Positions 1 through 64,000 of a stretch of DNA of 64,000 bases are shown here, in pieces. The stretch lies in assembly GCF_024345225.1 (NCBI RefSeq), contig NZ_BROD01000001.1, positions 2,304,362-2,368,361 of the forward strand. Reading direction: 5' to 3'. The translations under genes were made by a program, and so were the position numbers. The notes beneath the pieces were generated by a model, which saw only the letters and a list, made by a program, of their open reading frames with translations, did no database searches and had not been told where the DNA came from. Every line of letters starts with the position of its first letter. The stretch's first letter is position 1. The DNA comes from Clostridium sp. TW13 (GTDB lineage Bacteria; Bacillota; Clostridia; Clostridiales; Clostridiaceae).

Positions 1-3
1 AGA

Positions 4-30
4 TCAGACAGTATATCTACACTTGTCTGA
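4..30 (-). terminator. possible terminator hairpin after the flavoprotein-ferredoxin gene
   Basis: A 7-bp inverted repeat (TCAGACA/TGTCTGA, 13-base loop) lies directly after the stop codon of the gene that ends at 39. The expected T-tract would fall outside the window, so this is only a candidate. If real, the FMN-riboswitch transcript carries a single gene. Confidence 0.4.
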
Positions 31-38
31 CCTTTACT

Positions 39-671
39 TTATATTCTTTCTCTCTTTCTAACTGCACCAAATGGACATACTGATATACAATTGCCACAAT
101 GCAAACAATTTTCTTGATTAATTACTACTGGCTTTACAGATATATCAATACATTTTTGAGGACACTTCGAGTAACATATCTTGCATCCCCTACACTTATC
201 TGTAACAAAATACCCACCTTTTATCTCTACCTTTTTTCCTAATGCAAAAGAATCTCTTGTTATAGGCTTTGTAGATAAGTCAAAATATTCACCCTGCCCC
301 TCATACAATTGAAAAACTTCTAAAGCCATTCTGCTTTCTTTTGTTGGATAAATGTCATGCATATATGTATTTACTTCAAACACCTTATGCAATAATTCTT
401 GCCCCACATTTCTAACTTTTCCCCGAAGAGAAATTGCCTTCTTGTTTAATGAACTCTCACCAACAGTCACTCCACTTATAGCCACATACTGTTTTTGCAT
501 TAATTGGTGATAAAACTCTTTTCCTTTAGCTGTAATAAAATACAAACTATTATCATCCACAAGCATAATATCTATAACTCTAGCTTGGGGAAATCCATGT
601 TCATCTATTGTTGCAAATACTGTTGAGTGTATTTCATCTTTTAACATCCTTAAATAATCTCTTGTTTCCAT
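39..671 (-). CDS. FMN-binding split-barrel (pyridoxamine-phosphate-oxidase-like) protein with C-terminal 2x[4Fe-4S] ferredoxin domain
   Basis: 210 residues. Residues about 1-130 look like the pyridoxamine-5'-phosphate-oxidase-like split barrel that binds FMN or another flavin. Residues about 155-205 hold two ferredoxin motifs, CRGCKICYSKCP and CLHCGNCISVCP, each able to ligate a 4Fe-4S cluster, so the protein probably moves electrons between ferredoxin-type clusters and a flavin. It has no signal peptide or membrane segment and should be cytoplasmic. AGGAG stands about 7 bases before the ATG at 671. The leader upstream holds an FMN riboswitch (827-968) and a terminator (728-764), so expression should fall when FMN is plentiful. 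The true substrate is unknown; family members include flavin reductases and heme or F420 enzymes. Confidence 0.85.
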   Translation of the reverse strand: METRDYLRMLKDEIHSTVFATIDEHGFPQARVIDIMLVDDNSLYFITAKGKEFYHQLMQKQYVAISGVTVGESSLNKKAISLRGKVRNVGQELLHKVFEVNTYMHDIYPTKESRMALEVFQLYEGQGEYFDLSTKPITRDSFALGKKVEIKGGYFVTDKCRGCKICYSKCPQKCIDISVKPVVINQENCLHCGNCISVCPFGAVRKRERI

Positions 672-727
672 ACATCTGCTCCTATTTCTCCCTAAATAAT
701 ATTCTTTAATATGGGGACATTTAATAC

Positions 728-764
728 AAAAAGCCCCGAAATGAAATATATTTCAAGGCTTTTT
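728..764 (-). terminator. intrinsic terminator, expression platform of the FMN riboswitch
   Basis: A 15-bp stem with G-U pairs (arms 750-764 and 728-742 in minus orientation, 7-base loop) ends in a run of T on the minus strand. It lies between the FMN aptamer and the start of the gene at 671, where an on/off terminator is expected. No plus-strand gene ends here. Confidence 0.85.
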
Positions 765-826
765 TCATATTCACAAGAGTAATTTTATTTTCTCTGTGAA
801 AATTATTTTCATGCTGAAACGTAACC

Positions 827-968
827 ATCTTCTTTCATCCGGACTATCCCGTCGGTTTTGGATTTACACCAAATCAACCAATACTTAGGCTCGTGGACTA
901 ATCACCACCGGTCAGGAATTCTTGCTTAGTTGAGATCTCCTCAATAAGAGTCACCTTGCCCTGAAGAT
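827..968 (-). promoter_or_regulatory. FMN riboswitch (RFN element)
   Basis: The minus strand carries the conserved RFN blocks in order: GGGCAAGGTGA, CCTGACCGGTGGT, CCACGAGC, an AATCCAAAACCGACGG block and AGTCCGGATGAAAGAAG, closed by a P1 stem ATCTTC (963-968) / GAAGAT (827-832). This matches the FMN aptamer family. It starts only about 15 bases after the stop codon of the upstream gene (984) and is followed by a terminator, so it controls the gene at 39-671. FMN riboswitches normally control riboflavin synthesis or uptake genes, so a flavoprotein target is unusual. Confidence 0.93.
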
Positions 969-983
969 TGTATGTTATTTATA

Positions 984-1439
984 TTATAAACTATATTCCT
1001 TTGGTGGGTTACCAGAGAAATCTGCTATTACTGCTTTTGCATTTTCTAAATAGAATACTTCAAAAATTGGGTTTGAAGCTTCATTATATTGTCCCTTTAC
1101 TATAGGATTTGCCATACATGCTTCTTTAACAGCCATGTTATTTTCAAATACAGCTTTTCCACTTAATCTGATCCAAGCGTATTCTGGACTTGAAACTGAT
1201 ACTTCTATTTCAGGCTTTGCTTGCATGTCTTTGTAAACATCCTTAGTATTATTTGTACAAAACCATAACCTTCCTTCTTGTTCTAAACAGAACATAAATG
1301 GACGGCATTTTGCTTTTCCATCACGGCCTACTGTTGCTAAATATTGAACTGGATTTGCTTGTAAAAATTCTATTACTTCTTTCATTTTGTTATCTCCTTT
1401 ATTTCCAAAAACATTTTTTATAATTTCTTTAAAACTCAT
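984..1439 (-). CDS. pyridoxamine 5'-phosphate oxidase family (FMN-binding split barrel) protein
   Basis: 151 residues if the ATG at 1439 is used, 133 if the ATG at 1385 (MKEVIEFLQ) is used. Both have a good ribosome site (AAGGAG before 1439, AAAGGAG before 1385). The shorter form matches the usual family start, where an N-terminal helix is followed by the strand QYLATVGRDGKAKCRPF. The fold is the single-domain flavin-binding split barrel, common in clostridia and often annotated as a nitroimidazole- or flavin-reductase-like protein; the substrate is unknown. It is followed at once by an FMN riboswitch that controls the next gene rather than this one. A sigma-A promoter with palindromes around it (1461-1530) suggests regulation by a winged-helix repressor. 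Confidence 0.85.
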   Translation of the reverse strand: MSFKEIIKNVFGNKGDNKMKEVIEFLQANPVQYLATVGRDGKAKCRPFMFCLEQEGRLWFCTNNTKDVYKDMQAKPEIEVSVSSPEYAWIRLSGKAVFENNMAVKEACMANPIVKGQYNEASNPIFEVFYLENAKAVIADFSGNPPKEYSL

Positions 1440-1460
1440 TCTCTAAGCTCCTTATTGTAC

Positions 1461-1530
1461 GAAGTGGCCACTTCCTATGTTTTTATTATAAAGGGATGAA
1501 TTAATACTGTGAAGTACGCACTTTAAAGTG
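1461..1530 (-). promoter_or_regulatory. sigma-A promoter flanked by two perfect palindromes
   Basis: On the minus strand TTCACA (1508-1513) and TATAAT (1485-1490) are separated by 17 bases. Perfect dyads flank it: CACTTTAAAGTG (1519-1530) upstream and GAAGTGGCCACTTC (1461-1474) downstream of the -10 box. This is a plausible repressor arrangement. Genes of this flavoprotein family are often paired with HxlR-type regulators, and a broken hxlR-like gene lies 1.5 kb away, but the link is inference. Confidence 0.6.
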
Positions 1531-1599
1531 GTATAAGCACCTTAAAGAATCATAGTTTCCAATAGGATACTATGGAAATGCAATATTATATAACAAAAA

Positions 1600-1626
1600 G
1601 AAGCTTGTCTTTAAGCAACAAGCTTC
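1600..1626 (-). terminator. intrinsic terminator of the sirtuin gene
   Basis: The stem AGAAGCTTGT / ACAAGCTTCT is followed on the minus strand by TTTTTG and sits about 50 bases after the stop codon of the gene ending at 1674. Confidence 0.8.
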
Positions 1627-1673
1627 TCAGTCTTATAATAAATTAGTATAGCTTTCTTCATAAAAGCTATCTC

Positions 1674-2585
1674 CTATTCTATTTCTATATTTTCACATGA
1701 ATAATTAAGTATATCACTTAATGCCTTACCTATGTCCGCTGATATGCCTACTGCTTTCCCCTCAATTTCCATAGGTATTTCTGCATTACTCATATTAATC
1801 CTTATTAAATTACTTTGAGGAAAGTTATATGTTATATTCTCAAAAGGATATCTTATAATTCCAGGTGTATTATATCCTACTCCTAATTCTAATAGCACAA
1901 GTTTTTTAACTTTAGCTTCATTAACAAACTTTTCATACTTAGATGCATTAATAAAATGTGGCTTTTGCACAAAAGTATTATCTACACGAAGATTAGGGAC
2001 TAAAAATTCACCACATTTCGGACATCTTGGAATGTCTTCTTCCTTAATTTTTAAAGAATCTCCCATATTATTAATCATTTTATCTATCATTTCTTTATTA
2101 TCATAAACATCTTGGTTACAAGGCTTTGAACATTGAAATAATCCATAATTTCCTTGTGGTGCAAAAATCTTTTCATTTTTGAATCCTGCTTTTTCAAATT
2201 GCCCATCTACATTAGTCGAACAAATAAAGGACTCTTTATCTTTTAGCAGCTCAAATAATATTTCGTAAGGTTTAGTGACAGGCATATTGTAACGAATATT
2301 TTGAATATGTCTTGCCCAATATCCCCAATATGAAAGTACATTTTTCTCAGTTAGTTCCCAAAACACTGATTGTATTTCAAGAATACTCTTAAGTCCCATT
2401 TCATAATATTTAGGAAACCATCTTTTTGCTAGTTCTTCATTTGCATAATTTATACCTCCAGACGCTGAAAGTCCTGATCCAGCTCCAATCACTATACAAT
2501 CAGCATTATTAATCAGTTCTATAGCATCTCCAATATTATCCCAATAAGTTTTTGTAAATTTCAAGGTCTTCTTCTTTGAAAACAT
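1674..2585 (-). CDS. class M sirtuin (SirTM), macrodomain-linked Sir2-family protein
   Basis: 303 residues. The Rossmann NAD-binding motif GAGSGLSASGG is near residue 35, followed by STNVDGQ (about 123) and a possible zinc module CSKPC ... CPKCG. The loop that in deacetylating sirtuins holds the catalytic histidine reads APQGNYG, i.e. glutamine in place of histidine. That is the signature of class M sirtuins, which are known as protein ADP-ribosyltransferases encoded next to a zinc macrodomain that reverses the mark. The neighbour upstream (2536-2986) is indeed a macrodomain, and its 3' end overlaps this start by 50 bases, suggesting translational coupling. The macrodomain is broken, and the GcvH-L and LplA2 partners known from streptococci and staphylococci are absent here, so the system may be inactive or decaying. 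Confidence 0.85.
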   Translation of the reverse strand: MFSKKKTLKFTKTYWDNIGDAIELINNADCIVIGAGSGLSASGGINYANEELAKRWFPKYYEMGLKSILEIQSVFWELTEKNVLSYWGYWARHIQNIRYNMPVTKPYEILFELLKDKESFICSTNVDGQFEKAGFKNEKIFAPQGNYGLFQCSKPCNQDVYDNKEMIDKMINNMGDSLKIKEEDIPRCPKCGEFLVPNLRVDNTFVQKPHFINASKYEKFVNEAKVKKLVLLELGVGYNTPGIIRYPFENITYNFPQSNLIRINMSNAEIPMEIEGKAVGISADIGKALSDILNYSCENIEIE

Positions 2586-2986
2586 TTATAACAACCCTCT
2601 CTATTTTTTCATTATTATCATCTAGAAAATTATTTACTGTATTTATAGCTATTTCAGCCGCCTTTTCTTTTGGAAAACAGAACTCCCCTGTGGATATACA
2701 GCAAAATGCAATTGATTTTATATTATTTTCCACAGCTATTTGTAAACACGATCTGTAACAAGATTCAAGCTTAATGCAATCTTCATCTTTTAACTTTCCA
2801 CTTATAATTGGTCCTACTGTATGAATAACATATTTACAGGAAAGATTATAAGCATTAGTAACTTTAGCACCTCCTGTTGGTTCTAAAAATCCTTGCTTAT
2901 TCATTAATTCATTGCATTCATTTCGCAACTCTATTCCTGCTGCAGAATGAATTGCATTATCTATGCATCCATGACATGGAACAAAG
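2536..2986 (-). pseudogene. zinc-type macrodomain protein, 5'-truncated
   Basis: The recognisable frame runs from about 2986 and reads FVPCHGCIDNAIHSAAG then LRNECNELM; this is the zinc-binding core of the macrodomains that partner class M sirtuins. An open frame starting with TTG at 2928 would make only 130 residues. Upstream of the PCH motif homology stops and an in-frame TGA follows within about 20 codons, so the N-terminal half with the ADP-ribose-binding asparagine strand is missing. The break coincides with the start of a truncated hxlR-like gene on the other strand. It probably encoded the ADP-ribosyl hydrolase that counteracted the sirtuin. Confidence 0.8.
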
Positions 2987-3208
2987 CGTTTTGGTGAACT
3001 AAAAAAATCTGTAGGTTCTATAACTCAAAAAGTTCTTACTCAAAATTTAAGAGAGATGGAGGAAAGTGGACTAGTCATCCGTAAAGTTTATGCCGAAGTG
3101 CCTCCAAGAGTTGATTATACATTAACCAAACTTGGATATAGTTTAAAACCTATACTTGATTCTATGGTTGAATGGGGAACTCATTATAAAAACAATGTTT
3201 CCATATAG
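2978..3208 (+). pseudogene. HxlR-family winged-helix regulator, 5'-truncated
   Basis: From 2978 the plus strand reads GTKRFGELKKSVGSITQKV, then LTQNLREMEESGLV, YAEVPPRVDYTLTKLG and SLKPILDSMVEWG, ending at a TAG at 3206-3208. This is the C-terminal two thirds of an HxlR DNA-binding domain (recognition helix and wing). A TGA stands in frame two codons before the homology begins and there is no start codon or ribosome site, so the gene is broken. Its missing 5' part abuts the missing 5' part of the divergent macrodomain gene. Confidence 0.85.
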
Positions 3209-3212
3209 ATAA

Positions 3213-3260
3213 AAAATAAAAAAATATGCCTAACTATTTTTTACAACTAGTTAGGCATAT
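3213..3260 (-). terminator. intrinsic terminator of dut
   Basis: A 13-bp stem (3224-3236 with 3248-3260) is followed on the minus strand by a run of seven T. It lies about 40 bases after the dut stop codon. Confidence 0.85.
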
Positions 3261-3300
3261 ATATCGTACTTATACTATATATATTTTTTACTTTAATTTA

Positions 3301-3786
3301 CTACTTTACTCCTGTGCTGCCAAATCCACCACGATCAACATTTCCAAAGGATTCTACCTCTTCAAATTCAATGTCAGGCATAACTTCCATTATTCTGAAT
3401 TGACCTATCTTGTCGCCTTTTCTTATCCATGTTCCTTCTTCTTTTTGGTCTAAGGACCTATTCTGAGGTTCAGCCAAAGCCTCCTCATGTTTACCTTGCA
3501 AACAATATATTGGCATGTGCCATTGATCGTTATCTCCTATATATGTATCATCAACAACCCCAACTGAATTTGTTTGAATTATTCCCCAAGTTTTAAATGT
3601 TGAACTTCTAGGAGCTAAATGAGCTTCCCAACCTTGAGGTAGCTCTAAAGCAAATCCTAGAGGAATCATTTCTCTTTCCCCAACTTTAACAAACACATCT
3701 TTGTTGGCATATACATCAATCCAATTTCCTTTTTGGATCTTTTTCAACTTAGTTGCACCTTCAAAATACTTAACTCTAATTTTCAT
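3301..3786 (-). CDS. dut: dUTP diphosphatase (trimeric dUTPase)
   Basis: 161 residues. Hydrolyses dUTP to dUMP and pyrophosphate, supplying thymidylate synthesis and keeping uracil out of DNA. The conserved motifs are visible in order: IDVYA near residue 23 (motif 1), APRSS (motif 2), GVVDDTYIGD with the catalytic aspartate (motif 3), GDKIGQFRI (motif 4) and the C-terminal glycine-rich RGGFGSTG (motif 5). It is slightly longer than the usual 145 residues because of an insert around residues 95-112 before motif 4. GGAGAAG precedes the ATG at 3786. It appears to be a single-gene unit with its own terminator. Confidence 0.93.
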   Translation of the reverse strand: MKIRVKYFEGATKLKKIQKGNWIDVYANKDVFVKVGEREMIPLGFALELPQGWEAHLAPRSSTFKTWGIIQTNSVGVVDDTYIGDNDQWHMPIYCLQGKHEEALAEPQNRSLDQKEEGTWIRKGDKIGQFRIMEVMPDIEFEEVESFGNVDRGGFGSTGVK

Positions 3787-3821
3787 TCTTACACTTCTCC
3801 ATTTCTCTCCATCTTAATTCT

Positions 3822-3875
3822 CCATAATTTCAACTTTTATGAACAATATTTCTTCAATCGTATATATAAGTTCTA
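3822..3875. repeat. copy of a short dispersed repeat (family 2)
   Basis: This stretch shares ACTT(C/T)AACTTTnATGAA(C)AATAT and TATATATAAGTT blocks with 17806-17876, 27026-27080 and 61866-61906. The core has partial dyad symmetry (TTCAT...ATGAA). Similarity was judged by eye and is moderate. Confidence 0.4.
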
Positions 3876-4052
3876 AATAACCTTCTGTATCAATAACTAT
3901 ACAGTATGCTCAAATATATAGTTTATTTATTGGAACATATATATTATAACTAATTTTTAAATTATTGCTATGCTAAAAAGGAGTCATACACAAAATAATA
4001 ACAAATTCATCGTAACCTTCATCATTATTCTGCAGCAACTCCAATGTAATGA

Positions 4053-4730
4053 TCATATTTGTTTTATGCTGTTTACTACAACCACATTTACTTTTTTATT
4101 GTCCTTATCTAAAACAACTAGTTGGCTTTTAATATAACACGGGGTTGTAAAATAGCACTTATTTATTTTTTGTACTATTACATATTTCCCAAAGGGTATT
4201 CTTTGAAATTCTGCTACTCCCTTTTCATTCGTTACCTTACACCCAGCTTCTTTAAGCTCACAACATTCTAATCTAAATAACTCTACTTCTAATCCTTCTA
4301 TGGGTTCTCTTAGGCACTTTCCTAATATAGAGTGAACTTTAATTGTTCCTAACTCATTATATATACACTTATTGCTTTCAGTATGTTCATCTTTACATTC
4401 TTGATGAACTCTAGTATTTATAATTTCTATATTATGCCATAGATTGTCTGAATTTATTTCAAACTCATTCCATGGTATATATTTAGGTTTAATCTGTTGT
4501 TTATTTACAACCTCTACCACCCTATAGTAACCATAATCTAACCCTTTAAAAACTAGTTGTCCATTACAATCTGTCTGCTGTGAAGCTACAAGCTCAGGTT
4601 TGCAGCCAGTTAATTTATATAAGTTTATCTTTACACTAAAAGGTATAGTTCTATTATCTTCAGTAATACATACTGAAATTATGAGACTACCTTTTTCACA
4701 ATTCATATCATAAAAATCTTCTACTTTCAC
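4053..4730 (-). CDS. protein with two Cna-B/SpaA-like beta-sandwich domains
   Basis: 225 residues. Two repeats of a prealbumin-like fold are visible: about residues 12-108 (KINLYKLTG ... GLDYGYYRVVE) and 127-222 (VELFRLECCELKEAG ... IPFGKYVIVQK). The pattern 'LYK...DxxGxxxFxxLxxGxYxVxE' is typical of Cna-B or SpaA domains of Gram-positive surface proteins. There is no signal peptide, no sortase motif and no membrane segment, and it is rich in cysteine (about 10), unlike exported pilin domains. It may be an intracellular or spore-associated structural protein. No partner genes are next to it; function unknown. Confidence 0.6.
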   Translation of the reverse strand: MKVEDFYDMNCEKGSLIISVCITEDNRTIPFSVKINLYKLTGCKPELVASQQTDCNGQLVFKGLDYGYYRVVEVVNKQQIKPKYIPWNEFEINSDNLWHNIEIINTRVHQECKDEHTESNKCIYNELGTIKVHSILGKCLREPIEGLEVELFRLECCELKEAGCKVTNEKGVAEFQRIPFGKYVIVQKINKCYFTTPCYIKSQLVVLDKDNKKVNVVVVNSIKQI

Positions 4731-4821
4731 AGAACTGCCTCCTTTTTCTATGTCTCCTTTACATTTTATGAAAGAAAAGAAAAAGTTGTGACTATTCTAA
4801 AAGTAAATATTCTATTATAAA

Positions 4822-5094
4822 TTAATCTAAATCTTTATACTCTACATCTACTACCTTTTTATTTGAATATTTGTCTTCATCTGATTCATATCTATTATTG
4901 GTATCTCCATAACTAAAACTGTCACTTTCTTGTTTCTTATTGCTGATTGGCCTCTTGATAAACTTGCTATAAATATATCCAACTAATATTAATATAAGTA
5001 TTATTGGTAAAAGTACTTGAATTAACTTAAGAACTACAGCAATTATAAAAAATATTACTAAAAATACTGTTGCAATCTTTAAAAACTTATTCAT
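4822..5094 (-). CDS. small membrane protein with acidic cytoplasmic tail
   Basis: 90 residues: two closely spaced hydrophobic segments (about 6-24 and 28-45) followed by a charged tail rich in Ser, Asp, Tyr and Lys (SDSFSYGDTNNRYESDEDKY). GAGAGG precedes the ATG at 5094. No family recognised. It is divergent from the polysaccharide deacetylase gene at 5277 and may share its promoter region. Confidence 0.6.
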   Translation of the reverse strand: MNKFLKIATVFLVIFFIIAVVLKLIQVLLPIILILILVGYIYSKFIKRPISNKKQESDSFSYGDTNNRYESDEDKYSNKKVVDVEYKDLD

Positions 5095-5276
5095 AAAATA
5101 CCTCTCTCTTATTTTTAATCATTTTCTAATAATCATTTTTTAATATTATATCATTTTCTGCCGAAAAATATATTAAATATTTCTTATTTTTTTCTTATTA
5201 ATAAATTATTTATATAATAAATTCTTTACTTTTGGATATTCTAATATATTGATAACTTATGTTAGGAGTGACGGAA

Positions 5277-6014
5277 ATGAAAAAAACTTTATTTATTATT
5301 TTTACATGTGTATTTTTTATGTTTTCATCCTTTTCAGTACCAACTCAAGCTATAGAAGGAAAGAAGGATGCCTCTAAAGAGGTAGCTCATGACCAAAAGG
5401 TTGTTTACATAACTTTTGATGATGGTCCAGGCGGCAAAGTAACTGAAAGCATGTTAAAAACATTAAAAGAAAACGGAGTACATGCTACCTTCTTTCTAAT
5501 TGGTAGTCAGATAGAATATCAAAAGGATTTAGTAAAAAAAATTGTTGATGATGGTAATGCTGTAGGACTTCACTCTTACACCCACTTAAGAAAGAATTTG
5601 TATGGCAGCAATGCAAACTTTTTAAAAGAAATGGTAGACTGCCAAAATATAATCTACGATACCACAGGAGTTAAAACAAATATCTTAAGGTTTCCATTTG
5701 GCTGCAATAACTCCTTCTATAAATTAAATAATGATATGATTGATAAAATTCATAATTCAGGTCTTAAAGTTTTTGAATGGAATGTAGATTCTACTGATGG
5801 TATGTATCCTTCAATGCCCGCAAGCAAAATTGCTAAGCGTGCTCAAAGCAAAAAGGATACAGCAGTGGTTCTTATGCATTCAGGTTTTGTAAACAAAAAC
5901 TCAGCTGAAGCACTACCTATAGTAATTAAATACTACAAAGATAATGGATATACTTTTAAAACATTGAATGAGGATACTCAAGAACTTTATAGAATTATAA
6001 AGAAAAAAAGATAG
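5277..6014 (+). CDS. secreted polysaccharide deacetylase (CE4, NodB-like)
   Basis: 245 residues from the ATG at 5277, chosen because GGAGTG lies 7 bases before it and the product then begins with a signal peptide (MKKTLFIIFTCVFFMF, cleavage near QA-IEG). The CE4 motifs are all present: TFDDGPG (catalytic base and metal aspartates), HSYTH (zinc histidines), RFPFG (motif 3), EWNVDSTDG (motif 4) and VVLMHSG (motif 5). It should deacetylate N-acetylglucosamine or N-acetylmuramic acid in cell wall polymers; the family is often linked to lysozyme resistance or sporulation. The enzyme looks intact. Confidence 0.9.
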   Translation: MKKTLFIIFTCVFFMFSSFSVPTQAIEGKKDASKEVAHDQKVVYITFDDGPGGKVTESMLKTLKENGVHATFFLIGSQIEYQKDLVKKIVDDGNAVGLHSYTHLRKNLYGSNANFLKEMVDCQNIIYDTTGVKTNILRFPFGCNNSFYKLNNDMIDKIHNSGLKVFEWNVDSTDGMYPSMPASKIAKRAQSKKDTAVVLMHSGFVNKNSAEALPIVIKYYKDNGYTFKTLNEDTQELYRIIKKKR

Positions 6015-6046
6015 TTATATTCCTAAAATCTACACATATAATGTGT

Positions 6047-6091
6047 AATAAGCAAATAGTAATTTAGTACTTACCTTACTATTTACTTATT
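6047..6091 (+). terminator. hairpin after the deacetylase gene
   Basis: A long A+T-rich inverted repeat (AATAAGCAAATAGTAA with TTACTATTTACTTATT) lies 35-75 bases after the stop at 6014. It lacks a clear T-tract, so termination is probable but not certain. Confidence 0.45.
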
Positions 6092-6110
6092 ATGTTGTTA
6101 ATTTATATGC

Positions 6111-6145
6111 TAATCCATCCTGAAATACAGTATTTTAGGATGGAT
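6111..6145. terminator. hairpin overlapping the 3' end of the amidase gene
   Basis: AATCCATCCT (6111-6120) pairs with AGGATGGATT (6137-6146). One arm contains the last codons and stop of the minus-strand amidase gene. Neither strand has a strong T-run after it, so it may act as a weak bidirectional terminator or an RNA-stabilising hairpin between the convergent genes. Confidence 0.4.
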
Positions 6146-6680
6146 TAACTTTGCATTTTGTTACGGCTTGTATTATTGCATCTGCTATTTGAGAAACATC
6201 CTGTTTTTGAGGATCGTCTTGCAAATTTTCCATAGTACATTCAATTAAAATGCTCGGCATTCTTGTATATTTTAAGATATACAATTCTTCAAACTTTACA
6301 TTCTTATTATAATAACCAAGTTTAGAAATTTCGGAGCATATTTGTTGTGCAAAATTTTCTGCTCTACCACCTAATTTTCCAACCCAACACTCAATAACCC
6401 TTCCTTTACCACAGTTGAAGTGAATAGATAGATGAAGAACTGAATTGCTTAAGTTAATATTTGAAACTCTGTAACGTAAGGACTCCCCTCCTGTATTAAA
6501 AGTTTTATCCCAAGGTGTACAATCTTTGATTATATATCCCAATTTACTTAACTTTTCAGTTAGTTCGTAACAAACTGCTTTTGCATATTTTTCTTCACTT
6601 TTATTTTGTTCATCACTCACATCTTCACATGTACTTTGCCCCACATCTAAGCTAATAATTGAATGTTTTGAAACATACAT
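6135..6680 (-). CDS. N-acetylmuramoyl-L-alanine amidase family (Amidase_3) protein, zinc site altered
   Basis: About 181 residues from the ATG at 6680 (MYVSKHSII); a longer frame opens at 6713. GAGGTG lies 6 bases before 6680. The amidase_3 fold is recognisable: ISLDVGQ near the start, an LGYIIKDCTP strand, LHLSIHFN and PSILIECTMENL near the end. In active enzymes the first motif is D-x-G-H and gives a zinc histidine; here it reads DVGQ. The second histidine (SIHFN) and the C-terminal catalytic glutamate (IECT) are present. No signal peptide is visible, as in several clostridial relatives. It may be a degenerate or non-hydrolytic wall-binding member. Confidence 0.7.
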   Translation of the reverse strand: MYVSKHSIISLDVGQSTCEDVSDEQNKSEEKYAKAVCYELTEKLSKLGYIIKDCTPWDKTFNTGGESLRYRVSNINLSNSVLHLSIHFNCGKGRVIECWVGKLGGRAENFAQQICSEISKLGYYNKNVKFEELYILKYTRMPSILIECTMENLQDDPQKQDVSQIADAIIQAVTKCKVNPS

Positions 6681-6899
6681 ACTCCTCACCTCTTTTAACA
6701 TTGCATACTTCATAATATGCTACACCTTCATATATGTCCTCTATTAATCTCCATATTATACAAATCATTTACTAAATAATTTGTATATTGATACAAATTA
6801 TTTATTTTTTCAAATTTTAGCTTAAGTATCTATTCAATTAATTCAAATACTGTGATATATTTAAATAAATTGATAATTTATTTTTGGGAGGGTTTAAAG

Positions 6900-7202
6900 A
6901 TGAAGGTTAGATGTATAAATAACACATTATGTGAAAATCTTACTATTGGTAGAGAATACTCTGTTGTTGAAGAAGGAGATAAATATTACGTTATAGTAGA
7001 TAATCTACAAGATGAAATAACAACAAAAAAAGAAAGATTTGTTGTAGTTGAAGATGGGGACTTAGCAAAAAAAGCTAAGGCTACAATTACTGAACTTACT
7101 TACCAAGTAGATAATGATTTCAAAGATATCAGTGATTTTAAGATTAGAAAGAATAGTAAAGGTGAAATCAAAGAAATTCTTATAAAATTAAAATATGAAT
7201 AA
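6900..7202 (+). CDS. small conserved-looking protein of unknown function
   Basis: 100 residues from the ATG at 6900 (MKVRCINNT), which has GGGAGGG 6-8 bases upstream; a longer in-frame start at 6852 has no ribosome site. The N-terminal 45 residues (LTIGREYSVVEEGDKYYVIVDN) look like a small SH3-like beta-barrel found in phage and clostridial small proteins. The C-terminal part is charged. No signal peptide or membrane segment. Followed by a strong terminator. Function unknown. Confidence 0.6.
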   Translation: MKVRCINNTLCENLTIGREYSVVEEGDKYYVIVDNLQDEITTKKERFVVVEDGDLAKKAKATITELTYQVDNDFKDISDFKIRKNSKGEIKEILIKLKYE

Positions 7203-7210
7203 TTCAAATT

Positions 7211-7252
7211 AACTAAAAAAGAGAACTGTTGATTCAGTTCTCTTTTTTAGTT
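7211..7252. terminator. bidirectional terminator
   Basis: A perfect 18-bp stem (7211-7228 with 7235-7252) is flanked by A-runs on one side and T-runs on the other, serving both the plus gene ending at 7202 and the minus trpP gene ending at 7262. Confidence 0.9.
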
Positions 7253-7261
7253 CTTATCGTT

Positions 7262-7798
7262 TTATCTCAAAGTTTTAACTTTGCTTTTCTCCATAAGCAC
7301 TCTGCTTAAAGAAATATCTATAGCCTTGTATAGAATTATTCCTGCTACTAAATTTATCGCTATAGCTGGTATAACTACTGTAGTAAATAATAAAGTAAAG
7401 CTTGCTGGCAATCCAACTAAAATACTTGCTGATTCCAAAAATATACTTCCGCTTATTAAAGTTCCAATAACCATCACAATACCTATAGCCAAGTTTTTAT
7501 TCATTCTAGGCTTTAATAACAATACCAAAAAGAAAATAATATTTGCTGTTACAACTTTATCAATTAGATTAGGTACTTGTCCAAGTGGAAACTTTGTAGT
7601 AAGTGCTGTAAATACTCCTGTAATTATTCCAGATGCAAGAGTAGTTTTATAATCCCCAAAGTTTATAAAAATAATAATAAATAGCATAGTTAGTGAAAAA
7701 TCAGGTTGCATTGGCAATCCTAGTGCTGGTGTTACTGCATGAAGAATTGCTCCTATTGCTAATAATAAAGAATTTATAACGATTTTTTTTGTACTCAT
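7262..7798 (-). CDS. trpP: tryptophan transporter (TrpP family)
   Basis: 178 residues with about five hydrophobic segments. The N-terminus (LLLAIGAILH, LPMQPDFSLTMLFI) matches the TrpP family of tryptophan permeases, formerly YhaG in Bacillus. AGGAGG precedes the ATG at 7798. The leader contains a T-box whose specifier reads TGG (Trp), so the sequence itself ties the gene to tryptophan: uncharged tRNA-Trp should allow read-through of the terminator. In Bacillus the same gene is controlled by TRAP instead. Transcription ends at the strong terminator at 7211-7252. Confidence 0.88.
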   Translation of the reverse strand: MSTKKIVINSLLLAIGAILHAVTPALGLPMQPDFSLTMLFIIIFINFGDYKTTLASGIITGVFTALTTKFPLGQVPNLIDKVVTANIIFFLVLLLKPRMNKNLAIGIVMVIGTLISGSIFLESASILVGLPASFTLLFTTVVIPAIAINLVAGIILYKAIDISLSRVLMEKSKVKTLR

Positions 7799-7927
7799 AA
7801 TATATTCCTCCTAAATTTTGCTTTAATTTTTTTAATTTGAATAAGTTATAATATTTAGTTTTTCTTGCTATAAAAGCAGTTCATCTCATGGATAACACCT
7901 CCTTAATATTTTTCATTATAAAATAAA

Positions 7928-8172
7928 AACTCCGTCCTATATATAAATATAGGACGGAGATAAAATCCGCGGTACCACCTAACTTGCATTAAAATGCCTC
8001 TTTTTCAGATACTAACATATCCTATTTGTTATAACGTACAAACCACGTTCAAGCTACTCATAACTTTTCGCCTTCATTCTCAGAGGCCCATTCACTAAAA
8101 CTCCTGTGCTACCATCTCACCATCGGTAACTCTCTTGAACATTATATCTTAGATACTTCTCCTCATCATCGA
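7928..8172 (-). promoter_or_regulatory. T-box leader, tRNA-Trp specific, with terminator
   Basis: The minus strand shows the T-box sequence AGGTGGTACCGCGG (7967-7980) followed by a terminator stem CTCCGTCCTATA / TATAGGACGGAG (7930-7959) with T-run. Stem I lies at about 8080-8172. The specifier loop reads GAATGGGCCTCTGAG; the codon in register is TGG (8088-8090), i.e. tryptophan. Downstream is trpP. Confidence 0.92.
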
Positions 8173-8280
8173 TTAATTTATATTCTCTTGTTATACTTAA
8201 ACACATTATATTATGATTTTTTGTACAAGTCAATAACTTTTATAAGTAAATTTGAAATTTTCAAAATATTCCACAAAACT

Positions 8281-9648
8281 TTAAACAGCTTCCTCTTTGC
8301 TCACAACATTCTTTTTGTATATAAAGAAATATAACATAACAATTATTACAATTCCCTTGAAAATACTGCTAATACTTATACTCCACCATACTCCATCTAA
8401 AGCCAAAGAAGTTCTATAAGCTAAAAATAGTGCCAAAGGAATTCTTAAACCTGTAAGTATTATTGACATAACAGAAGGGTAAATTGTTTTTCCCAAGCCA
8501 TTAAATACCCCTGCTGTGGTAATTTCAATACACATAAATAATTGAGAAAAGCCCAGTATCCTTAAATATGATTTTCCGATAGCTACTGTTTGAGGTTCTT
8601 TGCTGAATAAAGAAAATATAGCCTCTCCACCAAAGATTAATAGTAAGGTTGCAAAAATACCTATGGCTACGGCGAGAGCTATTGTTATAAAGTATCCCTT
8701 ATATATTCTTTTCCCTTTTCTAGCTCCATAGTTTTGTCCAACAAATGCCCCTAAAGCAGTAGCTAGTCCACCAGTACTCAACCAAGAAATAGCTTCAATT
8801 TGAGAACCTACTTTTTGAGCTGCTATGGCACCATAGCCCCATGGAGAAATTATTCTTCCAATTATCATGGAAAAACAAGAAAAAAGTCCATTCTGCATCG
8901 CTACTGGCAAGCCAATCTTAAAAATATTTTTCAAAATGGGTTTATTAAATTTACCTCTTACATTTATTTTGAAGTATGATTCACTTCTTTTACTCAAGGC
9001 ATATAGAAATAATATTGTAACTAAAAATTGAGCACTTACAGTAGCTATTCCAGCACCAATTACGCCTAAGCTCTTAATTGGCCCCACTCCATATATTAAT
9101 ATTGGATCTAACGTAATATTTGTTATTAATCCAATTGTATTGGCTACAAATGGAGTTTTACTGTCTCCAGAGGCATTAAAAATACCTGTGAAGACTGGAT
9201 TTATAAATAAGGGTATAATTCCAACAGCACTAATTGCTAGGAATATTTCAGCCATTCTTACAACCTCTGTGTCTGCTATCTTAAAAAAATCAATTATAGA
9301 TGATCTAAAAATAAATAAAATTATTCCATACACTAACCCTAAGATTAATGTCATTTTTACTGCATTATGTATATATGATTTTATATCCGCCTCATTTTTC
9401 TTACCAATAGATTGAGCAACTCCCACCTCTGCTCCTGTTTTTGCAATTAAAGCTAATGCATTTCCAAACCAAGTAAAAAACCCAGCTGTTCCAACAGCAG
9501 CCACAGCTTTTGTACTATAATTACCAAGCCACAACATATCCGTTAAATTGTATCCCATCTGAATAAAAGATGTACCTATTATGGGAAGAGATAATAAAAC
9601 TAATTTATTTGCTATCTTGCCTTCCGTTAAATCTATTTTCTTATGCAC
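8281..9648 (-). CDS. MATE-family multidrug/cation antiporter
   Basis: 455 residues, about 12 transmembrane helices in two similar halves, typical MATE length. The N-terminus (LTEGKIANKLVLLSLPIIG) and LWLGNYSTKAVAAVG segment are typical of the NorM/DinF-like clostridial subfamily. It probably exports drugs or metabolites in exchange for Na+ or H+. The start is GTG at 9648 with AGGAGG 8 bases upstream. No regulator adjoins it. Confidence 0.88.
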   Translation of the reverse strand: MHKKIDLTEGKIANKLVLLSLPIIGTSFIQMGYNLTDMLWLGNYSTKAVAAVGTAGFFTWFGNALALIAKTGAEVGVAQSIGKKNEADIKSYIHNAVKMTLILGLVYGIILFIFRSSIIDFFKIADTEVVRMAEIFLAISAVGIIPLFINPVFTGIFNASGDSKTPFVANTIGLITNITLDPILIYGVGPIKSLGVIGAGIATVSAQFLVTILFLYALSKRSESYFKINVRGKFNKPILKNIFKIGLPVAMQNGLFSCFSMIIGRIISPWGYGAIAAQKVGSQIEAISWLSTGGLATALGAFVGQNYGARKGKRIYKGYFITIALAVAIGIFATLLLIFGGEAIFSLFSKEPQTVAIGKSYLRILGFSQLFMCIEITTAGVFNGLGKTIYPSVMSIILTGLRIPLALFLAYRTSLALDGVWWSISISSIFKGIVIIVMLYFFIYKKNVVSKEEAV

Positions 9649-9784
9649 AAAATCATCCTCCTAATTAATATCTTCTGGTGTAAACTATATATTAAAATTT
9701 CATTTTTCATTATTTAAATATATTAAAAAATTTCCTACTAATAGTAATACAGTAATCTTAAATTTCTTTCTAAACTTTATACGT

Positions 9785-9985
9785 ACTTTTTATCCGATAG
9801 CTAGCATCCGTAACACTCCAACTTTATATGAAACTCCTCTTCCTAAAGTCAGATGAGTAAGCGATTAACACTAAATCATAGATTTAGGTTTTCTGCTTAA
9901 GTTGGAGATAACGGCTACACGCTCCTGGATAAGTTCAACTAAGATTCAGATGGGGATCAACCCCCACCTGAATTAAGTTTCACTT
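9785..9985. other. structured non-coding element, possibly a solo end of an IS200/IS605-type element or an ncRNA
   Basis: About 200 bases, clearly richer in G+C than the flanks and without an open frame. Visible pairings are CTCCAACTT (9817-9825) with AAGTTGGAG (9899-9907), CTAAATC/GATTTAG (9871-9887), and a strong hairpin ATTCAGATGGGG / CCCCACCTGAAT (9944-9973). The nested-stem architecture resembles the structured ends or guide-RNA regions of IS200/IS605-type elements, but no transposase or TnpB frame is nearby. Identity is not established. Confidence 0.4.
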
Positions 9986-10083
9986 GATACTTCTTGCTGT
10001 TAAATTATTATATATAAATATTTAAACAAAAAGAATGACCTCAGCATAAATTTGCACTGAAGCCACTCTACAATTTTGCTTTA

Positions 10084-10151
10084 TGCATCTTAAATTAAAT
10101 AACAAATCCAAATAGACTAATCTATGAACTTACTTATTCTTTTATGATGCC
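10084..10151. repeat. palindromic dispersed repeat, family 1, copy 1
   Basis: Starts GCATCTTAAATTAAATAACAA and ends TTATGATGCCT, with an internal AGACTA block; same pattern as the other family 1 copies at 28751, 33601, 33741, 49417, 50201, 50886, 58783 and 59482. It touches the stop codon of the GGDEF-EAL gene. Confidence 0.6.
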
Positions 10152-12019
10152 TATATACTTAAGGAATCCATTAATGCAACAGCCTTTTGAAAACTAATTG
10201 GCTTGCTGTAATAATATCCTTGAACAAAATCACACAAAATACTTCTAAGATATTCTACTTGATCCTTTTCTTCTACACCCTCTGCCACTACCTTAATACC
10301 TAGATTGTGTGAAAGTTCTATAATCTTTTCCACTATACATCTACTTTTAGTACTTTCTAAAATATCATTAACAAAGCTTCTATCAATTTTTAGCACATCT
10401 ATAGGTAATCTTGTAAGGTAATTCAAAGATGAATATCCAGTTCCAAAGTCATCTAATACTATGCTAAAGCCTAATTCTTTAAGCTTAACTAAAATCTCTA
10501 TGTTTTTATCTATTGATTTCATTAATAAACTTTCAGTTATCTCAATCTCAACATATTTTGGAGATACTCCATACATATTAGTTATATTAATAAAGTCATT
10601 CACTATTTCACTATCTCTTAATTGGATTTCTGAAAGGTTCAATGCTATGTTAAAATCATCATATCCGTGTTGTATAAGTTCGTAACATTTCTTAACTGTT
10701 TCTTCTATAACGAATCTTCCAATAGGCACAATAAGTCTGCTATATTCTGCAACAGGAATAAATTCTACTGGACTTACCTTTCCAAGTTTTGCACTTTCCC
10801 ATCTTATTAAGGCTTCAAATCCAATAATTCTTTTCTCAGATAATCCTACTTTAGGTTGAAACTCAACGTATAATTCGTTTCTTTCTAAAGCTTTTGTAAG
10901 TTCTTTTTCAATTTCATATTCTCTTTTCATTTCATTATAGATTTCATTATTAAATATTTGATATCTATTCTTTCCAGAGTTCTTAGCTCTATTTAATGCT
11001 GCATCGGCATTTCTCAATAGAACCTTATAATCACTTCCATCACTAGGATATAGTGCTAAGCCCATGCTGGCTGTTAATGGCATCATATCATCACTTACGC
11101 GCATGTGATTGTCATTAAACATTCTCATTATTCTCTCAGCAAGTTTTTCTACTTCTAATATATTATTAATCTCTGGTAAAAATACTACAAACTCATCTCC
11201 GCCAAATCTACTTAATAAATTGCTTTTATTAATTACTTTTTTTAATTCTTTTGCTACATTTTTTAACAGATCGTCCCCATAATCATGTCCAAAAGTATCG
11301 TTAATATATTTGAAGTTATCTAAATCGACAAAAATAATTCCAGCAGTTGTATTTTCATTTTGTTGAATATACTCAACAATACATTTTTTCAAATATTTTT
11401 TATTATAAAGACTAGTTGCAGTATCATAATAATCCATATATATGATTTTATTTTCTTTTTCTTTTAATTCGCTATTATCGCTTAACACACCAAAAATATT
11501 ATTCCTATCAGCATCTACACTATGGTTAATATTCAAACTAAATTTTAGCCAAAAAACTTGATTGTTACTCTTTATTCTAAACTCAATTCCAGAATCAATC
11601 TTCTCCAATTTTTCTAGACTCATGTATATGCTTCGAAGTTTATCTTTATCTTCTTCAACTACTAAATTCATAAAATTATCAAAACTTATAGTATTATCTT
11701 CAACATGATCCACAAAAAATTGAGGAACAGATTCATTAAATCTTATGGTCCTATCTAAACAACTTACTTCTATAGAAAAGCTATTAATTGATGAAAGAAG
11801 GAATTCGCTATTCTTTTTATATCTTTCTTCTAAAGAAATTAAACTATCTACTTTTTCAACAGAATCACAAAATTTCACTGGAACATTATTATCTTGATTA
11901 TTTTTGTTTAATACCTTGCTATTTTTCAACATAATCAAAACTATTGCAAATAAAACTACATTTATCATTATAGAAATCAAAAGTATCGCATCTATGATTC
12001 TTAAATTTAATATATCCAT
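10151..12019 (-). CDS. membrane-anchored GGDEF-EAL protein (c-di-GMP synthesis/degradation)
   Basis: 622 residues. One N-terminal membrane helix (about 10-32), a PAS-like region (about 60-180), a GGDEF domain (about 190-350, SRFGGDEFVVF intact) and an EAL domain (about 365-615, with FEALIRW, DDFGTGYSSL and AEGVEE). Both catalytic signatures look intact, so it could make or break c-di-GMP. The RxxD inhibitory site expected just before GGDEF is absent (NKSN), so product inhibition is unlikely. The ATG at 12019 has no close ribosome site but lies 4 bases after the stop of the small gene upstream, suggesting coupling. Confidence 0.88.
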   Translation of the reverse strand: MDILNLRIIDAILLISIMINVVLFAIVLIMLKNSKVLNKNNQDNNVPVKFCDSVEKVDSLISLEERYKKNSEFLLSSINSFSIEVSCLDRTIRFNESVPQFFVDHVEDNTISFDNFMNLVVEEDKDKLRSIYMSLEKLEKIDSGIEFRIKSNNQVFWLKFSLNINHSVDADRNNIFGVLSDNSELKEKENKIIYMDYYDTATSLYNKKYLKKCIVEYIQQNENTTAGIIFVDLDNFKYINDTFGHDYGDDLLKNVAKELKKVINKSNLLSRFGGDEFVVFLPEINNILEVEKLAERIMRMFNDNHMRVSDDMMPLTASMGLALYPSDGSDYKVLLRNADAALNRAKNSGKNRYQIFNNEIYNEMKREYEIEKELTKALERNELYVEFQPKVGLSEKRIIGFEALIRWESAKLGKVSPVEFIPVAEYSRLIVPIGRFVIEETVKKCYELIQHGYDDFNIALNLSEIQLRDSEIVNDFINITNMYGVSPKYVEIEITESLLMKSIDKNIEILVKLKELGFSIVLDDFGTGYSSLNYLTRLPIDVLKIDRSFVNDILESTKSRCIVEKIIELSHNLGIKVVAEGVEEKDQVEYLRSILCDFVQGYYYSKPISFQKAVALMDSLSI

Positions 12020-12023
12020 AATG

Positions 12024-12140
12024 TTATTGCTTTTCTTGTCCTTGAGTTTTATCTTTGTTCAATTTATCCTTTATAACTGATGAAACTAATGCAGTAGATG
12101 CCAACACTAATAATATCATTTTACCCTTTTTAACTTTCAT
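12024..12140 (-). CDS. very small predicted membrane protein
   Basis: 38 residues from the ATG at 12140 (MKVKKGKMILL), the only start with a ribosome site (AAGGAG, 7 bases upstream); the longer frame to 12230 has none. One hydrophobic stretch (about 8-22) between lysine-rich ends. It ends 4 bases before the GGDEF-EAL gene and may serve mainly as its translational lead-in. Family unknown. Confidence 0.4.
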   Translation of the reverse strand: MKVKKGKMILLVLASTALVSSVIKDKLNKDKTQGQEKQ

Positions 12141-12241
12141 AATTTTTCTCCTTAACATCCTTGTTATTTGAGGCTTTAATACACGAACCTCTTTTACTAT
12201 ATTACCATATTTATTCGCACAATTAAACAATAAACATCCTA

Positions 12242-12436
12242 TTATTTTAAAATAAATTTATTTTCTTCCTTTAAGTAGATATACCCCTCAGAAGCTAACT
12301 TATTCTCAAGATTCTGTTTGTTTAAATCCAAATCTTCACACATATCATCTAAACTAGAATAAAAATCTCTCAACTTCATGTTTACAAGACTAAATAGCAT
12401 ATTAGGATCCATATTAATTATACTTTCATTATCCAT
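12242..12436 (-). CDS. DUF4250 family protein
   Basis: 64 residues. The sequence SIINMDPNMLFSLVNMKLRD near the start followed by SLDDMCEDLDL matches the small DUF4250 family found across clostridia. Acidic, soluble, function unknown. AAAGGAG stands 8 bases before the ATG at 12436. Confidence 0.85.
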   Translation of the reverse strand: MDNESIINMDPNMLFSLVNMKLRDFYSSLDDMCEDLDLNKQNLENKLASEGYIYLKEENKFILK

Positions 12437-12473
12437 TATAAATTCTCCTTTATTAATTATTTTTTAAATATGT

Positions 12474-13079
12474 TTATTGCAAGATCTCTATTTTTTTTCT
12501 CAAACATTCATTTTTTTTATTTAAAACCTCAATAAGTTTAATAATATTTTGATTTTTACTATTTGTATCCTTACTTTTTTTTATTAATTTATATAAGTAA
12601 CTCTTATTTCGATTCAAAATACATATTTCCTCTTTGTTTTTTGATAAAAGTAAATTTTGTCGTTTTACCTCAGCAGCATTTTGATATAATTCTATTTTTC
12701 TTTTTTCCTTTATTCTCTCATCAGCTTCATACTTTGATATTTTTCCGCTATACACATCTTCCATTATGCTCTCACATAATTTGTTTAAAGTATCCTTATC
12801 TTTTATTCGCTGCTGCTGTCTATATTCTCTAATCTGAATTATATTTTCATATAACCTATTCTCTTCCTCTAAGGTTTCAATTAATTTTCTTTTATTTTCT
12901 TCAGTAATCCCATCACATGATAAGATTCTTCTCACATATCCATATCTGATCTTATCATTAAAACTAGCATATACGCTTTTATCTGAATCAACTTCAGTTC
13001 CATACACTAGAGTATAATTAAATATGCTAATAGAAACAAATATAATCAATAACACTATAGGTTTTAAAGCTTTTCTCAT
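12474..13079 (-). CDS. exported or membrane-anchored coiled-coil protein of unknown function
   Basis: 201 residues: an N-terminal hydrophobic segment (about 7-27, possible signal peptide ending at VYG-TEV), then an almost entirely helical, highly charged body (residues 60-200) with heptad-like Leu/Ile spacing, typical of a coiled coil. No enzymatic motif and no recognised family. TAGGAGG precedes the ATG at 13079. Confidence 0.6.
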   Translation of the reverse strand: MRKALKPIVLLIIFVSISIFNYTLVYGTEVDSDKSVYASFNDKIRYGYVRRILSCDGITEENKRKLIETLEEENRLYENIIQIREYRQQQRIKDKDTLNKLCESIMEDVYSGKISKYEADERIKEKRKIELYQNAAEVKRQNLLLSKNKEEICILNRNKSYLYKLIKKSKDTNSKNQNIIKLIEVLNKKNECLRKKIEILQ

Positions 13080-13156
13080 AGCCTACCTCCTAAATTATTA
13101 AATTATATTTATTATTTCTTTTTATTAAACCATGTATTCTTAATAAGATATATAAA

Positions 13157-13342
13157 CTAGTTCTTTTCCACTACCTTCACAACTAAATCTTTCTTCAATA
13201 ATTCACTCTTACTAAATCCCTTTTTAAATATTCTCACCTGTTTATAATCTACATTTTGTAGTGAGAAATCAAGAACATCAATTCTATCCCCTACATAAGT
13301 TATAGGCTCTTTTTGTCCTTTAATAAAAACTTGCACTTCCAT
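13157..13342 (-). CDS. small hypothetical protein
   Basis: 61 residues, beginning MEVQVFIKG with alternating beta-type and charged residues; no signal peptide or known motif. AAGGAG lies 8 bases before the ATG at 13342. It stands at the 3' edge of the toxin/immunity remnant region and could belong to it, but nothing in the sequence proves this. Confidence 0.5.
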   Translation of the reverse strand: MEVQVFIKGQKEPITYVGDRIDVLDFSLQNVDYKQVRIFKKGFSKSELLKKDLVVKVVEKN

Positions 13343-13534
13343 GTATTTTCACTCCTTAACGACACTTTTCATTTTTATTTTAGCATTTTAATGTTAAAAT
13401 CACTAGACATTAATGTAAAATCATTTTTAAACATTAAATTAAACACATATAAAGCTATTCAAAAGCTCTATATGTGCTTTATATTTAAGATTAATATCAG
13501 AGTAAATATAAACATTAAATTTTTTACATTTATA

Positions 13535-14134
13535 TTAATCAAATCTAAAATCCTTAATATTTAAGAAATTAATATTTTTCAAATTACTCTTCTCTACAAT
13601 TTCCTTTACTCTTTCAGTAACAATAATGGCACCTTTCCAATTTCTAAAATAGAACATATCTGATTTGTCCCATTCAGCTAAGTTTACACTTAAACCATCG
13701 ACTTCATCTTGTTTTTCATAGTCCTTAGCCCCACATTCATTACACTTTTCAACAATCCTACCATCTTTATGCCTCAAAAAACCGCATCTACCAGTTATAT
13801 CCATCTCCTTAAGGTCACCAAACGATATATCCAGATTATTACCTTTTGAGTCATACCACCCTTCTACAACTATATTTTTTAAAACAAACCCTGTAACTTC
13901 AGCTTCAATTAATAGCTTTTGCATTGCTCCACTTATTATATTGTAATTAGATACTTAGTAGTAGTCTGCAACCTTTTCACCTTTAAAATACACCTTTAAA
14001 TCAGATAATCTTTTTACAAAAACAGATTCACATTTGGGACATTCCCATACTTCTTTACTACTTTCCAACTTAACTGGTCTTGCAAAATTTGTGTAAGATT
14101 TCTGCATTATATAAAACTCAACTTTACTATTCAT
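13535..14134 (-). pseudogene. double-CXXC(G) immunity-like protein interrupted by one in-frame TAA
   Basis: A 200-codon frame opens at the ATG at 14134 and runs to 13535 with a single TAA at 13955-13957 (codon 60). The first part has CPKC (residues 32-35), the second CNECG, together resembling the double-CXXCG proteins that often serve as immunity proteins next to polymorphic toxins. The segment just after the stop (NYNIISGAMQKLLIEAEVTGF) continues the family pattern, so this was one gene. The downstream piece could restart at the ATG at 13924 (129 residues) but has no clear ribosome site. A nonsense mutation or a sequencing error would give the same picture. Confidence 0.65.
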
Positions 14135-14144
14135 ACTTTACCTC

Positions 14145-14462
14145 TTAATTATTTTTTAATTGTCTTATAGTCATCGCTTCATGCCATATATCTTTTTCTT
14201 CTAACATACTTTTAAAATCCTTTATGGTATCTTTTAAAGCATCCTCAATTGTATTACCATACCCTACAGCACCGAAATGACATCCATCTTCATCCCTTAT
14301 TTTTAAATTTGTATATCCGCAAAATTTACCATTTTGTTTTTCGTAAATTTTAACTTTAAACTTACCATATGGTGTTTTTATAAATTCCATTATATCAAAT
14401 TCAGCAACACACTTTTCGATACTTGCAATTCCATCAATTTTTAATTTTTTCCAATCACACAT
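14145..14462 (-). CDS. probable immunity protein of a lost polymorphic toxin
   Basis: 105 residues from the ATG at 14462 (MCDWKKLK). The frame is open further upstream, but the ATG at 14462 overlaps the TGA of a toxin-like fragment (14455-14565), the usual toxin-immunity coupling. Soluble alpha/beta protein with the segment YGNTIEDALKDTIKDF, which resembles feature-poor immunity and HicB-like folds; no specific family recognised. The assignment rests mainly on position. Confidence 0.5.
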   Translation of the reverse strand: MCDWKKLKIDGIASIEKCVAEFDIMEFIKTPYGKFKVKIYEKQNGKFCGYTNLKIRDEDGCHFGAVGYGNTIEDALKDTIKDFKSMLEEKDIWHEAMTIRQLKNN

Positions 14463-14565
14463 ATTTATCCGCCCATCGTTTTCTGAAAGATATAATTGCA
14501 CCATCAGGAGCAATATCTACATATTCACCTAATTTGGCAAAACTATTTATGATTTTGGGCTTATA
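14455..14565 (-). pseudogene. C-terminal stub of a polymorphic toxin (relic 1)
   Basis: The minus frame reads INSFAKLGEYVDIAPDGAI then ISFRKRWADKYV and ends at the TGA overlapping the start of the next gene. There is no start codon and a TAA bounds it upstream at 14566. The amphipathic, basic end just before a small downstream gene is how toxin C-termini of Rhs/WapA-type cassettes look. It is too short to assign a toxin family. Confidence 0.45.
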
Positions 14566-15125
14566 TTATTTAATGCTGTGACAACTCTATTTTCATTTAA
14601 CTATTGATTTAACTTTAGGTAATACTCCTTAACCATCTTGTGTAGCCCCATTGTGGCTAAAACTCTTTTTTTAATTTCTAGCCAAAATTAGCCCTTTACC
14701 ACCATTTTATCATGCCACCTGTTGACTTTCCATATTTATCAAAATGCATTCAATTTTCTGCTTCATTATATCGTACATAACTATAACAAATCCTCTTTTT
14801 ACACAATTTAGCACCTAAACTTTTGTTTTATCACTCTTGTCATCCTATATTAGTCTTGTCCTGAATTTTTTATTTATGCGGCACATCATCTTTCCCACTC
14901 TCAATTTCTTTACACTGAAAAGAGCCACTGCTTCTTCATTAGAAACAATGACTCTTACCATTGTTATAATATATTTAATTTTTCTTTTAGTTATAGCTCA
15001 CTGCATTATTGAAATTATGCAGTTGAATATTTTTACTCTTTTTATCAAACTTATTAAGCTTTATGACTTGTTATTTTTTTGTCGCCACTACAATAATAAT
15101 CTTGCAGTCAGTTATTATAATCAAA
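14566..15125. other. non-coding stretch with decayed coding-like pieces
   Basis: No intact gene is visible. On the minus strand short readable pieces occur, such as MHFDKYGKSTGGMIKWW (about 14691-14745) and VRVIVSNEEAVALFSVKK (about 14900-14960), both with the flavour of toxin or pre-toxin segments. A plus-strand frame of 107 codons (14837-15160) has no ribosome site, odd composition and overlaps an immunity gene, so I do not call it. Confidence 0.4.
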
Positions 15126-15581
15126 TTAGCAATATTCTTCAAAAGAAAATGATTCTATAATATAATTATTCTTCTTTAATAATGTGATTATCTTTTCCAA
15201 ATACCAATTTACGTCTGTTATGTTTCCATTATCAATTGTCTTTCTATTAACACTTATAGAAAATGATAATTCTAATTCTGAGTGAATAAGTAATTGCACT
15301 CCTACATCTGTTGTATCCCATAACATTAATAATCCAATTATTTCTCTACAAATTTCCTTCTTATTGACTATATTCATTAATTCTTCTACTGATATTTCAT
15401 TGTACTGCCAATCAAAATCATCATCATCGCCTAATGGTAAATACGAAATTTTGCCATCATCTTGCAATCTCCAGTTATTTGAAATAAATGTATTGATTAA
15501 TTGTATTACAGATATTTTTTCATTATTTCTTCTTTCTAATTGCACACTAATTGATGCACTTACAGACATAATATCAATCAT
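15126..15581 (-). CDS. probable immunity protein for the REase-like toxin relic
   Basis: 151 residues, soluble and acidic (GDDDDFDW), beginning MIDIMSVSASIS. It lies 25 bases downstream of a nuclease-toxin stub, the position and size expected of its immunity partner. No named immunity family was recognised. A weak ribosome site (TTAGGA) lies before the first ATG; the ATG four codons later is the alternative start. Confidence 0.55.
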   Translation of the reverse strand: MIDIMSVSASISVQLERRNNEKISVIQLINTFISNNWRLQDDGKISYLPLGDDDDFDWQYNEISVEELMNIVNKKEICREIIGLLMLWDTTDVGVQLLIHSELELSFSISVNRKTIDNGNITDVNWYLEKIITLLKKNNYIIESFSFEEYC

Positions 15582-15606
15582 TCCTAACTTACATATTTTC
15601 TTTGTT

Positions 15607-15900
15607 TTAATCTAATAATTCTGTATATGGTATTCCTTTTTTGGTTAGCCAATCTTTTATTGCTTGTGGGATTGGAGAATTAGAGAATAACTCATATGTT
15701 GCTTCACTATCTTTTGCTATTCTTAATCTAGCACCCATAGATGATTTAAATAACTCAAGTTTTTTAGGACTATCAATTATCATATTCCAATAATACCCAG
15801 ACTTAGCTTCCCACCATCTATTTCCGATACCACCATCAAAATCATGACCTCTTAAACTTTGAGCACTAGCTTCTCCTACCACCTTTGGGCAGACTCTGCC
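15607..15900 (-). pseudogene. C-terminal stub of a polymorphic toxin with PD-(D/E)xK nuclease motif (relic 2)
   Basis: The readable frame begins after a TAA (15901-15903) and includes SLRGHDFDGGIGNRWWEAK, then GARLRIAKDSEATYELFSN and IPQAIKDWLTKKGIPY. The D...ExK arrangement (HDFDG / WWEAK) and the LRIAKDSEATYELFSN core match restriction-endonuclease-fold toxins found at the ends of large polymorphic toxins. Only about 97 codons remain; the only start is a GTG at 15882 without convincing context. The catalytic core may therefore be intact but has no delivery domains or promoter. Confidence 0.65.
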
Positions 15901-16163
15901 TTATTATCTTTTAGTGGTAGAATTAATTATTTTCAACACTTAGCACCATTTTATCGTAGTAAAAAATAATGAACTAGCTTACTTATTATTCAGCTAGTTC
16001 ATTTTGTCTTTCTCTAACTGCATCTTTAATATTATACATTTAAATATTGCTCATATTTTATTAGCTTATATATACTATTTAAGTTATTACTTTTATGCAG
16101 TTAACTACTATATTTTATTGCATTGAATATTAGAGTATATTTAAATATTTCTTTTCCTTATCT

Positions 16164-16652
16164 TTAGAATTCTTGAACCATTATAGCTTCATCCTTATAT
16201 TCATCTAAATCAGTTTTTAGCCATGAACTTTCATTTTCTCTAATCACATGAAATCTCATAGTAACGTAACCTTCACTAAAACTAAGAATTATACAAAACC
16301 TATATTGTGGATATTCTGTTTTTAGTTTGTATTTCCATGTATCCATTATAATTTCAGCTAATTGTAAAACTGCAACTTCATCAGAATAATCAACATAATC
16401 ATTTATTCTTATTTCGTTGCAACTAGCCTCATAGCCTGTTCTATCTCTAAACATAGAAAGAATTCTTTTAAAATTTACATTTTCTACTTTAATTTCATTA
16501 TTCATATCAATTATAATGCAATCATGTACATCTTTAAAGTTTGGACTCATTATTTTAGATAGATTATCTGTACTTATTTTAATTACTTCTTCTCTTTTAA
16601 TTTTTGCTTTTTTCAATAAATCTATCATATTTTTATTAGTTCTAATCAACAT
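16164..16652 (-). CDS. probable immunity protein of a lost polymorphic toxin
   Basis: 162 residues starting at the ATG at 16652 (MLIRTNKNMIDLLKK), with CAGGTG 6 bases upstream. Soluble, mixed alpha/beta; a long beta-rich C-terminal half (YRFCIILSFSEGYVTMRFHV). It starts 14 bases after the stop of another toxin-like stub (16667-16807). No named family recognised; the call follows from the repeated stub-plus-gene pattern in this region. Confidence 0.55.
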   Translation of the reverse strand: MLIRTNKNMIDLLKKAKIKREEVIKISTDNLSKIMSPNFKDVHDCIIIDMNNEIKVENVNFKRILSMFRDRTGYEASCNEIRINDYVDYSDEVAVLQLAEIIMDTWKYKLKTEYPQYRFCIILSFSEGYVTMRFHVIRENESSWLKTDLDEYKDEAIMVQEF

Positions 16653-16666
16653 AATTCACCTGTTTT

Positions 16667-16807
16667 CTAATTATAAAATTGCTTTTCTTTTTCTCCAGCC
16701 TCTTTAACTATAAGGCGTACTTCATTTTTATACTTAATCCCACTATGACAGTCAATATTCCTAAAGTAATCTAGTACTAATTTTTCCGCACTATCTATTA
16801 CCTGATT
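16667..16807 (-). pseudogene. C-terminal stub of a deaminase-like polymorphic toxin (relic 3)
   Basis: The minus frame reads NQVIDSAEKLVLDYF then GIKYKNEVRLIVKEAG and ends at TAG (16667-16669); a TAA bounds it upstream. The pattern 'VIDSEAKLLEY...G.I.L.TE' opens the fold of nucleic-acid deaminase toxins, though the catalytic His/Cys motifs are not present in what remains. No start codon. Confidence 0.45.
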
Positions 16808-17094
16808 TTACTATATATAACTAACAATTAAAATAATTATTTCATACAATACTTACTTTTTAAATCTTCTCTTGTTTTCTATCAAAAATATATTGGCTCA
16901 ATAAATTTTTTGAACTCTGTGCTATATACCACAAACCAAACTTTAATAATTATTAACCTGTTCGTAACTATATTTTTTCTTTATAAAGTAATATAATGTC
17001 AATGGACATGCTTTTAAGGATGCCTAAATTTTATGACTTATAGTAATTTAAATTTATTAGAAATATACTCAATAAATAATAAGGAGTGATTTTT

Positions 17095-17799
17095 ATGACA
17101 CTAAATATAGCACATCGTGGTTTCTCTGGAAAATATCCTGAAAATACCTTATTAGCCTTTAGAAAAGCAGTAGAAATAAAAGCTGATGGAATAGAGCTTG
17201 ATGTACAACTAACCAAGGACAATGTTCCTGTAATAATTCATGACGAAATGGTTGATAGAACCACAAACTCTTTTGGATTAGTAAAAAATTTCACTTATAA
17301 AGAAATAAAAAGATTAAATGCTGGCGGTAATGAAAGGATTCCTTCCTTAGAAGAATTCTTAGAACTGGCACATGACTCTAATATATTTGTTAACTTAGAG
17401 CTTAAGAATAGTATTTTCCCTTATGAAGGTTTAGAGGATATTGTTCTTAATTTATTAGAAAAGTACTCCATTTCAAAGGAGAAACTTATTCTTTCTTCTT
17501 TTAATCACAATTCCATGATGAAAATTAAAGAAATGGATTCTTCAATTAAGACAGGCTTATTATATGAATCCTGTTTATATAATCCTTACAATTATTTAAA
17601 GACAACAACAGCATCTGCTCTTCACCCATGCTTTGCATCCCTATTGCAAAACATAGATGAAACAAAGGACTTAATTGAAAAAAATGTTGAGATAAATACT
17701 TATACTGTTAACGATGTTGTTTATATGAAGGCCCTAATTGACTTAGGAGTAAACGGCATAATAACAAATTATCCTGATAGACTTAAGGAACTGCTATAA
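17095..17799 (+). CDS. glycerophosphodiester phosphodiesterase
   Basis: 234 residues from the ATG at 17095, with AAGGAG 8 bases upstream. GDPD signatures are clear: IAHRGFSGKYPENTLLAF (first catalytic His, Arg, Glu and Asn), ADGIELDVQLTKD (metal Glu/Asp), PVIIHDE (second His), LELK mid-protein and the NTYTVND and GVNGIITNYPD C-terminal strands. No signal peptide, so a cytoplasmic UgpQ-like enzyme releasing glycerol-3-phosphate from deacylated phospholipids. It stands alone between two terminator-like regions. Confidence 0.92.
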   Translation: MTLNIAHRGFSGKYPENTLLAFRKAVEIKADGIELDVQLTKDNVPVIIHDEMVDRTTNSFGLVKNFTYKEIKRLNAGGNERIPSLEEFLELAHDSNIFVNLELKNSIFPYEGLEDIVLNLLEKYSISKEKLILSSFNHNSMMKIKEMDSSIKTGLLYESCLYNPYNYLKTTTASALHPCFASLLQNIDETKDLIEKNVEINTYTVNDVVYMKALIDLGVNGIITNYPDRLKELL

Positions 17800-17805
17800 C
17801 TACCT

Positions 17806-17876
17806 ATAATATATATAAGTTCTATGATATATTATTCATTAAAGTTGAAGTTATGAATAAGTGAGATATAAGAGAG
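17806..17876. repeat. copy of a short dispersed repeat (family 2)
   Basis: Contains TATATATAAGTTCTA and the dyad core TTCATTAAAGTTGAAGTTATGAA (17835-17857), also seen with changes at 3822, 27026 and 61866. Confidence 0.45.
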
Positions 17877-17959
17877 GTTAGTAAAAAAGTAGTATTAAGA
17901 ATTCACTGTAATTGTATATAGCCAATGAAGGATAGCTAAACAGTTTGTAATTAGACATA

Positions 17960-18001
17960 AAAAATAGAGATGGAACTCATAGAATTTCCATCTCTATTTT
18001 T
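17960..18001. terminator. bidirectional terminator
   Basis: A perfect 16-bp stem (17960-17975 with 17986-18001) is bounded by A-run and T-run. It closes the minus transporter operon ending at 18012 and can also stop plus transcription from 17799. Confidence 0.9.
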
Positions 18002-18011
18002 ATAAACAAAT

Positions 18012-18938
18012 TTATCTTTCTTCTCTAAAATAAGATTCCCCTAAAGATTTAGGTGGCGAAGAATTCGCTTTCTTATTTGAGGATATAAACAATAAAACTA
18101 TTATTGTTAGTAAATATGGTGACATATCTAGAAAATACTTAAGATTTTCTGCACCTGGTATTCTGAAGGATAGGATATCTAACGCTCCAAATAAATATGC
18201 TACAATAGCAGCTTTTAAAGGATTCCAAGTAGCAAAAATTACTAAGGCAACGGCAATCCATCCTCTTCCTGATGTAATATTTTCTTGCCATACTGGTACA
18301 TAAACTAGTGAAAGATATGCTCCTGCAAGTCCACACAACGCTCCTCCTGTACAAATATGTACATACTTATATAGAATAACGTTGATGCCTGAAGTTTCTG
18401 CTGCATAAGGATTTTCTCCCACAGCCTTTAGATTCATTCCAAAACCTGTCTTGTACATATATATCATGATTATTACTACTAAAATAATGCTAAAGTAAAA
18501 CAATACATCATGACTAAACAGTATCTTTCCCACAACAGGTATATCCCCTAGTAATGGAATCTTCTTTTCACTAAAGAATTTAGTTATCTTTTCAGGTAGA
18601 GGAACTCCAACAACACTTTTTCCAAGCATGCTGGCAAAACCTGATCCGAATATAGCCAAGGTTAATCCGGTTACAACTTGATTTGCTCTCAAGGTAACTG
18701 TAATAAATGCATATATAAAGTTTGCTGCAGCTCCTGCAAGAATTGCAGCAAGTGTAGCTAAAATTGGATTTTGAGTTGAACTGGCAACCAAAACTCCAGA
18801 AACTGCACCAATTAACATTACACCTTCAACTCCAAGATTTAAGTTTCCAACCTTTTCAGTTAATATTTCTCCAAGGGTTGCTAGTAGTATAGGAGTTCCT
18901 GCAACTAAAGCTGCTGCTAAAAATGCTACTATATTCAT
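18012..18938 (-). CDS. nucleoside ABC transporter permease (BMP-type, NupQ-like)
   Basis: 308 residues, about eight to nine membrane segments. The N-terminus (LVAGTPILLATLGEILTEKVG) and LNLGVEGVMLIGA are typical of the second permease of BMP-type purine/nucleoside importers. Its start at 18938 overlaps the stop of the permease upstream, so the two are translated together. Part of the xpt-linked operon under a guanine riboswitch. Confidence 0.88.
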   Translation of the reverse strand: MNIVAFLAAALVAGTPILLATLGEILTEKVGNLNLGVEGVMLIGAVSGVLVASSTQNPILATLAAILAGAAANFIYAFITVTLRANQVVTGLTLAIFGSGFASMLGKSVVGVPLPEKITKFFSEKKIPLLGDIPVVGKILFSHDVLFYFSIILVVIIMIYMYKTGFGMNLKAVGENPYAAETSGINVILYKYVHICTGGALCGLAGAYLSLVYVPVWQENITSGRGWIAVALVIFATWNPLKAAIVAYLFGALDILSFRIPGAENLKYFLDMSPYLLTIIVLLFISSNKKANSSPPKSLGESYFREER

Positions 18939-19996
18939 TATGCATTCTCCTTTCTCTTAAATATCACTCTATAATCTATGAAAAATTGACTTCCTAATAC
19001 AAAGAATAATATTAGAGCTTGTATAACTAAAGACACAGCATTTGGTATACCAAAAACTATTTGAATGTTATTACCACCACATACTAAACCAGCAAATAAA
19101 ATAGATACTATAGTCATAGCTACAGGTGATAAATTAGCAAGCCATGCAATTATAATTCCTGTTGAACCAGCATTGGCAGCTAAATCTACATTTAAAGTAT
19201 GACTTACACCAGCTGCTTGAGTGAAACCTACTATTCCACATATGGCTCCTGATATAAATATAGTCTTTAAAACAGTTTTACTTATCTTAATTCCTGAATA
19301 CTTAGCTGTATTTTCTCCTTCTCCAATAACCATTGCTTCAAAGCCAGATTTGCTTTTCTTAATATATACTCCATAAATGATTACTAACACTAATACTATA
19401 ATCCAACCTATATGTACTCCAAATAAACTAGGTAATCTGGCTGCATCTGAAAAACTAGCTATTTTTTGAAAGCCTTGTGCACTCTTATCTCTTAATGGTC
19501 CAAATTGAAGGTACATGATAAGTTTTTCTGCTATGTAATTTAGCATTAATGTAACTATAGTTTCATTTGCATTAAACTTAACCTTTGTAATACCTGCTAT
19601 AAGTCCCCATAAGCCTCCAAATAATGTTGCAACTACAAACATCAATACAAGTACTAAAATCTTATTTAAGCCTGTACAGTTTAAAGCTACTAAGGTTGCA
19701 CCTAAGCCTCCCATTAGTATTTGTCCATTTCCACCAATGTTCCAAAACTTCATTCTGAAAGCATAAGAAATTCCTATTGCTGCTCCCAATAACGGAATGG
19801 CATCTACCAAAGTTCTTTTAATCTTATTTGCTGATCCAAAAGCACCTTGAAATATTTGAACTAATACTTCCAAAGGATTATATCCTAGTGCAATTATGAT
19901 TATAGAGGAAGTAACCAGTGCCAATATTATAGCTATTATCTTTATAGTAAAGGCATTTACTTTTGTACAATCTTCTCTTTTAACTATATTAACCAA
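18938..19996 (-). CDS. nucleoside ABC transporter permease (BMP-type, NupP-like)
   Basis: 352 residues with about nine to ten hydrophobic segments. It carries the LVDAIPLLGAAIGISYAFR and FWNIGGNGQILMGG segments characteristic of the branched-chain/BMP permease family. The start at 19996 overlaps the 3' end of the ATPase gene (stop at 19989) by 8 bases. Together with 18012-18938 it forms the membrane channel for purine nucleosides. Confidence 0.88.
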   Translation of the reverse strand: MVNIVKREDCTKVNAFTIKIIAIILALVTSSIIIIALGYNPLEVLVQIFQGAFGSANKIKRTLVDAIPLLGAAIGISYAFRMKFWNIGGNGQILMGGLGATLVALNCTGLNKILVLVLMFVVATLFGGLWGLIAGITKVKFNANETIVTLMLNYIAEKLIMYLQFGPLRDKSAQGFQKIASFSDAARLPSLFGVHIGWIIVLVLVIIYGVYIKKSKSGFEAMVIGEGENTAKYSGIKISKTVLKTIFISGAICGIVGFTQAAGVSHTLNVDLAANAGSTGIIIAWLANLSPVAMTIVSILFAGLVCGGNNIQIVFGIPNAVSLVIQALILFFVLGSQFFIDYRVIFKRKENA

Positions 19997-21518
19997 CTTC
20001 TACTCCCTCTCTCTCCTTAGCATTTACTCCAACCATCATGGCTCCTATATTTTCTTTAGTAATTTCTTCATCCTGTAGAATACCTTCAGATTTTCCTTGA
20101 TTTAAAACCATAACTCTATCAGAAATCTTAATTAATACATCTAGTTCTTCTCCAATAAACAACACTGCTGACCCATTTTTCTTTGCTTCATCTATTAACT
20201 CATATATCTTATGACAAGTATGAATATCAAGTCCTCTTACTGGGTAAGCCATAATTATTACAGATGGGTTTTCACTCAATTCTCTTCCCAAAAGAATCTT
20301 TTGAATATTTCCACCTGATAAATTTTTTATTGGATAATCTACACCTTTTGTTTTAACTTCAAGATTCTTAATTATATCATTGGCTACAGAAACATATTTG
20401 CTTCTATTTATAAATCTTGTTTTTTCTTTATAAATTCCCCTAAGCATTAAATTTTCTGCTATACCTTTTGTTCCAATAAGACCTTTATTAAGTCTGTCTT
20501 CTGGAATATAGGCAACATTTATGTTTTCAGCTATTAACTCTCTTAGATTTTTGCCTGTACATTCTTTACCATTTATAGATATCTTCCCTTTATTAGCTTT
20601 GATAATTCCGCATATAGCATCACAAAGTTCTACCTGCCCAGATCCCATAATACCTGCAACACCTAAAACTTCTCCCCTGTGTATATCAAAACTTATATCC
20701 TTAAGTATGTTTAAATTTGCTTTTTCATAAGATAAATTTTCTACTTTTAGAGCTACTTCACCTTTTTCAACATCTGTCTTTCTAATTTCAAGGTCTTGCT
20801 CATTACCTACCATTAAGGCAGCTAACTTTTTACCATCAGTAGATAGTGTAGGTAGTGTTTCCACTACCTCACCCTTTCTTAGCACTGTAATTTTATCAGA
20901 GATTTCTAAAACCTCATCCATCTTATGACTTATAAAAATTACTGAGCAGTTATTTTCTTTTAATCTTCTCATTATTTTAAATAACTTTATTGTCTCATTT
21001 TCAGTAAAAACTGTAGTTGGCTCGTCTAGAATTAATAATTTTGCCCCTTTGTACATTACCTTTAATATTTCAAGGTACTGTTTCTCCCCAATAGACATAT
21101 CTTTAACCCTTTTACTTAAATTAATGTCTAAATCATACTCATTACAAATTGCAAGGATAGCTTTTTCACTTTCTTTGTTGCCTTTTAGAAAACCTCTTTT
21201 TTCCCCTAAAACTATGTTTTCTAACGCTGTCATATTATCAACAAGTTTAAAATGTTGAAATACAGTTCCTATGCCACTAGCTTTTGCATCTTTAGGACTT
21301 CTAAAGTTAACTGTTTTTCCTTCTACTTCAATTATTCCTTCATCCTTGGTATATATACCTGAAAGAATATTTATAAAAGTACTTTTCCCAGATCCATTCT
21401 CCCCTAATAAAGCATGAATCTCACCTTTATTAATTTGTAAACTTATATTATTATTTGCCTTTAATGAACCAAAACTTTTTGTAATGCCTTTTACTGATAA
21501 AAAGGGTGTATTATTCAT
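19989..21518 (-). CDS. nucleoside ABC transporter, tandem ATP-binding protein (NupO-like)
   Basis: 509 residues made of two ABC domains. The first has GENGSGKST (about residue 39), signature region SIGEKQYLE and LLILDEPTTV. The second has GIMGSGQVE in place of a Walker A lysine motif, NLSGGNIQK and IIMAYPVRGLD in place of a canonical Walker B DEP. As usual for this RbsA-like family, only the first site looks fully catalytic. AGGAGG precedes the ATG. It energises the permeases encoded immediately downstream. Confidence 0.9.
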   Translation of the reverse strand: MNNTPFLSVKGITKSFGSLKANNNISLQINKGEIHALLGENGSGKSTFINILSGIYTKDEGIIEVEGKTVNFRSPKDAKASGIGTVFQHFKLVDNMTALENIVLGEKRGFLKGNKESEKAILAICNEYDLDINLSKRVKDMSIGEKQYLEILKVMYKGAKLLILDEPTTVFTENETIKLFKIMRRLKENNCSVIFISHKMDEVLEISDKITVLRKGEVVETLPTLSTDGKKLAALMVGNEQDLEIRKTDVEKGEVALKVENLSYEKANLNILKDISFDIHRGEVLGVAGIMGSGQVELCDAICGIIKANKGKISINGKECTGKNLRELIAENINVAYIPEDRLNKGLIGTKGIAENLMLRGIYKEKTRFINRSKYVSVANDIIKNLEVKTKGVDYPIKNLSGGNIQKILLGRELSENPSVIIMAYPVRGLDIHTCHKIYELIDEAKKNGSAVLFIGEELDVLIKISDRVMVLNQGKSEGILQDEEITKENIGAMMVGVNAKEREGVEVG

Positions 21519-21548
21519 AAGAGCGAGCCTCCTAAACTTTTCTATTTA

Positions 21549-22658
21549 TTAATTCTTTGGAATTGAACCATCTACACCTTCAACGAACCATTTCATATTC
21601 CAGATTTCATCATCTTTCATTGTTGTGCCTGCTGGAACCTTAACAGCTCCTGTTTGATCTTTTATAGGTCCTACGAATATCTTATTTTTACCTGATATTA
21701 TATCTGCCTTTGCTGCATCAACCTTAGCCTGTGCTCCTGCTGGTGCTAAAGATGTTAATGGAGTTATATCAACCATTCCTGTTTCTATTCCACCCCAATA
21801 TTTTTCTGATTTGAAGTTTCCTGCTTGTATTTCTTTTATTTCTTTAACATAGTATTTACCCCAATCAAAAGTTGTTGAAGTTAATACTGATTTTGGTGCT
21901 GATTTAGACATATCTGTATCATATCCTATAGAGAAAACTCCCTTAGATTCTGCTGCTTGTTGTGGTCCTAGAGAATCTTGATGTTGAGCGATTACGTCTG
22001 CACCCTTGTCTATTAAAGCTAAAGCTGCATCTTTTTCCTTTGCTGGATCATACCAAGTATTTGTCCAAACAACCTTTACTGTAGCCTTAGGATTAACTGA
22101 TCTCAATCCAAGAGTAAATGCATTTATTCCTCTTATTACTTCTGGTATTGGGAATGCTCCAACATAACCTACAGTATTGCTCTTTGTCTTCATTCCAGCT
22201 ACAATTCCTGATAAGTATCTTGCTTGATACATTCTTCCAAAGTATTGAGCCATATTATCATTTAGTTCATATCCTGAACAATGAAGGAATTTTACATCTG
22301 GATATTTCTTTGCAGATTCTAAAATACCGTCTTGGAATCCAAAGCTTGTACCGACAATAACATTTGCTCCTTGATCTACAAGATCATCAACCACTTGTTC
22401 AACTGCTGCCTTATCTTCTTTTACTGATTCCTTGTATATAGTCTTTACTCCAGTTTCTTTTTCTAGATACTTTCTTCCAGTATCATGCGCTTGAGTATAA
22501 CCTCCATCATTTACATCCCCTATGTAAACAAATCCAACCTTTACTTCCTTTTTGCTATCATTTTTTGCACTTGTTCCTTCGCTTTTTGAGCTACATCCTG
22601 CTAAAAGCATAGATGACATTACTAGTGCCGTTGCAACTAATTTAATAACTTTTTTCAT
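21549..22658 (-). CDS. BMP-family substrate-binding lipoprotein (purine nucleoside receptor)
   Basis: 369 residues from the ATG at 22658 (MKKVIKLVATALV), which has AAGGAGG upstream and gives a proper lipoprotein signal with lipobox LLAGC; the longer frame to 22721 only overlaps xpt. The mature protein shows the BMP fold (VKVGFVYIGDVNDGGYTQAHD, VIVGTSFGFQDG, VGYVGAFPIPEVIRGINAF). BMP proteins bind nucleosides at the outer face of the membrane and deliver them to the permeases. Position behind xpt and a guanine riboswitch points to guanosine, inosine or xanthosine as ligand. Confidence 0.9.
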   Translation of the reverse strand: MKKVIKLVATALVMSSMLLAGCSSKSEGTSAKNDSKKEVKVGFVYIGDVNDGGYTQAHDTGRKYLEKETGVKTIYKESVKEDKAAVEQVVDDLVDQGANVIVGTSFGFQDGILESAKKYPDVKFLHCSGYELNDNMAQYFGRMYQARYLSGIVAGMKTKSNTVGYVGAFPIPEVIRGINAFTLGLRSVNPKATVKVVWTNTWYDPAKEKDAALALIDKGADVIAQHQDSLGPQQAAESKGVFSIGYDTDMSKSAPKSVLTSTTFDWGKYYVKEIKEIQAGNFKSEKYWGGIETGMVDITPLTSLAPAGAQAKVDAAKADIISGKNKIFVGPIKDQTGAVKVPAGTTMKDDEIWNMKWFVEGVDGSIPKN

Positions 22659-22692
22659 CCTTATTTTCCTCCTTAAATTAACCTTATCTATA

Positions 22693-23265
22693 CTATTTAA
22701 AATAAACTTGATTATTATCAAATCTATCTATAATAGCTAGTGATTCAACCTTAACATCTAAACTTTCAATTACTTCTCTTCCTGGCTGGAATCCTTTTTC
22801 AATGACTATTCCAACCCCTATTGGATTTGCATTTGCTTGTCTCACTATATCTATAAGACCTTTTGCAGCACATCCATTAGCTAAAAAATCATCTATTATT
22901 AATATCTGATCTCCTTCATTTATAAAATCCTTAGAAACTCTGACAAAATAATCTTTGTTTTTTGTAAATGAATGAACATAAGATTGATATACATTGTTTC
23001 CAAGCTTTGAATCATCCATCTTCTTTGCAAAAACCACTGGCACATTATCAAAATGTTGAGCCACTATAGTTGCAATACCAATGCCTGATGCTTCTATGGT
23101 AAGTATTTTAGTAACCTTTGTATCTGAAAATCTTCTTTTGAATTCTTTACCGAATTCATTAAAAAGAGCCACATCCATTTGGTGATTAAGAAAACTGTCC
23201 ACCTTTAATATGTTGCCATTTAAAACAACGCCATCTTCTAGGATTCTTTTTTTCAGTAACTCCAT
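22693..23265 (-). CDS. xpt: xanthine phosphoribosyltransferase
   Basis: 190 residues, the family's usual length. It salvages xanthine (and guanine) with PRPP to form XMP. Recognisable parts are LKRILEDG-type start ([20 protein letters not shown]), [12 protein letters not shown], the FAKK segment and the PRPP loop [16 protein letters not shown] precedes the ATG at 23265. The guanine riboswitch and terminator upstream control it together with the nucleoside transporter genes downstream. Confidence 0.93.
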
Positions 23266-23314
23266 ATTAAGTAATCCCCCTTTATTAGACTAAATTTATT
23301 TCTCGTATAAAAAC

Positions 23315-23345
23315 AAAAAATTCCCAAGAGTTACCTCCTAGGAAT
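23315..23345 (-). terminator. terminator of the guanine riboswitch
   Basis: An 11-bp stem with G-U pairs (23335-23345 with 23320-23330, loop GTAA) is followed by six T on the minus strand and lies between the aptamer and xpt. Confidence 0.8.
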
Positions 23346-23450
23346 ATATAAATTACTATAAAGCTATGCACCCTTTAAATCTAATTCTTAATAAAAATAT
23401 AAGAATCAGGAGTTAAAACGTACTTACGTTAGCTTATAAAATATTATATA

Positions 23451-23517
23451 CTCGTAGTCAGGCGGTTTACGGCACCCTGGTAGAAACATTCGATCCATAT
23501 TATCGAACATATACGAG
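23451..23517 (-). promoter_or_regulatory. guanine-type purine riboswitch
   Basis: 67 bases closed by P1 CTCGTA/TACGAG, with the J1/2 ATATGG-type segment, J2/3 GTTTCTACC and CCGTAAA of the purine aptamer. The specificity position reads C in GACTAC, which pairs with guanine (adenine riboswitches have T). Downstream terminator and xpt confirm the role: purine excess should turn the operon off. Confidence 0.93.
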
Positions 23518-23826
23518 AATCTTATTAACTTGTCTACATTGTTTATAGATGTATAATACTTATTAAATTACTTAATTGCAATTTTAAAATACTTAAATTT
23601 TGAAACTATTTCTTTCTTTCAAACGTTTACAGCAAACATTTTTGCTTCTTTTCGTGCTTTTTAATTTTAATTGGTTTCAAATTATTACTTTTTCATAAAT
23701 TTCGACTTATTTTTATTATTTTCTTAACAATATTCTAGTTTAGTAGATACTTTGTTAAAATTTCATTCATATATTTATAAAAGAGTTGAGAGAAACTATA
23801 AGCTTCTCCCATCTAAAAAAATTGCA
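23518..23826. other. A+T-rich intergenic region
   Basis: About 310 bases between the riboswitch promoter side and the end of the TtcA-like gene. It must hold the promoter of the xpt operon on the minus strand. I see no gene and no further structured RNA. Confidence 0.5.
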
Positions 23827-24690
23827 TTATTCTTCAAATCTTTCCAAAAAGCTATGCTTTACCTCATCTTTTTCCCAACCTAAAATAGAATCCATACTTA
23901 CATTTTCTGCTGATTTAAATATTGATTTATCTACATCTGGAAAAGTCTTTTTAAGTTCTGCTATAAGATCCTTTATCTCATATCTCTTGTTTCCTATCTT
24001 TTCAGCAGCTATCATACAAGCACAATTAAGTGGCCAAATTCCAGCATTTTGAGTAAACTTTTTGATATAATCCTCTTCAATATAATACATTGGTCTTATT
24101 AACTGCATCTTTTGAAAGTTTTTAGACTTAAGCTTTGGCAGCATAGTTTTGAAGTTTCCACCATACAAAACATTAAGCATGGTAGTTTCTATTACGTCAT
24201 TAAAATGATGTCCTAGTGCAACCTTATTGCAACCAAGCTCCTCTGCTTTACCATATAAAGCTCCTCTTCTCATTCTTGCACACATATAGCAAGGATAGTC
24301 CTTAGCTATTCTATCTACCACTTCAAATATATTTGAATCATATATCTGCAGTGGTATATTTAAGTACTTACAGTTATCAATTAGTAATTCCTTTATATTT
24401 TCATGGTATCCAGGATCCATACAAATAAATTCAAGTTCAAAATTCATTTGCCCATGCTTCTTCAGTTCTTGAAATAACTTAGCCATTAAAAGGCTATCCT
24501 TCCCCCCTGAAATTGCTACAGCAATCCTGTCCCCTTCTTCTACTAATTTATAATCTCTTACGGCTCTAGTAAACTTTGTCCATATATGTTTCCTATATTT
24601 TTTAATTATACTTCTCTCTATTTCGTCTAAAGGTTTCCTTTCATTAAAAGGAACCAGTATGTCACAACCTTTTCCTGCTATATCACTCAT
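23827..24690 (-). CDS. TtcA/TtuA-type tRNA sulfurtransferase-like ATPase
   Basis: 287 residues from the ATG at 24690 (MSDIAGKGCD), chosen because GAGGTGA lies 8 bases upstream; the frame extends to 24756 without a ribosome site. The PP-loop ATP pyrophosphatase motif SGGKDSLL is near residue 82, the CYMC pair near 155 and a further NCAC pair near 225 could hold a 4Fe-4S cluster. Members thiolate tRNA (2-thiocytidine-32 in TtcA). Clostridial proteins of this subgroup are not all characterised, so the exact modification is uncertain. Confidence 0.8.
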   Translation of the reverse strand: MSDIAGKGCDILVPFNERKPLDEIERSIIKKYRKHIWTKFTRAVRDYKLVEEGDRIAVAISGGKDSLLMAKLFQELKKHGQMNFELEFICMDPGYHENIKELLIDNCKYLNIPLQIYDSNIFEVVDRIAKDYPCYMCARMRRGALYGKAEELGCNKVALGHHFNDVIETTMLNVLYGGNFKTMLPKLKSKNFQKMQLIRPMYYIEEDYIKKFTQNAGIWPLNCACMIAAEKIGNKRYEIKDLIAELKKTFPDVDKSIFKSAENVSMDSILGWEKDEVKHSFLERFEE

Positions 24691-24791
24691 TGCTTCAATC
24701 ACCTCAGTATTTTTTATGCTATAGTATAGTTTACGACTTACTGAGGATTTGTGCAATATATTCTGTATTTTTCACTACAACAAATTAATGT

Positions 24792-26852
24792 TTATATTGA
24801 AAACTTCCCTATCATGTTCTCTAATTTAGTCACTACCTCTTTAAGTTCCTCTGCTGATTGTGATACATTCTTTACAGATTCCACTTGATCAAACACAGAA
24901 GCAGATACTTCTTCAATTGCAGCTGCTGACTCCTGCGCAATAGCAGTGATACCTTGAATTGAATCTACTACATCATCCTTATAATGCCTTATATTTTCTA
25001 TATTGCTTATCAAGTTTCCTACCTTATTGTTCATTTTATCAAAGGCAACCTTCATGTCACTTATACTATTTTTAGAATTCTCCATAAAGTGATTAGCTTC
25101 CGCTAAAGTGCTGTTGGATTTATTTATATCTGCCTCAGTATTATTGATTTCACTGCAAATTTCTCCTATTATTTTGCCAATCTTTTTAGTTGCATCCGCA
25201 GTGTTCTCAGATAAACTTCTTATCTCATCTGCAACTACTCCAAAGCCTTTACCAGCCTCACCTGCTCTTGCTGCTTCAATAGCTGCATTTAAAGCCAATA
25301 GCTTTGTTTGTTCTGAAATTTTTCCTATAGTAACAGTAATATCTTCAATAAACTTTGACTTATCTGATAAATCTTTTACTTGCTCTCTGTTTTTTTCTCC
25401 AGCTTTTCCAGCCTTCTCTATCTTTTCAACCAATTGTTCTACAGTTTTTATTGCTTCATCATTAACATTATTAACTTCTACTAAGTAACTTTTTATTCTA
25501 TCAGTTACATGAAATACATTTTCAATTTGATCTGATAGGTAAATTAGTTTCTCTGAGCCACTTTCAGCTTTTTCTGCTTGTTCTTTTGATCCTTCTGCTA
25601 AGAAAGTCATAGATTCATTTATACTATGAGCTGTATTTTCTAAGTTTTCAGTTGCGATGTTCAAGTTATGTGAATGATTAAAGGTTTCATTTGAACAACC
25701 TTTTATATCTAAAATAATGCTCTTTAATGTTCTTCTTAAATTGATTACTGAACGTCCAATTATACCCGTCTCATCCTTATATCTATTTATCTTATCTCCA
25801 AGACCTTGATCTTTTAAATTTAAGTCTGAAGTGACATTTACGAGATATGTAATGTCTTTAATTGGATTACTTATCTTTCTACTGATAACAAATGCTAAAA
25901 TAGAAACTGCAATACATATTCCCATAGTTATAATGAAAATAACCATTATAGAGGAATTCATCTCACTAAAGATATCACTTTCTTCTACAGTTACTCCTAA
26001 TATTTCTCCATTGACAAGCTTACTATAATATAAAACAGATTTTTTCCCTTGATTATTATAATACTGTACCTTACTTGTGTCCTTAGTTAAATTTATATTA
26101 TTACCTAACACTGCCTTAACAGACTTGCCCGCAGTTTGCTTTTTATTAACCAAATACTCCATATTATTATTAGCTAAGAAAAAATAGCCCTCATTATAAA
26201 CCTTTAAAGAATTTATCATTTTTTCGTAATTATCGAAAAATAACTCCACAGATATCATTGCAACAAGTTCATCGTTAATAAAAAGAGGTCTTGTAAGGGA
26301 AATTCTCTTGCTCTTGCTAGCTTCGTCCTCATAAGGATCTCTCCAAGTATCATATCTGCTTTGAGCAGGTTTATAATACCACTCTAACTTTTTATTATCT
26401 TCTTTAAAATCTTCTTTATTATACCTTTGAACCTTTGAAAGATCTGATCCTAAGTTATCTCTTTTATAAGTTATTTCTTGAAGAGATTCTGTTAATTTAG
26501 GATTTACTATCACTGATACTGAAGAAGCTTCTCTATATGTCTGTGATATTTTTTGAACGTAAGCATCTACCATCTTCACATAATCTGCAGTATATTTTTC
26601 ATCACCCTTTAGCTTGCTTTTATCTACAGTTGTTGATAAAAAATAATCTATACTATCAATATAATTTTCTGCATTTAATAAAACGCTATTAATTGAATTT
26701 GCTTTATTCTTAGAGAGTTGCACTAAATTATCTTCCATTCCACTTCTAATAATACTCTTAGTTTTTATAGTAGCTATTGCTGTAATAATTATAGATGTCA
26801 GTAAACAACAACAAACAATAGCTACAATTATTTTATTAGATATTTTTTTCAT
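24792..26852 (-). CDS. methyl-accepting chemotaxis protein
   Basis: 686 residues. Membrane helix about 8-30, extracytoplasmic Cache-type sensor about 35-285 (with [20 protein letters not shown]), second helix about 290-315, HAMP region, and a long cytoplasmic signalling domain whose tip [20 protein letters not shown] is intact. It should sense a small ligand outside and signal to CheA/CheW. No chemotaxis genes adjoin it, which is normal for dispersed receptors. Confidence 0.93.
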
Positions 26853-27025
26853 ATAGGTACCTCACTCCACTCAAACTATTTTTCAATTGCAGTGTAATAT
26901 ACCTATACTTACTTTTTTATTGAGATTAAGTTATTTTTATGTTAAATATAACAAAACTTATTATCTTTCTATAATTTAGTATATATTCTTTGACATATAT
27001 AAGTTCTAATTAATTCTTGCCTCCT

Positions 27026-27080
27026 GCTTATTCATAACTTTAGCTTGGATAAACAATATTTCTTAGATTATATATATAAC
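27026..27080. repeat. copy of a short dispersed repeat (family 2)
   Basis: CTTATTCATAACTT...ATAAACAATATTTCTTAGAT...TATATATAAC resembles the copies at 3822 and 17806. A TATATAAGTTCTAATTA piece precedes it at 26997. Confidence 0.4.
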
Positions 27081-27092
27081 TTCCCACAATAC

Positions 27093-27734
27093 CTAAATAA
27101 CATAATTAAATACTAAAATAAAATGACTTAAACTTCCCAATAGAATGAAACAATGAAATAATTCGTGGAAGCCAAACTTAACTGATATATTAGGTAATTT
27201 CAATGCATACATCACTCCACCAATGGTATAAAATATTCCCCCTAAAGCCATCCACACAAAACCTGCTATTGATATAGATTTTGATAAAGGAGCAAAGGCT
27301 ATTACCACAAGCCATCCCATAAAGATATAAGTTGCTGTGCTTATCCATCTTGGTGCATTAAACCAAAACATTTTAAATAACACTCCAAGCAAAGCTATTC
27401 CCCAAATCAATGAAAATAAACACCATCTCCATGTACCATCTAAGGCAATTAAGCATAATGGAGTATATGTTCCTGCAATAAGTACAAAAATCATGGAATG
27501 ATCTAACTTTCTCAAAAATCTTATAACCTTATCTGTAGAGTTCACAAGATGATACACTGAAGAAGCAGTATATAAAAACACTAAGCTTAAACCAAAAATT
27601 ATCACCGCACTTACGCTTAGGTTATTACCTTTTTCAATAATTGTTTTACCAATCATTAAAATCATCCCCATCAATGAAACCACTGCCCCAAACAAATGGG
27701 TAAATCCGTTTATAGGTTCTCTAAATTTTTTCAT
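27093..27734 (-). CDS. TrhA/hemolysin III (PAQR) family membrane protein
   Basis: 213 residues from the ATG at 27734 (MKKFREPINGFTHLFGA), chosen because GAGGTG precedes it; a longer frame to 27767 is less likely. Seven hydrophobic segments. The PAQR motifs are present: the N-terminal REPINGFTHL with conserved His, SSVYHLVN, LDHSMIFVLIAGTYTP and the C-terminal FHELFHCFILLGSLSHF histidines, which bind a metal. Bacterial members influence membrane lipid fluidity. Confidence 0.9.
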   Translation of the reverse strand: MKKFREPINGFTHLFGAVVSLMGMILMIGKTIIEKGNNLSVSAVIIFGLSLVFLYTASSVYHLVNSTDKVIRFLRKLDHSMIFVLIAGTYTPLCLIALDGTWRWCLFSLIWGIALLGVLFKMFWFNAPRWISTATYIFMGWLVVIAFAPLSKSISIAGFVWMALGGIFYTIGGVMYALKLPNISVKFGFHELFHCFILLGSLSHFILVFNYVI

Positions 27735-27964
27735 TTTCCACACCTCATCACATTCATATTTATTCACATAGTTTTCATAACTACATGTTGCGTTATACTT
27801 ATAATACTTTTAAATATTAATATTTTCAATGCTTAAATTTAATTACTACACCACAAAAATCTTATTATTTCTTTAAATATCTTGAAAATGCTTATAAAAT
27901 CTAGTATTATTAATATTAATATGATATTTAGTAGTTTTGATAACTACATAAGGCAGGTGAAATT

Positions 27965-28513
27965 ATGAGCGACAACAACATATCAGATTTAATTAAAACT
28001 TTATCATTAAAGGATACTATAAAATCAGATGAAATTCCTGATTTAGATCTATATATGGATCAAGTTATCACTCTATTTGAAAATAAGCTTTCACATAGTA
28101 AGAGAAATGAAACTGATAAATTGTTAACAAAAACCATGATAAATAACTATGCTAAAGATAAATTGCTTTTACCAATAGTAAATAAGAAATACTCTAGAGA
28201 AAATATTATACTTCTAATATTAATTTTTAATTTAAAACAATCTTTATCTATAGCCGATATAAAAACTATTCTATCTAATATAGGCAACGATGATATTAAT
28301 TTAATTGATTTCTACAATAAATACTTTGAAAACACTAATAATGATTTTGATGACTTCACAAATGAATTATCAGATGTGACTATTGATAATGACTCTACTG
28401 AAGAATTAAGTTTATTAATTCTTTCACTAATAAACAAATCAAATATGTACAAAAAATTAGCTCTTGACCTTTTAGACAATTGTATAACTAAAGATGACAC
28501 TCCTAAAAAATAG
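27965..28513 (+). CDS. DUF1836 family protein
   Basis: 182 residues. The motif IPDLDLYMDQVITLFENKL and the helix-rich middle with LTKTMINNYAKDKLL match the DUF1836 family, predicted to contain a MerR-like winged helix near the N-terminus (residues 50-110). Possibly a DNA-binding regulator; target unknown. Start ATG at 27965 with AGGTGA upstream. It reads towards the Mn2+ riboswitch unit but is separated from it. Confidence 0.75.
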   Translation: MSDNNISDLIKTLSLKDTIKSDEIPDLDLYMDQVITLFENKLSHSKRNETDKLLTKTMINNYAKDKLLLPIVNKKYSRENIILLILIFNLKQSLSIADIKTILSNIGNDDINLIDFYNKYFENTNNDFDDFTNELSDVTIDNDSTEELSLLILSLINKSNMYKKLALDLLDNCITKDDTPKK

Positions 28514-28572
28514 CTTGACTATACAAAATAAATAATTTACAATGAAGACATAATTAAATAGAAACCTTTGTT

Positions 28573-28679
28573 GTATTAAAGGGGAGTAGTAGCAATTTAT
28601 AACATCAACAGCGCGATTATTAATTTAATCTGGTGTTATAAGCCAAACTTTTAAATTTGGTTACAAGACTTTTAATATA
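28573..28679 (+). promoter_or_regulatory. yybP-ykoY (Mn2+) riboswitch
   Basis: The strand shows TATTAAAGGGGAGTAG at the 5' side, a middle CATCAACAGCGCGATT / AATCTGGTGTTATAAGCC paired arm, and the closing TACAAGACTTTTAATA that pairs with the 5' side. These match the conserved AAAGGGGAGTAG and internal loop parts of the yybP-ykoY manganese aptamer. The 3' half of P1 is also the 5' arm of the terminator that follows, the arrangement expected for a switch that reads through when Mn2+ is bound. Confidence 0.85.
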
Positions 28680-28723
28680 GTTTAATTCTTTTTGAGTTGA
28701 ACTATATTAAAAGTCTTTTTTTT
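28667..28723 (+). terminator. terminator of the Mn2+ riboswitch
   Basis: GACTTTTAATATAGTT (from 28667) pairs with AACTATATTAAAAGTC (to 28714), followed by eight T. It shares its first arm with aptamer stem P1, so ligand binding and termination exclude each other. Confidence 0.9.
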
Positions 28724-28750
28724 ATATAATTATAGACTTTTTATGTATTT

Positions 28751-28815
28751 AGGCATCTTCAAAAAATAAATTGGTTTATATACGACTATTTCACTTGTTA
28801 TTTATTTTCAGATGC
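28751..28815. repeat. palindromic dispersed repeat, family 1, copy 2
   Basis: Reads AGGCATCTTCAAAAAATAAA ... TTGTTATTTATTTTCAGATGC, an imperfect inverted repeat. It sits between the Mn2+ riboswitch terminator and the ATPase start. Confidence 0.7.
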
Positions 28816-28841
28816 TTTATCAAAATTGAGGGGGAATAAAA

Positions 28842-31448
28842 ATGGATAAATATTTTTCGAAATCTACTGAAGAAATGTTAACTAAGTTCAATGTAACTAA
28901 AAATGGTTTAACTGATGCTTCCGTAGAAGAACAAAGACAAAAATACGGTTTTAACGAACTTGTGGAAAAAGAAACTGATGGAGTGGTAAAAGTATTCTTT
29001 AGTCAGTTTAAAGACTTACTTGTAGTTATTTTACTTATAGCAGCAGCAATTTCAGCTATAAGTGGAAACCTTGAAAGTACTTTAGTAATCGCTGCAGTGC
29101 TTATTTTAAATGCTATATTAGGTACTGTTCAACATTTTAAAGCAGAACAATCACTTAATAGCTTAAGAGCATTATCGTCACCTAAAGCCAAAATTATAAG
29201 AAATGGACACAAGCAGGAAGTTCCTTCTAAAGAAGTTGTGCCTGGAGACATTTTATTATTAGAAGCTGGGGATTTCGTAGTTGCAGATGGAAGAATTATT
29301 GAAAACTTCTCACTTCAAATAAATGAAAGCTCTTTAACTGGTGAATCTGAAGCTGTTCTAAAAACTGCTGAAACAATTAATGAAGCTGAACTAGCTCTTG
29401 GAGATCAAAAGAATATGGTCTTCTCAGGAAGCCTTGTAACCTATGGAAGAGCAATGGTTTTGGTTACTTCAATAGGAATGGAAACTGAAATCGGAAAAAT
29501 TGCTTCTCTTCTTCATAACACTAAAGAAAAGAAGACTCCTCTTCAAATAAATTTAGATAACTTTAGTAAGAAACTTGCTATAGGTATTATGATCATTTGT
29601 GTTGTGGTATTTGCACTTAATATGTTTAGAGGAGCCAAGCCTTTAGATGCATTAATGTTCGCTGTAGCTTTAGCAGTTGCTGCAATTCCAGAAGCCTTAA
29701 GCTCTATCGTTACTATAGTTCTTGCTCTTGGAACTCAAAAGATGGCAAATGAAAATGCTATTATAAGACAATTAAAAGCTGTTGAAGGGTTAGGCTGCGT
29801 ATCTGTAATTTGTTCAGATAAAACAGGAACTCTTACCCAAAACAAAATGACAGTAAAGAATCTCTATGTTGATTCAACTAATATACCTGAAGATAAAATC
29901 AATTTATCAAGTCCAATTCAAGACTTATTGATAAAAATGAGTGTTCTTTGTAACGACTCCACTTCTAAGGATGGAAAAGAAATTGGAGATCCTACTGAAG
30001 TTGCCCTTGTCAATGTGGCAAGAAAATATTCTCTTAACGAGCTTGAAGTTAGATCTACATATAAAAGACTAGCTGAAATACCTTTTGATTCAGATAGAAA
30101 ACTAATGAGTACTCTTCACAACATTAATGGTGAAGTTCTTATGGTAACTAAAGGTGCTGTAGATGTACTATTACCAAGACTTACTCATATTCATACTTCA
30201 AATGGTTTATTAGAAATAAATGACCAATACAAAAAGGACATAGAAGAAGCAAACAAAAACTTCTCTTCTAATGGATTAAGAGTTTTAGCCTTTGCTTATA
30301 GAAAACTTGATGCTGCAAGAGAATTATCTTTAGAAGATGAAAATAACTTTGTTTTCCTTGGTTTAATATCAATGATTGATCCTCCAAGAGAAGAATCAGC
30401 CGAAGCTGTAAAAGCTTGTATCAAAGCTGGTATAAAACCTATAATGATTACAGGTGACCATAAAATCACCGCTTCTGCCATAGCTAAGCAAATAGGAATC
30501 TTAGATGAAAATGGTCGTTCTGTTGAAGGATTAGAATTGGACAAGATGTCTGATGAAGAATTAAAACAACAAATATCTAATATTTCAGTTTATGCAAGAG
30601 TTTCTCCTGAACATAAAATCAGAATTGTAAAAGCATGGCAAGACAGGGGAAACATAGTTGCAATGACTGGTGACGGTGTTAATGATGCTCCTGCTTTAAA
30701 GCAAGCTAACATTGGTATTTCCATGGGAATAACTGGCACAGAAGTTGCAAAAGACGCTTCAGCACTTATTCTAACTGATGATAACTTTGCTACCATAGTA
30801 AAAGCTGTTTCAAACGGAAGAAATATTTATACAAACATAAAGAATTCAATTAAGTTCCTTTTATCAGGTAACACTGCAGGTATTTTTGCCGTAGTTTATG
30901 CAGCATTAGTTGGTTTACCAATGCCTTTTGCTGCTGTACACCTATTATTTATAAATTTATTAACTGATAGTTTACCTGCTATTGCTATAGGCTTTGAATC
31001 AAGTTTAAAGGATGTTTTAAAAGATAAACCTAGAAAATCTGATGAATCTATAATGACAAAGAGCTTCTTGCAAGAAATGTTTATAGAAGGCTTCCTAATA
31101 TTCTTTGGAACCATGGCTGCATTCTATATAGGATATAAGACTGGTGACACTGCTATAGCAAGCACAATGGCCTTTGCAACATTATGTCTTTCAAGATTGT
31201 TCCATGGATTCAACTGTAGAGGTGATGAATCTGTATTTAGACTTGGATTATTCTCAAATAAATATAGCTGGTATGCTTTTGGTTTAGGATTAGTATTTTT
31301 AAATTCAGTGCTTTTAATCCCTGGATTAAGCGGTTTATTCCAAATAGCTAAATTGACTGTAACTCAATTTGCTTCAATTTATGGTTTAGCTGTTATACCA
31401 CTTATAGTAATTCAAACTTACAAGGTTTTAGTAGCAGATAGAAAATAA
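28842..31448 (+). CDS. P2-type cation ATPase, probably Mn2+-exporting
   Basis: 868 residues, full length. P-type motifs: SLTGESEAV (actuator), SDKTGTLTQNK (phosphorylated Asp near residue 327), KGA nucleotide pocket, TGDGVNDAPA hinge. The metal-binding TM4 reads AIPEALSSIVTI, close to the PEGL of Ca2+ pumps. Ten membrane helices are expected. By sequence alone it would be named a calcium ATPase, but the yybP-ykoY Mn2+ riboswitch in its leader argues for Mn2+ export, as for YoaB-type pumps of Lactococcus. GGGGG precedes the ATG. Confidence 0.9.
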   Translation: MDKYFSKSTEEMLTKFNVTKNGLTDASVEEQRQKYGFNELVEKETDGVVKVFFSQFKDLLVVILLIAAAISAISGNLESTLVIAAVLILNAILGTVQHFKAEQSLNSLRALSSPKAKIIRNGHKQEVPSKEVVPGDILLLEAGDFVVADGRIIENFSLQINESSLTGESEAVLKTAETINEAELALGDQKNMVFSGSLVTYGRAMVLVTSIGMETEIGKIASLLHNTKEKKTPLQINLDNFSKKLAIGIMIICVVVFALNMFRGAKPLDALMFAVALAVAAIPEALSSIVTIVLALGTQKMANENAIIRQLKAVEGLGCVSVICSDKTGTLTQNKMTVKNLYVDSTNIPEDKINLSSPIQDLLIKMSVLCNDSTSKDGKEIGDPTEVALVNVARKYSLNELEVRSTYKRLAEIPFDSDRKLMSTLHNINGEVLMVTKGAVDVLLPRLTHIHTSNGLLEINDQYKKDIEEANKNFSSNGLRVLAFAYRKLDAARELSLEDENNFVFLGLISMIDPPREESAEAVKACIKAGIKPIMITGDHKITASAIAKQIGILDENGRSVEGLELDKMSDEELKQQISNISVYARVSPEHKIRIVKAWQDRGNIVAMTGDGVNDAPALKQANIGISMGITGTEVAKDASALILTDDNFATIVKAVSNGRNIYTNIKNSIKFLLSGNTAGIFAVVYAALVGLPMPFAAVHLLFINLLTDSLPAIAIGFESSLKDVLKDKPRKSDESIMTKSFLQEMFIEGFLIFFGTMAAFYIGYKTGDTAIASTMAFATLCLSRLFHGFNCRGDESVFRLGLFSNKYSWYAFGLGLVFLNSVLLIPGLSGLFQIAKLTVTQFASIYGLAVIPLIVIQTYKVLVADRK

Positions 31449-31460
31449 TATTTTTAATAC

Positions 31461-31500
31461 AAAACAGCGAGTGTCTCTAATGACACTCGCTGTTTTTGTT
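31461..31500 (+). terminator. intrinsic terminator of the P-type ATPase gene
   Basis: 15-bp perfect stem (31461-31475 with 31482-31496) and T-rich tail directly after the stop at 31448. Confidence 0.92.
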
Positions 31501-31536
31501 TTACTTCTCTGTGTTATACTTAGTATTTATTATCTG

Positions 31537-31633
31537 TATAGAACTATTCCATTTAAATGTTGATAGAAATTTGACGTATTTTGTATAAATATAAGTTAAT
31601 TTGGCATCAACTTTCTTCTGGAATAGTTCTATA
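31537..31633. repeat. 97-bp palindromic element (MITE-like), copy A
   Basis: Ends TATAGAACTATTCC and GGAATAGTTCTATA are perfect inverted repeats; inside, ATGTTGATAGAAA pairs partly with CATCAACTTTCTTC. A related element in the same orientation stands at 35341-35424. No coding capacity. Confidence 0.7.
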
Positions 31634-31656
31634 TGGCTATCCCTAAATATACCTAC

Positions 31657-33570
31657 CTACCTTCCTTCCTCAGCCCATTGTACATTAAGTTCACTTTCTT
31701 TTCTAATTTGCTTTAAAGCTTTCTTTGAGCCTCTCACAATATCTCTTTCACGCTTTCTCGTTTTAAATGACACAAACAATTGATTTAAATCATAATCTGC
31801 AGGATACAACTCCTCAGCCCTTAATTCAAGCTTCACTCTCTTATAATTTACTTCTATGAATTCTTTATTATAAAGAACAACTAGGTTATTTAACTTATCT
31901 CTAGTCTTATATACTATGGCAGATTCATTTTTATCTAAAAGAAGCACCTTATCTCCAACTTGATATTCATACTCAAAAGCCTGAGTTTTCTCTTCTTTTT
32001 CCTTGGAAATCTTACTTTCTTTAACCAAATTATAATCATATTTCTTTGTTTCAATATATAGCTTTGTTTTTTCTATTATAGATTGTGGTATACCCATCTT
32101 CTTTGCTATATACAAAGCATTGCTATCTCCTACTCTTCCTATATGCAATTTATATAAAGGTTCTAAGGTTTCTTGCCTAAACTCCATAGCTGCATTCTCA
32201 AAATCAGGATGCTCTGAAGAAAAATTCTTAATTTCGCCATAATGGGTTGTTGCTACAGTAATACATCCCCTCTTATAGAATTCCTCTAATACAGCTATAG
32301 CTAAGGCTGCACCTTCATTAGGTTCTGTTCCACTTCCTATCTCATCAAACAAAAGTAAGGTAGACTTATTACTGTTTCTCATAATCTCTGCTAAGTTCTT
32401 CACATGTGATGAGAAAGTACTTAAAGCATTTTCAACACTTTGATCATCTCCTATATCTGCAAATATCTTATTAAAAACAGCTATTTCTGTACCTTCTAAG
32501 GCTGCTATATGAAATCCTGACTGTACTGCCAAGGTTAATAACCCAACAGTCTTTAAAACCACTGTTTTTCCTCCAGCATTAGGTCCTGTTATAATTAAGG
32601 TTCTATACTCGTTGCCATTTTCAAAATCTAAAGGTACACAATTTTTAATTAATGGATATCTCCCTTTAACTATCTTCGTATAACCATAATCATTTAACTT
32701 TGGCTTTATACCATCTATCTCTTTGCTATACTTAGCCTTTGCAAGAATCATGTCATACTCAGATATTACCTCAATGTTTATCTTTATATCTCTTAATTTT
32801 TCAAAAACCATATCAGTTAAGGCAGCTAATATCTTGTACTCTTCAATGCTCTCCTCTGCCTTGAGCATTGCCATTTCTGAAGTAAATTTTGATATAGATT
32901 CAAGCTCAATAAATACAGTGCTTCCATTTGAAGAACTCTCAACTATGGTTCCCTTAACCTCATTCTTGAAGGAAGCTTTTATTGGTATAGTATATTTCCC
33001 ATTTCTAAGACTAACAAAGAATTCTTGAATATATGCTTTATTTCCACTGCTTTTTAAATACTTATCTAGCCTTTCCTTTATCCTTGCTTCACAGATATCA
33101 ATATTCTTTCTAATTTTCTTAAGCTCTTTACTAGCATTAGAATCAACCATGGTTCCTCTAATTGATCTATTTACCTCTTCTTCTATATAATCTAAATCTG
33201 TTATATTTTCAGCGTAAGCATTTAGCGTTGGAGCATAATCTTCCTTGTTCTCCATGAATCTTTTAATTTTTCTGCAGCCTCTTAAAAAATCACATATCAA
33301 AGTCAATTCATTTGGCTCCAATATAGCTCCTTTTTCCATTCTATCTACAATAGGCAATATATTAAAGACACCTTCCAGCGGGATTATATACCCAGCATCA
33401 ATAAGTTTTCTTCCCTCTGAAGTCTCATCTAACATTCTATTTACATTCTTCATACTTGTGCTTGGTTCTAATTTATCAATTAAATTCTTCCCAAGACCAC
33501 TAACGCAATATGATTTAACCATTTCCTTTAATTTATAATAACTTAGTTTCTCTAAAGTGTTTATATTCAT
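31657..33570 (-). CDS. MutS2-like ATPase lacking the Smr nuclease domain
   Basis: 637 residues. MutS core and clamp-like helices (about 1-300), ATPase domain with Walker A GPNAGGKTV (about 330) and Walker B LLLFDEIGSGTEP (about 405), then a KOW/linker-like beta region (DKVLLLDKNESAIVYK). Classical MutS2 is about 785 residues and ends in an Smr domain; here the protein ends shortly after the linker region, so the Smr nuclease is missing. MutS2 proteins act on collided ribosomes or recombination intermediates; this shorter paralogue's role is unknown. Confidence 0.82.
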   Translation of the reverse strand: MNINTLEKLSYYKLKEMVKSYCVSGLGKNLIDKLEPSTSMKNVNRMLDETSEGRKLIDAGYIIPLEGVFNILPIVDRMEKGAILEPNELTLICDFLRGCRKIKRFMENKEDYAPTLNAYAENITDLDYIEEEVNRSIRGTMVDSNASKELKKIRKNIDICEARIKERLDKYLKSSGNKAYIQEFFVSLRNGKYTIPIKASFKNEVKGTIVESSSNGSTVFIELESISKFTSEMAMLKAEESIEEYKILAALTDMVFEKLRDIKINIEVISEYDMILAKAKYSKEIDGIKPKLNDYGYTKIVKGRYPLIKNCVPLDFENGNEYRTLIITGPNAGGKTVVLKTVGLLTLAVQSGFHIAALEGTEIAVFNKIFADIGDDQSVENALSTFSSHVKNLAEIMRNSNKSTLLLFDEIGSGTEPNEGAALAIAVLEEFYKRGCITVATTHYGEIKNFSSEHPDFENAAMEFRQETLEPLYKLHIGRVGDSNALYIAKKMGIPQSIIEKTKLYIETKKYDYNLVKESKISKEKEEKTQAFEYEYQVGDKVLLLDKNESAIVYKTRDKLNNLVVLYNKEFIEVNYKRVKLELRAEELYPADYDLNQLFVSFKTRKRERDIVRGSKKALKQIRKESELNVQWAEEGR

Positions 33571-33600
33571 TTCAAAATTCCCCTTCTTGTTTTATTAATC

Positions 33601-33662
33601 GTCTGAAAATAAATAACAAGTCTAAATTACTAGCATATAAACCTATATACTTTCAGATATCT
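33601..33662. repeat. palindromic dispersed repeat, family 1, copy 3
   Basis: GTCTGAAAATAAATAACAAG ... CTAGCATATAA ... TTTCAGATATC; same architecture as the other family 1 copies. Confidence 0.6.
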
Positions 33663-33696
33663 TAACAAGTCAACGAAATCTTAATATAGATTTCAA

Positions 33697-33727
33697 ATAA
33701 AAAAAGCCATGGATACTTCCACAGCTT
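33697..33727 (-). terminator. terminator-like hairpin
   Basis: On the minus strand AAGCTGTGG pairs with CCATGGCTT (two G-U pairs, 6-base loop), followed by seven T. It lies 300 bases after the VanZ-like gene, the nearest upstream gene on that strand. Confidence 0.7.
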
Positions 33728-33740
33728 AAAATTCAACTTT

Positions 33741-33811
33741 GAGTATTTCAAAATAAACAACAAATCCAAATAAAATATTATATGGACTCACTTATTTTTC
33801 AACACACCTTA
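33741..33811. repeat. palindromic dispersed repeat, family 1, copy 4
   Basis: GAGTATTTCAAAATAAACAAC ... ATTATATGGACTCACTTATTTTTCAACACACC, a diverged copy. Between 33812 and 34032 I see nothing further except A+T-rich sequence. Confidence 0.5.
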
Positions 33812-34032
33812 ACTAAAGATAGTCTCTTTACTATCCTTACAAAGCAATTTCGTGGACTCGTATCGTTAATAGTAATACAAATAATTAATCCCATCACAAA
33901 TAAAGGGCTTCATCCCCTAAATTTAAAAATTAAAGATTAATATTAAATTTAACTATTTGTCGATACTAAACACTCACAAAAATACCTCGCTTTATTTTGA
34001 AATCTATATATTTTTATAGTATTATATCTTGC

Positions 34033-34614
34033 TTACATTGTCAAGTTATAGTTTTGAGGGCATTTTTTGTTAATTATTTTTTGCAAATACTTAAATATAA
34101 AGAATCCTAATACTGCTCCCAAAGTGTTTAAAATAACATCATCTATATCTACTGACCTTCTATTACCGCAGAACATAGACAAAAATTGAAGAAACTCTAT
34201 ACTCACAGAAACTAAAAAGCATAGAATAATTGTCTTCTTCATGCTTCTGAATTTCTTAAAAAGCATAGGTACAAGAATGGATAATGGCATTAAAAGTACC
34301 AAATTACCAACTATATTTATAATCCAAAATCTAATCATAAAGCTTTCCATATTGGATGGGATGTTAGACATATCTTTAATTGTATTAAATACAGGAACTA
34401 TATTCACATCCATATAATTTGTGATAGTGGTACGGAATGGGAACTGTGTCACAGCCACCAAAGAAATTATATATAAGGAGAATATTATTATGCCTATCTC
34501 CCTATAATTTAAGAATTTACTTTCCTTCTCTTTTGATTTTTTATATCTGATTACCTCTAGAATCAATAAAATCGGAAGTCCTATTACAAATGCAAATGTC
34601 CTATCCAAAAACAT
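34033..34614 (-). CDS. VanZ-like membrane protein
   Basis: 193 residues with about five hydrophobic segments. The VanZ signature is clear: ATTQFPF-type N-terminal part (VAVTQFPFRT), NIVGNLVLLMPL mid-protein, and SIEFLQF followed by RSVDIDDVILNTLGAVLG. VanZ confers low-level teicoplanin resistance in enterococci, but most homologues are of unknown function. AAGGAG precedes the ATG. It follows a methyltransferase gene with a 15-base gap, so the two form an operon. Confidence 0.85.
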   Translation of the reverse strand: MFLDRTFAFVIGLPILLILEVIRYKKSKEKESKFLNYREIGIIIFSLYIISLVAVTQFPFRTTITNYMDVNIVPVFNTIKDMSNIPSNMESFMIRFWIINIVGNLVLLMPLSILVPMLFKKFRSMKKTIILCFLVSVSIEFLQFLSMFCGNRRSVDIDDVILNTLGAVLGFFIFKYLQKIINKKCPQNYNLTM

Positions 34615-34629
34615 AACTTTCCCGTCTCC

Positions 34630-35244
34630 TTACTTACTCTTCTGAACAATAAAATCTATATACCCCTGCTGGATTCTTTCACCCTCATAAATTCTTTCTA
34701 AAACTCTGTTTTCTTTATATAAAATGTACATATCTTCAAAATGACTCTCAGCCTCTTCAGCACTATAATAAGTATGAATTACTTTTTCTCCACCTTCATC
34801 TTGTAGATACTCACCTTCTCCTACTTTCTCACCAACACCATAATCTCCATCCTCTAAGGTAAGAAAATTAACAAAACATATTCCGCCTGGTTTTAAAACT
34901 CTTTTAATTTCATTTACTGCCTTAGTGATATCTTCCTTAGTCATATGAAAAATAGTATTATAGGAATACACAAAACTAATTGATTCATCTTGAAAAGGCA
35001 GGTTACGGATATCCCCTTTTCTGATATTAAGCTCTATACCATGCTCTTTTGAGAATTCTTCAGCTTTTTCAATTTGTGATTCACTCATTTCTATACCATA
35101 AGTCTTGTAACCAAAATCTGAAAACAATGCAAGAGGAGGACAATTTCCACCTGCTCCACAATCCAATACAATCTTGTCCAAATTACTTCCATTACAAAAA
35201 TTAACAAACTTATATAACTGGGTTTGTCTAAATATTAACTTCAT
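34630..35244 (-). CDS. class I SAM-dependent methyltransferase
   Basis: 204 residues from the ATG at 35244 (MKLIFRQTQ), which has AAGGAGG 6-7 bases upstream; the longer frame to 35283 lacks one. The SAM-binding motif LDCGAGGN is near residue 32, followed by the acidic YGIEMSESQ loop, RKGDIRNLPF and VLKPGGICFVNFL, all typical of methyltransferase type 11. Substrate unknown. Shares a transcript with the VanZ-like gene. Confidence 0.85.
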   Translation of the reverse strand: MKLIFRQTQLYKFVNFCNGSNLDKIVLDCGAGGNCPPLALFSDFGYKTYGIEMSESQIEKAEEFSKEHGIELNIRKGDIRNLPFQDESISFVYSYNTIFHMTKEDITKAVNEIKRVLKPGGICFVNFLTLEDGDYGVGEKVGEGEYLQDEGGEKVIHTYYSAEEAESHFEDMYILYKENRVLERIYEGERIQQGYIDFIVQKSK

Positions 35245-35340
35245 AAATTTCCTCCTTCTATTATAAAAACAAATATATTCCACATAATAATATCACTTTT
35301 TAATTGAAAGCAACAATACATATATCAATTAGATGCTTAT

Positions 35341-35424
35341 TATAGAAGTATTCCACTTAAATGTTGATAGAAAAATGTCGAATTTTTGTAACTTGTCCAT
35401 CAACATTCTTCTGGAATAGTTCTA
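35341..35424. repeat. palindromic element (MITE-like), copy B
   Basis: TATAGAAGTATTCC ... ATGTTGATAGAAAAATG ... CATCAACATTCTTCTGG ... AATAGTTCTA; about 80% like copy A at 31537, same orientation, shorter middle. It lies between a methyltransferase start and an ABC exporter stop. Confidence 0.7.
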
Positions 35425-35559
35425 CACGGATAATAGATAATAATACATCTTACCCTTTCCCTGGATTTGTTGCCATTTATAGCCTTATTCGATGGATAAT
35501 AGCTAATAATATATCGCACCGCCATCAAAACATATAGAATTCATTCAAAACTATAATGT

Positions 35560-37368
35560 CTAAACAGTCTCAGTGTAATATTGAGCTTGAGAATTCCACA
35601 TTTCTTCATAATAAGGACAACTTGAAAGGAGATTTTCATGGCTACCTATTCCTACAACTTTGCCTTCCTTCATAACAACAATTCTATCAGCAAATTTTAC
35701 AGAACCTAATCTATGAGTTACAATCACAGCAGTATTATACTTTGAAAGTTCTGCAAACTGGTTATATATTTTTGTTTCCTCTATAGGATCAATAGCAGCT
35801 GTAGGCTCATCTAATACTATCAGTTCATGCTCTCTGTAAAACCCTCTAGCAATGGCAACTTTCTGCCACTGACCTCCAGATAAATCTACTCCATCAAATT
35901 CCCTAGATAGCATAGTTTCTACTCCCTTAGGAAAAACTGATTTATCTATATCAATTCTAGCTTCATCTATGGCTATATTTATATCTTCATCTGATTTTGA
36001 TTTATTATCAATTTCACTAATAACTACATTATCTCTTAAGCTTAATTGATATCTTTGAAACTTTTGAAGCACTCCTGAAATTCCATTAAATAATATCTTT
36101 GGATCTATTTCTTTTGTGGATATATTATTATGCTTAACTTCACCCATAGTATGAAGATATAAACCTGTAATTAATCTTATCAATGTAGATTTTCCAGAAC
36201 CATTCTCCCCTACTAAAGCTATGGTTTCACCCTTTGAGATTTTCAAATTGATGTTTTCTACTGCATTTTTATTAGAAAGCGGATATGCAAAGCTTACATT
36301 TTCCAAAGTAATATCTCCATGAGAGAATTCACCACTAAGTTGGTTTTCTGTTTTTCTTTCTGGTAGGTCTAAAAACTTTAAGAAGTTCTGTACTTTGCCA
36401 AGATTTTCAGAACAATAAGGTAGTCTTCCACTGATAATTTCCTCCATTATATTAAACATACTATCTACAGAAGCAAATACTGCTGCAAAAGCTCCAACGC
36501 TGATTCCCTTATTTATTAAAGCTATAAAAAGTAACCAAAGGATTCCTGCATATCCTGCAAGAGATATCAACTTCATACAAAGTTCAATTAAATTAGTTTT
36601 TACATCTGCCTTCCACTTTAATTTATTGATTTGAGCCAAAGTTTCCTTAAACAATCTCATAAAATAAGGTGTTGCACCTAAAACACGAGTTTCCTTTGCA
36701 TATTCTCTGCTTGTTACACAGCTTTCATAATATTTATTTTGTCTTCTTAAAGGCGCTGAAGCATCTTCTAACTTAGAAAATACCTTTGAACGTATTATCT
36801 GATTAAGTAATACTGGTACAAATACTAAAAGCAAAGAAATCATCAAAATAGGCTTAAGTTTAAATAAATATATTCCCATGACTAAAAAGTATGGTGAGTA
36901 AAAAGTTAATATGTCCATCATTATATTCACCAAAGCACTGGCATATCTAATTCCAAAATAAGCTTTATTTATATCATCAAGAAGTTCTGGATTTTCAAAA
37001 CAAATTGGATCTAGCTTAGACATTTTTATATTAATCATATGAGTCAACTTGCCCAAGGTCCTCATATCGTAAGTTTCACCTATAAAATTGGCAATACCAC
37101 TAGCTATTTCTACAAATAATTTCACTAAAAATAATACAAGTAATGCTAGTATTGCTGATTGCAATGTACCTCTCTTTTGTGTTAAATCTGCTACTTTATC
37201 AAATAATAATTGCATACAGAATATAGAGACCACATCAAGTACTCCATATAGGGCAAACATTATATAATTAAAGGTAAATATCTTAGGAGAAATTGAAGCT
37301 ACCTTTGGAAAAATAATTGCAAATACTCTTAATAGAGATAAATTCTTTTTATTACTATGATTACTCAT
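35560..37368 (-). CDS. ABC exporter half-transporter (permease-ATPase), partner of the next gene
   Basis: 602 residues from the ATG at 37368 (MSNHSNKKNLSL) with AAAGGAG upstream; a longer frame to 37464 lies inside the preceding gene. Membrane domain of six helices (about 30-340), then an ABC domain with GENGSGKST, GVDLSGGQWQK and LIVLDEPTAAIDP. The start overlaps the stop of the upstream half-transporter, so the two probably form a heterodimer. Both ATPase sites look complete. Possible substrates are peptides or drugs; nothing adjacent decides. Confidence 0.88.
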   Translation of the reverse strand: MSNHSNKKNLSLLRVFAIIFPKVASISPKIFTFNYIMFALYGVLDVVSIFCMQLLFDKVADLTQKRGTLQSAILALLVLFLVKLFVEIASGIANFIGETYDMRTLGKLTHMINIKMSKLDPICFENPELLDDINKAYFGIRYASALVNIMMDILTFYSPYFLVMGIYLFKLKPILMISLLLVFVPVLLNQIIRSKVFSKLEDASAPLRRQNKYYESCVTSREYAKETRVLGATPYFMRLFKETLAQINKLKWKADVKTNLIELCMKLISLAGYAGILWLLFIALINKGISVGAFAAVFASVDSMFNIMEEIISGRLPYCSENLGKVQNFLKFLDLPERKTENQLSGEFSHGDITLENVSFAYPLSNKNAVENINLKISKGETIALVGENGSGKSTLIRLITGLYLHTMGEVKHNNISTKEIDPKILFNGISGVLQKFQRYQLSLRDNVVISEIDNKSKSDEDINIAIDEARIDIDKSVFPKGVETMLSREFDGVDLSGGQWQKVAIARGFYREHELIVLDEPTAAIDPIEETKIYNQFAELSKYNTAVIVTHRLGSVKFADRIVVMKEGKVVGIGSHENLLSSCPYYEEMWNSQAQYYTETV

Positions 37369-39166
37369 TATACCAACTCCTTTGAGCTTCAAACATCTCA
37401 GCATATCTGCCCTCTTTATTAAGCAGTTCCTCATGAGTTCCACGTTCTTCAATAACACCATCATGTACTAGAAGTATTTCATCTGCAATCCTTGCTGCTC
37501 CTAACCTATGAGTAATAAGAATAGTAGTCTTCTTTTGAATAACCTTTTTAAACAATGAATATACCTTACTTTCACTGATTGGGTCTAAGGCTGCTGTTGG
37601 CTCATCAAGAATGTTTATAGGAGATTTGCTTACTAAAGTTCTTGCAATAGCAACCCTTTGCCATTGTCCACCAGATAAATCTACGCCATCTTCTAATATT
37701 TTACCTAAAGGTGTATCTATTCCCTTAGGCAATATTTCAATATCTTCACTCATTTCCATACTACCCAATACTTTTTTTACTGTTTCGTCTCCCAAAAGCT
37801 TATCAGAAGTTTGTCCACAACCACCTAAAAGCACATTATCTTTTAGAGAAATATAATACTTTGCAAAATCTTGATACACTACAGAAAAATAAGCTTTAAG
37901 TTTTTCCTGTGGAATAGTTTTTATATCTACACCATTTATAAGTATTTCACCTTCATAATTATCATATAACCCTGTTAGCAACTTTGTAATTGTGGTTTTA
38001 CCTGCTCCATTCTCTCCTACAAATGCATATTGCTTATCTTTTTCTAGTTTCATAGACAGTCCATTTAATATCTTCTTATCAGTTCCAGGATAGCAAAAGT
38101 GCACATTCCTAAACTCTAAAGTTTCAAAAGGAACTTCAAGTACAGATATATCAGGAAGTAAATCTACTCCATTAACTTCCTTAAGTGCTGAAAACTCAGT
38201 TAAATCTTTTAGGAATTCTCGATTCTTTGAATACTGCTGCATTACATAAGATAAATCCCAAGACATTTGTTGAACCAAGTTAAAACCTGCAGTAACCAAA
38301 CTCATATACATACCTACTGTAATCTGTCCCTTACTTACAGGCGCTAAAAGAGAAAGTGCAATAATCATTGATAGCAAAGCTGTTATACTGCTTGCTATTT
38401 TCATCTTTATAAAATTTTGTTTTTCTGCCTTATATTCAATTTTACGAGCTATTTCAAACTGCTCAAACCAGCGTCTATCAATAGCATCAGCATATCCAAA
38501 TAGAGCTCTCTCTTCTACACCTTCTCTTGAGGAAATAACATCTCTTAAGTAATCTGCTCTTCTTAAATATTTTTCAGACTCTGAAAAAGCATCATAATCC
38601 AACTTTCCACTTTTAAAAGATACCATAAATAATGGTATTGCTATAATCAAAATTGCAATTCCTACCCACCATACTTGCGAAACAATTATAAGCATCAGCG
38701 AAGCTATCTTAACTATGTACTCAAAAATACTTATTAAATTATCAAAACCTTTTATCATCTGCTCAGAAGGTTCTTCCCCTACCCTAGCTATAAGATCCCA
38801 GGTATCGTTATTCTCAATATGTTCATAGGCTATAATACTACGTTTTTTCACTACTGCTGTATTTATAGCTTCATTCATTTTTAAATTAAATCTTATCTTT
38901 ACCAACGAATATAATATAGCAGAAATCCATGAAAAGCCTACTAATAGCATAAGCATAAATAATGGTTCATATATTCGAGATACTTGTCCATTTTTAAAAA
39001 TATCTATTGCTGTATCTACAAACTTTGAACTTCCTAACACCAAAAAGCTTGGAACTGTAGCCACAAGTACCTTAAGCAAAATCATAATTATTGTAGTGAC
39101 TGGAACCACCCTGACCGATATGATTATATAGTCAATTACTTTGTATTTTTTATGTTTGAATTTCAT
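37361..39166 (-). CDS. ABC exporter half-transporter (permease-ATPase)
   Basis: About 601 residues from the ATG at 39166 (MKFKHKKYK), preferred because a GGGGG ribosome site lies 5 bases upstream; frame open to 39193. Six-helix membrane domain, then Walker A GENGAGKTT, signature GVDLSGGQWQR and Walker B INILDEPTAALDP. Forms an operon with 35560-37368 (8-base overlap). Confidence 0.88.
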   Translation of the reverse strand: MKFKHKKYKVIDYIIISVRVVPVTTIIMILLKVLVATVPSFLVLGSSKFVDTAIDIFKNGQVSRIYEPLFMLMLLVGFSWISAILYSLVKIRFNLKMNEAINTAVVKKRSIIAYEHIENNDTWDLIARVGEEPSEQMIKGFDNLISIFEYIVKIASLMLIIVSQVWWVGIAILIIAIPLFMVSFKSGKLDYDAFSESEKYLRRADYLRDVISSREGVEERALFGYADAIDRRWFEQFEIARKIEYKAEKQNFIKMKIASSITALLSMIIALSLLAPVSKGQITVGMYMSLVTAGFNLVQQMSWDLSYVMQQYSKNREFLKDLTEFSALKEVNGVDLLPDISVLEVPFETLEFRNVHFCYPGTDKKILNGLSMKLEKDKQYAFVGENGAGKTTITKLLTGLYDNYEGEILINGVDIKTIPQEKLKAYFSVVYQDFAKYYISLKDNVLLGGCGQTSDKLLGDETVKKVLGSMEMSEDIEILPKGIDTPLGKILEDGVDLSGGQWQRVAIARTLVSKSPINILDEPTAALDPISESKVYSLFKKVIQKKTTILITHRLGAARIADEILLVHDGVIEERGTHEELLNKEGRYAEMFEAQRSWYNE

Positions 39167-39343
39167 CATTACCCCCAACTTAGCATTCCCCATTTTCTAC
39201 TTTATTTTACCACACTTGACTTGTATTGTATAATTTTAGTATAAACCCTCAAAACTTACATTCAAGCTTAGAAATATCTAATTAACCTACTCTATATGTT
39301 TACAAGTTTAATTAGTATTAATAACAAAAAGGAGCTATCTTAT

Positions 39344-39820
39344 ATGAGCAATTCCGAAATCAAAATACTCAATAAAAATTCAATAAATCCACAACATAAA
39401 GCAGAGCATGAATCTTATGAATATACAAAATACGAGGTAACTAAGGACGGAGAAGATAAGCACTGTCATATATGCTTTTACGAAATTCCACCTTTAAAAG
39501 CAAACTATCCTTATCACTATCATCTAAATAATGAAGAAGTGTTTTATATAATTAGTGGCAATGGAATTTTAGAAACACCTGATGGAAATAAACCTATTTC
39601 TGCTGGAGATGTCGTAGTCTGTCCGCCATCTGAAAAAGCAGCACATAGGATTATCAATTCTTCTGAAACTGAGCTACTTGTTTATTTAGACTATGACACA
39701 GCTAACTATCCTGATATAGCATATTATCCTCACTCTAATAAGGTTGGCATACTTGCTAATGGTATACCAAACAAGTTCTATAGAGAAGGTACCAATATAG
39801 AATATTATGAAGGCGAATAA
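39344..39820 (+). CDS. cupin-domain protein
   Basis: 158 residues from the ATG at 39344 (MSNSEIK), with AAGGAG 8 bases upstream. Cupin motif 1 is visible as YPYHYHLNNEEVFYIISGNG and motif 2 as GDVVVCPPSEKAAHRI; the histidines and glutamate are compatible with a metal site. Likely a small-molecule-binding or sugar isomerase-like protein; no pathway context. A decayed copy of its last third lies at 40799-40968, after the next gene. Confidence 0.8.
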   Translation: MSNSEIKILNKNSINPQHKAEHESYEYTKYEVTKDGEDKHCHICFYEIPPLKANYPYHYHLNNEEVFYIISGNGILETPDGNKPISAGDVVVCPPSEKAAHRIINSSETELLVYLDYDTANYPDIAYYPHSNKVGILANGIPNKFYREGTNIEYYEGE

Positions 39821-39825
39821 AATAA

Positions 39826-39866
39826 AGCCACTTATTTGCAACTCATGCAAATAAGTGGCTCTTTCT
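39826..39866 (+). terminator. intrinsic terminator of the cupin gene
   Basis: Perfect 15-bp stem (39826-39840 with 39846-39860, loop ACTCA) and CTTTCT tail. A near-identical hairpin is repeated at 40978-41010 as part of a duplication. Confidence 0.85.
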
Positions 39867-40208
39867 ATATCTTAATTTTTCACTCTCTAAATAGCTCATC
39901 AGCAATAAACTCTATACTTTTAGTCAAATTTTTAGGTTGTGCTTCTATTTATCTACACAATATCCTCTCATTCATAATTAACTGCATTTTTCCCTCCATA
40001 TCACAATAGTCAAATTATATATAAACGATTAATCACAAGCATTTTTAATCATTATGTAGCTTTTTGTAATTTATTCTAATTTAAAGAAATATCATTTCAA
40101 AATTAAGTAAATTACTGTTGTTTTTAACATTTGTATACAACCATAGGAAATGTTATCATAATATTGAAATATATTTCAAAAAAAATTTATGGGATGGTGG
40201 TTTTAAAA
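39867..40208. other. intergenic region upstream of the CBM21-like gene
   Basis: About 340 A+T-rich bases without a gene. It should contain the promoter of the secreted protein at 40209. I see no structured RNA. Confidence 0.4.
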
Positions 40209-40685
40209 ATGAAATCTAAATGTTTAATTAAGTTAATGTCTGGGCTAGTAGCTACTACTTGTCTTTTAGCTCCAATTCAAGCAAGCGCTTCAACAGTTGC
40301 TACTGCTAAAGCTCAGCCTACTGTAGCCGCTGCTACAGTTACAGATCAAGTAGTAAAATTAGATTCAATTACTTCTCGTTCTATCGCTAATATTCATGAT
40401 GATAATAATTATTGGCATGCACCATACGCCGTAGAAGAATATACTGCCTATGTATTAGTAGAGAATAAAAGCTATGATAAAACTATAGTTTTACACTACA
40501 TTGATGCTGACGGGGTTTGGAAAGATTCTGAAAAAGCTACCTATGTTGAAACCAGAAGTGATGGAAAAGAACTTTGGGTTCTTCACGGTTTTGTTGGCGG
40601 AAATGCTATATTTGCTGTAAACTATAAAGAAGCTAATGCTTGGGATAATAATAATGGTTTAAATTATAGATTATATAATAATTAA
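40209..40685 (+). CDS. secreted CBM21-like carbohydrate-binding protein
   Basis: 158 residues from the ATG at 40209 (MKSKCLIKLMSG), preceded by GGATGGTGG; the longer frame to 40131 lacks a ribosome site. Signal peptide with cleavage near ASA-STV. The mature part (residues 55-158) has the carbohydrate-binding family 21 pattern: AYVLVENKSYDKTIVLHYID, then VWKDSEKATY, and at the end IFAVNYKEANAWDNNNGLNY, the conserved aromatic/Asn-rich binding strand. A stand-alone starch- or glycogen-binding protein, or a related wall-binding module. It has no catalytic domain. Confidence 0.7.
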   Translation: MKSKCLIKLMSGLVATTCLLAPIQASASTVATAKAQPTVAAATVTDQVVKLDSITSRSIANIHDDNNYWHAPYAVEEYTAYVLVENKSYDKTIVLHYIDADGVWKDSEKATYVETRSDGKELWVLHGFVGGNAIFAVNYKEANAWDNNNGLNYRLYNN

Positions 40686-40698
40686 TCTATACCCTATT

Positions 40699-40734
40699 AA
40701 AAAAGCATCTTTCTAATCAGAGAGATGCTTTTTT
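40699..40734 (+). terminator. intrinsic terminator of the CBM21-like gene
   Basis: 12-bp stem AAAAAAGCATCT / AGATGCTTTTTT followed by GTTTT, just after the stop at 40685. Confidence 0.9.
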
Positions 40735-40798
40735 GTTTTACCCATATAGCCTGCTTAGTATAGTTGCCTTTCCTTAATCGGAAGGATTATTAATAGAA

Positions 40799-40968
40799 TT
40801 ATTTATTCTTCCGAAACCTAGCCTCTTGTTTACTTAGATTGCGATACAGATAACTATCCTGATATTTCATATTATCCTCACTCTAATAAAATTGGCATAT
40901 TTGCTAATGGTATTCCAAATAAGTTTTATAAAGAAGGTACTGATGTAGAATATTATAAAGACGAATAA
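40799..40968 (+). pseudogene. 3' fragment of a duplicated cupin gene
   Basis: The frame reads PLVYLDCDTDNYPDISYYPH, SNKIGIFANGIPNKFYKEG and VEYYKDE, close to the last 60 residues of the cupin protein at 39344-39820. The homology starts near ATTATTTATTCTTCC, contains an in-frame TAG (about 40819) and no start codon. Homology continues into the terminator and the sequence beyond it, so a segment of the chromosome was duplicated around the CBM21-like gene. Confidence 0.85.
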
Positions 40969-40977
40969 AACAATAAA

Positions 40978-41010
40978 GTTACTTATTTGCAACTCATGCA
41001 AATAAGTGAC
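40978..41010 (+). terminator. duplicated cupin terminator
   Basis: GTTACTTATTTGCA/TGCAAATAAGTGAC with loop ACTCA, a near copy of 39826-39860, followed by TCTTTCTATATCTTAATTTT as in the original. Confidence 0.7.
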
Positions 41011-41062
41011 TCTTTCTATATCTTAATTTTCCAATTCCTAAACAACTCAATAGCGTATGCTA

Positions 41063-41551
41063 TTATTTTAAATTCTTGCTATCAATTAATTTTACTATCT
41101 CTTCAGGAGAACCTATAGGGCCTACTGATGAGTTATTTTTAATATCATAAGAATCTTTTGAATTTCCATATTGATAAAAGTGTGTTGCAGAAGTATCATC
41201 ATCACCTGAATCTTTACTTTTTATAAGAAAAAATAATTTATTATAATAAACATGTTCTTCATTATATATAAATTCTAAAGATAATGAATCTTTTTTTAGA
41301 TAGTTAATAGTTTGATCAGATATGATATCTTTAACTGGAGAGAACTTCTTTGTATCTATTCTTTTGTTGGTAAGCTCTACAATCTTATTAAAATCTTTAT
41401 CATTTTTATCTATAGTATAGTCTTTGCCGTCCTTGTAAACTATTATTTTATCTGGAGCTTTGAAGATGGTAGCTGGTTTGTTAGAGTTACATGAACATAA
41501 CACAATTGTCATACATAAAGTTAAGAAAATAAGTATTTTTTTCAACTTCAT
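41063..41551 (-). CDS. lipoprotein of unknown function
   Basis: 162 residues with a lipoprotein signal (MKLKKILIFLTLCMTIVLCSC; lipobox LCSC). The mature part contains IIVYKDGKDYTIDKND and a beta-rich remainder, without a recognised family. It is the last gene behind the FtsX-type transporter cluster (61 bases after its last permease) and may act as its accessory or immunity lipoprotein. Confidence 0.65.
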   Translation of the reverse strand: MKLKKILIFLTLCMTIVLCSCNSNKPATIFKAPDKIIVYKDGKDYTIDKNDKDFNKIVELTNKRIDTKKFSPVKDIISDQTINYLKKDSLSLEFIYNEEHVYYNKLFFLIKSKDSGDDDTSATHFYQYGNSKDSYDIKNNSSVGPIGSPEEIVKLIDSKNLK

Positions 41552-41612
41552 TGTTAAAAACTCCTTCTTATAAATTATTAATAAAAGTTTAAAGTCTTAT
41601 AAAATATTATTT

Positions 41613-42878
41613 TTACTCTTTAGGTCTTAATAGCTCAATAGGTTTTAACTTCATAAGCTTAACCACTAAAGGTAAAATAGATATAATCATAAATGCAGCC
41701 ATTATCCCTAAGGTAATTCCTATTACCCATCCATCAATTATTATTCCAGAGAAAACTTTAGATATTAAGTACATTGCTATAGATACTACTCCTATAGATA
41801 GTATATACAAAATTAAATTTTCCCCTAACAACATTAATACTATATTCTTTTTTGAGCATCCTAAGGAATATCTAATGCCTATTTCTTTTTTCCTCTTACG
41901 TAGTGTTGATAACGAAATCCCCATAATTCCAAAAGTTGCAAGAATAACCATCGCAACAATATCACTTATACTTGACAAATGTTTTTTCTCCATTTCAGTA
42001 TAATATTTAATCTCTTCACCTAAATTCTTTATATATACAAAAGAATCAGGAATCTTTAAATTTAATTCTTCTTTAATATCCTCTATATCTTTATCATTTT
42101 TAAGAGTAAAATATATATTTTGAAAATCACTCCTACTTCCACTACTATCCACCAAAAAATCATGTATTAACTTTGAAGATACTACTACTGAACCCTTGAA
42201 ATTTAAACCATTTTCTTGAGCATCATCTTCTTTTAATGGTTGCTTTGGATCCAAAACTCCAATAATCTTACATTTATATGGATTATTATTTTTGTCAACA
42301 CACTCTGGTATCTCTACAATAGATCCCAATGAATTTTTTTCTTCAATTTGTGAACCTACCAATATAGGTATAGTTCCATCTTCCTTATTATTTTTAAAGT
42401 ATTCCCTAAAATTCTGCCCTTTTACTACCTTATAATTGAATAAGTTTATAGCTCCTTCATCTAAACATACTAATTCTAGATTTCTTCCTTTTATCTTGAT
42501 TGTATTTGTATCTGTATCTTTCGTTGATGGCATTCCAACAGAGGTTCTACCTATAGATTTTACCCTATTGTCCTTACTCAAAATATTATAAACATCCTTC
42601 AAATTTCTATTGTTAAAACCTCCACTTGAACTTTGCTTTCCTTCTATATTCCCTGCAAATTCACTATATTTTGAATTATCGAACAAATTATCACACAGAC
42701 CTTGAAATAAATTATCTACAATAGCAGTTGAAGTTTTGTTATATATTACAAAGCTTTTCTCTGTTTGCCCTAAAAAAAATAACATTAAAAGAGAACATAG
42801 TGCTAATTGAAACACAATAAAAGCACTTTTTCCTTTATTTCTTTTTAATGAAACTAATATTATCTTTAAACTTTCCAT
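41613..42878 (-). CDS. FtsX-like ABC permease (pair 2, second subunit)
   Basis: 421 residues: N-terminal helix, large extracytoplasmic MacB-like core (about 40-290), and three C-terminal helices with the FtsX pattern GIMGISLSTLRKRKKEIGIR and LKPIELLRPKE. Clearly related to the permease at 44832-46124 (same length class and ending), so the pair arose by duplication. It starts 10 bases after the stop of the gene at 42889. Confidence 0.85.
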   Translation of the reverse strand: MESLKIILVSLKRNKGKSAFIVFQLALCSLLMLFFLGQTEKSFVIYNKTSTAIVDNLFQGLCDNLFDNSKYSEFAGNIEGKQSSSGGFNNRNLKDVYNILSKDNRVKSIGRTSVGMPSTKDTDTNTIKIKGRNLELVCLDEGAINLFNYKVVKGQNFREYFKNNKEDGTIPILVGSQIEEKNSLGSIVEIPECVDKNNNPYKCKIIGVLDPKQPLKEDDAQENGLNFKGSVVVSSKLIHDFLVDSSGSRSDFQNIYFTLKNDKDIEDIKEELNLKIPDSFVYIKNLGEEIKYYTEMEKKHLSSISDIVAMVILATFGIMGISLSTLRKRKKEIGIRYSLGCSKKNIVLMLLGENLILYILSIGVVSIAMYLISKVFSGIIIDGWVIGITLGIMAAFMIISILPLVVKLMKLKPIELLRPKE

Positions 42879-42888
42879 CCCTCTCCCC

Positions 42889-44037
42889 CTATTCTACCTT
42901 GATTCCATCTGCGGGTATGATTTCCATTGTCTTATTCATAGGGAATATAGAAGATATATAGCCCACTATTATTGCAATAATAATTGATACTGATGCATTT
43001 ACCCAATTCAATTTAAAGGTACAATCAAATTTATTTATCTTTGATTCTACAAGAATAAACAATATCTCTTGTAAAACTATAGATATTAATACAGAAAATA
43101 AGGCCAATATAAGCATATCTTTTCTTATACTATTTTTTATATATTTATCATGAGCCCCCATTACTTTCTTAACCGTAAGTTCTTTTCTTCTACTCATGAC
43201 CCAAAATACAGACATTGTAGAAATGTTAATCAAAGACACTAAAATTAAAGGAATTTTTGATTTTAATGTTTCATTCAAATAGTGTGAATATTCAATTGAT
43301 GTATCATATATTTTCTTTCTATCTATGTTAAACTTATTTTTATCAAATTTACTCTCTAAACTCTTGCTTATTTCTGTTATCTTTTCATCATTTACTCTAT
43401 ATAATAAAGTGGCATCCATAATGTTATCTTTCTTGCTAATTATTTTACTATCTATATATTCATCAGATAAAGCTTTTATAGGCACATATACTATTTCATT
43501 ATAATTATTCCAATCATATTCTTGACCTATTATGCCTTTCACTTTATATTTCTCATTCATTATAGATACAACATCATTTACATTTATCCCTACCCCTTCC
43601 GCTACCTCAGTTCCTATTAGCACTTTTTTTTCTCCATTTTTACACTCCTCTGGTGTAATATATTCCCCTTTATATAGAGGTGGTTGCCAATTGGCTTTTT
43701 TATCAAAATAAGCTGGTATTATTTCTACTCTTTTTGTAGAACTTCCCTTACTTACATCTACTTTTCCCGTATTTAATAAATCTATCTCTCCAGATGTTCC
43801 TAAATACTGTATTATCTCCTTAGGGTTATACTTGAAAGCGTTATTACTCTGCGAATATATTTCTACAGCTGACCTCTCTCCTATCCTTCCAAATTGGTTA
43901 CATTCCATATTTATTATAATACTATCTATTTTTCCAATACTCATAGATATAATCAAAATTGAAATAACATACCCACTAACCATAAACATAAAAGTCCACG
44001 GTCTTTTCAACCAATGAGCTAAAACTTTTCTCAGCAT
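42889..44037 (-). CDS. FtsX-like ABC permease (pair 2, first subunit)
   Basis: 382 residues with one N-terminal helix, an extracytoplasmic core and three C-terminal helices (MSVFWVMSRRKELTVKKVMGAHD, end PMNKTMEIIPADGIK). Same length and same ending pattern as the permease at 46134-47282, its paralogue. Starts 70 bases after the ATPase gene. Confidence 0.85.
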   Translation of the reverse strand: MLRKVLAHWLKRPWTFMFMVSGYVISILIISMSIGKIDSIIINMECNQFGRIGERSAVEIYSQSNNAFKYNPKEIIQYLGTSGEIDLLNTGKVDVSKGSSTKRVEIIPAYFDKKANWQPPLYKGEYITPEECKNGEKKVLIGTEVAEGVGINVNDVVSIMNEKYKVKGIIGQEYDWNNYNEIVYVPIKALSDEYIDSKIISKKDNIMDATLLYRVNDEKITEISKSLESKFDKNKFNIDRKKIYDTSIEYSHYLNETLKSKIPLILVSLINISTMSVFWVMSRRKELTVKKVMGAHDKYIKNSIRKDMLILALFSVLISIVLQEILFILVESKINKFDCTFKLNWVNASVSIIIAIIVGYISSIFPMNKTMEIIPADGIKVE

Positions 44038-44106
44038 ATTACGCCTCCTCTATTAAAAACAAGAGTATATTCATAAAAATATACTCTGCCAATCCTATTT
44101 ATATCA

Positions 44107-44814
44107 TTAAGCGCTAGCCTTATCGCTTATTATTTTTCCATCCAGTATGTCTATTCTTCTCTTGCAATACGCTGCTATCTTTTCATCATGGGTTACAATT
44201 ATTATGGTTTTTCCCTTTTTATTTATATCCATAAGTAGCTCCATAACTTCTTTGCCTGTTTTTTGATCCAAAGCTCCTGTGGGCTCATCTGCTATTACTA
44301 TATCTGGTTCTCCAACTAAAGCTCTGGCTATGGCTACTCTCTGCTGCTGCCCTCCTGATAATTGAGCTGGATACTTATTTATATGTTCCTTTAAACCTAC
44401 ATCATTTATAATATTGTAAACTCTTTTTTTTATCTCACCTCTTGAAAGCCTGTCCTTTCTTGAGCAATACAAATTTCTGTATACTAGTGGTAATTCTACA
44501 TTCTCTTGAATGGTATATTCATCAATAAGTGCAAACTGCTGAAAAATAAATCCTATGGTCTTGTTTCTTATTTCAGCCAAATTTGATGAACTTAACTTCT
44601 CAACTGGTGTTTGATTTAGAAAATATTCACCATTTGTAGGAGTATCTAATACACCTAACATATTTAACATTGTTGTCTTCCCTGAACCTGAGGGTCCCAT
44701 GATAGCAACCATTTCTCCTTCATTAATATCTACAGATACCCCATCCAACGCCATAGTGACAGTGCCACAGGTAACATATCTTTTCACCATGTCTTTTATT
44801 GTTATTTGACTCAT
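44107..44814 (-). CDS. MacB/LolD-type ABC ATPase
   Basis: 235 residues from the ATG at 44814 (MSQITIKD), which has GAGGTG 6 bases upstream. Walker [10 protein letters not shown], signature [12 protein letters not shown], Walker [13 protein letters not shown] and H-loop TIIIVTHD, typical of ATPases that drive FtsX/MacB permeases for peptide export or resistance. It lies in the middle of four permease genes and is probably shared by both pairs. Closely similar to the ATPase at 61944-62654. Confidence 0.92.
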   Translation of the reverse strand: MSQITIKDMVKRYVTCGTVTMALDGVSVDINEGEMVAIMGPSGSGKTTMLNMLGVLDTPTNGEYFLNQTPVEKLSSSNLAEIRNKTIGFIFQQFALIDEYTIQENVELPLVYRNLYCSRKDRLSRGEIKKRVYNIINDVGLKEHINKYPAQLSGGQQQRVAIARALVGEPDIVIADEPTGALDQKTGKEVMELLMDINKKGKTIIIVTHDEKIAAYCKRRIDILDGKIISDKASA

Positions 44815-44831
44815 AAACTTCACCTCTTATT

Positions 44832-46124
44832 TTAAGATTTTCTTAGCAAGTCTACAGGATTCAACTTTAAGATCCTTATAATCAATGGTACAAGTGATAT
44901 GATCATATATATCAAAGTTATTACTAAACTTCCTATTATAACTTTTGAATCAACTACTATCCCTTCTTGCAATCGTTCACTAATAAGCTTAGATTTAAGT
45001 AGTACAAAAGCAATAGAAATACAAAATGAAATAATATATACCACAATAATTTCACCTACTAAAAGAAGCATTATACTCCTTTTCTTGGCCCCTATTGCAA
45101 CTCTTATCCCAATTTCCTTTTCTCGCTTTATCAAGGTTGAACATGAAATACTTATAATCCCAAAGGATGATATCAATAGCATTACCACTGCTAAAATAAT
45201 ATTTTTAATTTGAAATTTTGTATCTTCTTTAATATCTGTATACATTTTTCCCATGTTAATTAATCTAACACTATATCCTTCAATTTTCCCCTTTAACTCT
45301 TCTTCAATCACTTTTACATCATTCTTATTTTTTAACTTCACAAACACTCCATTAAAAACTTCTTTTTGTGTCATACCGTCAAAAGGAAATCTATCTGTTA
45401 TGACAGAATATCCATTCATAGCTAATCCAAGTTCCCTACTTCCAACACCATCTACAATAGGAGAATTCGGATCTAATACACCTATAACCTTAAACTTTAT
45501 TGGTTCTTTTGTTTTTGTATCCAAAAAAGAAGGAATTGTTACAATTGAACCTATAGGATTAGCTTTTTCAAAAGGTGGTCCTATTAAAACATGATTTATA
45601 TTTGATTCCTTAGGATTTTTACTATAATAAGTATTAAAATCATCTCCCTTTATAACTTTATAATGATAAAAATTCATCCCCCCCTTATCATGAGCTTTAT
45701 AGTACATTTGCTGAGAATTACATTTTATCTGTCCATCTATCTCTTGTTTAGTATCAAAAATTGTAGCTTCACAGGTTCTACCTATTTCTTCTATTTTATC
45801 TCTTATTTTAGGGTCTTGTTGCATTATTTCATAAAACTTCATTAAAGTATATACCGTTGATGTTGGCTCATTTTCATACTTTGGAGCAAATCCTCCTTCT
45901 GATATCTTTCCACCTTGTTGCTCTTTATATTTGTACTCTGCAGATACATAATATATATTACCATCTAGAACTCCTAGTGATTTTTCAATAACCTTCATAT
46001 TATATTCAATTCTTCCAAGTACCATAAACATCAAAAACATACCTAGAGTTAACTCTACTATTAGTAAAAAATTTCTAATGCCTTGCTTTTTAAAAGAGTT
46101 AAATATTATACCTAAATTTCTCAT
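44832..46124 (-). CDS. FtsX-like ABC permease (pair 1, second subunit)
   Basis: 430 residues, four membrane helices around a MacB-like extracytoplasmic core; C-terminal GIISISCSTLIKREKEIGIR and LKLNPVDLLRKS. Paralogous to 41613-42878. Starts 9 bases after the previous permease gene. Confidence 0.85.
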   Translation of the reverse strand: MRNLGIIFNSFKKQGIRNFLLIVELTLGMFLMFMVLGRIEYNMKVIEKSLGVLDGNIYYVSAEYKYKEQQGGKISEGGFAPKYENEPTSTVYTLMKFYEIMQQDPKIRDKIEEIGRTCEATIFDTKQEIDGQIKCNSQQMYYKAHDKGGMNFYHYKVIKGDDFNTYYSKNPKESNINHVLIGPPFEKANPIGSIVTIPSFLDTKTKEPIKFKVIGVLDPNSPIVDGVGSRELGLAMNGYSVITDRFPFDGMTQKEVFNGVFVKLKNKNDVKVIEEELKGKIEGYSVRLINMGKMYTDIKEDTKFQIKNIILAVVMLLISSFGIISISCSTLIKREKEIGIRVAIGAKKRSIMLLLVGEIIVVYIISFCISIAFVLLKSKLISERLQEGIVVDSKVIIGSLVITLIYMIISLVPLIIRILKLNPVDLLRKS

Positions 46125-46133
46125 ACTTTCTCC

Positions 46134-47282
46134 TCACCTAGCCTTTAATGCATCTGCTGGATTCATCTCCAAGGTCTTTTCCACCGGTATCATTGAAGCT
46201 AAATATCCTAAGGTCAATGCTAAAGCCATAGATATAATAAAATTAGTAAAAGTAAAATTGAAGCTAACCCCATAATTCTTAATTATTGGTTCTACATAAT
46301 AAGATAAGACTACTTGAAGTATCATAGCTATTATTGATGAAGTCACAGCTACAAACAACATATCCTTTTCTATACTGTTCTTTATATACTTATCATTAGC
46401 TCCTAAAACCTTCTTTATAGAAAGTTCCTTTTTTCTATCTAAAATCCAAAAAGTTGATATGCTAATAATATTTATTAAAGCTACTATAAGCAATGGCAAA
46501 CTAACCCAAATAACTTCTGTAAAAATATCTTTTATGGTGATTGAGTTCTGTATATTACTTCTTTTATCATAAAGAAATTCACATTTAAACTGCTGATTTA
46601 ATTCCTGAAACTTTTTGTTAATCTTTTCTTCGCTTAATCTATAAAGAATATTAATATTTAATTGGCTTGAATCACCACTTCTATTTACAATCTTACTATC
46701 TAACATTTGTAAATATTCTTTTGGTAATGCTCCCACTGGAACGTATACAACGTTATCAAAATTGGTTTCAATATTCTTGGCTCCTACTATTCCACAAATA
46801 CTATATTCCTCTCCATAAAAACTAATCTTATTTCCAACTTTAGCATTTAGCTTTTCTGCTAAATTCACTCCAATAACTACTTGCCTTGTATCCTTAATAC
46901 ATTCCTCAGTAGTTATGTATCTTCCTTCATATAATTTAGGTCTCCAATCCGGTTTATTCTCATAATAAAATGGTAAAATATCACCATCAAATGTATTACT
47001 TCCACTTTTTATACTTTCACTGCTTAGGTTAAATACATCTACCTCTGCTGTTTTTCCTAAAAACTTTAATAAATCTATAGTATTGCTTTTATAATTGAGA
47101 CTTGCCTTACTATACAATAATATAGCTGTTCTATTTTTTTCCTTTCCAAATTTAGATTGACTATATTGAAAAGCTTGAGTTTCAATGCTACTTATTAACA
47201 TAGAAACCACCAATATTGATATTACGTATCCTATAACTATAACTATTAAAGACATAGGTCTTTTCTTCCAACTCTTTAACAT
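46134..47282 (-). CDS. FtsX-like ABC permease (pair 1, first subunit)
   Basis: 382 residues, same architecture as 42889-44037 (STFWILDRKKELSIKKVLGAND; end PVEKTLEMNPADALKAR). First transporter gene after the small secreted peptide gene, 97 bases downstream of it. Confidence 0.85.
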   Translation of the reverse strand: MLKSWKKRPMSLIVIVIGYVISILVVSMLISSIETQAFQYSQSKFGKEKNRTAILLYSKASLNYKSNTIDLLKFLGKTAEVDVFNLSSESIKSGSNTFDGDILPFYYENKPDWRPKLYEGRYITTEECIKDTRQVVIGVNLAEKLNAKVGNKISFYGEEYSICGIVGAKNIETNFDNVVYVPVGALPKEYLQMLDSKIVNRSGDSSQLNINILYRLSEEKINKKFQELNQQFKCEFLYDKRSNIQNSITIKDIFTEVIWVSLPLLIVALINIISISTFWILDRKKELSIKKVLGANDKYIKNSIEKDMLFVAVTSSIIAMILQVVLSYYVEPIIKNYGVSFNFTFTNFIISMALALTLGYLASMIPVEKTLEMNPADALKAR

Positions 47283-47378
47283 CTATTTGTCTCCTTGAAT
47301 TAATACTCTTACTGGTTATTTTAGAACAACCAGTAAGAGTATTATATTATTTATTATGCTTCAGTATATTGTCATTAA

Positions 47379-47741
47379 CTAAAAAGTAGCATCTGCAGAT
47401 GTATATTCATAATGTTGATTAAGAGCTTGTCCATGATAGTGATTGGTGCCGTAAGTGGTTCCTCTAACATGACTTGAAACATATCCCCAAATTAATGTTC
47501 CATCTGATTTAGTAAATGAAGTAGTTGATACCCCGTTATCTGTGTTTTCAAAATACGTACTAGGTCCGAATTGAAGCGGTACAGTACATGATCCTACTAG
47601 ATAATAACCATCTGCAGCTCCACCAAATTTTGCCCCATGACCTCCAATTCCTGATTCCATTGCAAATGCACTAATTGATCCTGCAACTAAAAGTGTTGTA
47701 ACAATGCTTAATGTTGTAAATACTTTTTTTGATTTTTTCAT
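47379..47741 (-). CDS. small secreted protein, candidate bacteriocin-like substrate of the adjacent transporter
   Basis: 120 residues with a Sec signal peptide (MKKSKKVFTTLSIVTTLLVAG, cleavage near AFA-MES). The mature 92 residues are rich in Gly, His, Tyr and Thr (IGGHGAKFGGAADGYYLVG; TTYGTNHYHGQ) with a single Cys. The aromatic/His pattern recalls lactococcin-972-type bacteriocins, which are also Sec-exported and encoded with MacB-like ABC transporters, but I cannot show homology. The gene heads the transporter cluster on the same strand, with a gap of about 100 bases. Confidence 0.55.
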   Translation of the reverse strand: MKKSKKVFTTLSIVTTLLVAGSISAFAMESGIGGHGAKFGGAADGYYLVGSCTVPLQFGPSTYFENTDNGVSTTSFTKSDGTLIWGYVSSHVRGTTYGTNHYHGQALNQHYEYTSADATF

Positions 47742-48051
47742 AATAAAAATACCTTTATATATAAATTATTTAATCGATTAAATTTTTTTATTGCAGCTAT
47801 ATGTTTATGCTATACCTTCCACTTGCTTGTGTCAATTTATGTATTTATATATATTTTTTTCATTTTAGACTAATATTTTATAGTCATTTAAACATTTACA
47901 AATATTTTTTTATTCTCATTATATTGTAAATTACTGTAACAAATAAACGACCTTTTATTAAATTAGAATTTGCTCGAAACTTGCAATAATTTTATTTTTA
48001 TTATCCTAAAAAATATTGCTTGCTTTATTACTTTAAGTTTAAATAATGATA
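47742..48051. other. A+T-rich intergenic region
   Basis: About 310 bases, very A+T-rich, that should include the promoter of the peptide-transporter cluster on the minus strand. No gene or clear RNA structure seen. Confidence 0.4.
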
Positions 48052-48090
48052 TAAAAAAAATAACTGCTAATCTCAATTGATTAACAGCTA
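48052..48090 (-). terminator. intrinsic terminator of nhaA
   Basis: CTGTTAATC pairs with GATTAGCAG across an AATTGA loop, followed by eight T on the minus strand, 14 bases after the nhaA stop. Confidence 0.85.
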
Positions 48091-48103
48091 TTCTTTATTT
48101 ATT

Positions 48104-49342
48104 TTATTCTACTCTTTGTAATTGTTTCTTTGTTATTACTGGCTTCTTACTTTTTATATCAATTATCTTAAACACTATTGCACCAAAAATTGCTGATAAA
48201 ATTGAAGCTGTTATAATGCTTATTTTAGCTGTAGATAAAGTCATATTGTCTGTAAAGGATAGAGATGTCACAAATATTGACATTGTGAAACCTATACCTC
48301 CAAGAACACTGGCACCATACAAATGCCTTTTTGTTACCTTTGCTGGCAGTCTTGCAATTTTAAGTTTCACCATTATATAGGAAGTTAAAAATATTCCTAT
48401 TTGTTTCCCTAGGAAAAGTCCACATATAATTCCTAAACTTACAGGTGAGAATAATCTACTTGAAAAACCATGAAGTTCAATGGTTATAGCTGAATTTGCA
48501 AGAGCAAATATAGGCATAATAAAATATGAAGATATTGGTGTGAGCTTATTTTCAAGATTATAAGCAATAGTAGTTTCATATTCTTCAATATTCTTGCCTA
48601 CAGGTAAAGCCATTCCTAAAAGTACTCCTGCTATGGTTGCATGTACTCCTGACTTTAAAAGACAAAACCATAATATAACTCCCAATGATATATATACTGC
48701 CGTACTTTTAACCTTTAGTCTATTGGCTAAAATAAGTAAACCAAAAATTATTCCCCCTAAAAGCAAAGCAATCCATGAAATATTGCTGTTATAAAATACT
48801 GCAACTACAATAATGGCACCAAGATCGTCAACTATAGCTAAGGCTGTAAGAAATACTACAATTCCCTTAGGTGCTTTCTTCCCTACTAAGGTAAGCACCC
48901 CCAAGGCAAAAGCTATATCTGTGGCCATTGGTATTCCCCATCCTGTAATAGTTGAATGATTATAATTAAATAGTGAATAGATTATTGCTGGTGCAATCAT
49001 TCCTCCTATAGCTGCTGAAATTGGCAGAATAGTCTTTTTGAAGGATTTCAATTCGCCTATAGCAACCTCTCTCTTGATTTCCATACCTACTACAAAGAAA
49101 AATATTGCCATCAATCCATCATTGATCCAATGAAGTACTGACATTGATATGGAAAAGTCCTTATATCCTATAGTTACTTCACTATTAAGCAGGTGATTAT
49201 AGCTTTCAGCAATTCCAGAGTTTGCAATTACTATAGCTAATATTGCACAAAGCACCAGTAGTATTCCACTGGATGATTCACTCTTAAAAAATCGTCTAAA
49301 TGGCTTTTTGATTCTGTTTTTAATACTATTTTTGTTTTTCAT
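48104..49342 (-). CDS. nhaA: Na+/H+ antiporter NhaA
   Basis: 412 residues from the ATG at 49342 (MKNKNSIKNR), with GGGAG upstream; the longer frame would begin with TTG. About 12 helices. The NhaA fold markers are present: SSGILLVLCAILAIVIANS, FFFVVGMEIKREV, TDIAFALGVL and ALAIVDDLGAIIVVA with the paired aspartates that bind Na+. Exports Na+ in exchange for protons at alkaline pH. Ends in a charged cytoplasmic tail. Confidence 0.93.
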   Translation of the reverse strand: MKNKNSIKNRIKKPFRRFFKSESSSGILLVLCAILAIVIANSGIAESYNHLLNSEVTIGYKDFSISMSVLHWINDGLMAIFFFVVGMEIKREVAIGELKSFKKTILPISAAIGGMIAPAIIYSLFNYNHSTITGWGIPMATDIAFALGVLTLVGKKAPKGIVVFLTALAIVDDLGAIIVVAVFYNSNISWIALLLGGIIFGLLILANRLKVKSTAVYISLGVILWFCLLKSGVHATIAGVLLGMALPVGKNIEEYETTIAYNLENKLTPISSYFIMPIFALANSAITIELHGFSSRLFSPVSLGIICGLFLGKQIGIFLTSYIMVKLKIARLPAKVTKRHLYGASVLGGIGFTMSIFVTSLSFTDNMTLSTAKISIITASILSAIFGAIVFKIIDIKSKKPVITKKQLQRVE

Positions 49343-49416
49343 AGTCCTATCTCCCTTCAATTATGCTTTCTATAAAAACACCCAACAAACTTTTTGACTT
49401 CCATTTCACAAATTTT

Positions 49417-49488
49417 AGGTATTTGAAAATAAATAATAAGTACAACTAAACTAGCATACTCCCCCCTACTTTTTTCCAAAATTCCTAA
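49417..49488. repeat. palindromic dispersed repeat, family 1, copy 5
   Basis: AGGTATTTGAAAATAAATAA ... AACTAGCATACT ... TTTTTTCCAAAATTCCT, a copy with a diverged right arm. Confidence 0.55.
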
Positions 49489-49491
49489 ATA

Positions 49492-49531
49492 TAAAAAAAG
49501 AAGTGGGAACGCTCAAAAATGAGCTTCCCAC
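49492..49531 (-). terminator. terminator or leader hairpin between ybaK and nhaA
   Basis: On the minus strand GTGGGAAGCTC pairs with GAGCGTTCCCAC (one bulge) and is followed by TTCTTTTTTT. It can end transcription from ybaK (stop 49693) or attenuate nhaA. The 160 bases between it and ybaK (49532-49692) hold nothing else I recognise. Confidence 0.75.
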
Positions 49532-49692
49532 CCCAGAAACTAATTGCTTGAAAACAAATTATAAATTTGTCCAACCGAATCTTAATTACTATTTAATTAT
49601 AAATCTATTATACCACAAAAAATAAGTTTATCAAGATTTATGTGTAAAACTTGATAAAATTCCATTAATATCTATAAATCTATACGTATCTG

Positions 49693-50175
49693 TTAATCTC
49701 TGATTAAATCTTCAAACCCAACTGGAATCATAGCTTCTAAATCCTTTGGATTCATCATTATTTGAACACCTATTTTACCACCACTGAAAATAAATTGTTC
49801 GAATTCTAAAGCACTTTCATGGATAAATGTCTTAAATTGCTTCTTCATCCCTAAAGGAGAACATCCACCTCTGATATATCCAGTAGTCTTAAGCAAGTCC
49901 TTTGTAGGAATTAGCTCTATCTTTTTTTCACCAGTGATTTTTTCAGCTTTTTTTAAATCTAACTCTTCAGCCACAGGAATTACAAATACATAATGCTCCT
50001 TGCTCTTTCCTTCTGTAACCAAAGTTTTAAACACCTGTTTAGGATTTTGATTAAGTTTTGCTGCTACAGCCACACCATCTATCTGTCCATCCTTATTCTC
50101 ATATGTAAAAATCTCATATTGCAGTTTATGAGTATCTAATAATCTTATAGCATTTGTTTTAACCTTTGCACCCAT
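49693..50175 (-). CDS. ybaK: Cys-tRNA(Pro)/Cys-tRNA(Cys) deacylase YbaK
   Basis: 160 residues from the ATG at 50175 (MGAKVKTNAIRLLD), 11 bases after AAGGAGAG. The YbaK/EbsC fold is clear: VFKTLVTEGKSKEHYVFVIP (with conserved Lys), LDLKKAEKITGEKK and YIRGGCSPLGMKK. It hydrolyses mischarged Cys-tRNA(Pro). A longer frame reaches 50205 but overlaps a repeat copy. Confidence 0.9.
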   Translation of the reverse strand: MGAKVKTNAIRLLDTHKLQYEIFTYENKDGQIDGVAVAAKLNQNPKQVFKTLVTEGKSKEHYVFVIPVAEELDLKKAEKITGEKKIELIPTKDLLKTTGYIRGGCSPLGMKKQFKTFIHESALEFEQFIFSGGKIGVQIMMNPKDLEAMIPVGFEDLIRD

Positions 50176-50200
50176 TCTAAAATATTCTCTCCTTAATTCA

Positions 50201-50268
50201 AGCATCCTAAAATAAACAATAAATATAAATGTAATAGCATATAATCTTACTTATTTTTGAAGATGCCT
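50201..50268. repeat. palindromic dispersed repeat, family 1, copy 6
   Basis: GCATCCTAAAATAAACAATA ... TAATAGCATATAATC ... TTACTTATTTTTGAAGATGCC; a well-conserved copy with matching ends, just upstream of ybaK. Confidence 0.7.
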
Positions 50269-50287
50269 TATCTAATGTATACTAATA

Positions 50288-50785
50288 CTATAATTCTTTT
50301 TCGTAGCAATAGCAAGGTTCTTGCAAATCCCTTAAGAATACTTCTCCTACCCTTTCATATCCCAACTTCTCATATAAGCCAATGGCTTTTTCATTTTTGC
50401 AATATGCATCTATTCTCATAGATTTATATCCCCTCTTTTTTCCTAGCTCCTCTGCAAAGGCAATAATCTTTTTCGCATAGCCTCTTCCATGAAAATTGGG
50501 ATGAACAGCAATTCTATGAAATGAAAAGAATGAGGTTTTCTCATGCCAATGAACACACTTGTAAACTTCATCTGCTTTTTCATCAATTGCAGACAAGCCT
50601 ACAATTGTACCTTCTTCTTCAAATACATATAAGCATTTATTTTTAATATCCTTCTCTACAATTTCTCTACTTGGATATTTTTCATCCCAATTAAATAACC
50701 CATTTGCATTCATTTCTTTAACTACAGCTTTATATAATTCCATAATTGTATCTATCTTATGATCTTCAGCTAATCTAATATTCAT
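50288..50785 (-). CDS. GNAT-family N-acetyltransferase
   Basis: 165 residues. GNAT fold with the acetyl-CoA loop HPNFHGRGYAKKIIAFA (about residue 95-110) and C-terminal AIGLYEKLGYERVGEV. Substrate unknown. Start ATG at 50785 with AGGAGG upstream. Confidence 0.88.
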   Translation of the reverse strand: MNIRLAEDHKIDTIMELYKAVVKEMNANGLFNWDEKYPSREIVEKDIKNKCLYVFEEEGTIVGLSAIDEKADEVYKCVHWHEKTSFFSFHRIAVHPNFHGRGYAKKIIAFAEELGKKRGYKSMRIDAYCKNEKAIGLYEKLGYERVGEVFLRDLQEPCYCYEKEL

Positions 50786-50885
50786 CGGAACCTCCTAAGA
50801 AATTATTCTCTCACTTAGTAGGTTGTGTTTAATTCCCGTTTTTATTACAAAACTTTTTATATTTAATACACACATTCCTCTAGAT

Positions 50886-50953
50886 AAGGCACATAAAAGC
50901 AAATAGTTTTTATGTTACTGATATTTGGACTTATTTTTTATTTCTAGGTGCCT
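50886..50953. repeat. palindromic dispersed repeat, family 1, copy 9 (diverged)
   Basis: AAGGCACATAAAAGCAAATA ... TTGGACTTATTTTTTATTTC then TAGGTGCCT: ends AGGCAC/GTGCCT are inverted repeats and the middle follows the family pattern. Confidence 0.5.
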
Positions 50954-51065
50954 AAAACCGCATGTTTACTATAAATATTTATATATTTAAATATTTTTAT
51001 ATAAAAAAAGTTGCCTATTTTTAAGTTTGTCTATGTTAATGAATAGTATTGATAATATGGTATAT

Positions 51066-51099
51066 AATAATGGAACTCCTGAAAAAGAGCTCCATTATT
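51066..51099. terminator. bidirectional hairpin terminator
   Basis: AATAATGGAACTC pairs with GAGCTCCATTATT (one mismatch). It lies after the minus gene ending at 51145. Only moderate T-tails. Confidence 0.55.
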
Positions 51100-51144
51100 T
51101 CACAATCTCCGAATATTGCAAATTAACCTAATCGCAACTCTACA

Positions 51145-51330
51145 TTACTTATTGTTACTTTTTAATTTTACTGTACTATAACTTAAAACAACTAAATTAA
51201 TAAGCATTATTACACCTACAACTCTTATTACAACATCAGGCAATGGTGATATAAACCTATTAATCACCATACATATTATTGTAATTATCATTATAATTAA
51301 ACTTATCATAAATGCATTTCTGTTTTTCAT
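51145..51330 (-). CDS. small two-helix membrane protein
   Basis: 61 residues from the ATG at 51330 (MKNRNAFMISL) with GGAGTGGG upstream. Two hydrophobic helices (about 5-25 and 33-52) separated by a short loop, with a Lys/Asn tail. No family recognised. Confidence 0.5.
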   Translation of the reverse strand: MKNRNAFMISLIIMIITIICMVINRFISPLPDVVIRVVGVIMLINLVVLSYSTVKLKSNNK

Positions 51331-51452
51331 TACTTTCCCACTCCATATCAATAATTTCATTTCACACTAATTTACAATTGTCCATTTTGAATATCTCTTT
51401 TTATTGAATCCACATTTGGCATGATAAGAGTTCCTTAATCCTTTATATAGTT

Positions 51453-52238
51453 TTATTGTTTTACCCAATAGCTTGTGCAATCATTTGCTCTTTCAAAAAA
51501 TCCGTATTCAATTAATGCTCTTCTAAGAGTTGCATGATCCTCATAAATTCTATTTAATATCCTGTTTATCTCTTTCTCTGAATAAGTTGTGCTCTTATTG
51601 AAATTCTTCATTATTTCAGTTAAAACTATTATCTTCTTCTTTTCCTTTGAAGGATAACTTTTTAGAGAGCCATCTTCCTTCATATAATTCTTAATTACTT
51701 GTATTCTTTCCTCATCTGTAATGTTAAATCTATCATCTATGGTGGTAGCCGTTTTATGAGCATCACACAAAGTTCCCTTGTCTAGATTGCTTATCTTTTT
51801 GTTTGTGCTTTTAGATAATAAGTCCATCATGGCTAAAAATAACTTTGCCTGCTTTTCCTTTTCCCTTAACTTATATCGGTGATTTCTTACTGTAGATTGC
51901 GCCACACCTAACTTACTAGCAATGTCTTTATCTGATATTCCCTCTGCAAATAAAGAAATTAGTTGTCTTTGCACATCTGATATACCTGAAAAACTTGAAT
52001 TCATATTTAAAATATAATCTAGCATAGAGACATGTTTATCTTCAATATGAAGTTCCGCTGCTTTCTTTGCATCATATAATTCTGAATTTATATTATAAAT
52101 CCTTCCTACAGTAAAGGTTTCTCCACATATTAAGCATTTAATTTTATCTTCATTTTCAATATAACCTTTTTTTATCTCATCTACAGATGCATTCCAAAAT
52201 TCTTCATTGTTTTTCGCTTCATCTATATTCTTATCCAT
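51453..52238 (-). CDS. LuxR-type HTH regulator with DUF2087 domain
   Basis: 261 residues from the ATG at 52238 (MDKNIDEAKNN), which overlaps the stop of the gene upstream (ATGGATAA). A zinc-finger-like CLICGETF lies near residue 37, a LuxR-type helix-turn-helix near 105-140 (SDKDIASKLGVAQSTVRNHR), and a C-terminal DUF2087 region (about 195-258, YPSKEKKKIIVLTEI ... YGFFERANDCTSYW). Likely a transcription regulator; target unknown. Confidence 0.8.
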   Translation of the reverse strand: MDKNIDEAKNNEEFWNASVDEIKKGYIENEDKIKCLICGETFTVGRIYNINSELYDAKKAAELHIEDKHVSMLDYILNMNSSFSGISDVQRQLISLFAEGISDKDIASKLGVAQSTVRNHRYKLREKEKQAKLFLAMMDLLSKSTNKKISNLDKGTLCDAHKTATTIDDRFNITDEERIQVIKNYMKEDGSLKSYPSKEKKKIIVLTEIMKNFNKSTTYSEKEINRILNRIYEDHATLRRALIEYGFFERANDCTSYWVKQ

Positions 52239-52503
52239 TTTGCTTTTCTTCTTCCTTCCAATACTTCGAACCATCTCTTGTTCTACATAATAATTTATAG
52301 TCTACTAATCCTCTTCTTAATAAAAAATAATCTCCGAAACTGTGCCACTGTTCAATTATAGCATTGATTTCCTTTTCTTTGTAGTAATGATTGGTTTCAA
52401 ATTTTGTTGCTAAATACTTTAGTATTTCAAGCTTCATATCCTTTTTCATTGGCCATATTTTTATTTTTCCTTCTTCATCAAGAAATCTATTTATGTCTTG
52501 CAT
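52231..52503 (-). CDS. stand-alone DUF2087 protein
   Basis: 90 residues: IKIWPMKKDMKLEILKYL, YYKEKEINAIIEQWHSFGD, LLRRGLVDYKLLCRTRDGS; this is the DUF2087 domain also present at the C-terminus of the next gene. Overlaps that gene by 8 bases. Possibly a partner or antagonist of the regulator. Confidence 0.8.
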   Translation of the reverse strand: MQDINRFLDEEGKIKIWPMKKDMKLEILKYLATKFETNHYYKEKEINAIIEQWHSFGDYFLLRRGLVDYKLLCRTRDGSKYWKEEEKQNG

Positions 52504-52728
52504 TTAAATCCACTCCTATATTCATTTATTTCTTTGTCACAATTATATAACTATATTTTAAATTTGTCTATAAATAAATAAACATTTATTTTTTATGTTT
52601 ATAGTATTTATGAATTAGTATACAAGTTCAAAAGTCCTCTTGGATTAAATTTTTGATATAAAAAAGATTGAATGTATGTTTATCTTGCTTCATATATTGG
52701 CCTAATAGATTTCCTAATTCTAAAAATA

Positions 52729-52766
52729 AAAAACTCACCTTAGAAATTTCTTTCTAAAGTGAGTTT
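52729..52766 (-). terminator. intrinsic terminator of the cobalamin operon
   Basis: On the minus strand AAAACTCAC...TTTAGAAA pairs with TTTCTAAGGTGAGTTTT and is followed by TTTATTTTT, directly after the stop at 52771. Confidence 0.85.
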
Positions 52767-52770
52767 TGCA

Positions 52771-53481
52771 TTAATTATTTACACCATCTTTAACATACTT
52801 CCATACAATCTTATCTCCAGCCTTTGGAGTGCAATCGCTAATACCATATCCAGGTTTCACCCCATTTAAGTAGTATACCCATCCACTTAAAGGTCCGTCA
52901 CCCCTTTCCTTTAAATCAAACATACTTGATACATATCCATTAACTATTCTATGTTTCTGATCTCCAATTAGTTTATTCATATAATCCTCTAAAGTTAAAG
53001 AACCATCAAAATTTACTGAAGTATTTAAAAGTATCTTCCCATCATGCACATCATCTATTATGGTAAAATACACAACTTCAGCAGGCTTCTTAGCGGCTGT
53101 ATCAGAAGATTTTGAAGCAGTGTTGGTTTGAGTCTTGTCTTCTGTTTTCACCCCTGAGCTTTTAGCAACATTATTGTTATTTGTTGCTTTTTTAGAAGTA
53201 TCTGTAGTAGTTTGTTTATCCTCTTTTTTATCCTGATTTTCCTTAGAAGCTTCTTGTTTGCTGCTGTCACTATTCTTTGAATCAGTAGCTTCTGGCTTAC
53301 CCTTTGAATCGTCTTGCTTTCCTTGAGCTGTTACTTCCTGCTTAGATTTATTATCCGCAGCAGTTGTAGAAGTAGTTGGCTCATTTAAACTATTCTTAAT
53401 TGCGTTTGAACCAAAGTATATTACTAAGCTTAGTGAAATTATACCTATTAGAAGTAGTACTATGCTCTTCTTTTTCTTCAT
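52771..53481 (-). CDS. membrane-anchored DUF4430 (transcobalamin beta-domain-like) protein
   Basis: 236 residues. One N-terminal membrane helix (about 6-26), a long Lys/Asp/Ser/Thr/Gln linker (about 30-130) typical of proteins spanning the wall, and a C-terminal DUF4430 domain (about 135-235: SLTLEDYMNKLIG, GPLSGWVYYLNGVKPGYGIS, AGDKIVWKYVKDG). DUF4430 has the fold of the beta domain of transcobalamin and intrinsic factor. The stop of the previous gene is 4 bases away. Last gene of a cobalamin-riboswitch operon, so a corrinoid-binding or hand-over role near the ECF transporter is inferred. Confidence 0.75.
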   Translation of the reverse strand: MKKKKSIVLLLIGIISLSLVIYFGSNAIKNSLNEPTTSTTAADNKSKQEVTAQGKQDDSKGKPEATDSKNSDSSKQEASKENQDKKEDKQTTTDTSKKATNNNNVAKSSGVKTEDKTQTNTASKSSDTAAKKPAEVVYFTIIDDVHDGKILLNTSVNFDGSLTLEDYMNKLIGDQKHRIVNGYVSSMFDLKERGDGPLSGWVYYLNGVKPGYGISDCTPKAGDKIVWKYVKDGVNN

Positions 53482-53484
53482 TCC

Positions 53485-55287
53485 CTACGCTCCTCTTTTT
53501 ATTTTTACACCTGCTACAATTGAACCAATTGCTAATACTAGAAGTAATGTAGTATCAACTGGAGATCCAGTCTCAGGTAACTCTGCTATTTTACTTGTAG
53601 TATTTTTGTTTGTAACTGTTGTATTTGTAGTTGCTGTTCCTTTACTATCAGTGTTTTTCACAACATAAGCTTTTAACTCTTTAGCATTTATATCTGAAGT
53701 ATAGTAGTTGTAAGTAGCACCTGACTTAAAGTTATCTAAAACTATTAATGCTCTTAAAGCTTGTTCTGTGGCATAAGCATTATTCTTTAGCGAAGCATCA
53801 TGATTGAAGGCTCCGTTATCTCCCTTATATGATAAGAAAGCTGAAACTAAATCGCCCTTGCTTTTTGCAAAAGCACCTTCTGATGGGTCAACTCCAATAG
53901 AAGTCAATGCCATTATTACAAAAGCATTAGTTTCACTTGAAGCTCCATAGGTTCCACTTATGTTTCCATCTTCTAATTGAGCTTTTGATAAAATGCTTAC
54001 AGCTTCATTTACTATTGATTTAACCTTTACATTATCTACACCTTGAAGCTTTTCTCCATTGTAATATGGTGCTAAAGCATTGATTGCTGCTGCAGTTATA
54101 TCAGGGTCAACACCTGTACCACTCCAAGACCAACCTTTCTTATAAGCTGCTAATAGCTTATTTACTAAATCTGATTTCTTTACCTTGTATTCTTCTGGTA
54201 AATTAACTGAAGAATAAGTTAATAATCCAAAGATAACATCATTATTTAAGTATTCATTTATGTCCTTGTTAAATAAAGCTTTTACAAGATTCTGTCCATT
54301 AAAATCATATGGAGAATAACCTAAGGCTGAAACTCCTACTATAGCACTTTCAAGTTCAGTTGGAGTCATATCATCCATGCCAGCTTTTAAGCTTTCATTA
54401 AGCTTATCTATAAAACCTTCATTAATCTTTGCATTGCTCTTATATAATGAAAAGGCTGCCCAATTAGAAGCTTTTCCTTTGCTTACATAAGTTAAAGTTT
54501 GTGCTAGTGTTTCTTTTATATTTTTTTGTACCTTTGTATTGTCTATTACTTTATTGTAATTTACATCACTGTACATTATGCTTGGAGCATTTACTCCATC
54601 TAAAACAAAGGTTCCCTTGTCCATTAATACTGTTGGTACATGTTTAGAATCTACATAACCACTGAATTTATAGTCATGAGTTCCTTTATCTAAGGTTAAT
54701 TTTATAGAACCATTATCATCTGTTTTATATGTTTTGCCATCTATTTCTACAGTAGCTGCCTTTATCGCCTTTACTACTTCTTTGTTTGTGTTCCAATCTA
54801 AGGATTTGTTTTGTAGAGTTATAGTAGTTTCCTCTCCAGCCTTTGGAACTGCAGGTGAAAAAGTAACATTGTTTACTATGGCTGTTTTATCAAAATCTCC
54901 ATAATAAACTACAAGTCCTTCTCCACTCTTAAGAGTTTTTGAACCTATGCCTACATCACCAGAAGCAATAGACTTACTATCCTTAACAGCATAAAGCCAT
55001 CCATCATAGCCTCCCATTGCACCTGCTTTAATTCCATTTACTTCACTTAAGTACTTTCCATATTGTCCATCTTGAACAACATAAGGAATATTCTTTTCTT
55101 TTAATAACTTTTCAAAGGCATCTAAGGCATTTGTTGAATCCTCATAACCTTCAGCTATAGTCTGTGTTAATCCTTCCACCCTAACATATACTTTTGCCGT
55201 CTCTGCCTTAGCACTAACTGGTGCTATAATCAAAGTGAAAAGCATAACTAAAGACATTATAATACTTAAACTTCTTTTCTTTTTCAT
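53485..55287 (-). CDS. LPXTG surface protein with DUF4430 and alpha/alpha-barrel domains (intrinsic-factor-like)
   Basis: 600 residues. Signal peptide (cleavage near residue 28, AKA-ETA); DUF4430 domain about 30-118 (YDGWLYAVKDSKSIASGD, GEGLVVYYGDF); Ig-like beta domain about 130-228; helical domain about 235-540 with prenyltransferase/squalene-cyclase-type repeats (GWSWSGTGVDPDITAAAINA; TNAFVIMALTSIGVDP; NNAYATEQALRALIVL); Ser/Thr linker; sortase motif LPETG at 570-574, hydrophobic segment and Lys-Arg tail. An alpha6/alpha6-barrel plus a DUF4430-like beta domain is the composition of intrinsic factor and transcobalamin, though in the reverse order here. With the operon's B12 riboswitch and ECF genes, a wall-anchored corrinoid receptor is likely. 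Terpene chemistry is ruled unlikely because the protein is exported. Confidence 0.8.
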   Translation of the reverse strand: MKKKRSLSIIMSLVMLFTLIIAPVSAKAETAKVYVRVEGLTQTIAEGYEDSTNALDAFEKLLKEKNIPYVVQDGQYGKYLSEVNGIKAGAMGGYDGWLYAVKDSKSIASGDVGIGSKTLKSGEGLVVYYGDFDKTAIVNNVTFSPAVPKAGEETTITLQNKSLDWNTNKEVVKAIKAATVEIDGKTYKTDDNGSIKLTLDKGTHDYKFSGYVDSKHVPTVLMDKGTFVLDGVNAPSIMYSDVNYNKVIDNTKVQKNIKETLAQTLTYVSKGKASNWAAFSLYKSNAKINEGFIDKLNESLKAGMDDMTPTELESAIVGVSALGYSPYDFNGQNLVKALFNKDINEYLNNDVIFGLLTYSSVNLPEEYKVKKSDLVNKLLAAYKKGWSWSGTGVDPDITAAAINALAPYYNGEKLQGVDNVKVKSIVNEAVSILSKAQLEDGNISGTYGASSETNAFVIMALTSIGVDPSEGAFAKSKGDLVSAFLSYKGDNGAFNHDASLKNNAYATEQALRALIVLDNFKSGATYNYYTSDINAKELKAYVVKNTDSKGTATTNTTVTNKNTTSKIAELPETGSPVDTTLLLVLAIGSIVAGVKIKRGA

Positions 55288-55304
55288 TCATCTTCCTCCT
55301 GATA

Positions 55305-55988
55305 TTATTTTTCTATATAATTTACTCTATGGTAAAACCTTAGCAAAATCTTGTAGAATCCTTCATAGAAGAATAATACAAATAAAAAGTTTCCTATGGC
55401 ATGTGCCAAGTCAAAAGGCACCGCATTAATGTAGGTTAATAAGACAGACTTAATGTTTATAACCTTAACAAAGCCAAGAACACACCATAAATTCATGATG
55501 AATCCAAAAACAAAGCCATAGGCAAAGCAAATAATTGCAAACACCTGAATAGATGGCTTTCTGCCCTTATAACCTAGAATTCCACTTAAAGCTCCAACCA
55601 CTCCCCAAGCTAACATCTGCCAAGGAGTCCAAGGCCCCTGCCCTAAAAATATATTAGATACAAAGGCAGCCGTAGCCCCTATTATAAAACCATTGTAACT
55701 TCCAAATACCAAACCTGATAAAGCTACAATAAAGGTTACTGGCTGAACATTTGGTATCACAACAAAGGGCACTCTGCTTATAGCTGCAAAAGAACTTAAG
55801 GTAGCAATAATTGCTATATCCTTTACCCCTTTGCTGCTCTTCTCAAAGTAAAAATAACTCATAAAAATTATATATAAAACAGACACTGTAAGAAGTGCTC
55901 CATAGTATGGCTTTGTATTTAAGCTTTTTGAAAAGACTATAAGGAGCATAAGAGGTAATATGGTTAAAATTGTTATAATCTTTTTCAT
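55305..55988 (-). CDS. ECF transporter S component, probably for cobalamin
   Basis: 227 residues from the ATG at 55988 (MKKIITILTIL), whose ATG overlaps the TGA of the ATPase gene; AAAGG lies 11 bases upstream. About seven hydrophobic segments, the usual S-component size, with SFAAISRVPFVVIPNVQP, VFGSYNGFIIGATAAFVSNI and GQGPWTPWQMLAWG, resembling the CbrT-like cobalamin S proteins. S components bind the vitamin; the riboswitch upstream points to a corrinoid. Encoded directly after its own T and A components, so this is a dedicated (group I-like) ECF system. Confidence 0.85.
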   Translation of the reverse strand: MKKIITILTILPLMLLIVFSKSLNTKPYYGALLTVSVLYIIFMSYFYFEKSSKGVKDIAIIATLSSFAAISRVPFVVIPNVQPVTFIVALSGLVFGSYNGFIIGATAAFVSNIFLGQGPWTPWQMLAWGVVGALSGILGYKGRKPSIQVFAIICFAYGFVFGFIMNLWCVLGFVKVINIKSVLLTYINAVPFDLAHAIGNFLFVLFFYEGFYKILLRFYHRVNYIEK

Positions 55989-57637
55989 CTTTTTAACCAT
56001 CCTTTCAGCTCATCAATTGTATAAATTTCTTTATAATCTACCAGCTTATGAACTGTAGAAGTATAGTAAATTCCTTCCTTCAGCACACTAGCCTTAGGCC
56101 CTTTTTGAATTACCTCACCATTTAATAATAAAATCAAATCATCACTATATTCAGCGGCAAAATCCACATCATGAGTAATCATAATTACCATCTTCCCTAA
56201 ATCAACAAAGCTTCTTAATATCTCTCCAAGCTCTTCTTTGTTATGATAATCTAAACCTCTGGTAGGTTCATCAAGGAGTAAAATCTCTGGTTGCATCACA
56301 AGCACTGTGGCTATGGCAAGTCTTTGCTTTTCTCCTCCACTTAAATCTCTAGGGTTTTTATCCTTTAAGTGAAGCAGGTTCAAGCTTTCTAATACTGAAT
56401 CTATTCGGTTATATTCAGTTATATTAAAGTTATCAAGAGTAAATTTCACCTCTTCATAAACAGTATCCTTTGAAATATAATCATTAGGATTTTGAGAAAC
56501 ATATCCCACTGTTTTTGCAATTTCACTTACATTTAAAGCTTCAGTACTTTTACCTGATATTTTTATATTTCCCTTATAAGCTACTAGCTTCATTATGCTT
56601 TTAAGCAAGGTACTCTTCCCTGCACCATTCTCTCCAAGAATTGTATAAAGCTTACCTTTATCAAATCTTAAGCTTACATTTCCTAAGGCTACATGATTTT
56701 CGTACATTACAGATATATTTTCTATCTCTAAATAGCTTTCTTGTCTTTCTTTTCTCTCCATGAAGGATTTAATTTTTGAGAGCATACCTTCTTTTTCTTC
56801 TGCTTTGTTATTTATCTCTAATTCCTTTGGCAGGTAATCCCCTAGAGCCTTTCTTGCTTGTCTAAAATCATTTATATCTGATAACTTAAGCTCTTTTGCT
56901 ATTCTTAAGTACTGAGGCAAAAATTCATAAATATCTTGTTTATATAAATCCCTTTTTGTTCCCTTAAACTCAAGCTTTCCTTGGTCTAAAATTGCTATTT
57001 CATCTGCTATATCAAACCACTTGTCTACTCTCTGCTCTACTACTATAATGGTTTTACCCATTTCTAGATTTATCTTTTTCACTAAATATACAAGCTCCTC
57101 TGCACTTTGAGGATCTAATTGTGAGGTTGGCTCATCAAGAATTATGGTATTTGTATTCATGCACAAAGCTGAAGCCAAAGCCACCTTTTGCTTTTCCCCA
57201 CCAGATAGTTCTTGTACTTTTTTGTAAGCTAAAGGTAGTAAATTTAGAAACTGCAGTGCTTCAAAAACTCTTCTCTTGATACTTCCTTCTTCTACTCCTA
57301 TGTTTTCAAGAGAAAATGCCACTTCTCTATGCACCACATCCATTACAAGTTGTCTCTCTGGATCTTGAAAAACCATGGATATTTCCTTTGCTCTTTCTCT
57401 ATGCTCCATATTTTTTAGAGGCTTTCCATTGTAGCTTACGTTTCCTTCAATTACCCCGCCATAAAAGTTAGGTATAGAACCAGACAGACATTTCACCAAA
57501 GTAGACTTTCCTGAACCTGATATCCCTAATACTAATAAAATTTCGCCCTTATTAATTGATAAATCTATGTTCTCAAGAGACTTCTTTGTTTCGTTTCCAT
57601 AGCTATAACTAAGTTTATTTATTTCTATATAATTCAT
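55985..57637 (-). CDS. ECF transporter, fused double ATPase (EcfA-EcfA')
   Basis: 550 residues with two complete ABC domains. First: GISGSGKST, VQELSGGEKQK, TIILDEPTSQLDP. Second: GENGAGKST (about residue 335), RDLSGGEKQR, ILLLDEPTRGLD. The two halves are joined by a charged linker (about 270-300). In most ECF systems these are separate proteins, but fused forms are common in clostridia. Overlaps the end of EcfT by 23 bases and the start of the S gene by 4. Confidence 0.9.
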   Translation of the reverse strand: MNYIEINKLSYSYGNETKKSLENIDLSINKGEILLVLGISGSGKSTLVKCLSGSIPNFYGGVIEGNVSYNGKPLKNMEHRERAKEISMVFQDPERQLVMDVVHREVAFSLENIGVEEGSIKRRVFEALQFLNLLPLAYKKVQELSGGEKQKVALASALCMNTNTIILDEPTSQLDPQSAEELVYLVKKINLEMGKTIIVVEQRVDKWFDIADEIAILDQGKLEFKGTKRDLYKQDIYEFLPQYLRIAKELKLSDINDFRQARKALGDYLPKELEINNKAEEKEGMLSKIKSFMERKERQESYLEIENISVMYENHVALGNVSLRFDKGKLYTILGENGAGKSTLLKSIMKLVAYKGNIKISGKSTEALNVSEIAKTVGYVSQNPNDYISKDTVYEEVKFTLDNFNITEYNRIDSVLESLNLLHLKDKNPRDLSGGEKQRLAIATVLVMQPEILLLDEPTRGLDYHNKEELGEILRSFVDLGKMVIMITHDVDFAAEYSDDLILLLNGEVIQKGPKASVLKEGIYYTSTVHKLVDYKEIYTIDELKGWLKR

Positions 57638-58502
57638 TTTCCGCTATCCTTCTCCTTTGAACATAATCTTGAATAAAAAATACTACGGTACTAATAATTA
57701 AAATACTTTGAAGTATTGAATATATATTTATAAATATTAACAATTCACTGCCATCGTAAACATCAAAGGCAATCTTATTGCTTAAGGTAAATAATATATG
57801 CAACAACAATAAAACTAAAAAATATGCACTTACTAAAAAATCTTTAAATTTCAGCTTACTTTTTTCATATTCACTTCTCTTACCACTAAGAAAACCTCTT
57901 ACATAAGCACTTTCTCCAATATCAAAGGCACCTTCTAAGGAATCCTCTAAAAGTACAGATAATACCGGTATATTTGCCTTTATCCTATCTTTTTTTGAGG
58001 TAGCTTCTAGATTTACACCTCTTGTCAAGTAAACCTCTTTTAAGGTATTTATCCTTTTTGTCATGTTAGGAACAAGCTTTAAGGATAGCAAGATTATCAA
58101 GGTTACCTTTGGACTTTTCTTGCTAAAGTAGGATAAGGCTTTGTCACTATCCAGCATGTTTCCAAGCACATAAAACAAATATACAATGACCAGAATCTTA
58201 ACACTCATAAACACCGCATATATTAAAGTCTCCACTGTAATCTGTTTTCCCAAAACAGTTGTTATAACCCTTGAACCCGCATTTACAAATATAATATTGA
58301 TAATTGTAGTTATTATGGCTAGAGGAAAAAATATCTTAATTCCAAGACTTAACCTCTTTGCATCTTTATATATAATTAAAGCTATCATTGAACATACTAA
58401 AAGTGAGATTATTATCAATGGATTGTCTGTAGAAAATGTAATTATCATCAACACTAAATTAATAATTATCACTGTTAACATATGAAAGTTATTTATTTTC
58501 AA
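57615..58502 (-). CDS. ECF transporter transmembrane component EcfT
   Basis: 295 residues from a TTG at 58502 (LKINNFHML), preferred because GAGGAGG lies 6 bases upstream; the frame continues to 58541. About six hydrophobic segments. EcfT signatures are the cytoplasmic coupling helices with LTRGVNLEA near the middle and the family's Ala-Arg-Gly-type second motif (ESAYVRGF). It links the ATPase to the S component. First gene of the cobalamin-riboswitch operon. Confidence 0.85.
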   Translation of the reverse strand: MKINNFHMLTVIIINLVLMIITFSTDNPLIIISLLVCSMIALIIYKDAKRLSLGIKIFFPLAIITTIINIIFVNAGSRVITTVLGKQITVETLIYAVFMSVKILVIVYLFYVLGNMLDSDKALSYFSKKSPKVTLIILLSLKLVPNMTKRINTLKEVYLTRGVNLEATSKKDRIKANIPVLSVLLEDSLEGAFDIGESAYVRGFLSGKRSEYEKSKLKFKDFLVSAYFLVLLLLHILFTLSNKIAFDVYDGSELLIFINIYSILQSILIISTVVFFIQDYVQRRRIAENELYRNK

Positions 58503-58559
58503 AGACTTTCCTCCTCTATTTTGATTAAAAACTTTTTGCACAAAATCTTATTTGTCAGA

Positions 58560-58725
58560 TTATATTTAGAACTATCTATAAGTCATAAATTCTATTTGTC
58601 TCAAACAAGGACAAAAGTGTCTGTGGGCACGCTCCCTTCGAGATACTAAACTTCAAGTTTGAAACTCTGAAACTCTGATTATATCACCCTTGTATGAGTA
58701 CAAAATTTTATAGTTTCCTATACAA
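58560..58725 (-). other. leader segment between terminator and EcfT, unexplained
   Basis: On the minus strand this 165-base part of the leader includes a G+C-richer piece (AGGGAGCGTGCCCACAGACA) and direct repeats of AGAGTTTC, flanked by AAACTTGAAGTTT. It has no open frame. It follows the riboswitch terminator, so it is only transcribed on read-through. I do not recognise it. Confidence 0.3.
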
Positions 58726-58756
58726 TAAAAAAGTAGCTACCTGTTGGTAACTACTT
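58726..58756 (-). terminator. terminator of the cobalamin riboswitch
   Basis: AAAGTAGTTACC pairs with GGTAGCTACTTT (loop AACA, one G-U) and is followed by TTTATT on the minus strand. It lies between the aptamer and the first operon gene. Confidence 0.85.
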
Positions 58757-58782
58757 TGATTTAAAGCATAAGAACTTAAACT

Positions 58783-58866
58783 TAGGTATCTGAAAATAAA
58801 TAAAAAAGCCAATTATGCGACGGAAAATAGACTAGCATAGGTCTTATTTATTTTTTGAAGATGCCT
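58783..58866. repeat. palindromic dispersed repeat, family 1, copy 7
   Basis: AGGTATCTGAAAATAAATAA ... AATAGACTAGCATAGG ... TTATTTATTTTTTGAAGATG then CCT: the best-preserved copy. It lies between the cobalamin aptamer and the terminator, so it is transcribed as part of the leader. Confidence 0.75.
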
Positions 58867-58911
58867 TACTACATTTTAGCAATAAGTTCAATTTTAAATG
58901 CTCAAAATCAT

Positions 58912-59085
58912 TTCTTCCCTCCGAAGATAGATCCAAGACGAACTATTACAAGATATCCTGACTTATACTTCTTCCTCATGATAGCCTTCCCCAATTAAGA
59001 GTGGCATTTTTATCAATCGTCCGTATTTACAGTAGCGGGGGCTGTTATGGCCTTTAACCATATTCCCTCATAATAGCTCCTATTA
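58912..59085 (-). promoter_or_regulatory. cobalamin riboswitch
   Basis: The minus strand carries AGGGAATATGGTTAAAGGCC, AGCCCCCGCTACTGT (at 59029-59042), ATGCCACTC, GGGGAAGGC and the B12 box AAGTCAGGATATCTTGT (58948-58964), in the order of the AdoCbl-type riboswitch. It is followed by a terminator and the EcfT gene, so the operon should be shut off when cobalamin is sufficient. Confidence 0.93.
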
Positions 59086-59202
59086 AATTTTATTTCTCTA
59101 AATATACATAATAATGTTATAACAAATTTAATTGTATAAAGCAATAAAATATTTTTCATAAAATTTTGTAAAATTAAATTTAAATTTAAAAATATAAAAA
59201 TT

Positions 59203-59239
59203 TAAAGGGTTGTGATAATTTTTTTAACACAACCCTTTA
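59203..59239 (-). terminator. terminator of the HMA-like gene
   Basis: 12-bp stem TAAAGGGTTGTG / CACAACCCTTTA, 18 bases after the stop at 59257, followed by A+T-rich sequence with TTTTT. Confidence 0.8.
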
Positions 59240-59256
59240 GAGAATTTTATATTGAA

Positions 59257-59460
59257 TTATTCTATGTGATGTCCAGTGCTTTCTATGCACCCCATAATTT
59301 GTTCAGTAGTGGCTGGGGAATTATACATTACTTCGATGCTTCCTCTACCAATATCAACGGATACTTTATTTACTCCTTTAATATTGTCTAGTGCATTTTT
59401 TATCTGTGTCTTGATAGTCTCATTAACTAATCCATCTACATTATAACGTTGTCTTTCCAT
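59257..59460 (-). CDS. heavy-metal-associated (HMA) fold protein lacking the CxxC motif
   Basis: 67 residues from the ATG at 59460 (MERQRYNVDG) with AAAGGAG upstream at a better distance than for the ATG at 59466. The ferredoxin-like HMA pattern is clear (IKTQIKNALDNIKGVNKVSVD, SIEVMYNSPATTEQIMGCIE, STGHHIE), but the metal-binding loop after the first strand reads VDGLVNETIKT where copper carriers have GMxCxxC. The only cysteine is near the end. Without those ligands it may not bind Cu+; it may bind another partner. Confidence 0.75.
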   Translation of the reverse strand: MERQRYNVDGLVNETIKTQIKNALDNIKGVNKVSVDIGRGSIEVMYNSPATTEQIMGCIESTGHHIE

Positions 59461-59481
59461 AGCCATTCTCCTTTCACAAAT

Positions 59482-59540
59482 AAGGTATCTGAAAAAATAT
59501 CTGCAGTATATTTAAGCTTGTTATTTATTTTCAGACTCCT
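59482..59540. repeat. palindromic dispersed repeat, family 1, copy 8
   Basis: AAGGTATCTGAAAAAATATC ... TTGTTATTTATTTTCAGACTCCT; immediately upstream of the HMA-like gene. Confidence 0.6.
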
Positions 59541-59677
59541 AGAATCACAGTAATAGTATGTACAAGATATCAGATTTTATTTATTCCAACTCTTGCATTA
59601 CCAAAACCTTCAAGGTATTGTGAAACAATTCTACTGTGTTTAACGCTAAAACTATCAAATAGTAGCATTTTTATAAT

Positions 59678-61741
59678 TTATTGTTTTAAAATTTTAATCC
59701 CGTATTTTCCTAAAGAAATTTCACATTTAACCTGCTCACCAGATATCATATCTGTGTATTCTTGATTTCCTAAGGTTACAAGCTTTTCTTCTTCAGTAAA
59801 ATTCATAATAAAGGTATATTTATGCTCATCATTTCTACGCATTTGAGCTGTTACACCTAAAGGTAATTTTCCTTCAATAACAGACTTTATATCTAATTCC
59901 TTAATAACTTTTAATAAGAATTCATTATTAAAATCTTCTCCTGTTCGTGCTGCTATATAATATGCTTTGCCATCTCCAAATTTATTTACTGTTACTGCAG
60001 GCATATCTTTATAATAATCAGTTTTATATGTGGCTAAAACTTCCGCTGTTTCTGCATGAATCACATCACAGTAATCTTTAACCTCAAATTTACCCTCTAA
60101 TGATAATTTATTATCTTTATTAAATTCTATATAATTTGACTGTGTATCATATAATGAATCTATTTCTTCTGACCAAATTCCTGCAACTTCTCTAAGTGGA
60201 CCTGGGAATCCACCTAAGAAACATAGATCATTTTCATTTACAATTCCACTCCAATAAGTTGTAATAAAGGTTCCACCATTCTTTACAAACTCAGTTATTC
60301 TTTCAGCTACTGTTGGCTTAAGCATATAAAGCATTGGAGCAACTATTAACTTGTATTTTGAGAAATCACAGTCCATGTTAATATTATCTACTGAAATTCC
60401 ATTCTCCCAAAATACCTTATAAAATTGTTCACAAGCTTCCTGGTATCCTTTTTTATCTCTTTTTAATCCTTGTAAATCATCAATTGCCCATCTATTTTCC
60501 CAATCGTAAATTACTGCAACCTCTGGTTCAATTGAAGTGCCTCTAATTTCCTGTATCTTGTTTAAAACTTCTCCAACTTCAGTTACTTCTCTAAACACTC
60601 TAGTATTCTCATGACCACAATGATCCACTACAGCTCCATGAAGCTTTTCAGAAGCTCCTCTTCCTTTTCTCCATTGGAAATATAGTACTGAGTCTGAACC
60701 ATGAGCAACTCCTTGAATTGCAGATAATAAATGCATTCCAGGTCGCTTAGGTTTATTTACTTCTTGCCAATTAACAAGGCTTGGAGTATTCTCCATTACT
60801 AAGAAAGGTTGTCCACCTTTAAATGATCTATATACATCATGAACAAAACTTGTATTTGCGCCTAAATCCCATAGGTTTTGATAATCATTATGCCATGATG
60901 GATAGTTATCCCAAGATACTATATCTACTTCCTTTGCAAACTTCCAATAATCAAGTCCTCCATACATGCCCATAAAATTTGTTGTTACAGGTATGTCAGG
61001 GGTAATTTCTCTAATTGGTTTGATTTCATTCTTATAGAAATCTATGGTTTGGTATGTAACAAACCTTTTCCAATCAATATTGTGTGCATGAACATACATT
61101 TCTCCTTGTGGAGCTGGACTTTCTATTTGTGACCAATCAGTAAATCTATGACTCCAGAAGCCAGTCCACCATTGTTGATTTAACTTATTTAAATCGTTAT
61201 CATATTTAACCTTAAGCCACTCTCTGAAAGCTTCTTGACAAAGTTCACAATGACATTCTCCACCATATTCATTTGAAATATGCCACATAATTAATGCTGG
61301 GTGATTTTTATATCTTTCTGCAAGCATTCTATTTATTTTTGCTGTCTTTTCTCTATATATTGGTGCGGTATAACAGTGATTATGTCTTTGTCCATGAAGA
61401 TTTTTAGTTCTATCACCATTTACTCTTAAAACTTCTGGATACTTTTGTGATAACCATGCTGGTCTTGCACCACTTGGTGTAGCTAAAATCACCTGCATAT
61501 TATTAGCTGCCATATCATCCATAATCTTATCAAGCCACTCAAAAGTGTACTTTCCTTCTTCAGGTTCTATGGCACTCCATCCAAAAATATTTATTGAAAA
61601 ACAATTACAATTGGCTAGTTTCATTAAGCGAACATCCTCTTTTAATATTTCAGGATAATCTAGCCATTGGTCAGGATTATAATCGCCTCCATGCAAAAAT
61701 CCATTTATCTTACTATTAAGTTCCGGAAAGTTTTTCATCAT
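59678..61741 (-). CDS. beta-galactosidase, glycoside hydrolase family 42
   Basis: 687 residues, full family length. The TIM barrel (about 1-390) has LHGGDYNPDQWLDYPEI near the start, the acid/base glutamate in MWHISNEYGGECHC (with the cysteine cluster that binds zinc), and the nucleophile in PFLVMENTPS; the trimerisation domain with SGIVNENDLCFLGGFPGPLR follows, then a C-terminal beta domain. No signal peptide, so it acts on intracellular galactosides. GGGAG precedes the ATG. A single gene without a sugar transporter next to it. Confidence 0.93.
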   Translation of the reverse strand: MMKNFPELNSKINGFLHGGDYNPDQWLDYPEILKEDVRLMKLANCNCFSINIFGWSAIEPEEGKYTFEWLDKIMDDMAANNMQVILATPSGARPAWLSQKYPEVLRVNGDRTKNLHGQRHNHCYTAPIYREKTAKINRMLAERYKNHPALIMWHISNEYGGECHCELCQEAFREWLKVKYDNDLNKLNQQWWTGFWSHRFTDWSQIESPAPQGEMYVHAHNIDWKRFVTYQTIDFYKNEIKPIREITPDIPVTTNFMGMYGGLDYWKFAKEVDIVSWDNYPSWHNDYQNLWDLGANTSFVHDVYRSFKGGQPFLVMENTPSLVNWQEVNKPKRPGMHLLSAIQGVAHGSDSVLYFQWRKGRGASEKLHGAVVDHCGHENTRVFREVTEVGEVLNKIQEIRGTSIEPEVAVIYDWENRWAIDDLQGLKRDKKGYQEACEQFYKVFWENGISVDNINMDCDFSKYKLIVAPMLYMLKPTVAERITEFVKNGGTFITTYWSGIVNENDLCFLGGFPGPLREVAGIWSEEIDSLYDTQSNYIEFNKDNKLSLEGKFEVKDYCDVIHAETAEVLATYKTDYYKDMPAVTVNKFGDGKAYYIAARTGEDFNNEFLLKVIKELDIKSVIEGKLPLGVTAQMRRNDEHKYTFIMNFTEEEKLVTLGNQEYTDMISGEQVKCEISLGKYGIKILKQ

Positions 61742-61865
61742 AAATTCATCTCCCTATAAATTCTATTACAATTGAAATAATAAAACATAATATTGCTATA
61801 ATCAACCTAAAATTTTGCACCTACTCTATATTATTTTTAGTTATTTGTACAAAATTGCAAAAATG

Positions 61866-61906
61866 TTCTTCATTAAAATTGAAGGTATGAATATGTGAGA
61901 GATAAA
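61866..61906. repeat. copy of a short dispersed repeat (family 2)
   Basis: TTCATTAAAATTGAAGGTATGAA with the flanking TGTGAGAGATAAA matches the core of the copy at 17835-17870 (TTCATTAAAGTTGAAGTTATG...GTGAGATATAA). Confidence 0.45.
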
Positions 61907-61910
61907 TAAA

Positions 61911-61938
61911 AAGGATGTTGCAAAATTACAACATCCTT
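61911..61938 (-). terminator. intrinsic terminator of the second FtsX-type transporter
   Basis: AAGGATGTTG pairs with CAACATCCTT and is followed by TTTTATTTAT on the minus strand, 6 bases after the stop at 61944. Confidence 0.88.
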
Positions 61939-61943
61939 CTTAA

Positions 61944-62654
61944 TTAACTATTTACTAATACCTTATCACTTTGAATCTTACCATCCATTATATCTATTCT
62001 CCTATTGCAGTAGGCTGCTATCTTTTCATCATGAGTTACTATTATTACTGTCTTCCCTTTCTTGTTTACATCTACAAGTAACTTCATAACCTCAGCACCA
62101 GTCTTTTGATCCAATGCTCCTGTAGGCTCGTCCGCAATTATAATATCTGGTTCTACCAGCAATGCTCTTGCTATTGCCACCCTTTGCTGCTGGCCTCCTG
62201 AAAGTTGGGATGGATATTTTGTATAATGCTCTTTTATCCCCAATGCCTCTAATATATTAAATATCTTACTTCTCATTTCTGATTTTGAATACTTATGTTT
62301 TTTATTGTGAAGATTCCAATATAGTAAAGGTAATTCTAGATTTTCATATATTGAATACTCTGCAATCAAAGCAAACTGTTGAAAAACAAAGCCTATACTT
62401 TGATTCCTAATCTTAGCTAGTTCCTTTGCATTCATTGTTTCCACAGACTTTCCTTGCAACTTATACTCACCTAAGGTTGGGTTATCCAAACAGCCTAATA
62501 TATTTAACATGGTAGTCTTCCCTGAACCTGAAGGGCCCATTATAGCTACCATTTCCCCTTCCTTCACATTTAAAGATACACTATTTAAAGCGTTGGTTAC
62601 ATTTCCATAAGCTACATACCTTTTTGTTAAATCCTTAACTTCTAATTGTTCCAT
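61944..62654 (-). CDS. MacB/LolD-type ABC ATPase (second transporter)
   Basis: 236 residues: [40 protein letters not shown]. Very similar to the ATPase at 44107-44814 over the whole length, including the NLEL/NVEL PLLYW region. It follows the permease gene with a 5-base gap. Confidence 0.92.
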
Positions 62655-62659
62655 TTTTA

Positions 62660-63868
62660 TTACCTCCCATGTACTAAATCCACTGGATTCATTTTTCTCA
62701 TTCTAAAATATGCTGGTATCATTGATATTACTAGAATTAAAAATACAATTCCTATACTTATGCCTATTACAGAAAAATCCCAAACTGCCTGTTGTCCAGA
62801 TATTAATTTAGCAATTATTAATCCTATAAACGCTGAAAATGCAAAGAAAATTATAAACTCCCCTATAACTAACTTTTCTATTTGAGCCTTTGTAGCTCCT
62901 ACAGCTATTCTTGTTCCAAACTCCTTTTTTCTTTTTAATATTGTGGACAATACAGTATTTATTATGCCAAAAGATGAAAGCACCAATATAATAATTCCGA
63001 AAAGAATATATCTAGCCGCATATGGTGCAGGTAAAGTTACTGTTTCAGCCATATCATCTAATCCAAAAAATTGAGTTTCAAACTTCTCTCCAAGCTTCTT
63101 ATCAAAATCATTTTTTCCCTCTGCCTTACTTACGCCATCTTTTAATTTTATATAAAGATGAGTTTTCTTGTTAGTTAATAAGGAGCCTATTACACAAAAA
63201 TATCCATTATTAGGCTTGTACAAGCATCCCATATTGTATAGTTCATTTAATAATGGGCAGCTATTATCTAGCACTCCTATTACTTTATATTTCTTTCCTC
63301 CTCCTGGTAACTTTACAATACTTCCTATTGGATTATCCTTAGATAACTGTGGAGAAATTAGCATTGGAATAACATCCTCTGCTTTCTCTGACTTATAATA
63401 TTGAGAAAAATTCATTCCACTTTTCATTTTAAAGTTATACATTTCTGTTAGTTCCTTGCTATACTCAACAATACCTATGGTTTTTATTTTTGATTTCAAA
63501 ATAAACTTACCTTCATTTTCTTCTTCATTAGTATACTGACATGAATTACAACCAAGCCCTTCAAAGCCTATTTTCTCTACCAGCTTACTTTCCTTAGCAA
63601 TTTTATACACGGTAGATATTTGATTTTCTTCTCCACTTATATATTGATGATCTCTAGCTTCTCCTACTTTAAAAATATCTGCTTTATTTTCTACAGATAC
63701 TTCATAAACATTACTGCTACTGGCATTTTCAGCTTTCTCTCTAGTTGAAATATAGTACTTATAGTTAGCCAGACTGTTGCTTAAAATTACTATGCCAAAA
63801 ATCAACTGTACAACTATAACTAAATTTCTTAATTTATTTTTCTTCATTGATTTTAAAATCATATACAT
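62660..63868 (-). CDS. FtsX-like ABC permease (second transporter)
   Basis: 402 residues: N-terminal helix, MacB-like extracytoplasmic core with a CNSCQY cysteine pair (about residue 108), and three C-terminal helices (GIINTVLSTILKRKKEFGTR; end MRKMNPVDLVHGR). Homologous to 41613-42878 and 44832-46124. Its ATG is 12 bases after the stop of another permease gene that runs off the window, so the order permease-permease-ATPase is the same as in the first cluster. Confidence 0.85.
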   Translation of the reverse strand: MYMILKSMKKNKLRNLVIVVQLIFGIVILSNSLANYKYYISTREKAENASSSNVYEVSVENKADIFKVGEARDHQYISGEENQISTVYKIAKESKLVEKIGFEGLGCNSCQYTNEEENEGKFILKSKIKTIGIVEYSKELTEMYNFKMKSGMNFSQYYKSEKAEDVIPMLISPQLSKDNPIGSIVKLPGGGKKYKVIGVLDNSCPLLNELYNMGCLYKPNNGYFCVIGSLLTNKKTHLYIKLKDGVSKAEGKNDFDKKLGEKFETQFFGLDDMAETVTLPAPYAARYILFGIIILVLSSFGIINTVLSTILKRKKEFGTRIAVGATKAQIEKLVIGEFIIFFAFSAFIGLIIAKLISGQQAVWDFSVIGISIGIVFLILVISMIPAYFRMRKMNPVDLVHGR

Positions 63869-63880
63869 ACACTTTTTCTC

Positions 63881-64000
63881 CTACTCATTTCTTAAAGCTT
63901 CTGCAGCTTTCATCCTAACAATTTTCTTAGCTGGAATTATGGTTGACAAATATCCAAGAACAATTGCTACCATTATACAGCAAATAAAAGTCATCCAAGA
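63881..64000 (-). CDS. FtsX-like ABC permease, C-terminal end (cut by the window)
   Basis: The last 39 codons are visible: MVAIVLGYLSTIIPAKKIVR then MKAAEALRNE and a TAG at 63881-63883. The final helix plus 'P..K....A..ALR' ending matches the 382-residue permeases at 42889 and 46134. The gene continues beyond 64000. Confidence 0.85.
   Translation of the reverse strand, partial: SWMTFICCIMVAIVLGYLSTIIPAKKIVRMKAAEALRNE

Follow-up and report, generated by a model that had tools for sequence, protein, structure and literature searches.

Introduction

Burroughs et al. predicted in 2007 that a protein architecture joining an SLBB domain to a toroid, together with its operon, functions in scavenging of vitamin B12; the prediction covered both domain orders and included CbiO and CbiQ neighbours (PMC1796856). 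On the import side, CbrT of Lactobacillus delbrueckii is a proven B12 S component that carries both cobalamin and cobinamide. Its ECF module is shared with other S components, and cbrT is found in the arrangement nrdJ-cbrS-cbrT-pduO (PDB 6fnp; PMC5997447). The animal carriers intrinsic factor, haptocorrin and transcobalamin combine an alpha6/alpha6 toroid with a beta-grasp domain that contains a pre-strand-3 hairpin. In addition, a bacterial single SLBB domain has been solved, RUMGNA_00854 of Ruminococcus gnavus (PDB 3u7z), which was deposited as a putative metal-binding protein with no assigned ligand. Our search of the literature for DUF4430 or SLBB proteins of Firmicutes in connection with a riboswitch, CbrT or transcobalamin brought up no experimental work.

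Here we analysed an operon within a 64,000-nucleotide window of DNA from a clostridium (genus Inconstantimicrobium). We conclude that this operon very probably functions in vitamin B12 (corrinoid) scavenging, in which a wall-anchored trap would hand its ligand to a second binder and then to ECF-CbrT. As in the cluster described in 2007, an exported SLBB-toroid fusion (in either order there), a Gram-positive anchor and a second SLBB protein are encoded alongside a CbiO-like ATPase and a CbiQ-like membrane protein, and we found no essential difference between the two (PMC1796856). The initial annotation expected that public gene names would hide this function; however, the literature already contained a B12 scavenging prediction for exactly this architecture and operon, and the idea of B12 capture is therefore not new (PMC1796856). 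Our additions are the identification of the S component as CbrT, the leader elements (riboswitch and terminator), the linker domain of beta structure and the comparison with solved structures.

Organization and conservation of the operon

All of the parts listed in the initial annotation were found, contiguous on the minus strand between positions 52771 and 59106 of the window, where they form one operon (Table 1). In the 5′ to 3′ direction these are a cobalamin riboswitch, an intrinsic terminator, EcfT, a fused EcfA-EcfA′, an S component, an LPETG protein and a membrane-tethered DUF4430 protein. Relatives across genome contigs were gathered with an S-component alignment scan; a scan of genome contigs with the LPETG protein as a single query gave no confirmed relative. 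The five-gene order was the same in 27 of 29 homologous loci. The initial annotation had made its proposal depend on B12 riboswitches in homologous operons, and a cobalamin riboswitch was present in 26 of the 28 loci that could be evaluated. Together, these two counts indicate that the arrangement exceeds chance. In named genomes we examined 80 loci of the S component: SLBB genes were within reach in 75 and toroid genes in 67, and the four loci with neither were all on truncated contigs.

Table 1. Features of the operon, with positions in the 64,000-nucleotide window.
Feature	Position	Strand	Basis
Cobalamin (B12) riboswitch aptamer	58933..59106	-	RF00174, 74 bits, E 2.2e-16
Intrinsic terminator of riboswitch leader	58730..58757	-	12-pair stem, T-rich tail
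EcfT (CbiQ-like) coupling membrane protein	57615..58541	-	CbiQ 20.9 bits; homologues in same place in 27 loci
Fused EcfA-EcfA′ ATPase	55985..57637	-	TIGR04520 372 bits and TIGR04521 357 bits, two stretches
CbrT-like S component	55305..56000	-	phmmer to 6fnp_A (ECF-CbrT), E 1.3e-12
Wall-anchored transcobalamin-like protein	53485..55287	-	Signal peptide, DUF4430/SLBB, beta linker, alpha6/alpha6 toroid, LPETG
First SLBB/DUF4430 beta-grasp domain (SLBB1), residues ~32-131	54895..55194	-	PF14478 21.6 / 25.3 bits
Intervening all-beta linker domain, residues ~132-232	54592..54894	-	Strand pattern in AlphaFold2 model
Alpha6/alpha6 toroid, residues ~254-534	53686..54528	-	12 helices, pLDDT mostly >90 (AlphaFold2 model)
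LPETG sortase motif, residues 570-574, then TM and basic tail	53566..53580	-	Sequence
Membrane-tethered SLBB2 protein	52771..53481	-	N-terminal TM, long low-complexity stalk, C-terminal DUF4430; PF14478 44.3 bits
SLBB2 domain, residues 136-236	52774..53076	-	Model pLDDT 92.4

The aptamer scored well above the RF00174 gathering score of 31.5 bits, and its helices were supported by covariation, with both-sided changes in 27 of 38 pairs across 21 leaders. No RF00174 match other than the operon's own riboswitch was found in the 4.64-Mb genome, and the two DUF4430 genes of this genome both lie in the operon behind it. One intrinsic terminator was found in the leader, against 0.3 expected. Comparable terminators were present in 20 of the 21 homologous leaders checked, against 0.54 expected from dinucleotide shuffles. 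The leader terminator would act as a B12-off switch. No riboswitch was found at two of the homologous loci (L056 and L057). At a third locus where it was seemingly missing (L036), there was an RF01482 match at 49.4 bits, slightly below the cut-off of 50.

A dedicated ECF module with a CbrT-like S component

EcfT, two EcfA domains and an S component are encoded side by side, as expected for an ECF transporter. The CbiQ score of EcfT was below the cut-off of 25 bits, whereas both TIGR04520 and TIGR04521 were above their cut-offs on the fused ATPase. Judging from the sequence, the true start of EcfT is probably a TTG codon near 58502 that is preceded by GAGGAGG.

When we compared a profile of 24 S-component relatives with the PDB, 6fnp_A was found with an E value of 5e-22 and the next match was 4hzu_S at 0.09, such that CbrT is the only strong relative among solved structures. 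Grouping with a different vitamin family had been named in the initial annotation as an outcome that would count against it; instead, kinship to CbrT exceeded that to other S components, placing the protein in the same family as CbrT of L. delbrueckii. That it carries another vitamin (folate or riboflavin) or haem is very improbable. Such a role could be read from a match to Pfam ECF-ribofla_trS (38.7 bits), a weak match to NCBIfam FolT (27.2 bits versus a cut-off of 60) and the haem ECF system of Staphylococcus lugdunensis (PMC7299338), but CbrT was the only S component recovered from the PDB and the retained riboswitch is of the cobalamin type. Unlike the shared module of L. delbrueckii, the clostridial module is dedicated, with a fused EcfA-EcfA′ and attached surface binders (PMC5997447).

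The wall-anchored SLBB-toroid protein

The LPETG protein has the features of a sortase substrate, with a signal peptide, an LPxTG motif, a transmembrane segment and a basic tail in a genome that contains one sortase gene (120.9 bits); its Pfam Gram_pos_anchor score was only 10.4 bits. The alignment of 28 LPETG-protein sequences was highly variable. The protein had been described as DUF4430 plus an alpha/alpha barrel. Both domains are present, the barrel by structural model, but a beta linker domain between them, for which there was no Pfam match, had been overlooked. The PF14478 match of SLBB1 was weak, falling below the cut-off of 23.8 bits in one search and above it in another. Foldseek with the model of the whole protein identified 5no0, the transcobalamin beta domain, as the nearest match (E 5.2e-5).

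None of the Pfam toroid models reached the LPETG protein, and the barrel assignment thus rests on predicted structure and fold comparison. A phmmer search of the PDB with this protein gave no match, and its profile gave only weak squalene-cyclase matches. In the VIA comparison the toroid had a Z score of 17.8 to both intrinsic factor (3kq4) and haptocorrin (4kki). Since its fold matched terpene cyclases (Z 20.6), and also sugar epimerases, better than intrinsic factor, the toroid by itself is no argument for B12.

Automatic annotation might suggest from these matches, headed by drimenyl diphosphate synthase and squalene-hopene cyclase (Z ~20) and accompanied by the weak profile matches, that the toroid is an enzyme (a terpene cyclase or prenyltransferase). 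We find this hardly credible, as the toroid is exported and anchored to the wall, away from prenyl diphosphates, and is fused to an SLBB domain in a B12 operon. Moreover, the fourth position of its conserved motif, D-x-D-x-T, is hydrophobic, unlike that of the DxDD motif of class II cyclases.

The SLBB domains resemble animal B12 carriers

Structure prediction of both surface proteins, as the initial annotation had proposed, placed SLBB2 on the animal B12 carriers and the LPETG protein nearest the transcobalamin beta domain. The top VIA matches of the SLBB2 model were 4kki (13.2), 3kq4 (13.0) and 2bb6 (12.7). Z scores to haptocorrin, intrinsic factor and transcobalamin were 11.4-13.2 and the next family reached 7.5, leaving a gap of 4-5 Z units between the animal B12 carriers and other beta-grasp proteins. 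RUMGNA_00854 (3u7z) had a Z score of 12.5 to SLBB2. A profile built from full-length SLBB2 proteins matched mostly low-complexity stalks in the PDB, and the SLBB claim therefore rests on Pfam and structure.

The surface proteins might instead be adhesins or glycan-binding proteins that are merely co-regulated with the importer, as alpha/alpha toroids are common among proteins that act on glycans (Z 17.7-19.5 to epimerases and to a GH105 member) and the wall anchor and extra beta domain would suit such a role. This reading is improbable given that SLBB2 matched three animal B12 carriers ahead of all else. In addition, the surface-protein genes have stayed linked to the CbrT operon in Clostridia, Bacilli, Moorella and Desulfotomaculum. 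At one locus (L054) the genes for an LPxTG protein and an SLBB2 protein form a unit by themselves, preceded by a cobalamin riboswitch of their own, and the S component is found on a different contig.

Both SLBB models have the beta-grasp core and the beta-hairpin insert after the helix that define the SLBB clade, and an aromatic residue in the pre-strand-3 hairpin. In SLBB2 this residue, Tyr183, was invariant (24 of 24 sequences), whereas in SLBB1 a Tyr or Phe was common but not invariant (24 of 28). Burroughs et al. equated this hairpin position with the base-stacking residue of transcobalamin (PMC1796856).

MetH and a B12-radical-SAM enzyme are encoded in the genome, in which CbiC was not found, and the cell probably cannot make corrin rings. 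Because CbiC was present in 15 of 30 genomes with the operon, auxotrophy is no general rule. These carriers with CbiC may salvage precursors, and the operon could be for corrinoid uptake with surface proteins whose main ligands are precursors or cobamides other than cobalamin (cobinamide, pseudo-B12). The cobinamide transport by CbrT of L. delbrueckii (PMC5997447) and the variable aromatic of SLBB1, the would-be stacker on the lower base, are in keeping with this possibility. We nevertheless consider it unlikely, in view of the invariant SLBB2 tyrosine and of a riboswitch family that senses cobalamins.

Domain order and relation to intrinsic factor

Compared with the animal carriers, the clostridial domains gave Z scores of 11.4-13.2 (SLBB2) and 17.0-17.8 (toroid) at a low sequence identity of 13-20%. 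As in intrinsic factor and transcobalamin, a toroid and an SLBB domain occur in a single exported chain. In contrast to those proteins, in which the toroid comes first and the SLBB domain last, the LPETG protein has SLBB followed by the toroid, with an extra beta domain between them and a wall anchor instead of soluble secretion. Given this order, the protein would work like intrinsic factor but is not classed as one. The reversed order had been taken to suggest independent assembly of the intrinsic-factor architecture. This explanation is not supported, since both orders occur within the same bacterial operon family (64 DUF4430-first and 13 toroid-first proteins), as they did in the 2007 study; shuffling within bacteria explains the reversal.

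Discussion

The proposal of wall-anchored corrinoid capture feeding a CbrT-like importer gains support from the riboswitch (26 of 28 operons) and from the S component; corrinoid binding itself we infer. In our model, low B12 would allow the riboswitch to let transcription continue past the terminator; the motifs and their conservation were observed, and the sense of switching is presumed. The cell would then produce the dedicated ECF transporter and the two exported proteins, and sortase would join the LPETG protein to the wall. A corrinoid may be clasped between SLBB1 and the toroid, as in transcobalamin and intrinsic factor, on the basis of the predicted fold. The SLBB2 protein, with its N-terminal helix in the membrane and a flexible stalk, would receive the ligand and pass it to CbrT, as its position and conservation suggest. 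CbrT would import the corrinoid at the cost of ATP, as is known for ECF-CbrT of L. delbrueckii, and the imported B12 would serve MetH and the B12-radical-SAM enzyme.

A broader proposal, for which we see the case as evenly poised, is that Gram-positives have a two-step extracellular B12 relay, from a wall SLBB-toroid clamp to a membrane SLBB protein docking on CbrT, such that an ECF vitamin transporter is fed by dedicated extracellular binders, and that these proteins represent the bacterial stock of animal intrinsic factor and transcobalamin.

According to the usual description, an ECF transporter works without a soluble binding protein. Should the two surface proteins act as proposed, dedicated extracellular carriers can supply such transporters, and B12 operons of present-day bacteria contain counterparts of the human B12 carriers. 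The system would also reveal Gram-positive competition for B12, as a counterpart to the B12-binding surface proteins of Bacteroides. With its small size and clear folds, the operon is a ready test case for the 2007 prediction.

The cobalamin riboswitch operon and its leader

A single transcription unit is encoded on the minus strand at positions 52771-59106. A cobalamin riboswitch and an intrinsic terminator are followed by genes for EcfT, a fused double EcfA, an S component, an LPETG-anchored protein of 600 residues and a DUF4430 (SLBB) protein of 236 residues, SLBB2; the five genes overlap or are separated by about 20 bases at most. All of the elements proposed in the initial annotation were present in contiguous order. 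The riboswitch alignment contained both-sided changes in 27 of 38 pairs, with 95% of cells paired, whereas slid controls paired only 36-46%; none of 500 shuffles, which ignore relatedness, scored as high. Terminators were present in 20 of 21 leaders, compared with 0.54 expected in shuffles. From the riboswitch and terminator layout we infer that B12 switches the operon off. Elsewhere in the window, a Na+ riboswitch lies immediately upstream of a probable antiporter gene, and two adjoining DUF2087 genes about 270 bases beyond the operon end are probably unrelated to it.

Features of the window
Feature	Positions	Strand	Remarks
FMN riboswitch	823-972	-	above Rfam threshold
T-box leader	7947-8178	-	above Rfam threshold
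Purine riboswitch	23435-23536	-	above Rfam threshold
NhaA-type Na+/H+ antiporter ORF	48104-49360	-	family assigned by eye
Na+ riboswitch	49522-49576	-	RF03071, 62.8 bits
DUF2087 gene pair	51453-52503	-	one with LuxR-type helix-turn-helix
SLBB2	52771-53481	-	
LPETG protein	53485-55287	-	
S component	55305-56000	-	
Intrinsic terminator	58730-58757	-	downstream of cobalamin riboswitch
Cobalamin riboswitch	58933-59106	-	RF00174, 74 bits, E 2.2e-16

The S component is related to CbrT

Pfam and NCBIfam weakly label the S component as a riboflavin or folate protein. When the single protein was compared with all PDB sequences, the sole match was ECF-CbrT (6fnp, E 1.3e-12), and a profile of 24 relatives matched 6fnp at 5e-22, the next S component scoring 0.09. 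The protein is therefore CbrT-like, as had been proposed, rather than a member of another vitamin family. The 2009 prediction of CbrT was confirmed in 2018, and the L. delbrueckii complex, ECF-CbrT, carries both cobalamin and cobinamide (PMC5997447). In Clostridium muellerianum, C. drakei and C. carboxidivorans, one cluster (L082, L083 and L086) encodes two CbrT-like S components with SLBB genes after each, so that a single ECF module may serve two corrinoid specificities.

The surface proteins resemble B12 carriers

The solved structures nearest to the SLBB2 model (pLDDT 92) were haptocorrin, intrinsic factor, a Ruminococcus gnavus SLBB protein and transcobalamin (Z 11.4-13.2; next 7.5). Its hairpin tyrosine, at the position where Burroughs et al. 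placed the residue stacking on the cobalamin base (PMC1796856), was kept in 24 of 24 sequences. The LPETG protein model (pLDDT 92, pTM 0.82) contains the expected DUF4430 domain (SLBB1) and barrel, a twelve-helix toroid, together with a beta domain that the initial annotation had overlooked. Foldseek ranked the transcobalamin beta domain and transcobalamins top. The modeled toroid by itself is not diagnostic, because terpene cyclases (Z 20.6) outscore intrinsic factor (Z 17.8).

Among homologous loci the toroid protein is anchored by LPxTG or SLH, and SLBB2 by an N-terminal helix that several bacilli replace with an apparent lipobox, while the operon position of each is constant. In a Syntrophomonas bin (L106, 4865-6397), S-layer homology domains take the place of LPxTG in the toroid protein, which occupies the same position. 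Very large toroid proteins, the longest about 2,150 aa, are encoded close to CbrT-type ECF genes at five loci (L065 (4576-9785), L068, L070, L071 and L103); at L065 a 1,609-aa toroid protein lies directly downstream of a cobalamin riboswitch. The toroids of the LPETG protein and of the Syntrophomonas protein both gave sub-threshold matches to the NCBIfam model 'SCO2321 family membrane protein', suggesting that streptomycetes have a counterpart of this system.

The operon is conserved

Relatives of the LPETG protein were found in 67 of 207 genomes of the family, nearly full length in 29 besides the window. The order EcfT, EcfAA', S, LPETG-type protein, SLBB2 was identical at 27 of these 29 loci; one exception stops at a contig end (L052) and the other consists of the surface pair only (L054). 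A cobalamin riboswitch preceded 25 of 28 evaluable loci at the Rfam threshold and one more slightly below it, bearing out its expected presence in homologous operons. A relative of the S component was also encoded in every one of the 40 genomes checked that have a relative of the LPETG protein or of the toroid. Conversely, of 80 S-component loci in named genomes, which covered Clostridia, Bacilli, Paenibacillus, Moorella, Desulfotomaculum, Syntrophomonas and lactobacilli, 75 had SLBB genes nearby and 67 had toroid genes; this sample leans towards barrel operons because the query was drawn from them. Pfam confirmed these neighbors for a sample, and the four loci with neither were all close to contig ends.

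At L054 (4769-7386, minus strand) the toroid/SLBB and SLBB2 proteins follow their own cobalamin riboswitch without ECF genes, and the S component is on a different contig. This arrangement is the strongest single pointer beyond co-location to a binding and transfer model in which a corrinoid would be held between SLBB1 and the toroid, then passed to SLBB2 on its stalk, which would deliver it to CbrT.

Discussion

Burroughs, Balaji, Iyer and Aravind (2007) defined this SLBB clade, describing SLBB-toroid fusions with either domain first, Gram-positive anchors, an additional SLBB protein encoded within the operon and CbiO/CbiQ neighbors; B12 scavenging was their functional prediction, and they proposed that the toroid-SLBB fusion had been transferred to animals (PMC1796856). 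Given this prediction and the proven CbrT, the operon is a well-supported case of an already predicted system, not a new type. Our search, largely outside subscription journals, found no paper joining CbrT, the riboswitch and SLBB proteins, and none testing the surface proteins. Independent assembly, suggested initially from the reversed domain order relative to intrinsic factor, is unsupported because both orders occur among relatives (DUF4430-first in 64 proteins, toroid-first in 13).

Although 15 of the 30 operon-bearing genomes do encode CbiC, the gene content of the host fits a B12 auxotroph that would depend on this importer. The host genome has no CbiC, one cobalamin riboswitch and exactly two DUF4430 genes, both inside the operon. 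Its two proteins with B12-binding domains are a MetH-type methionine synthase and a B12 radical-SAM protein, and it encodes one sortase.
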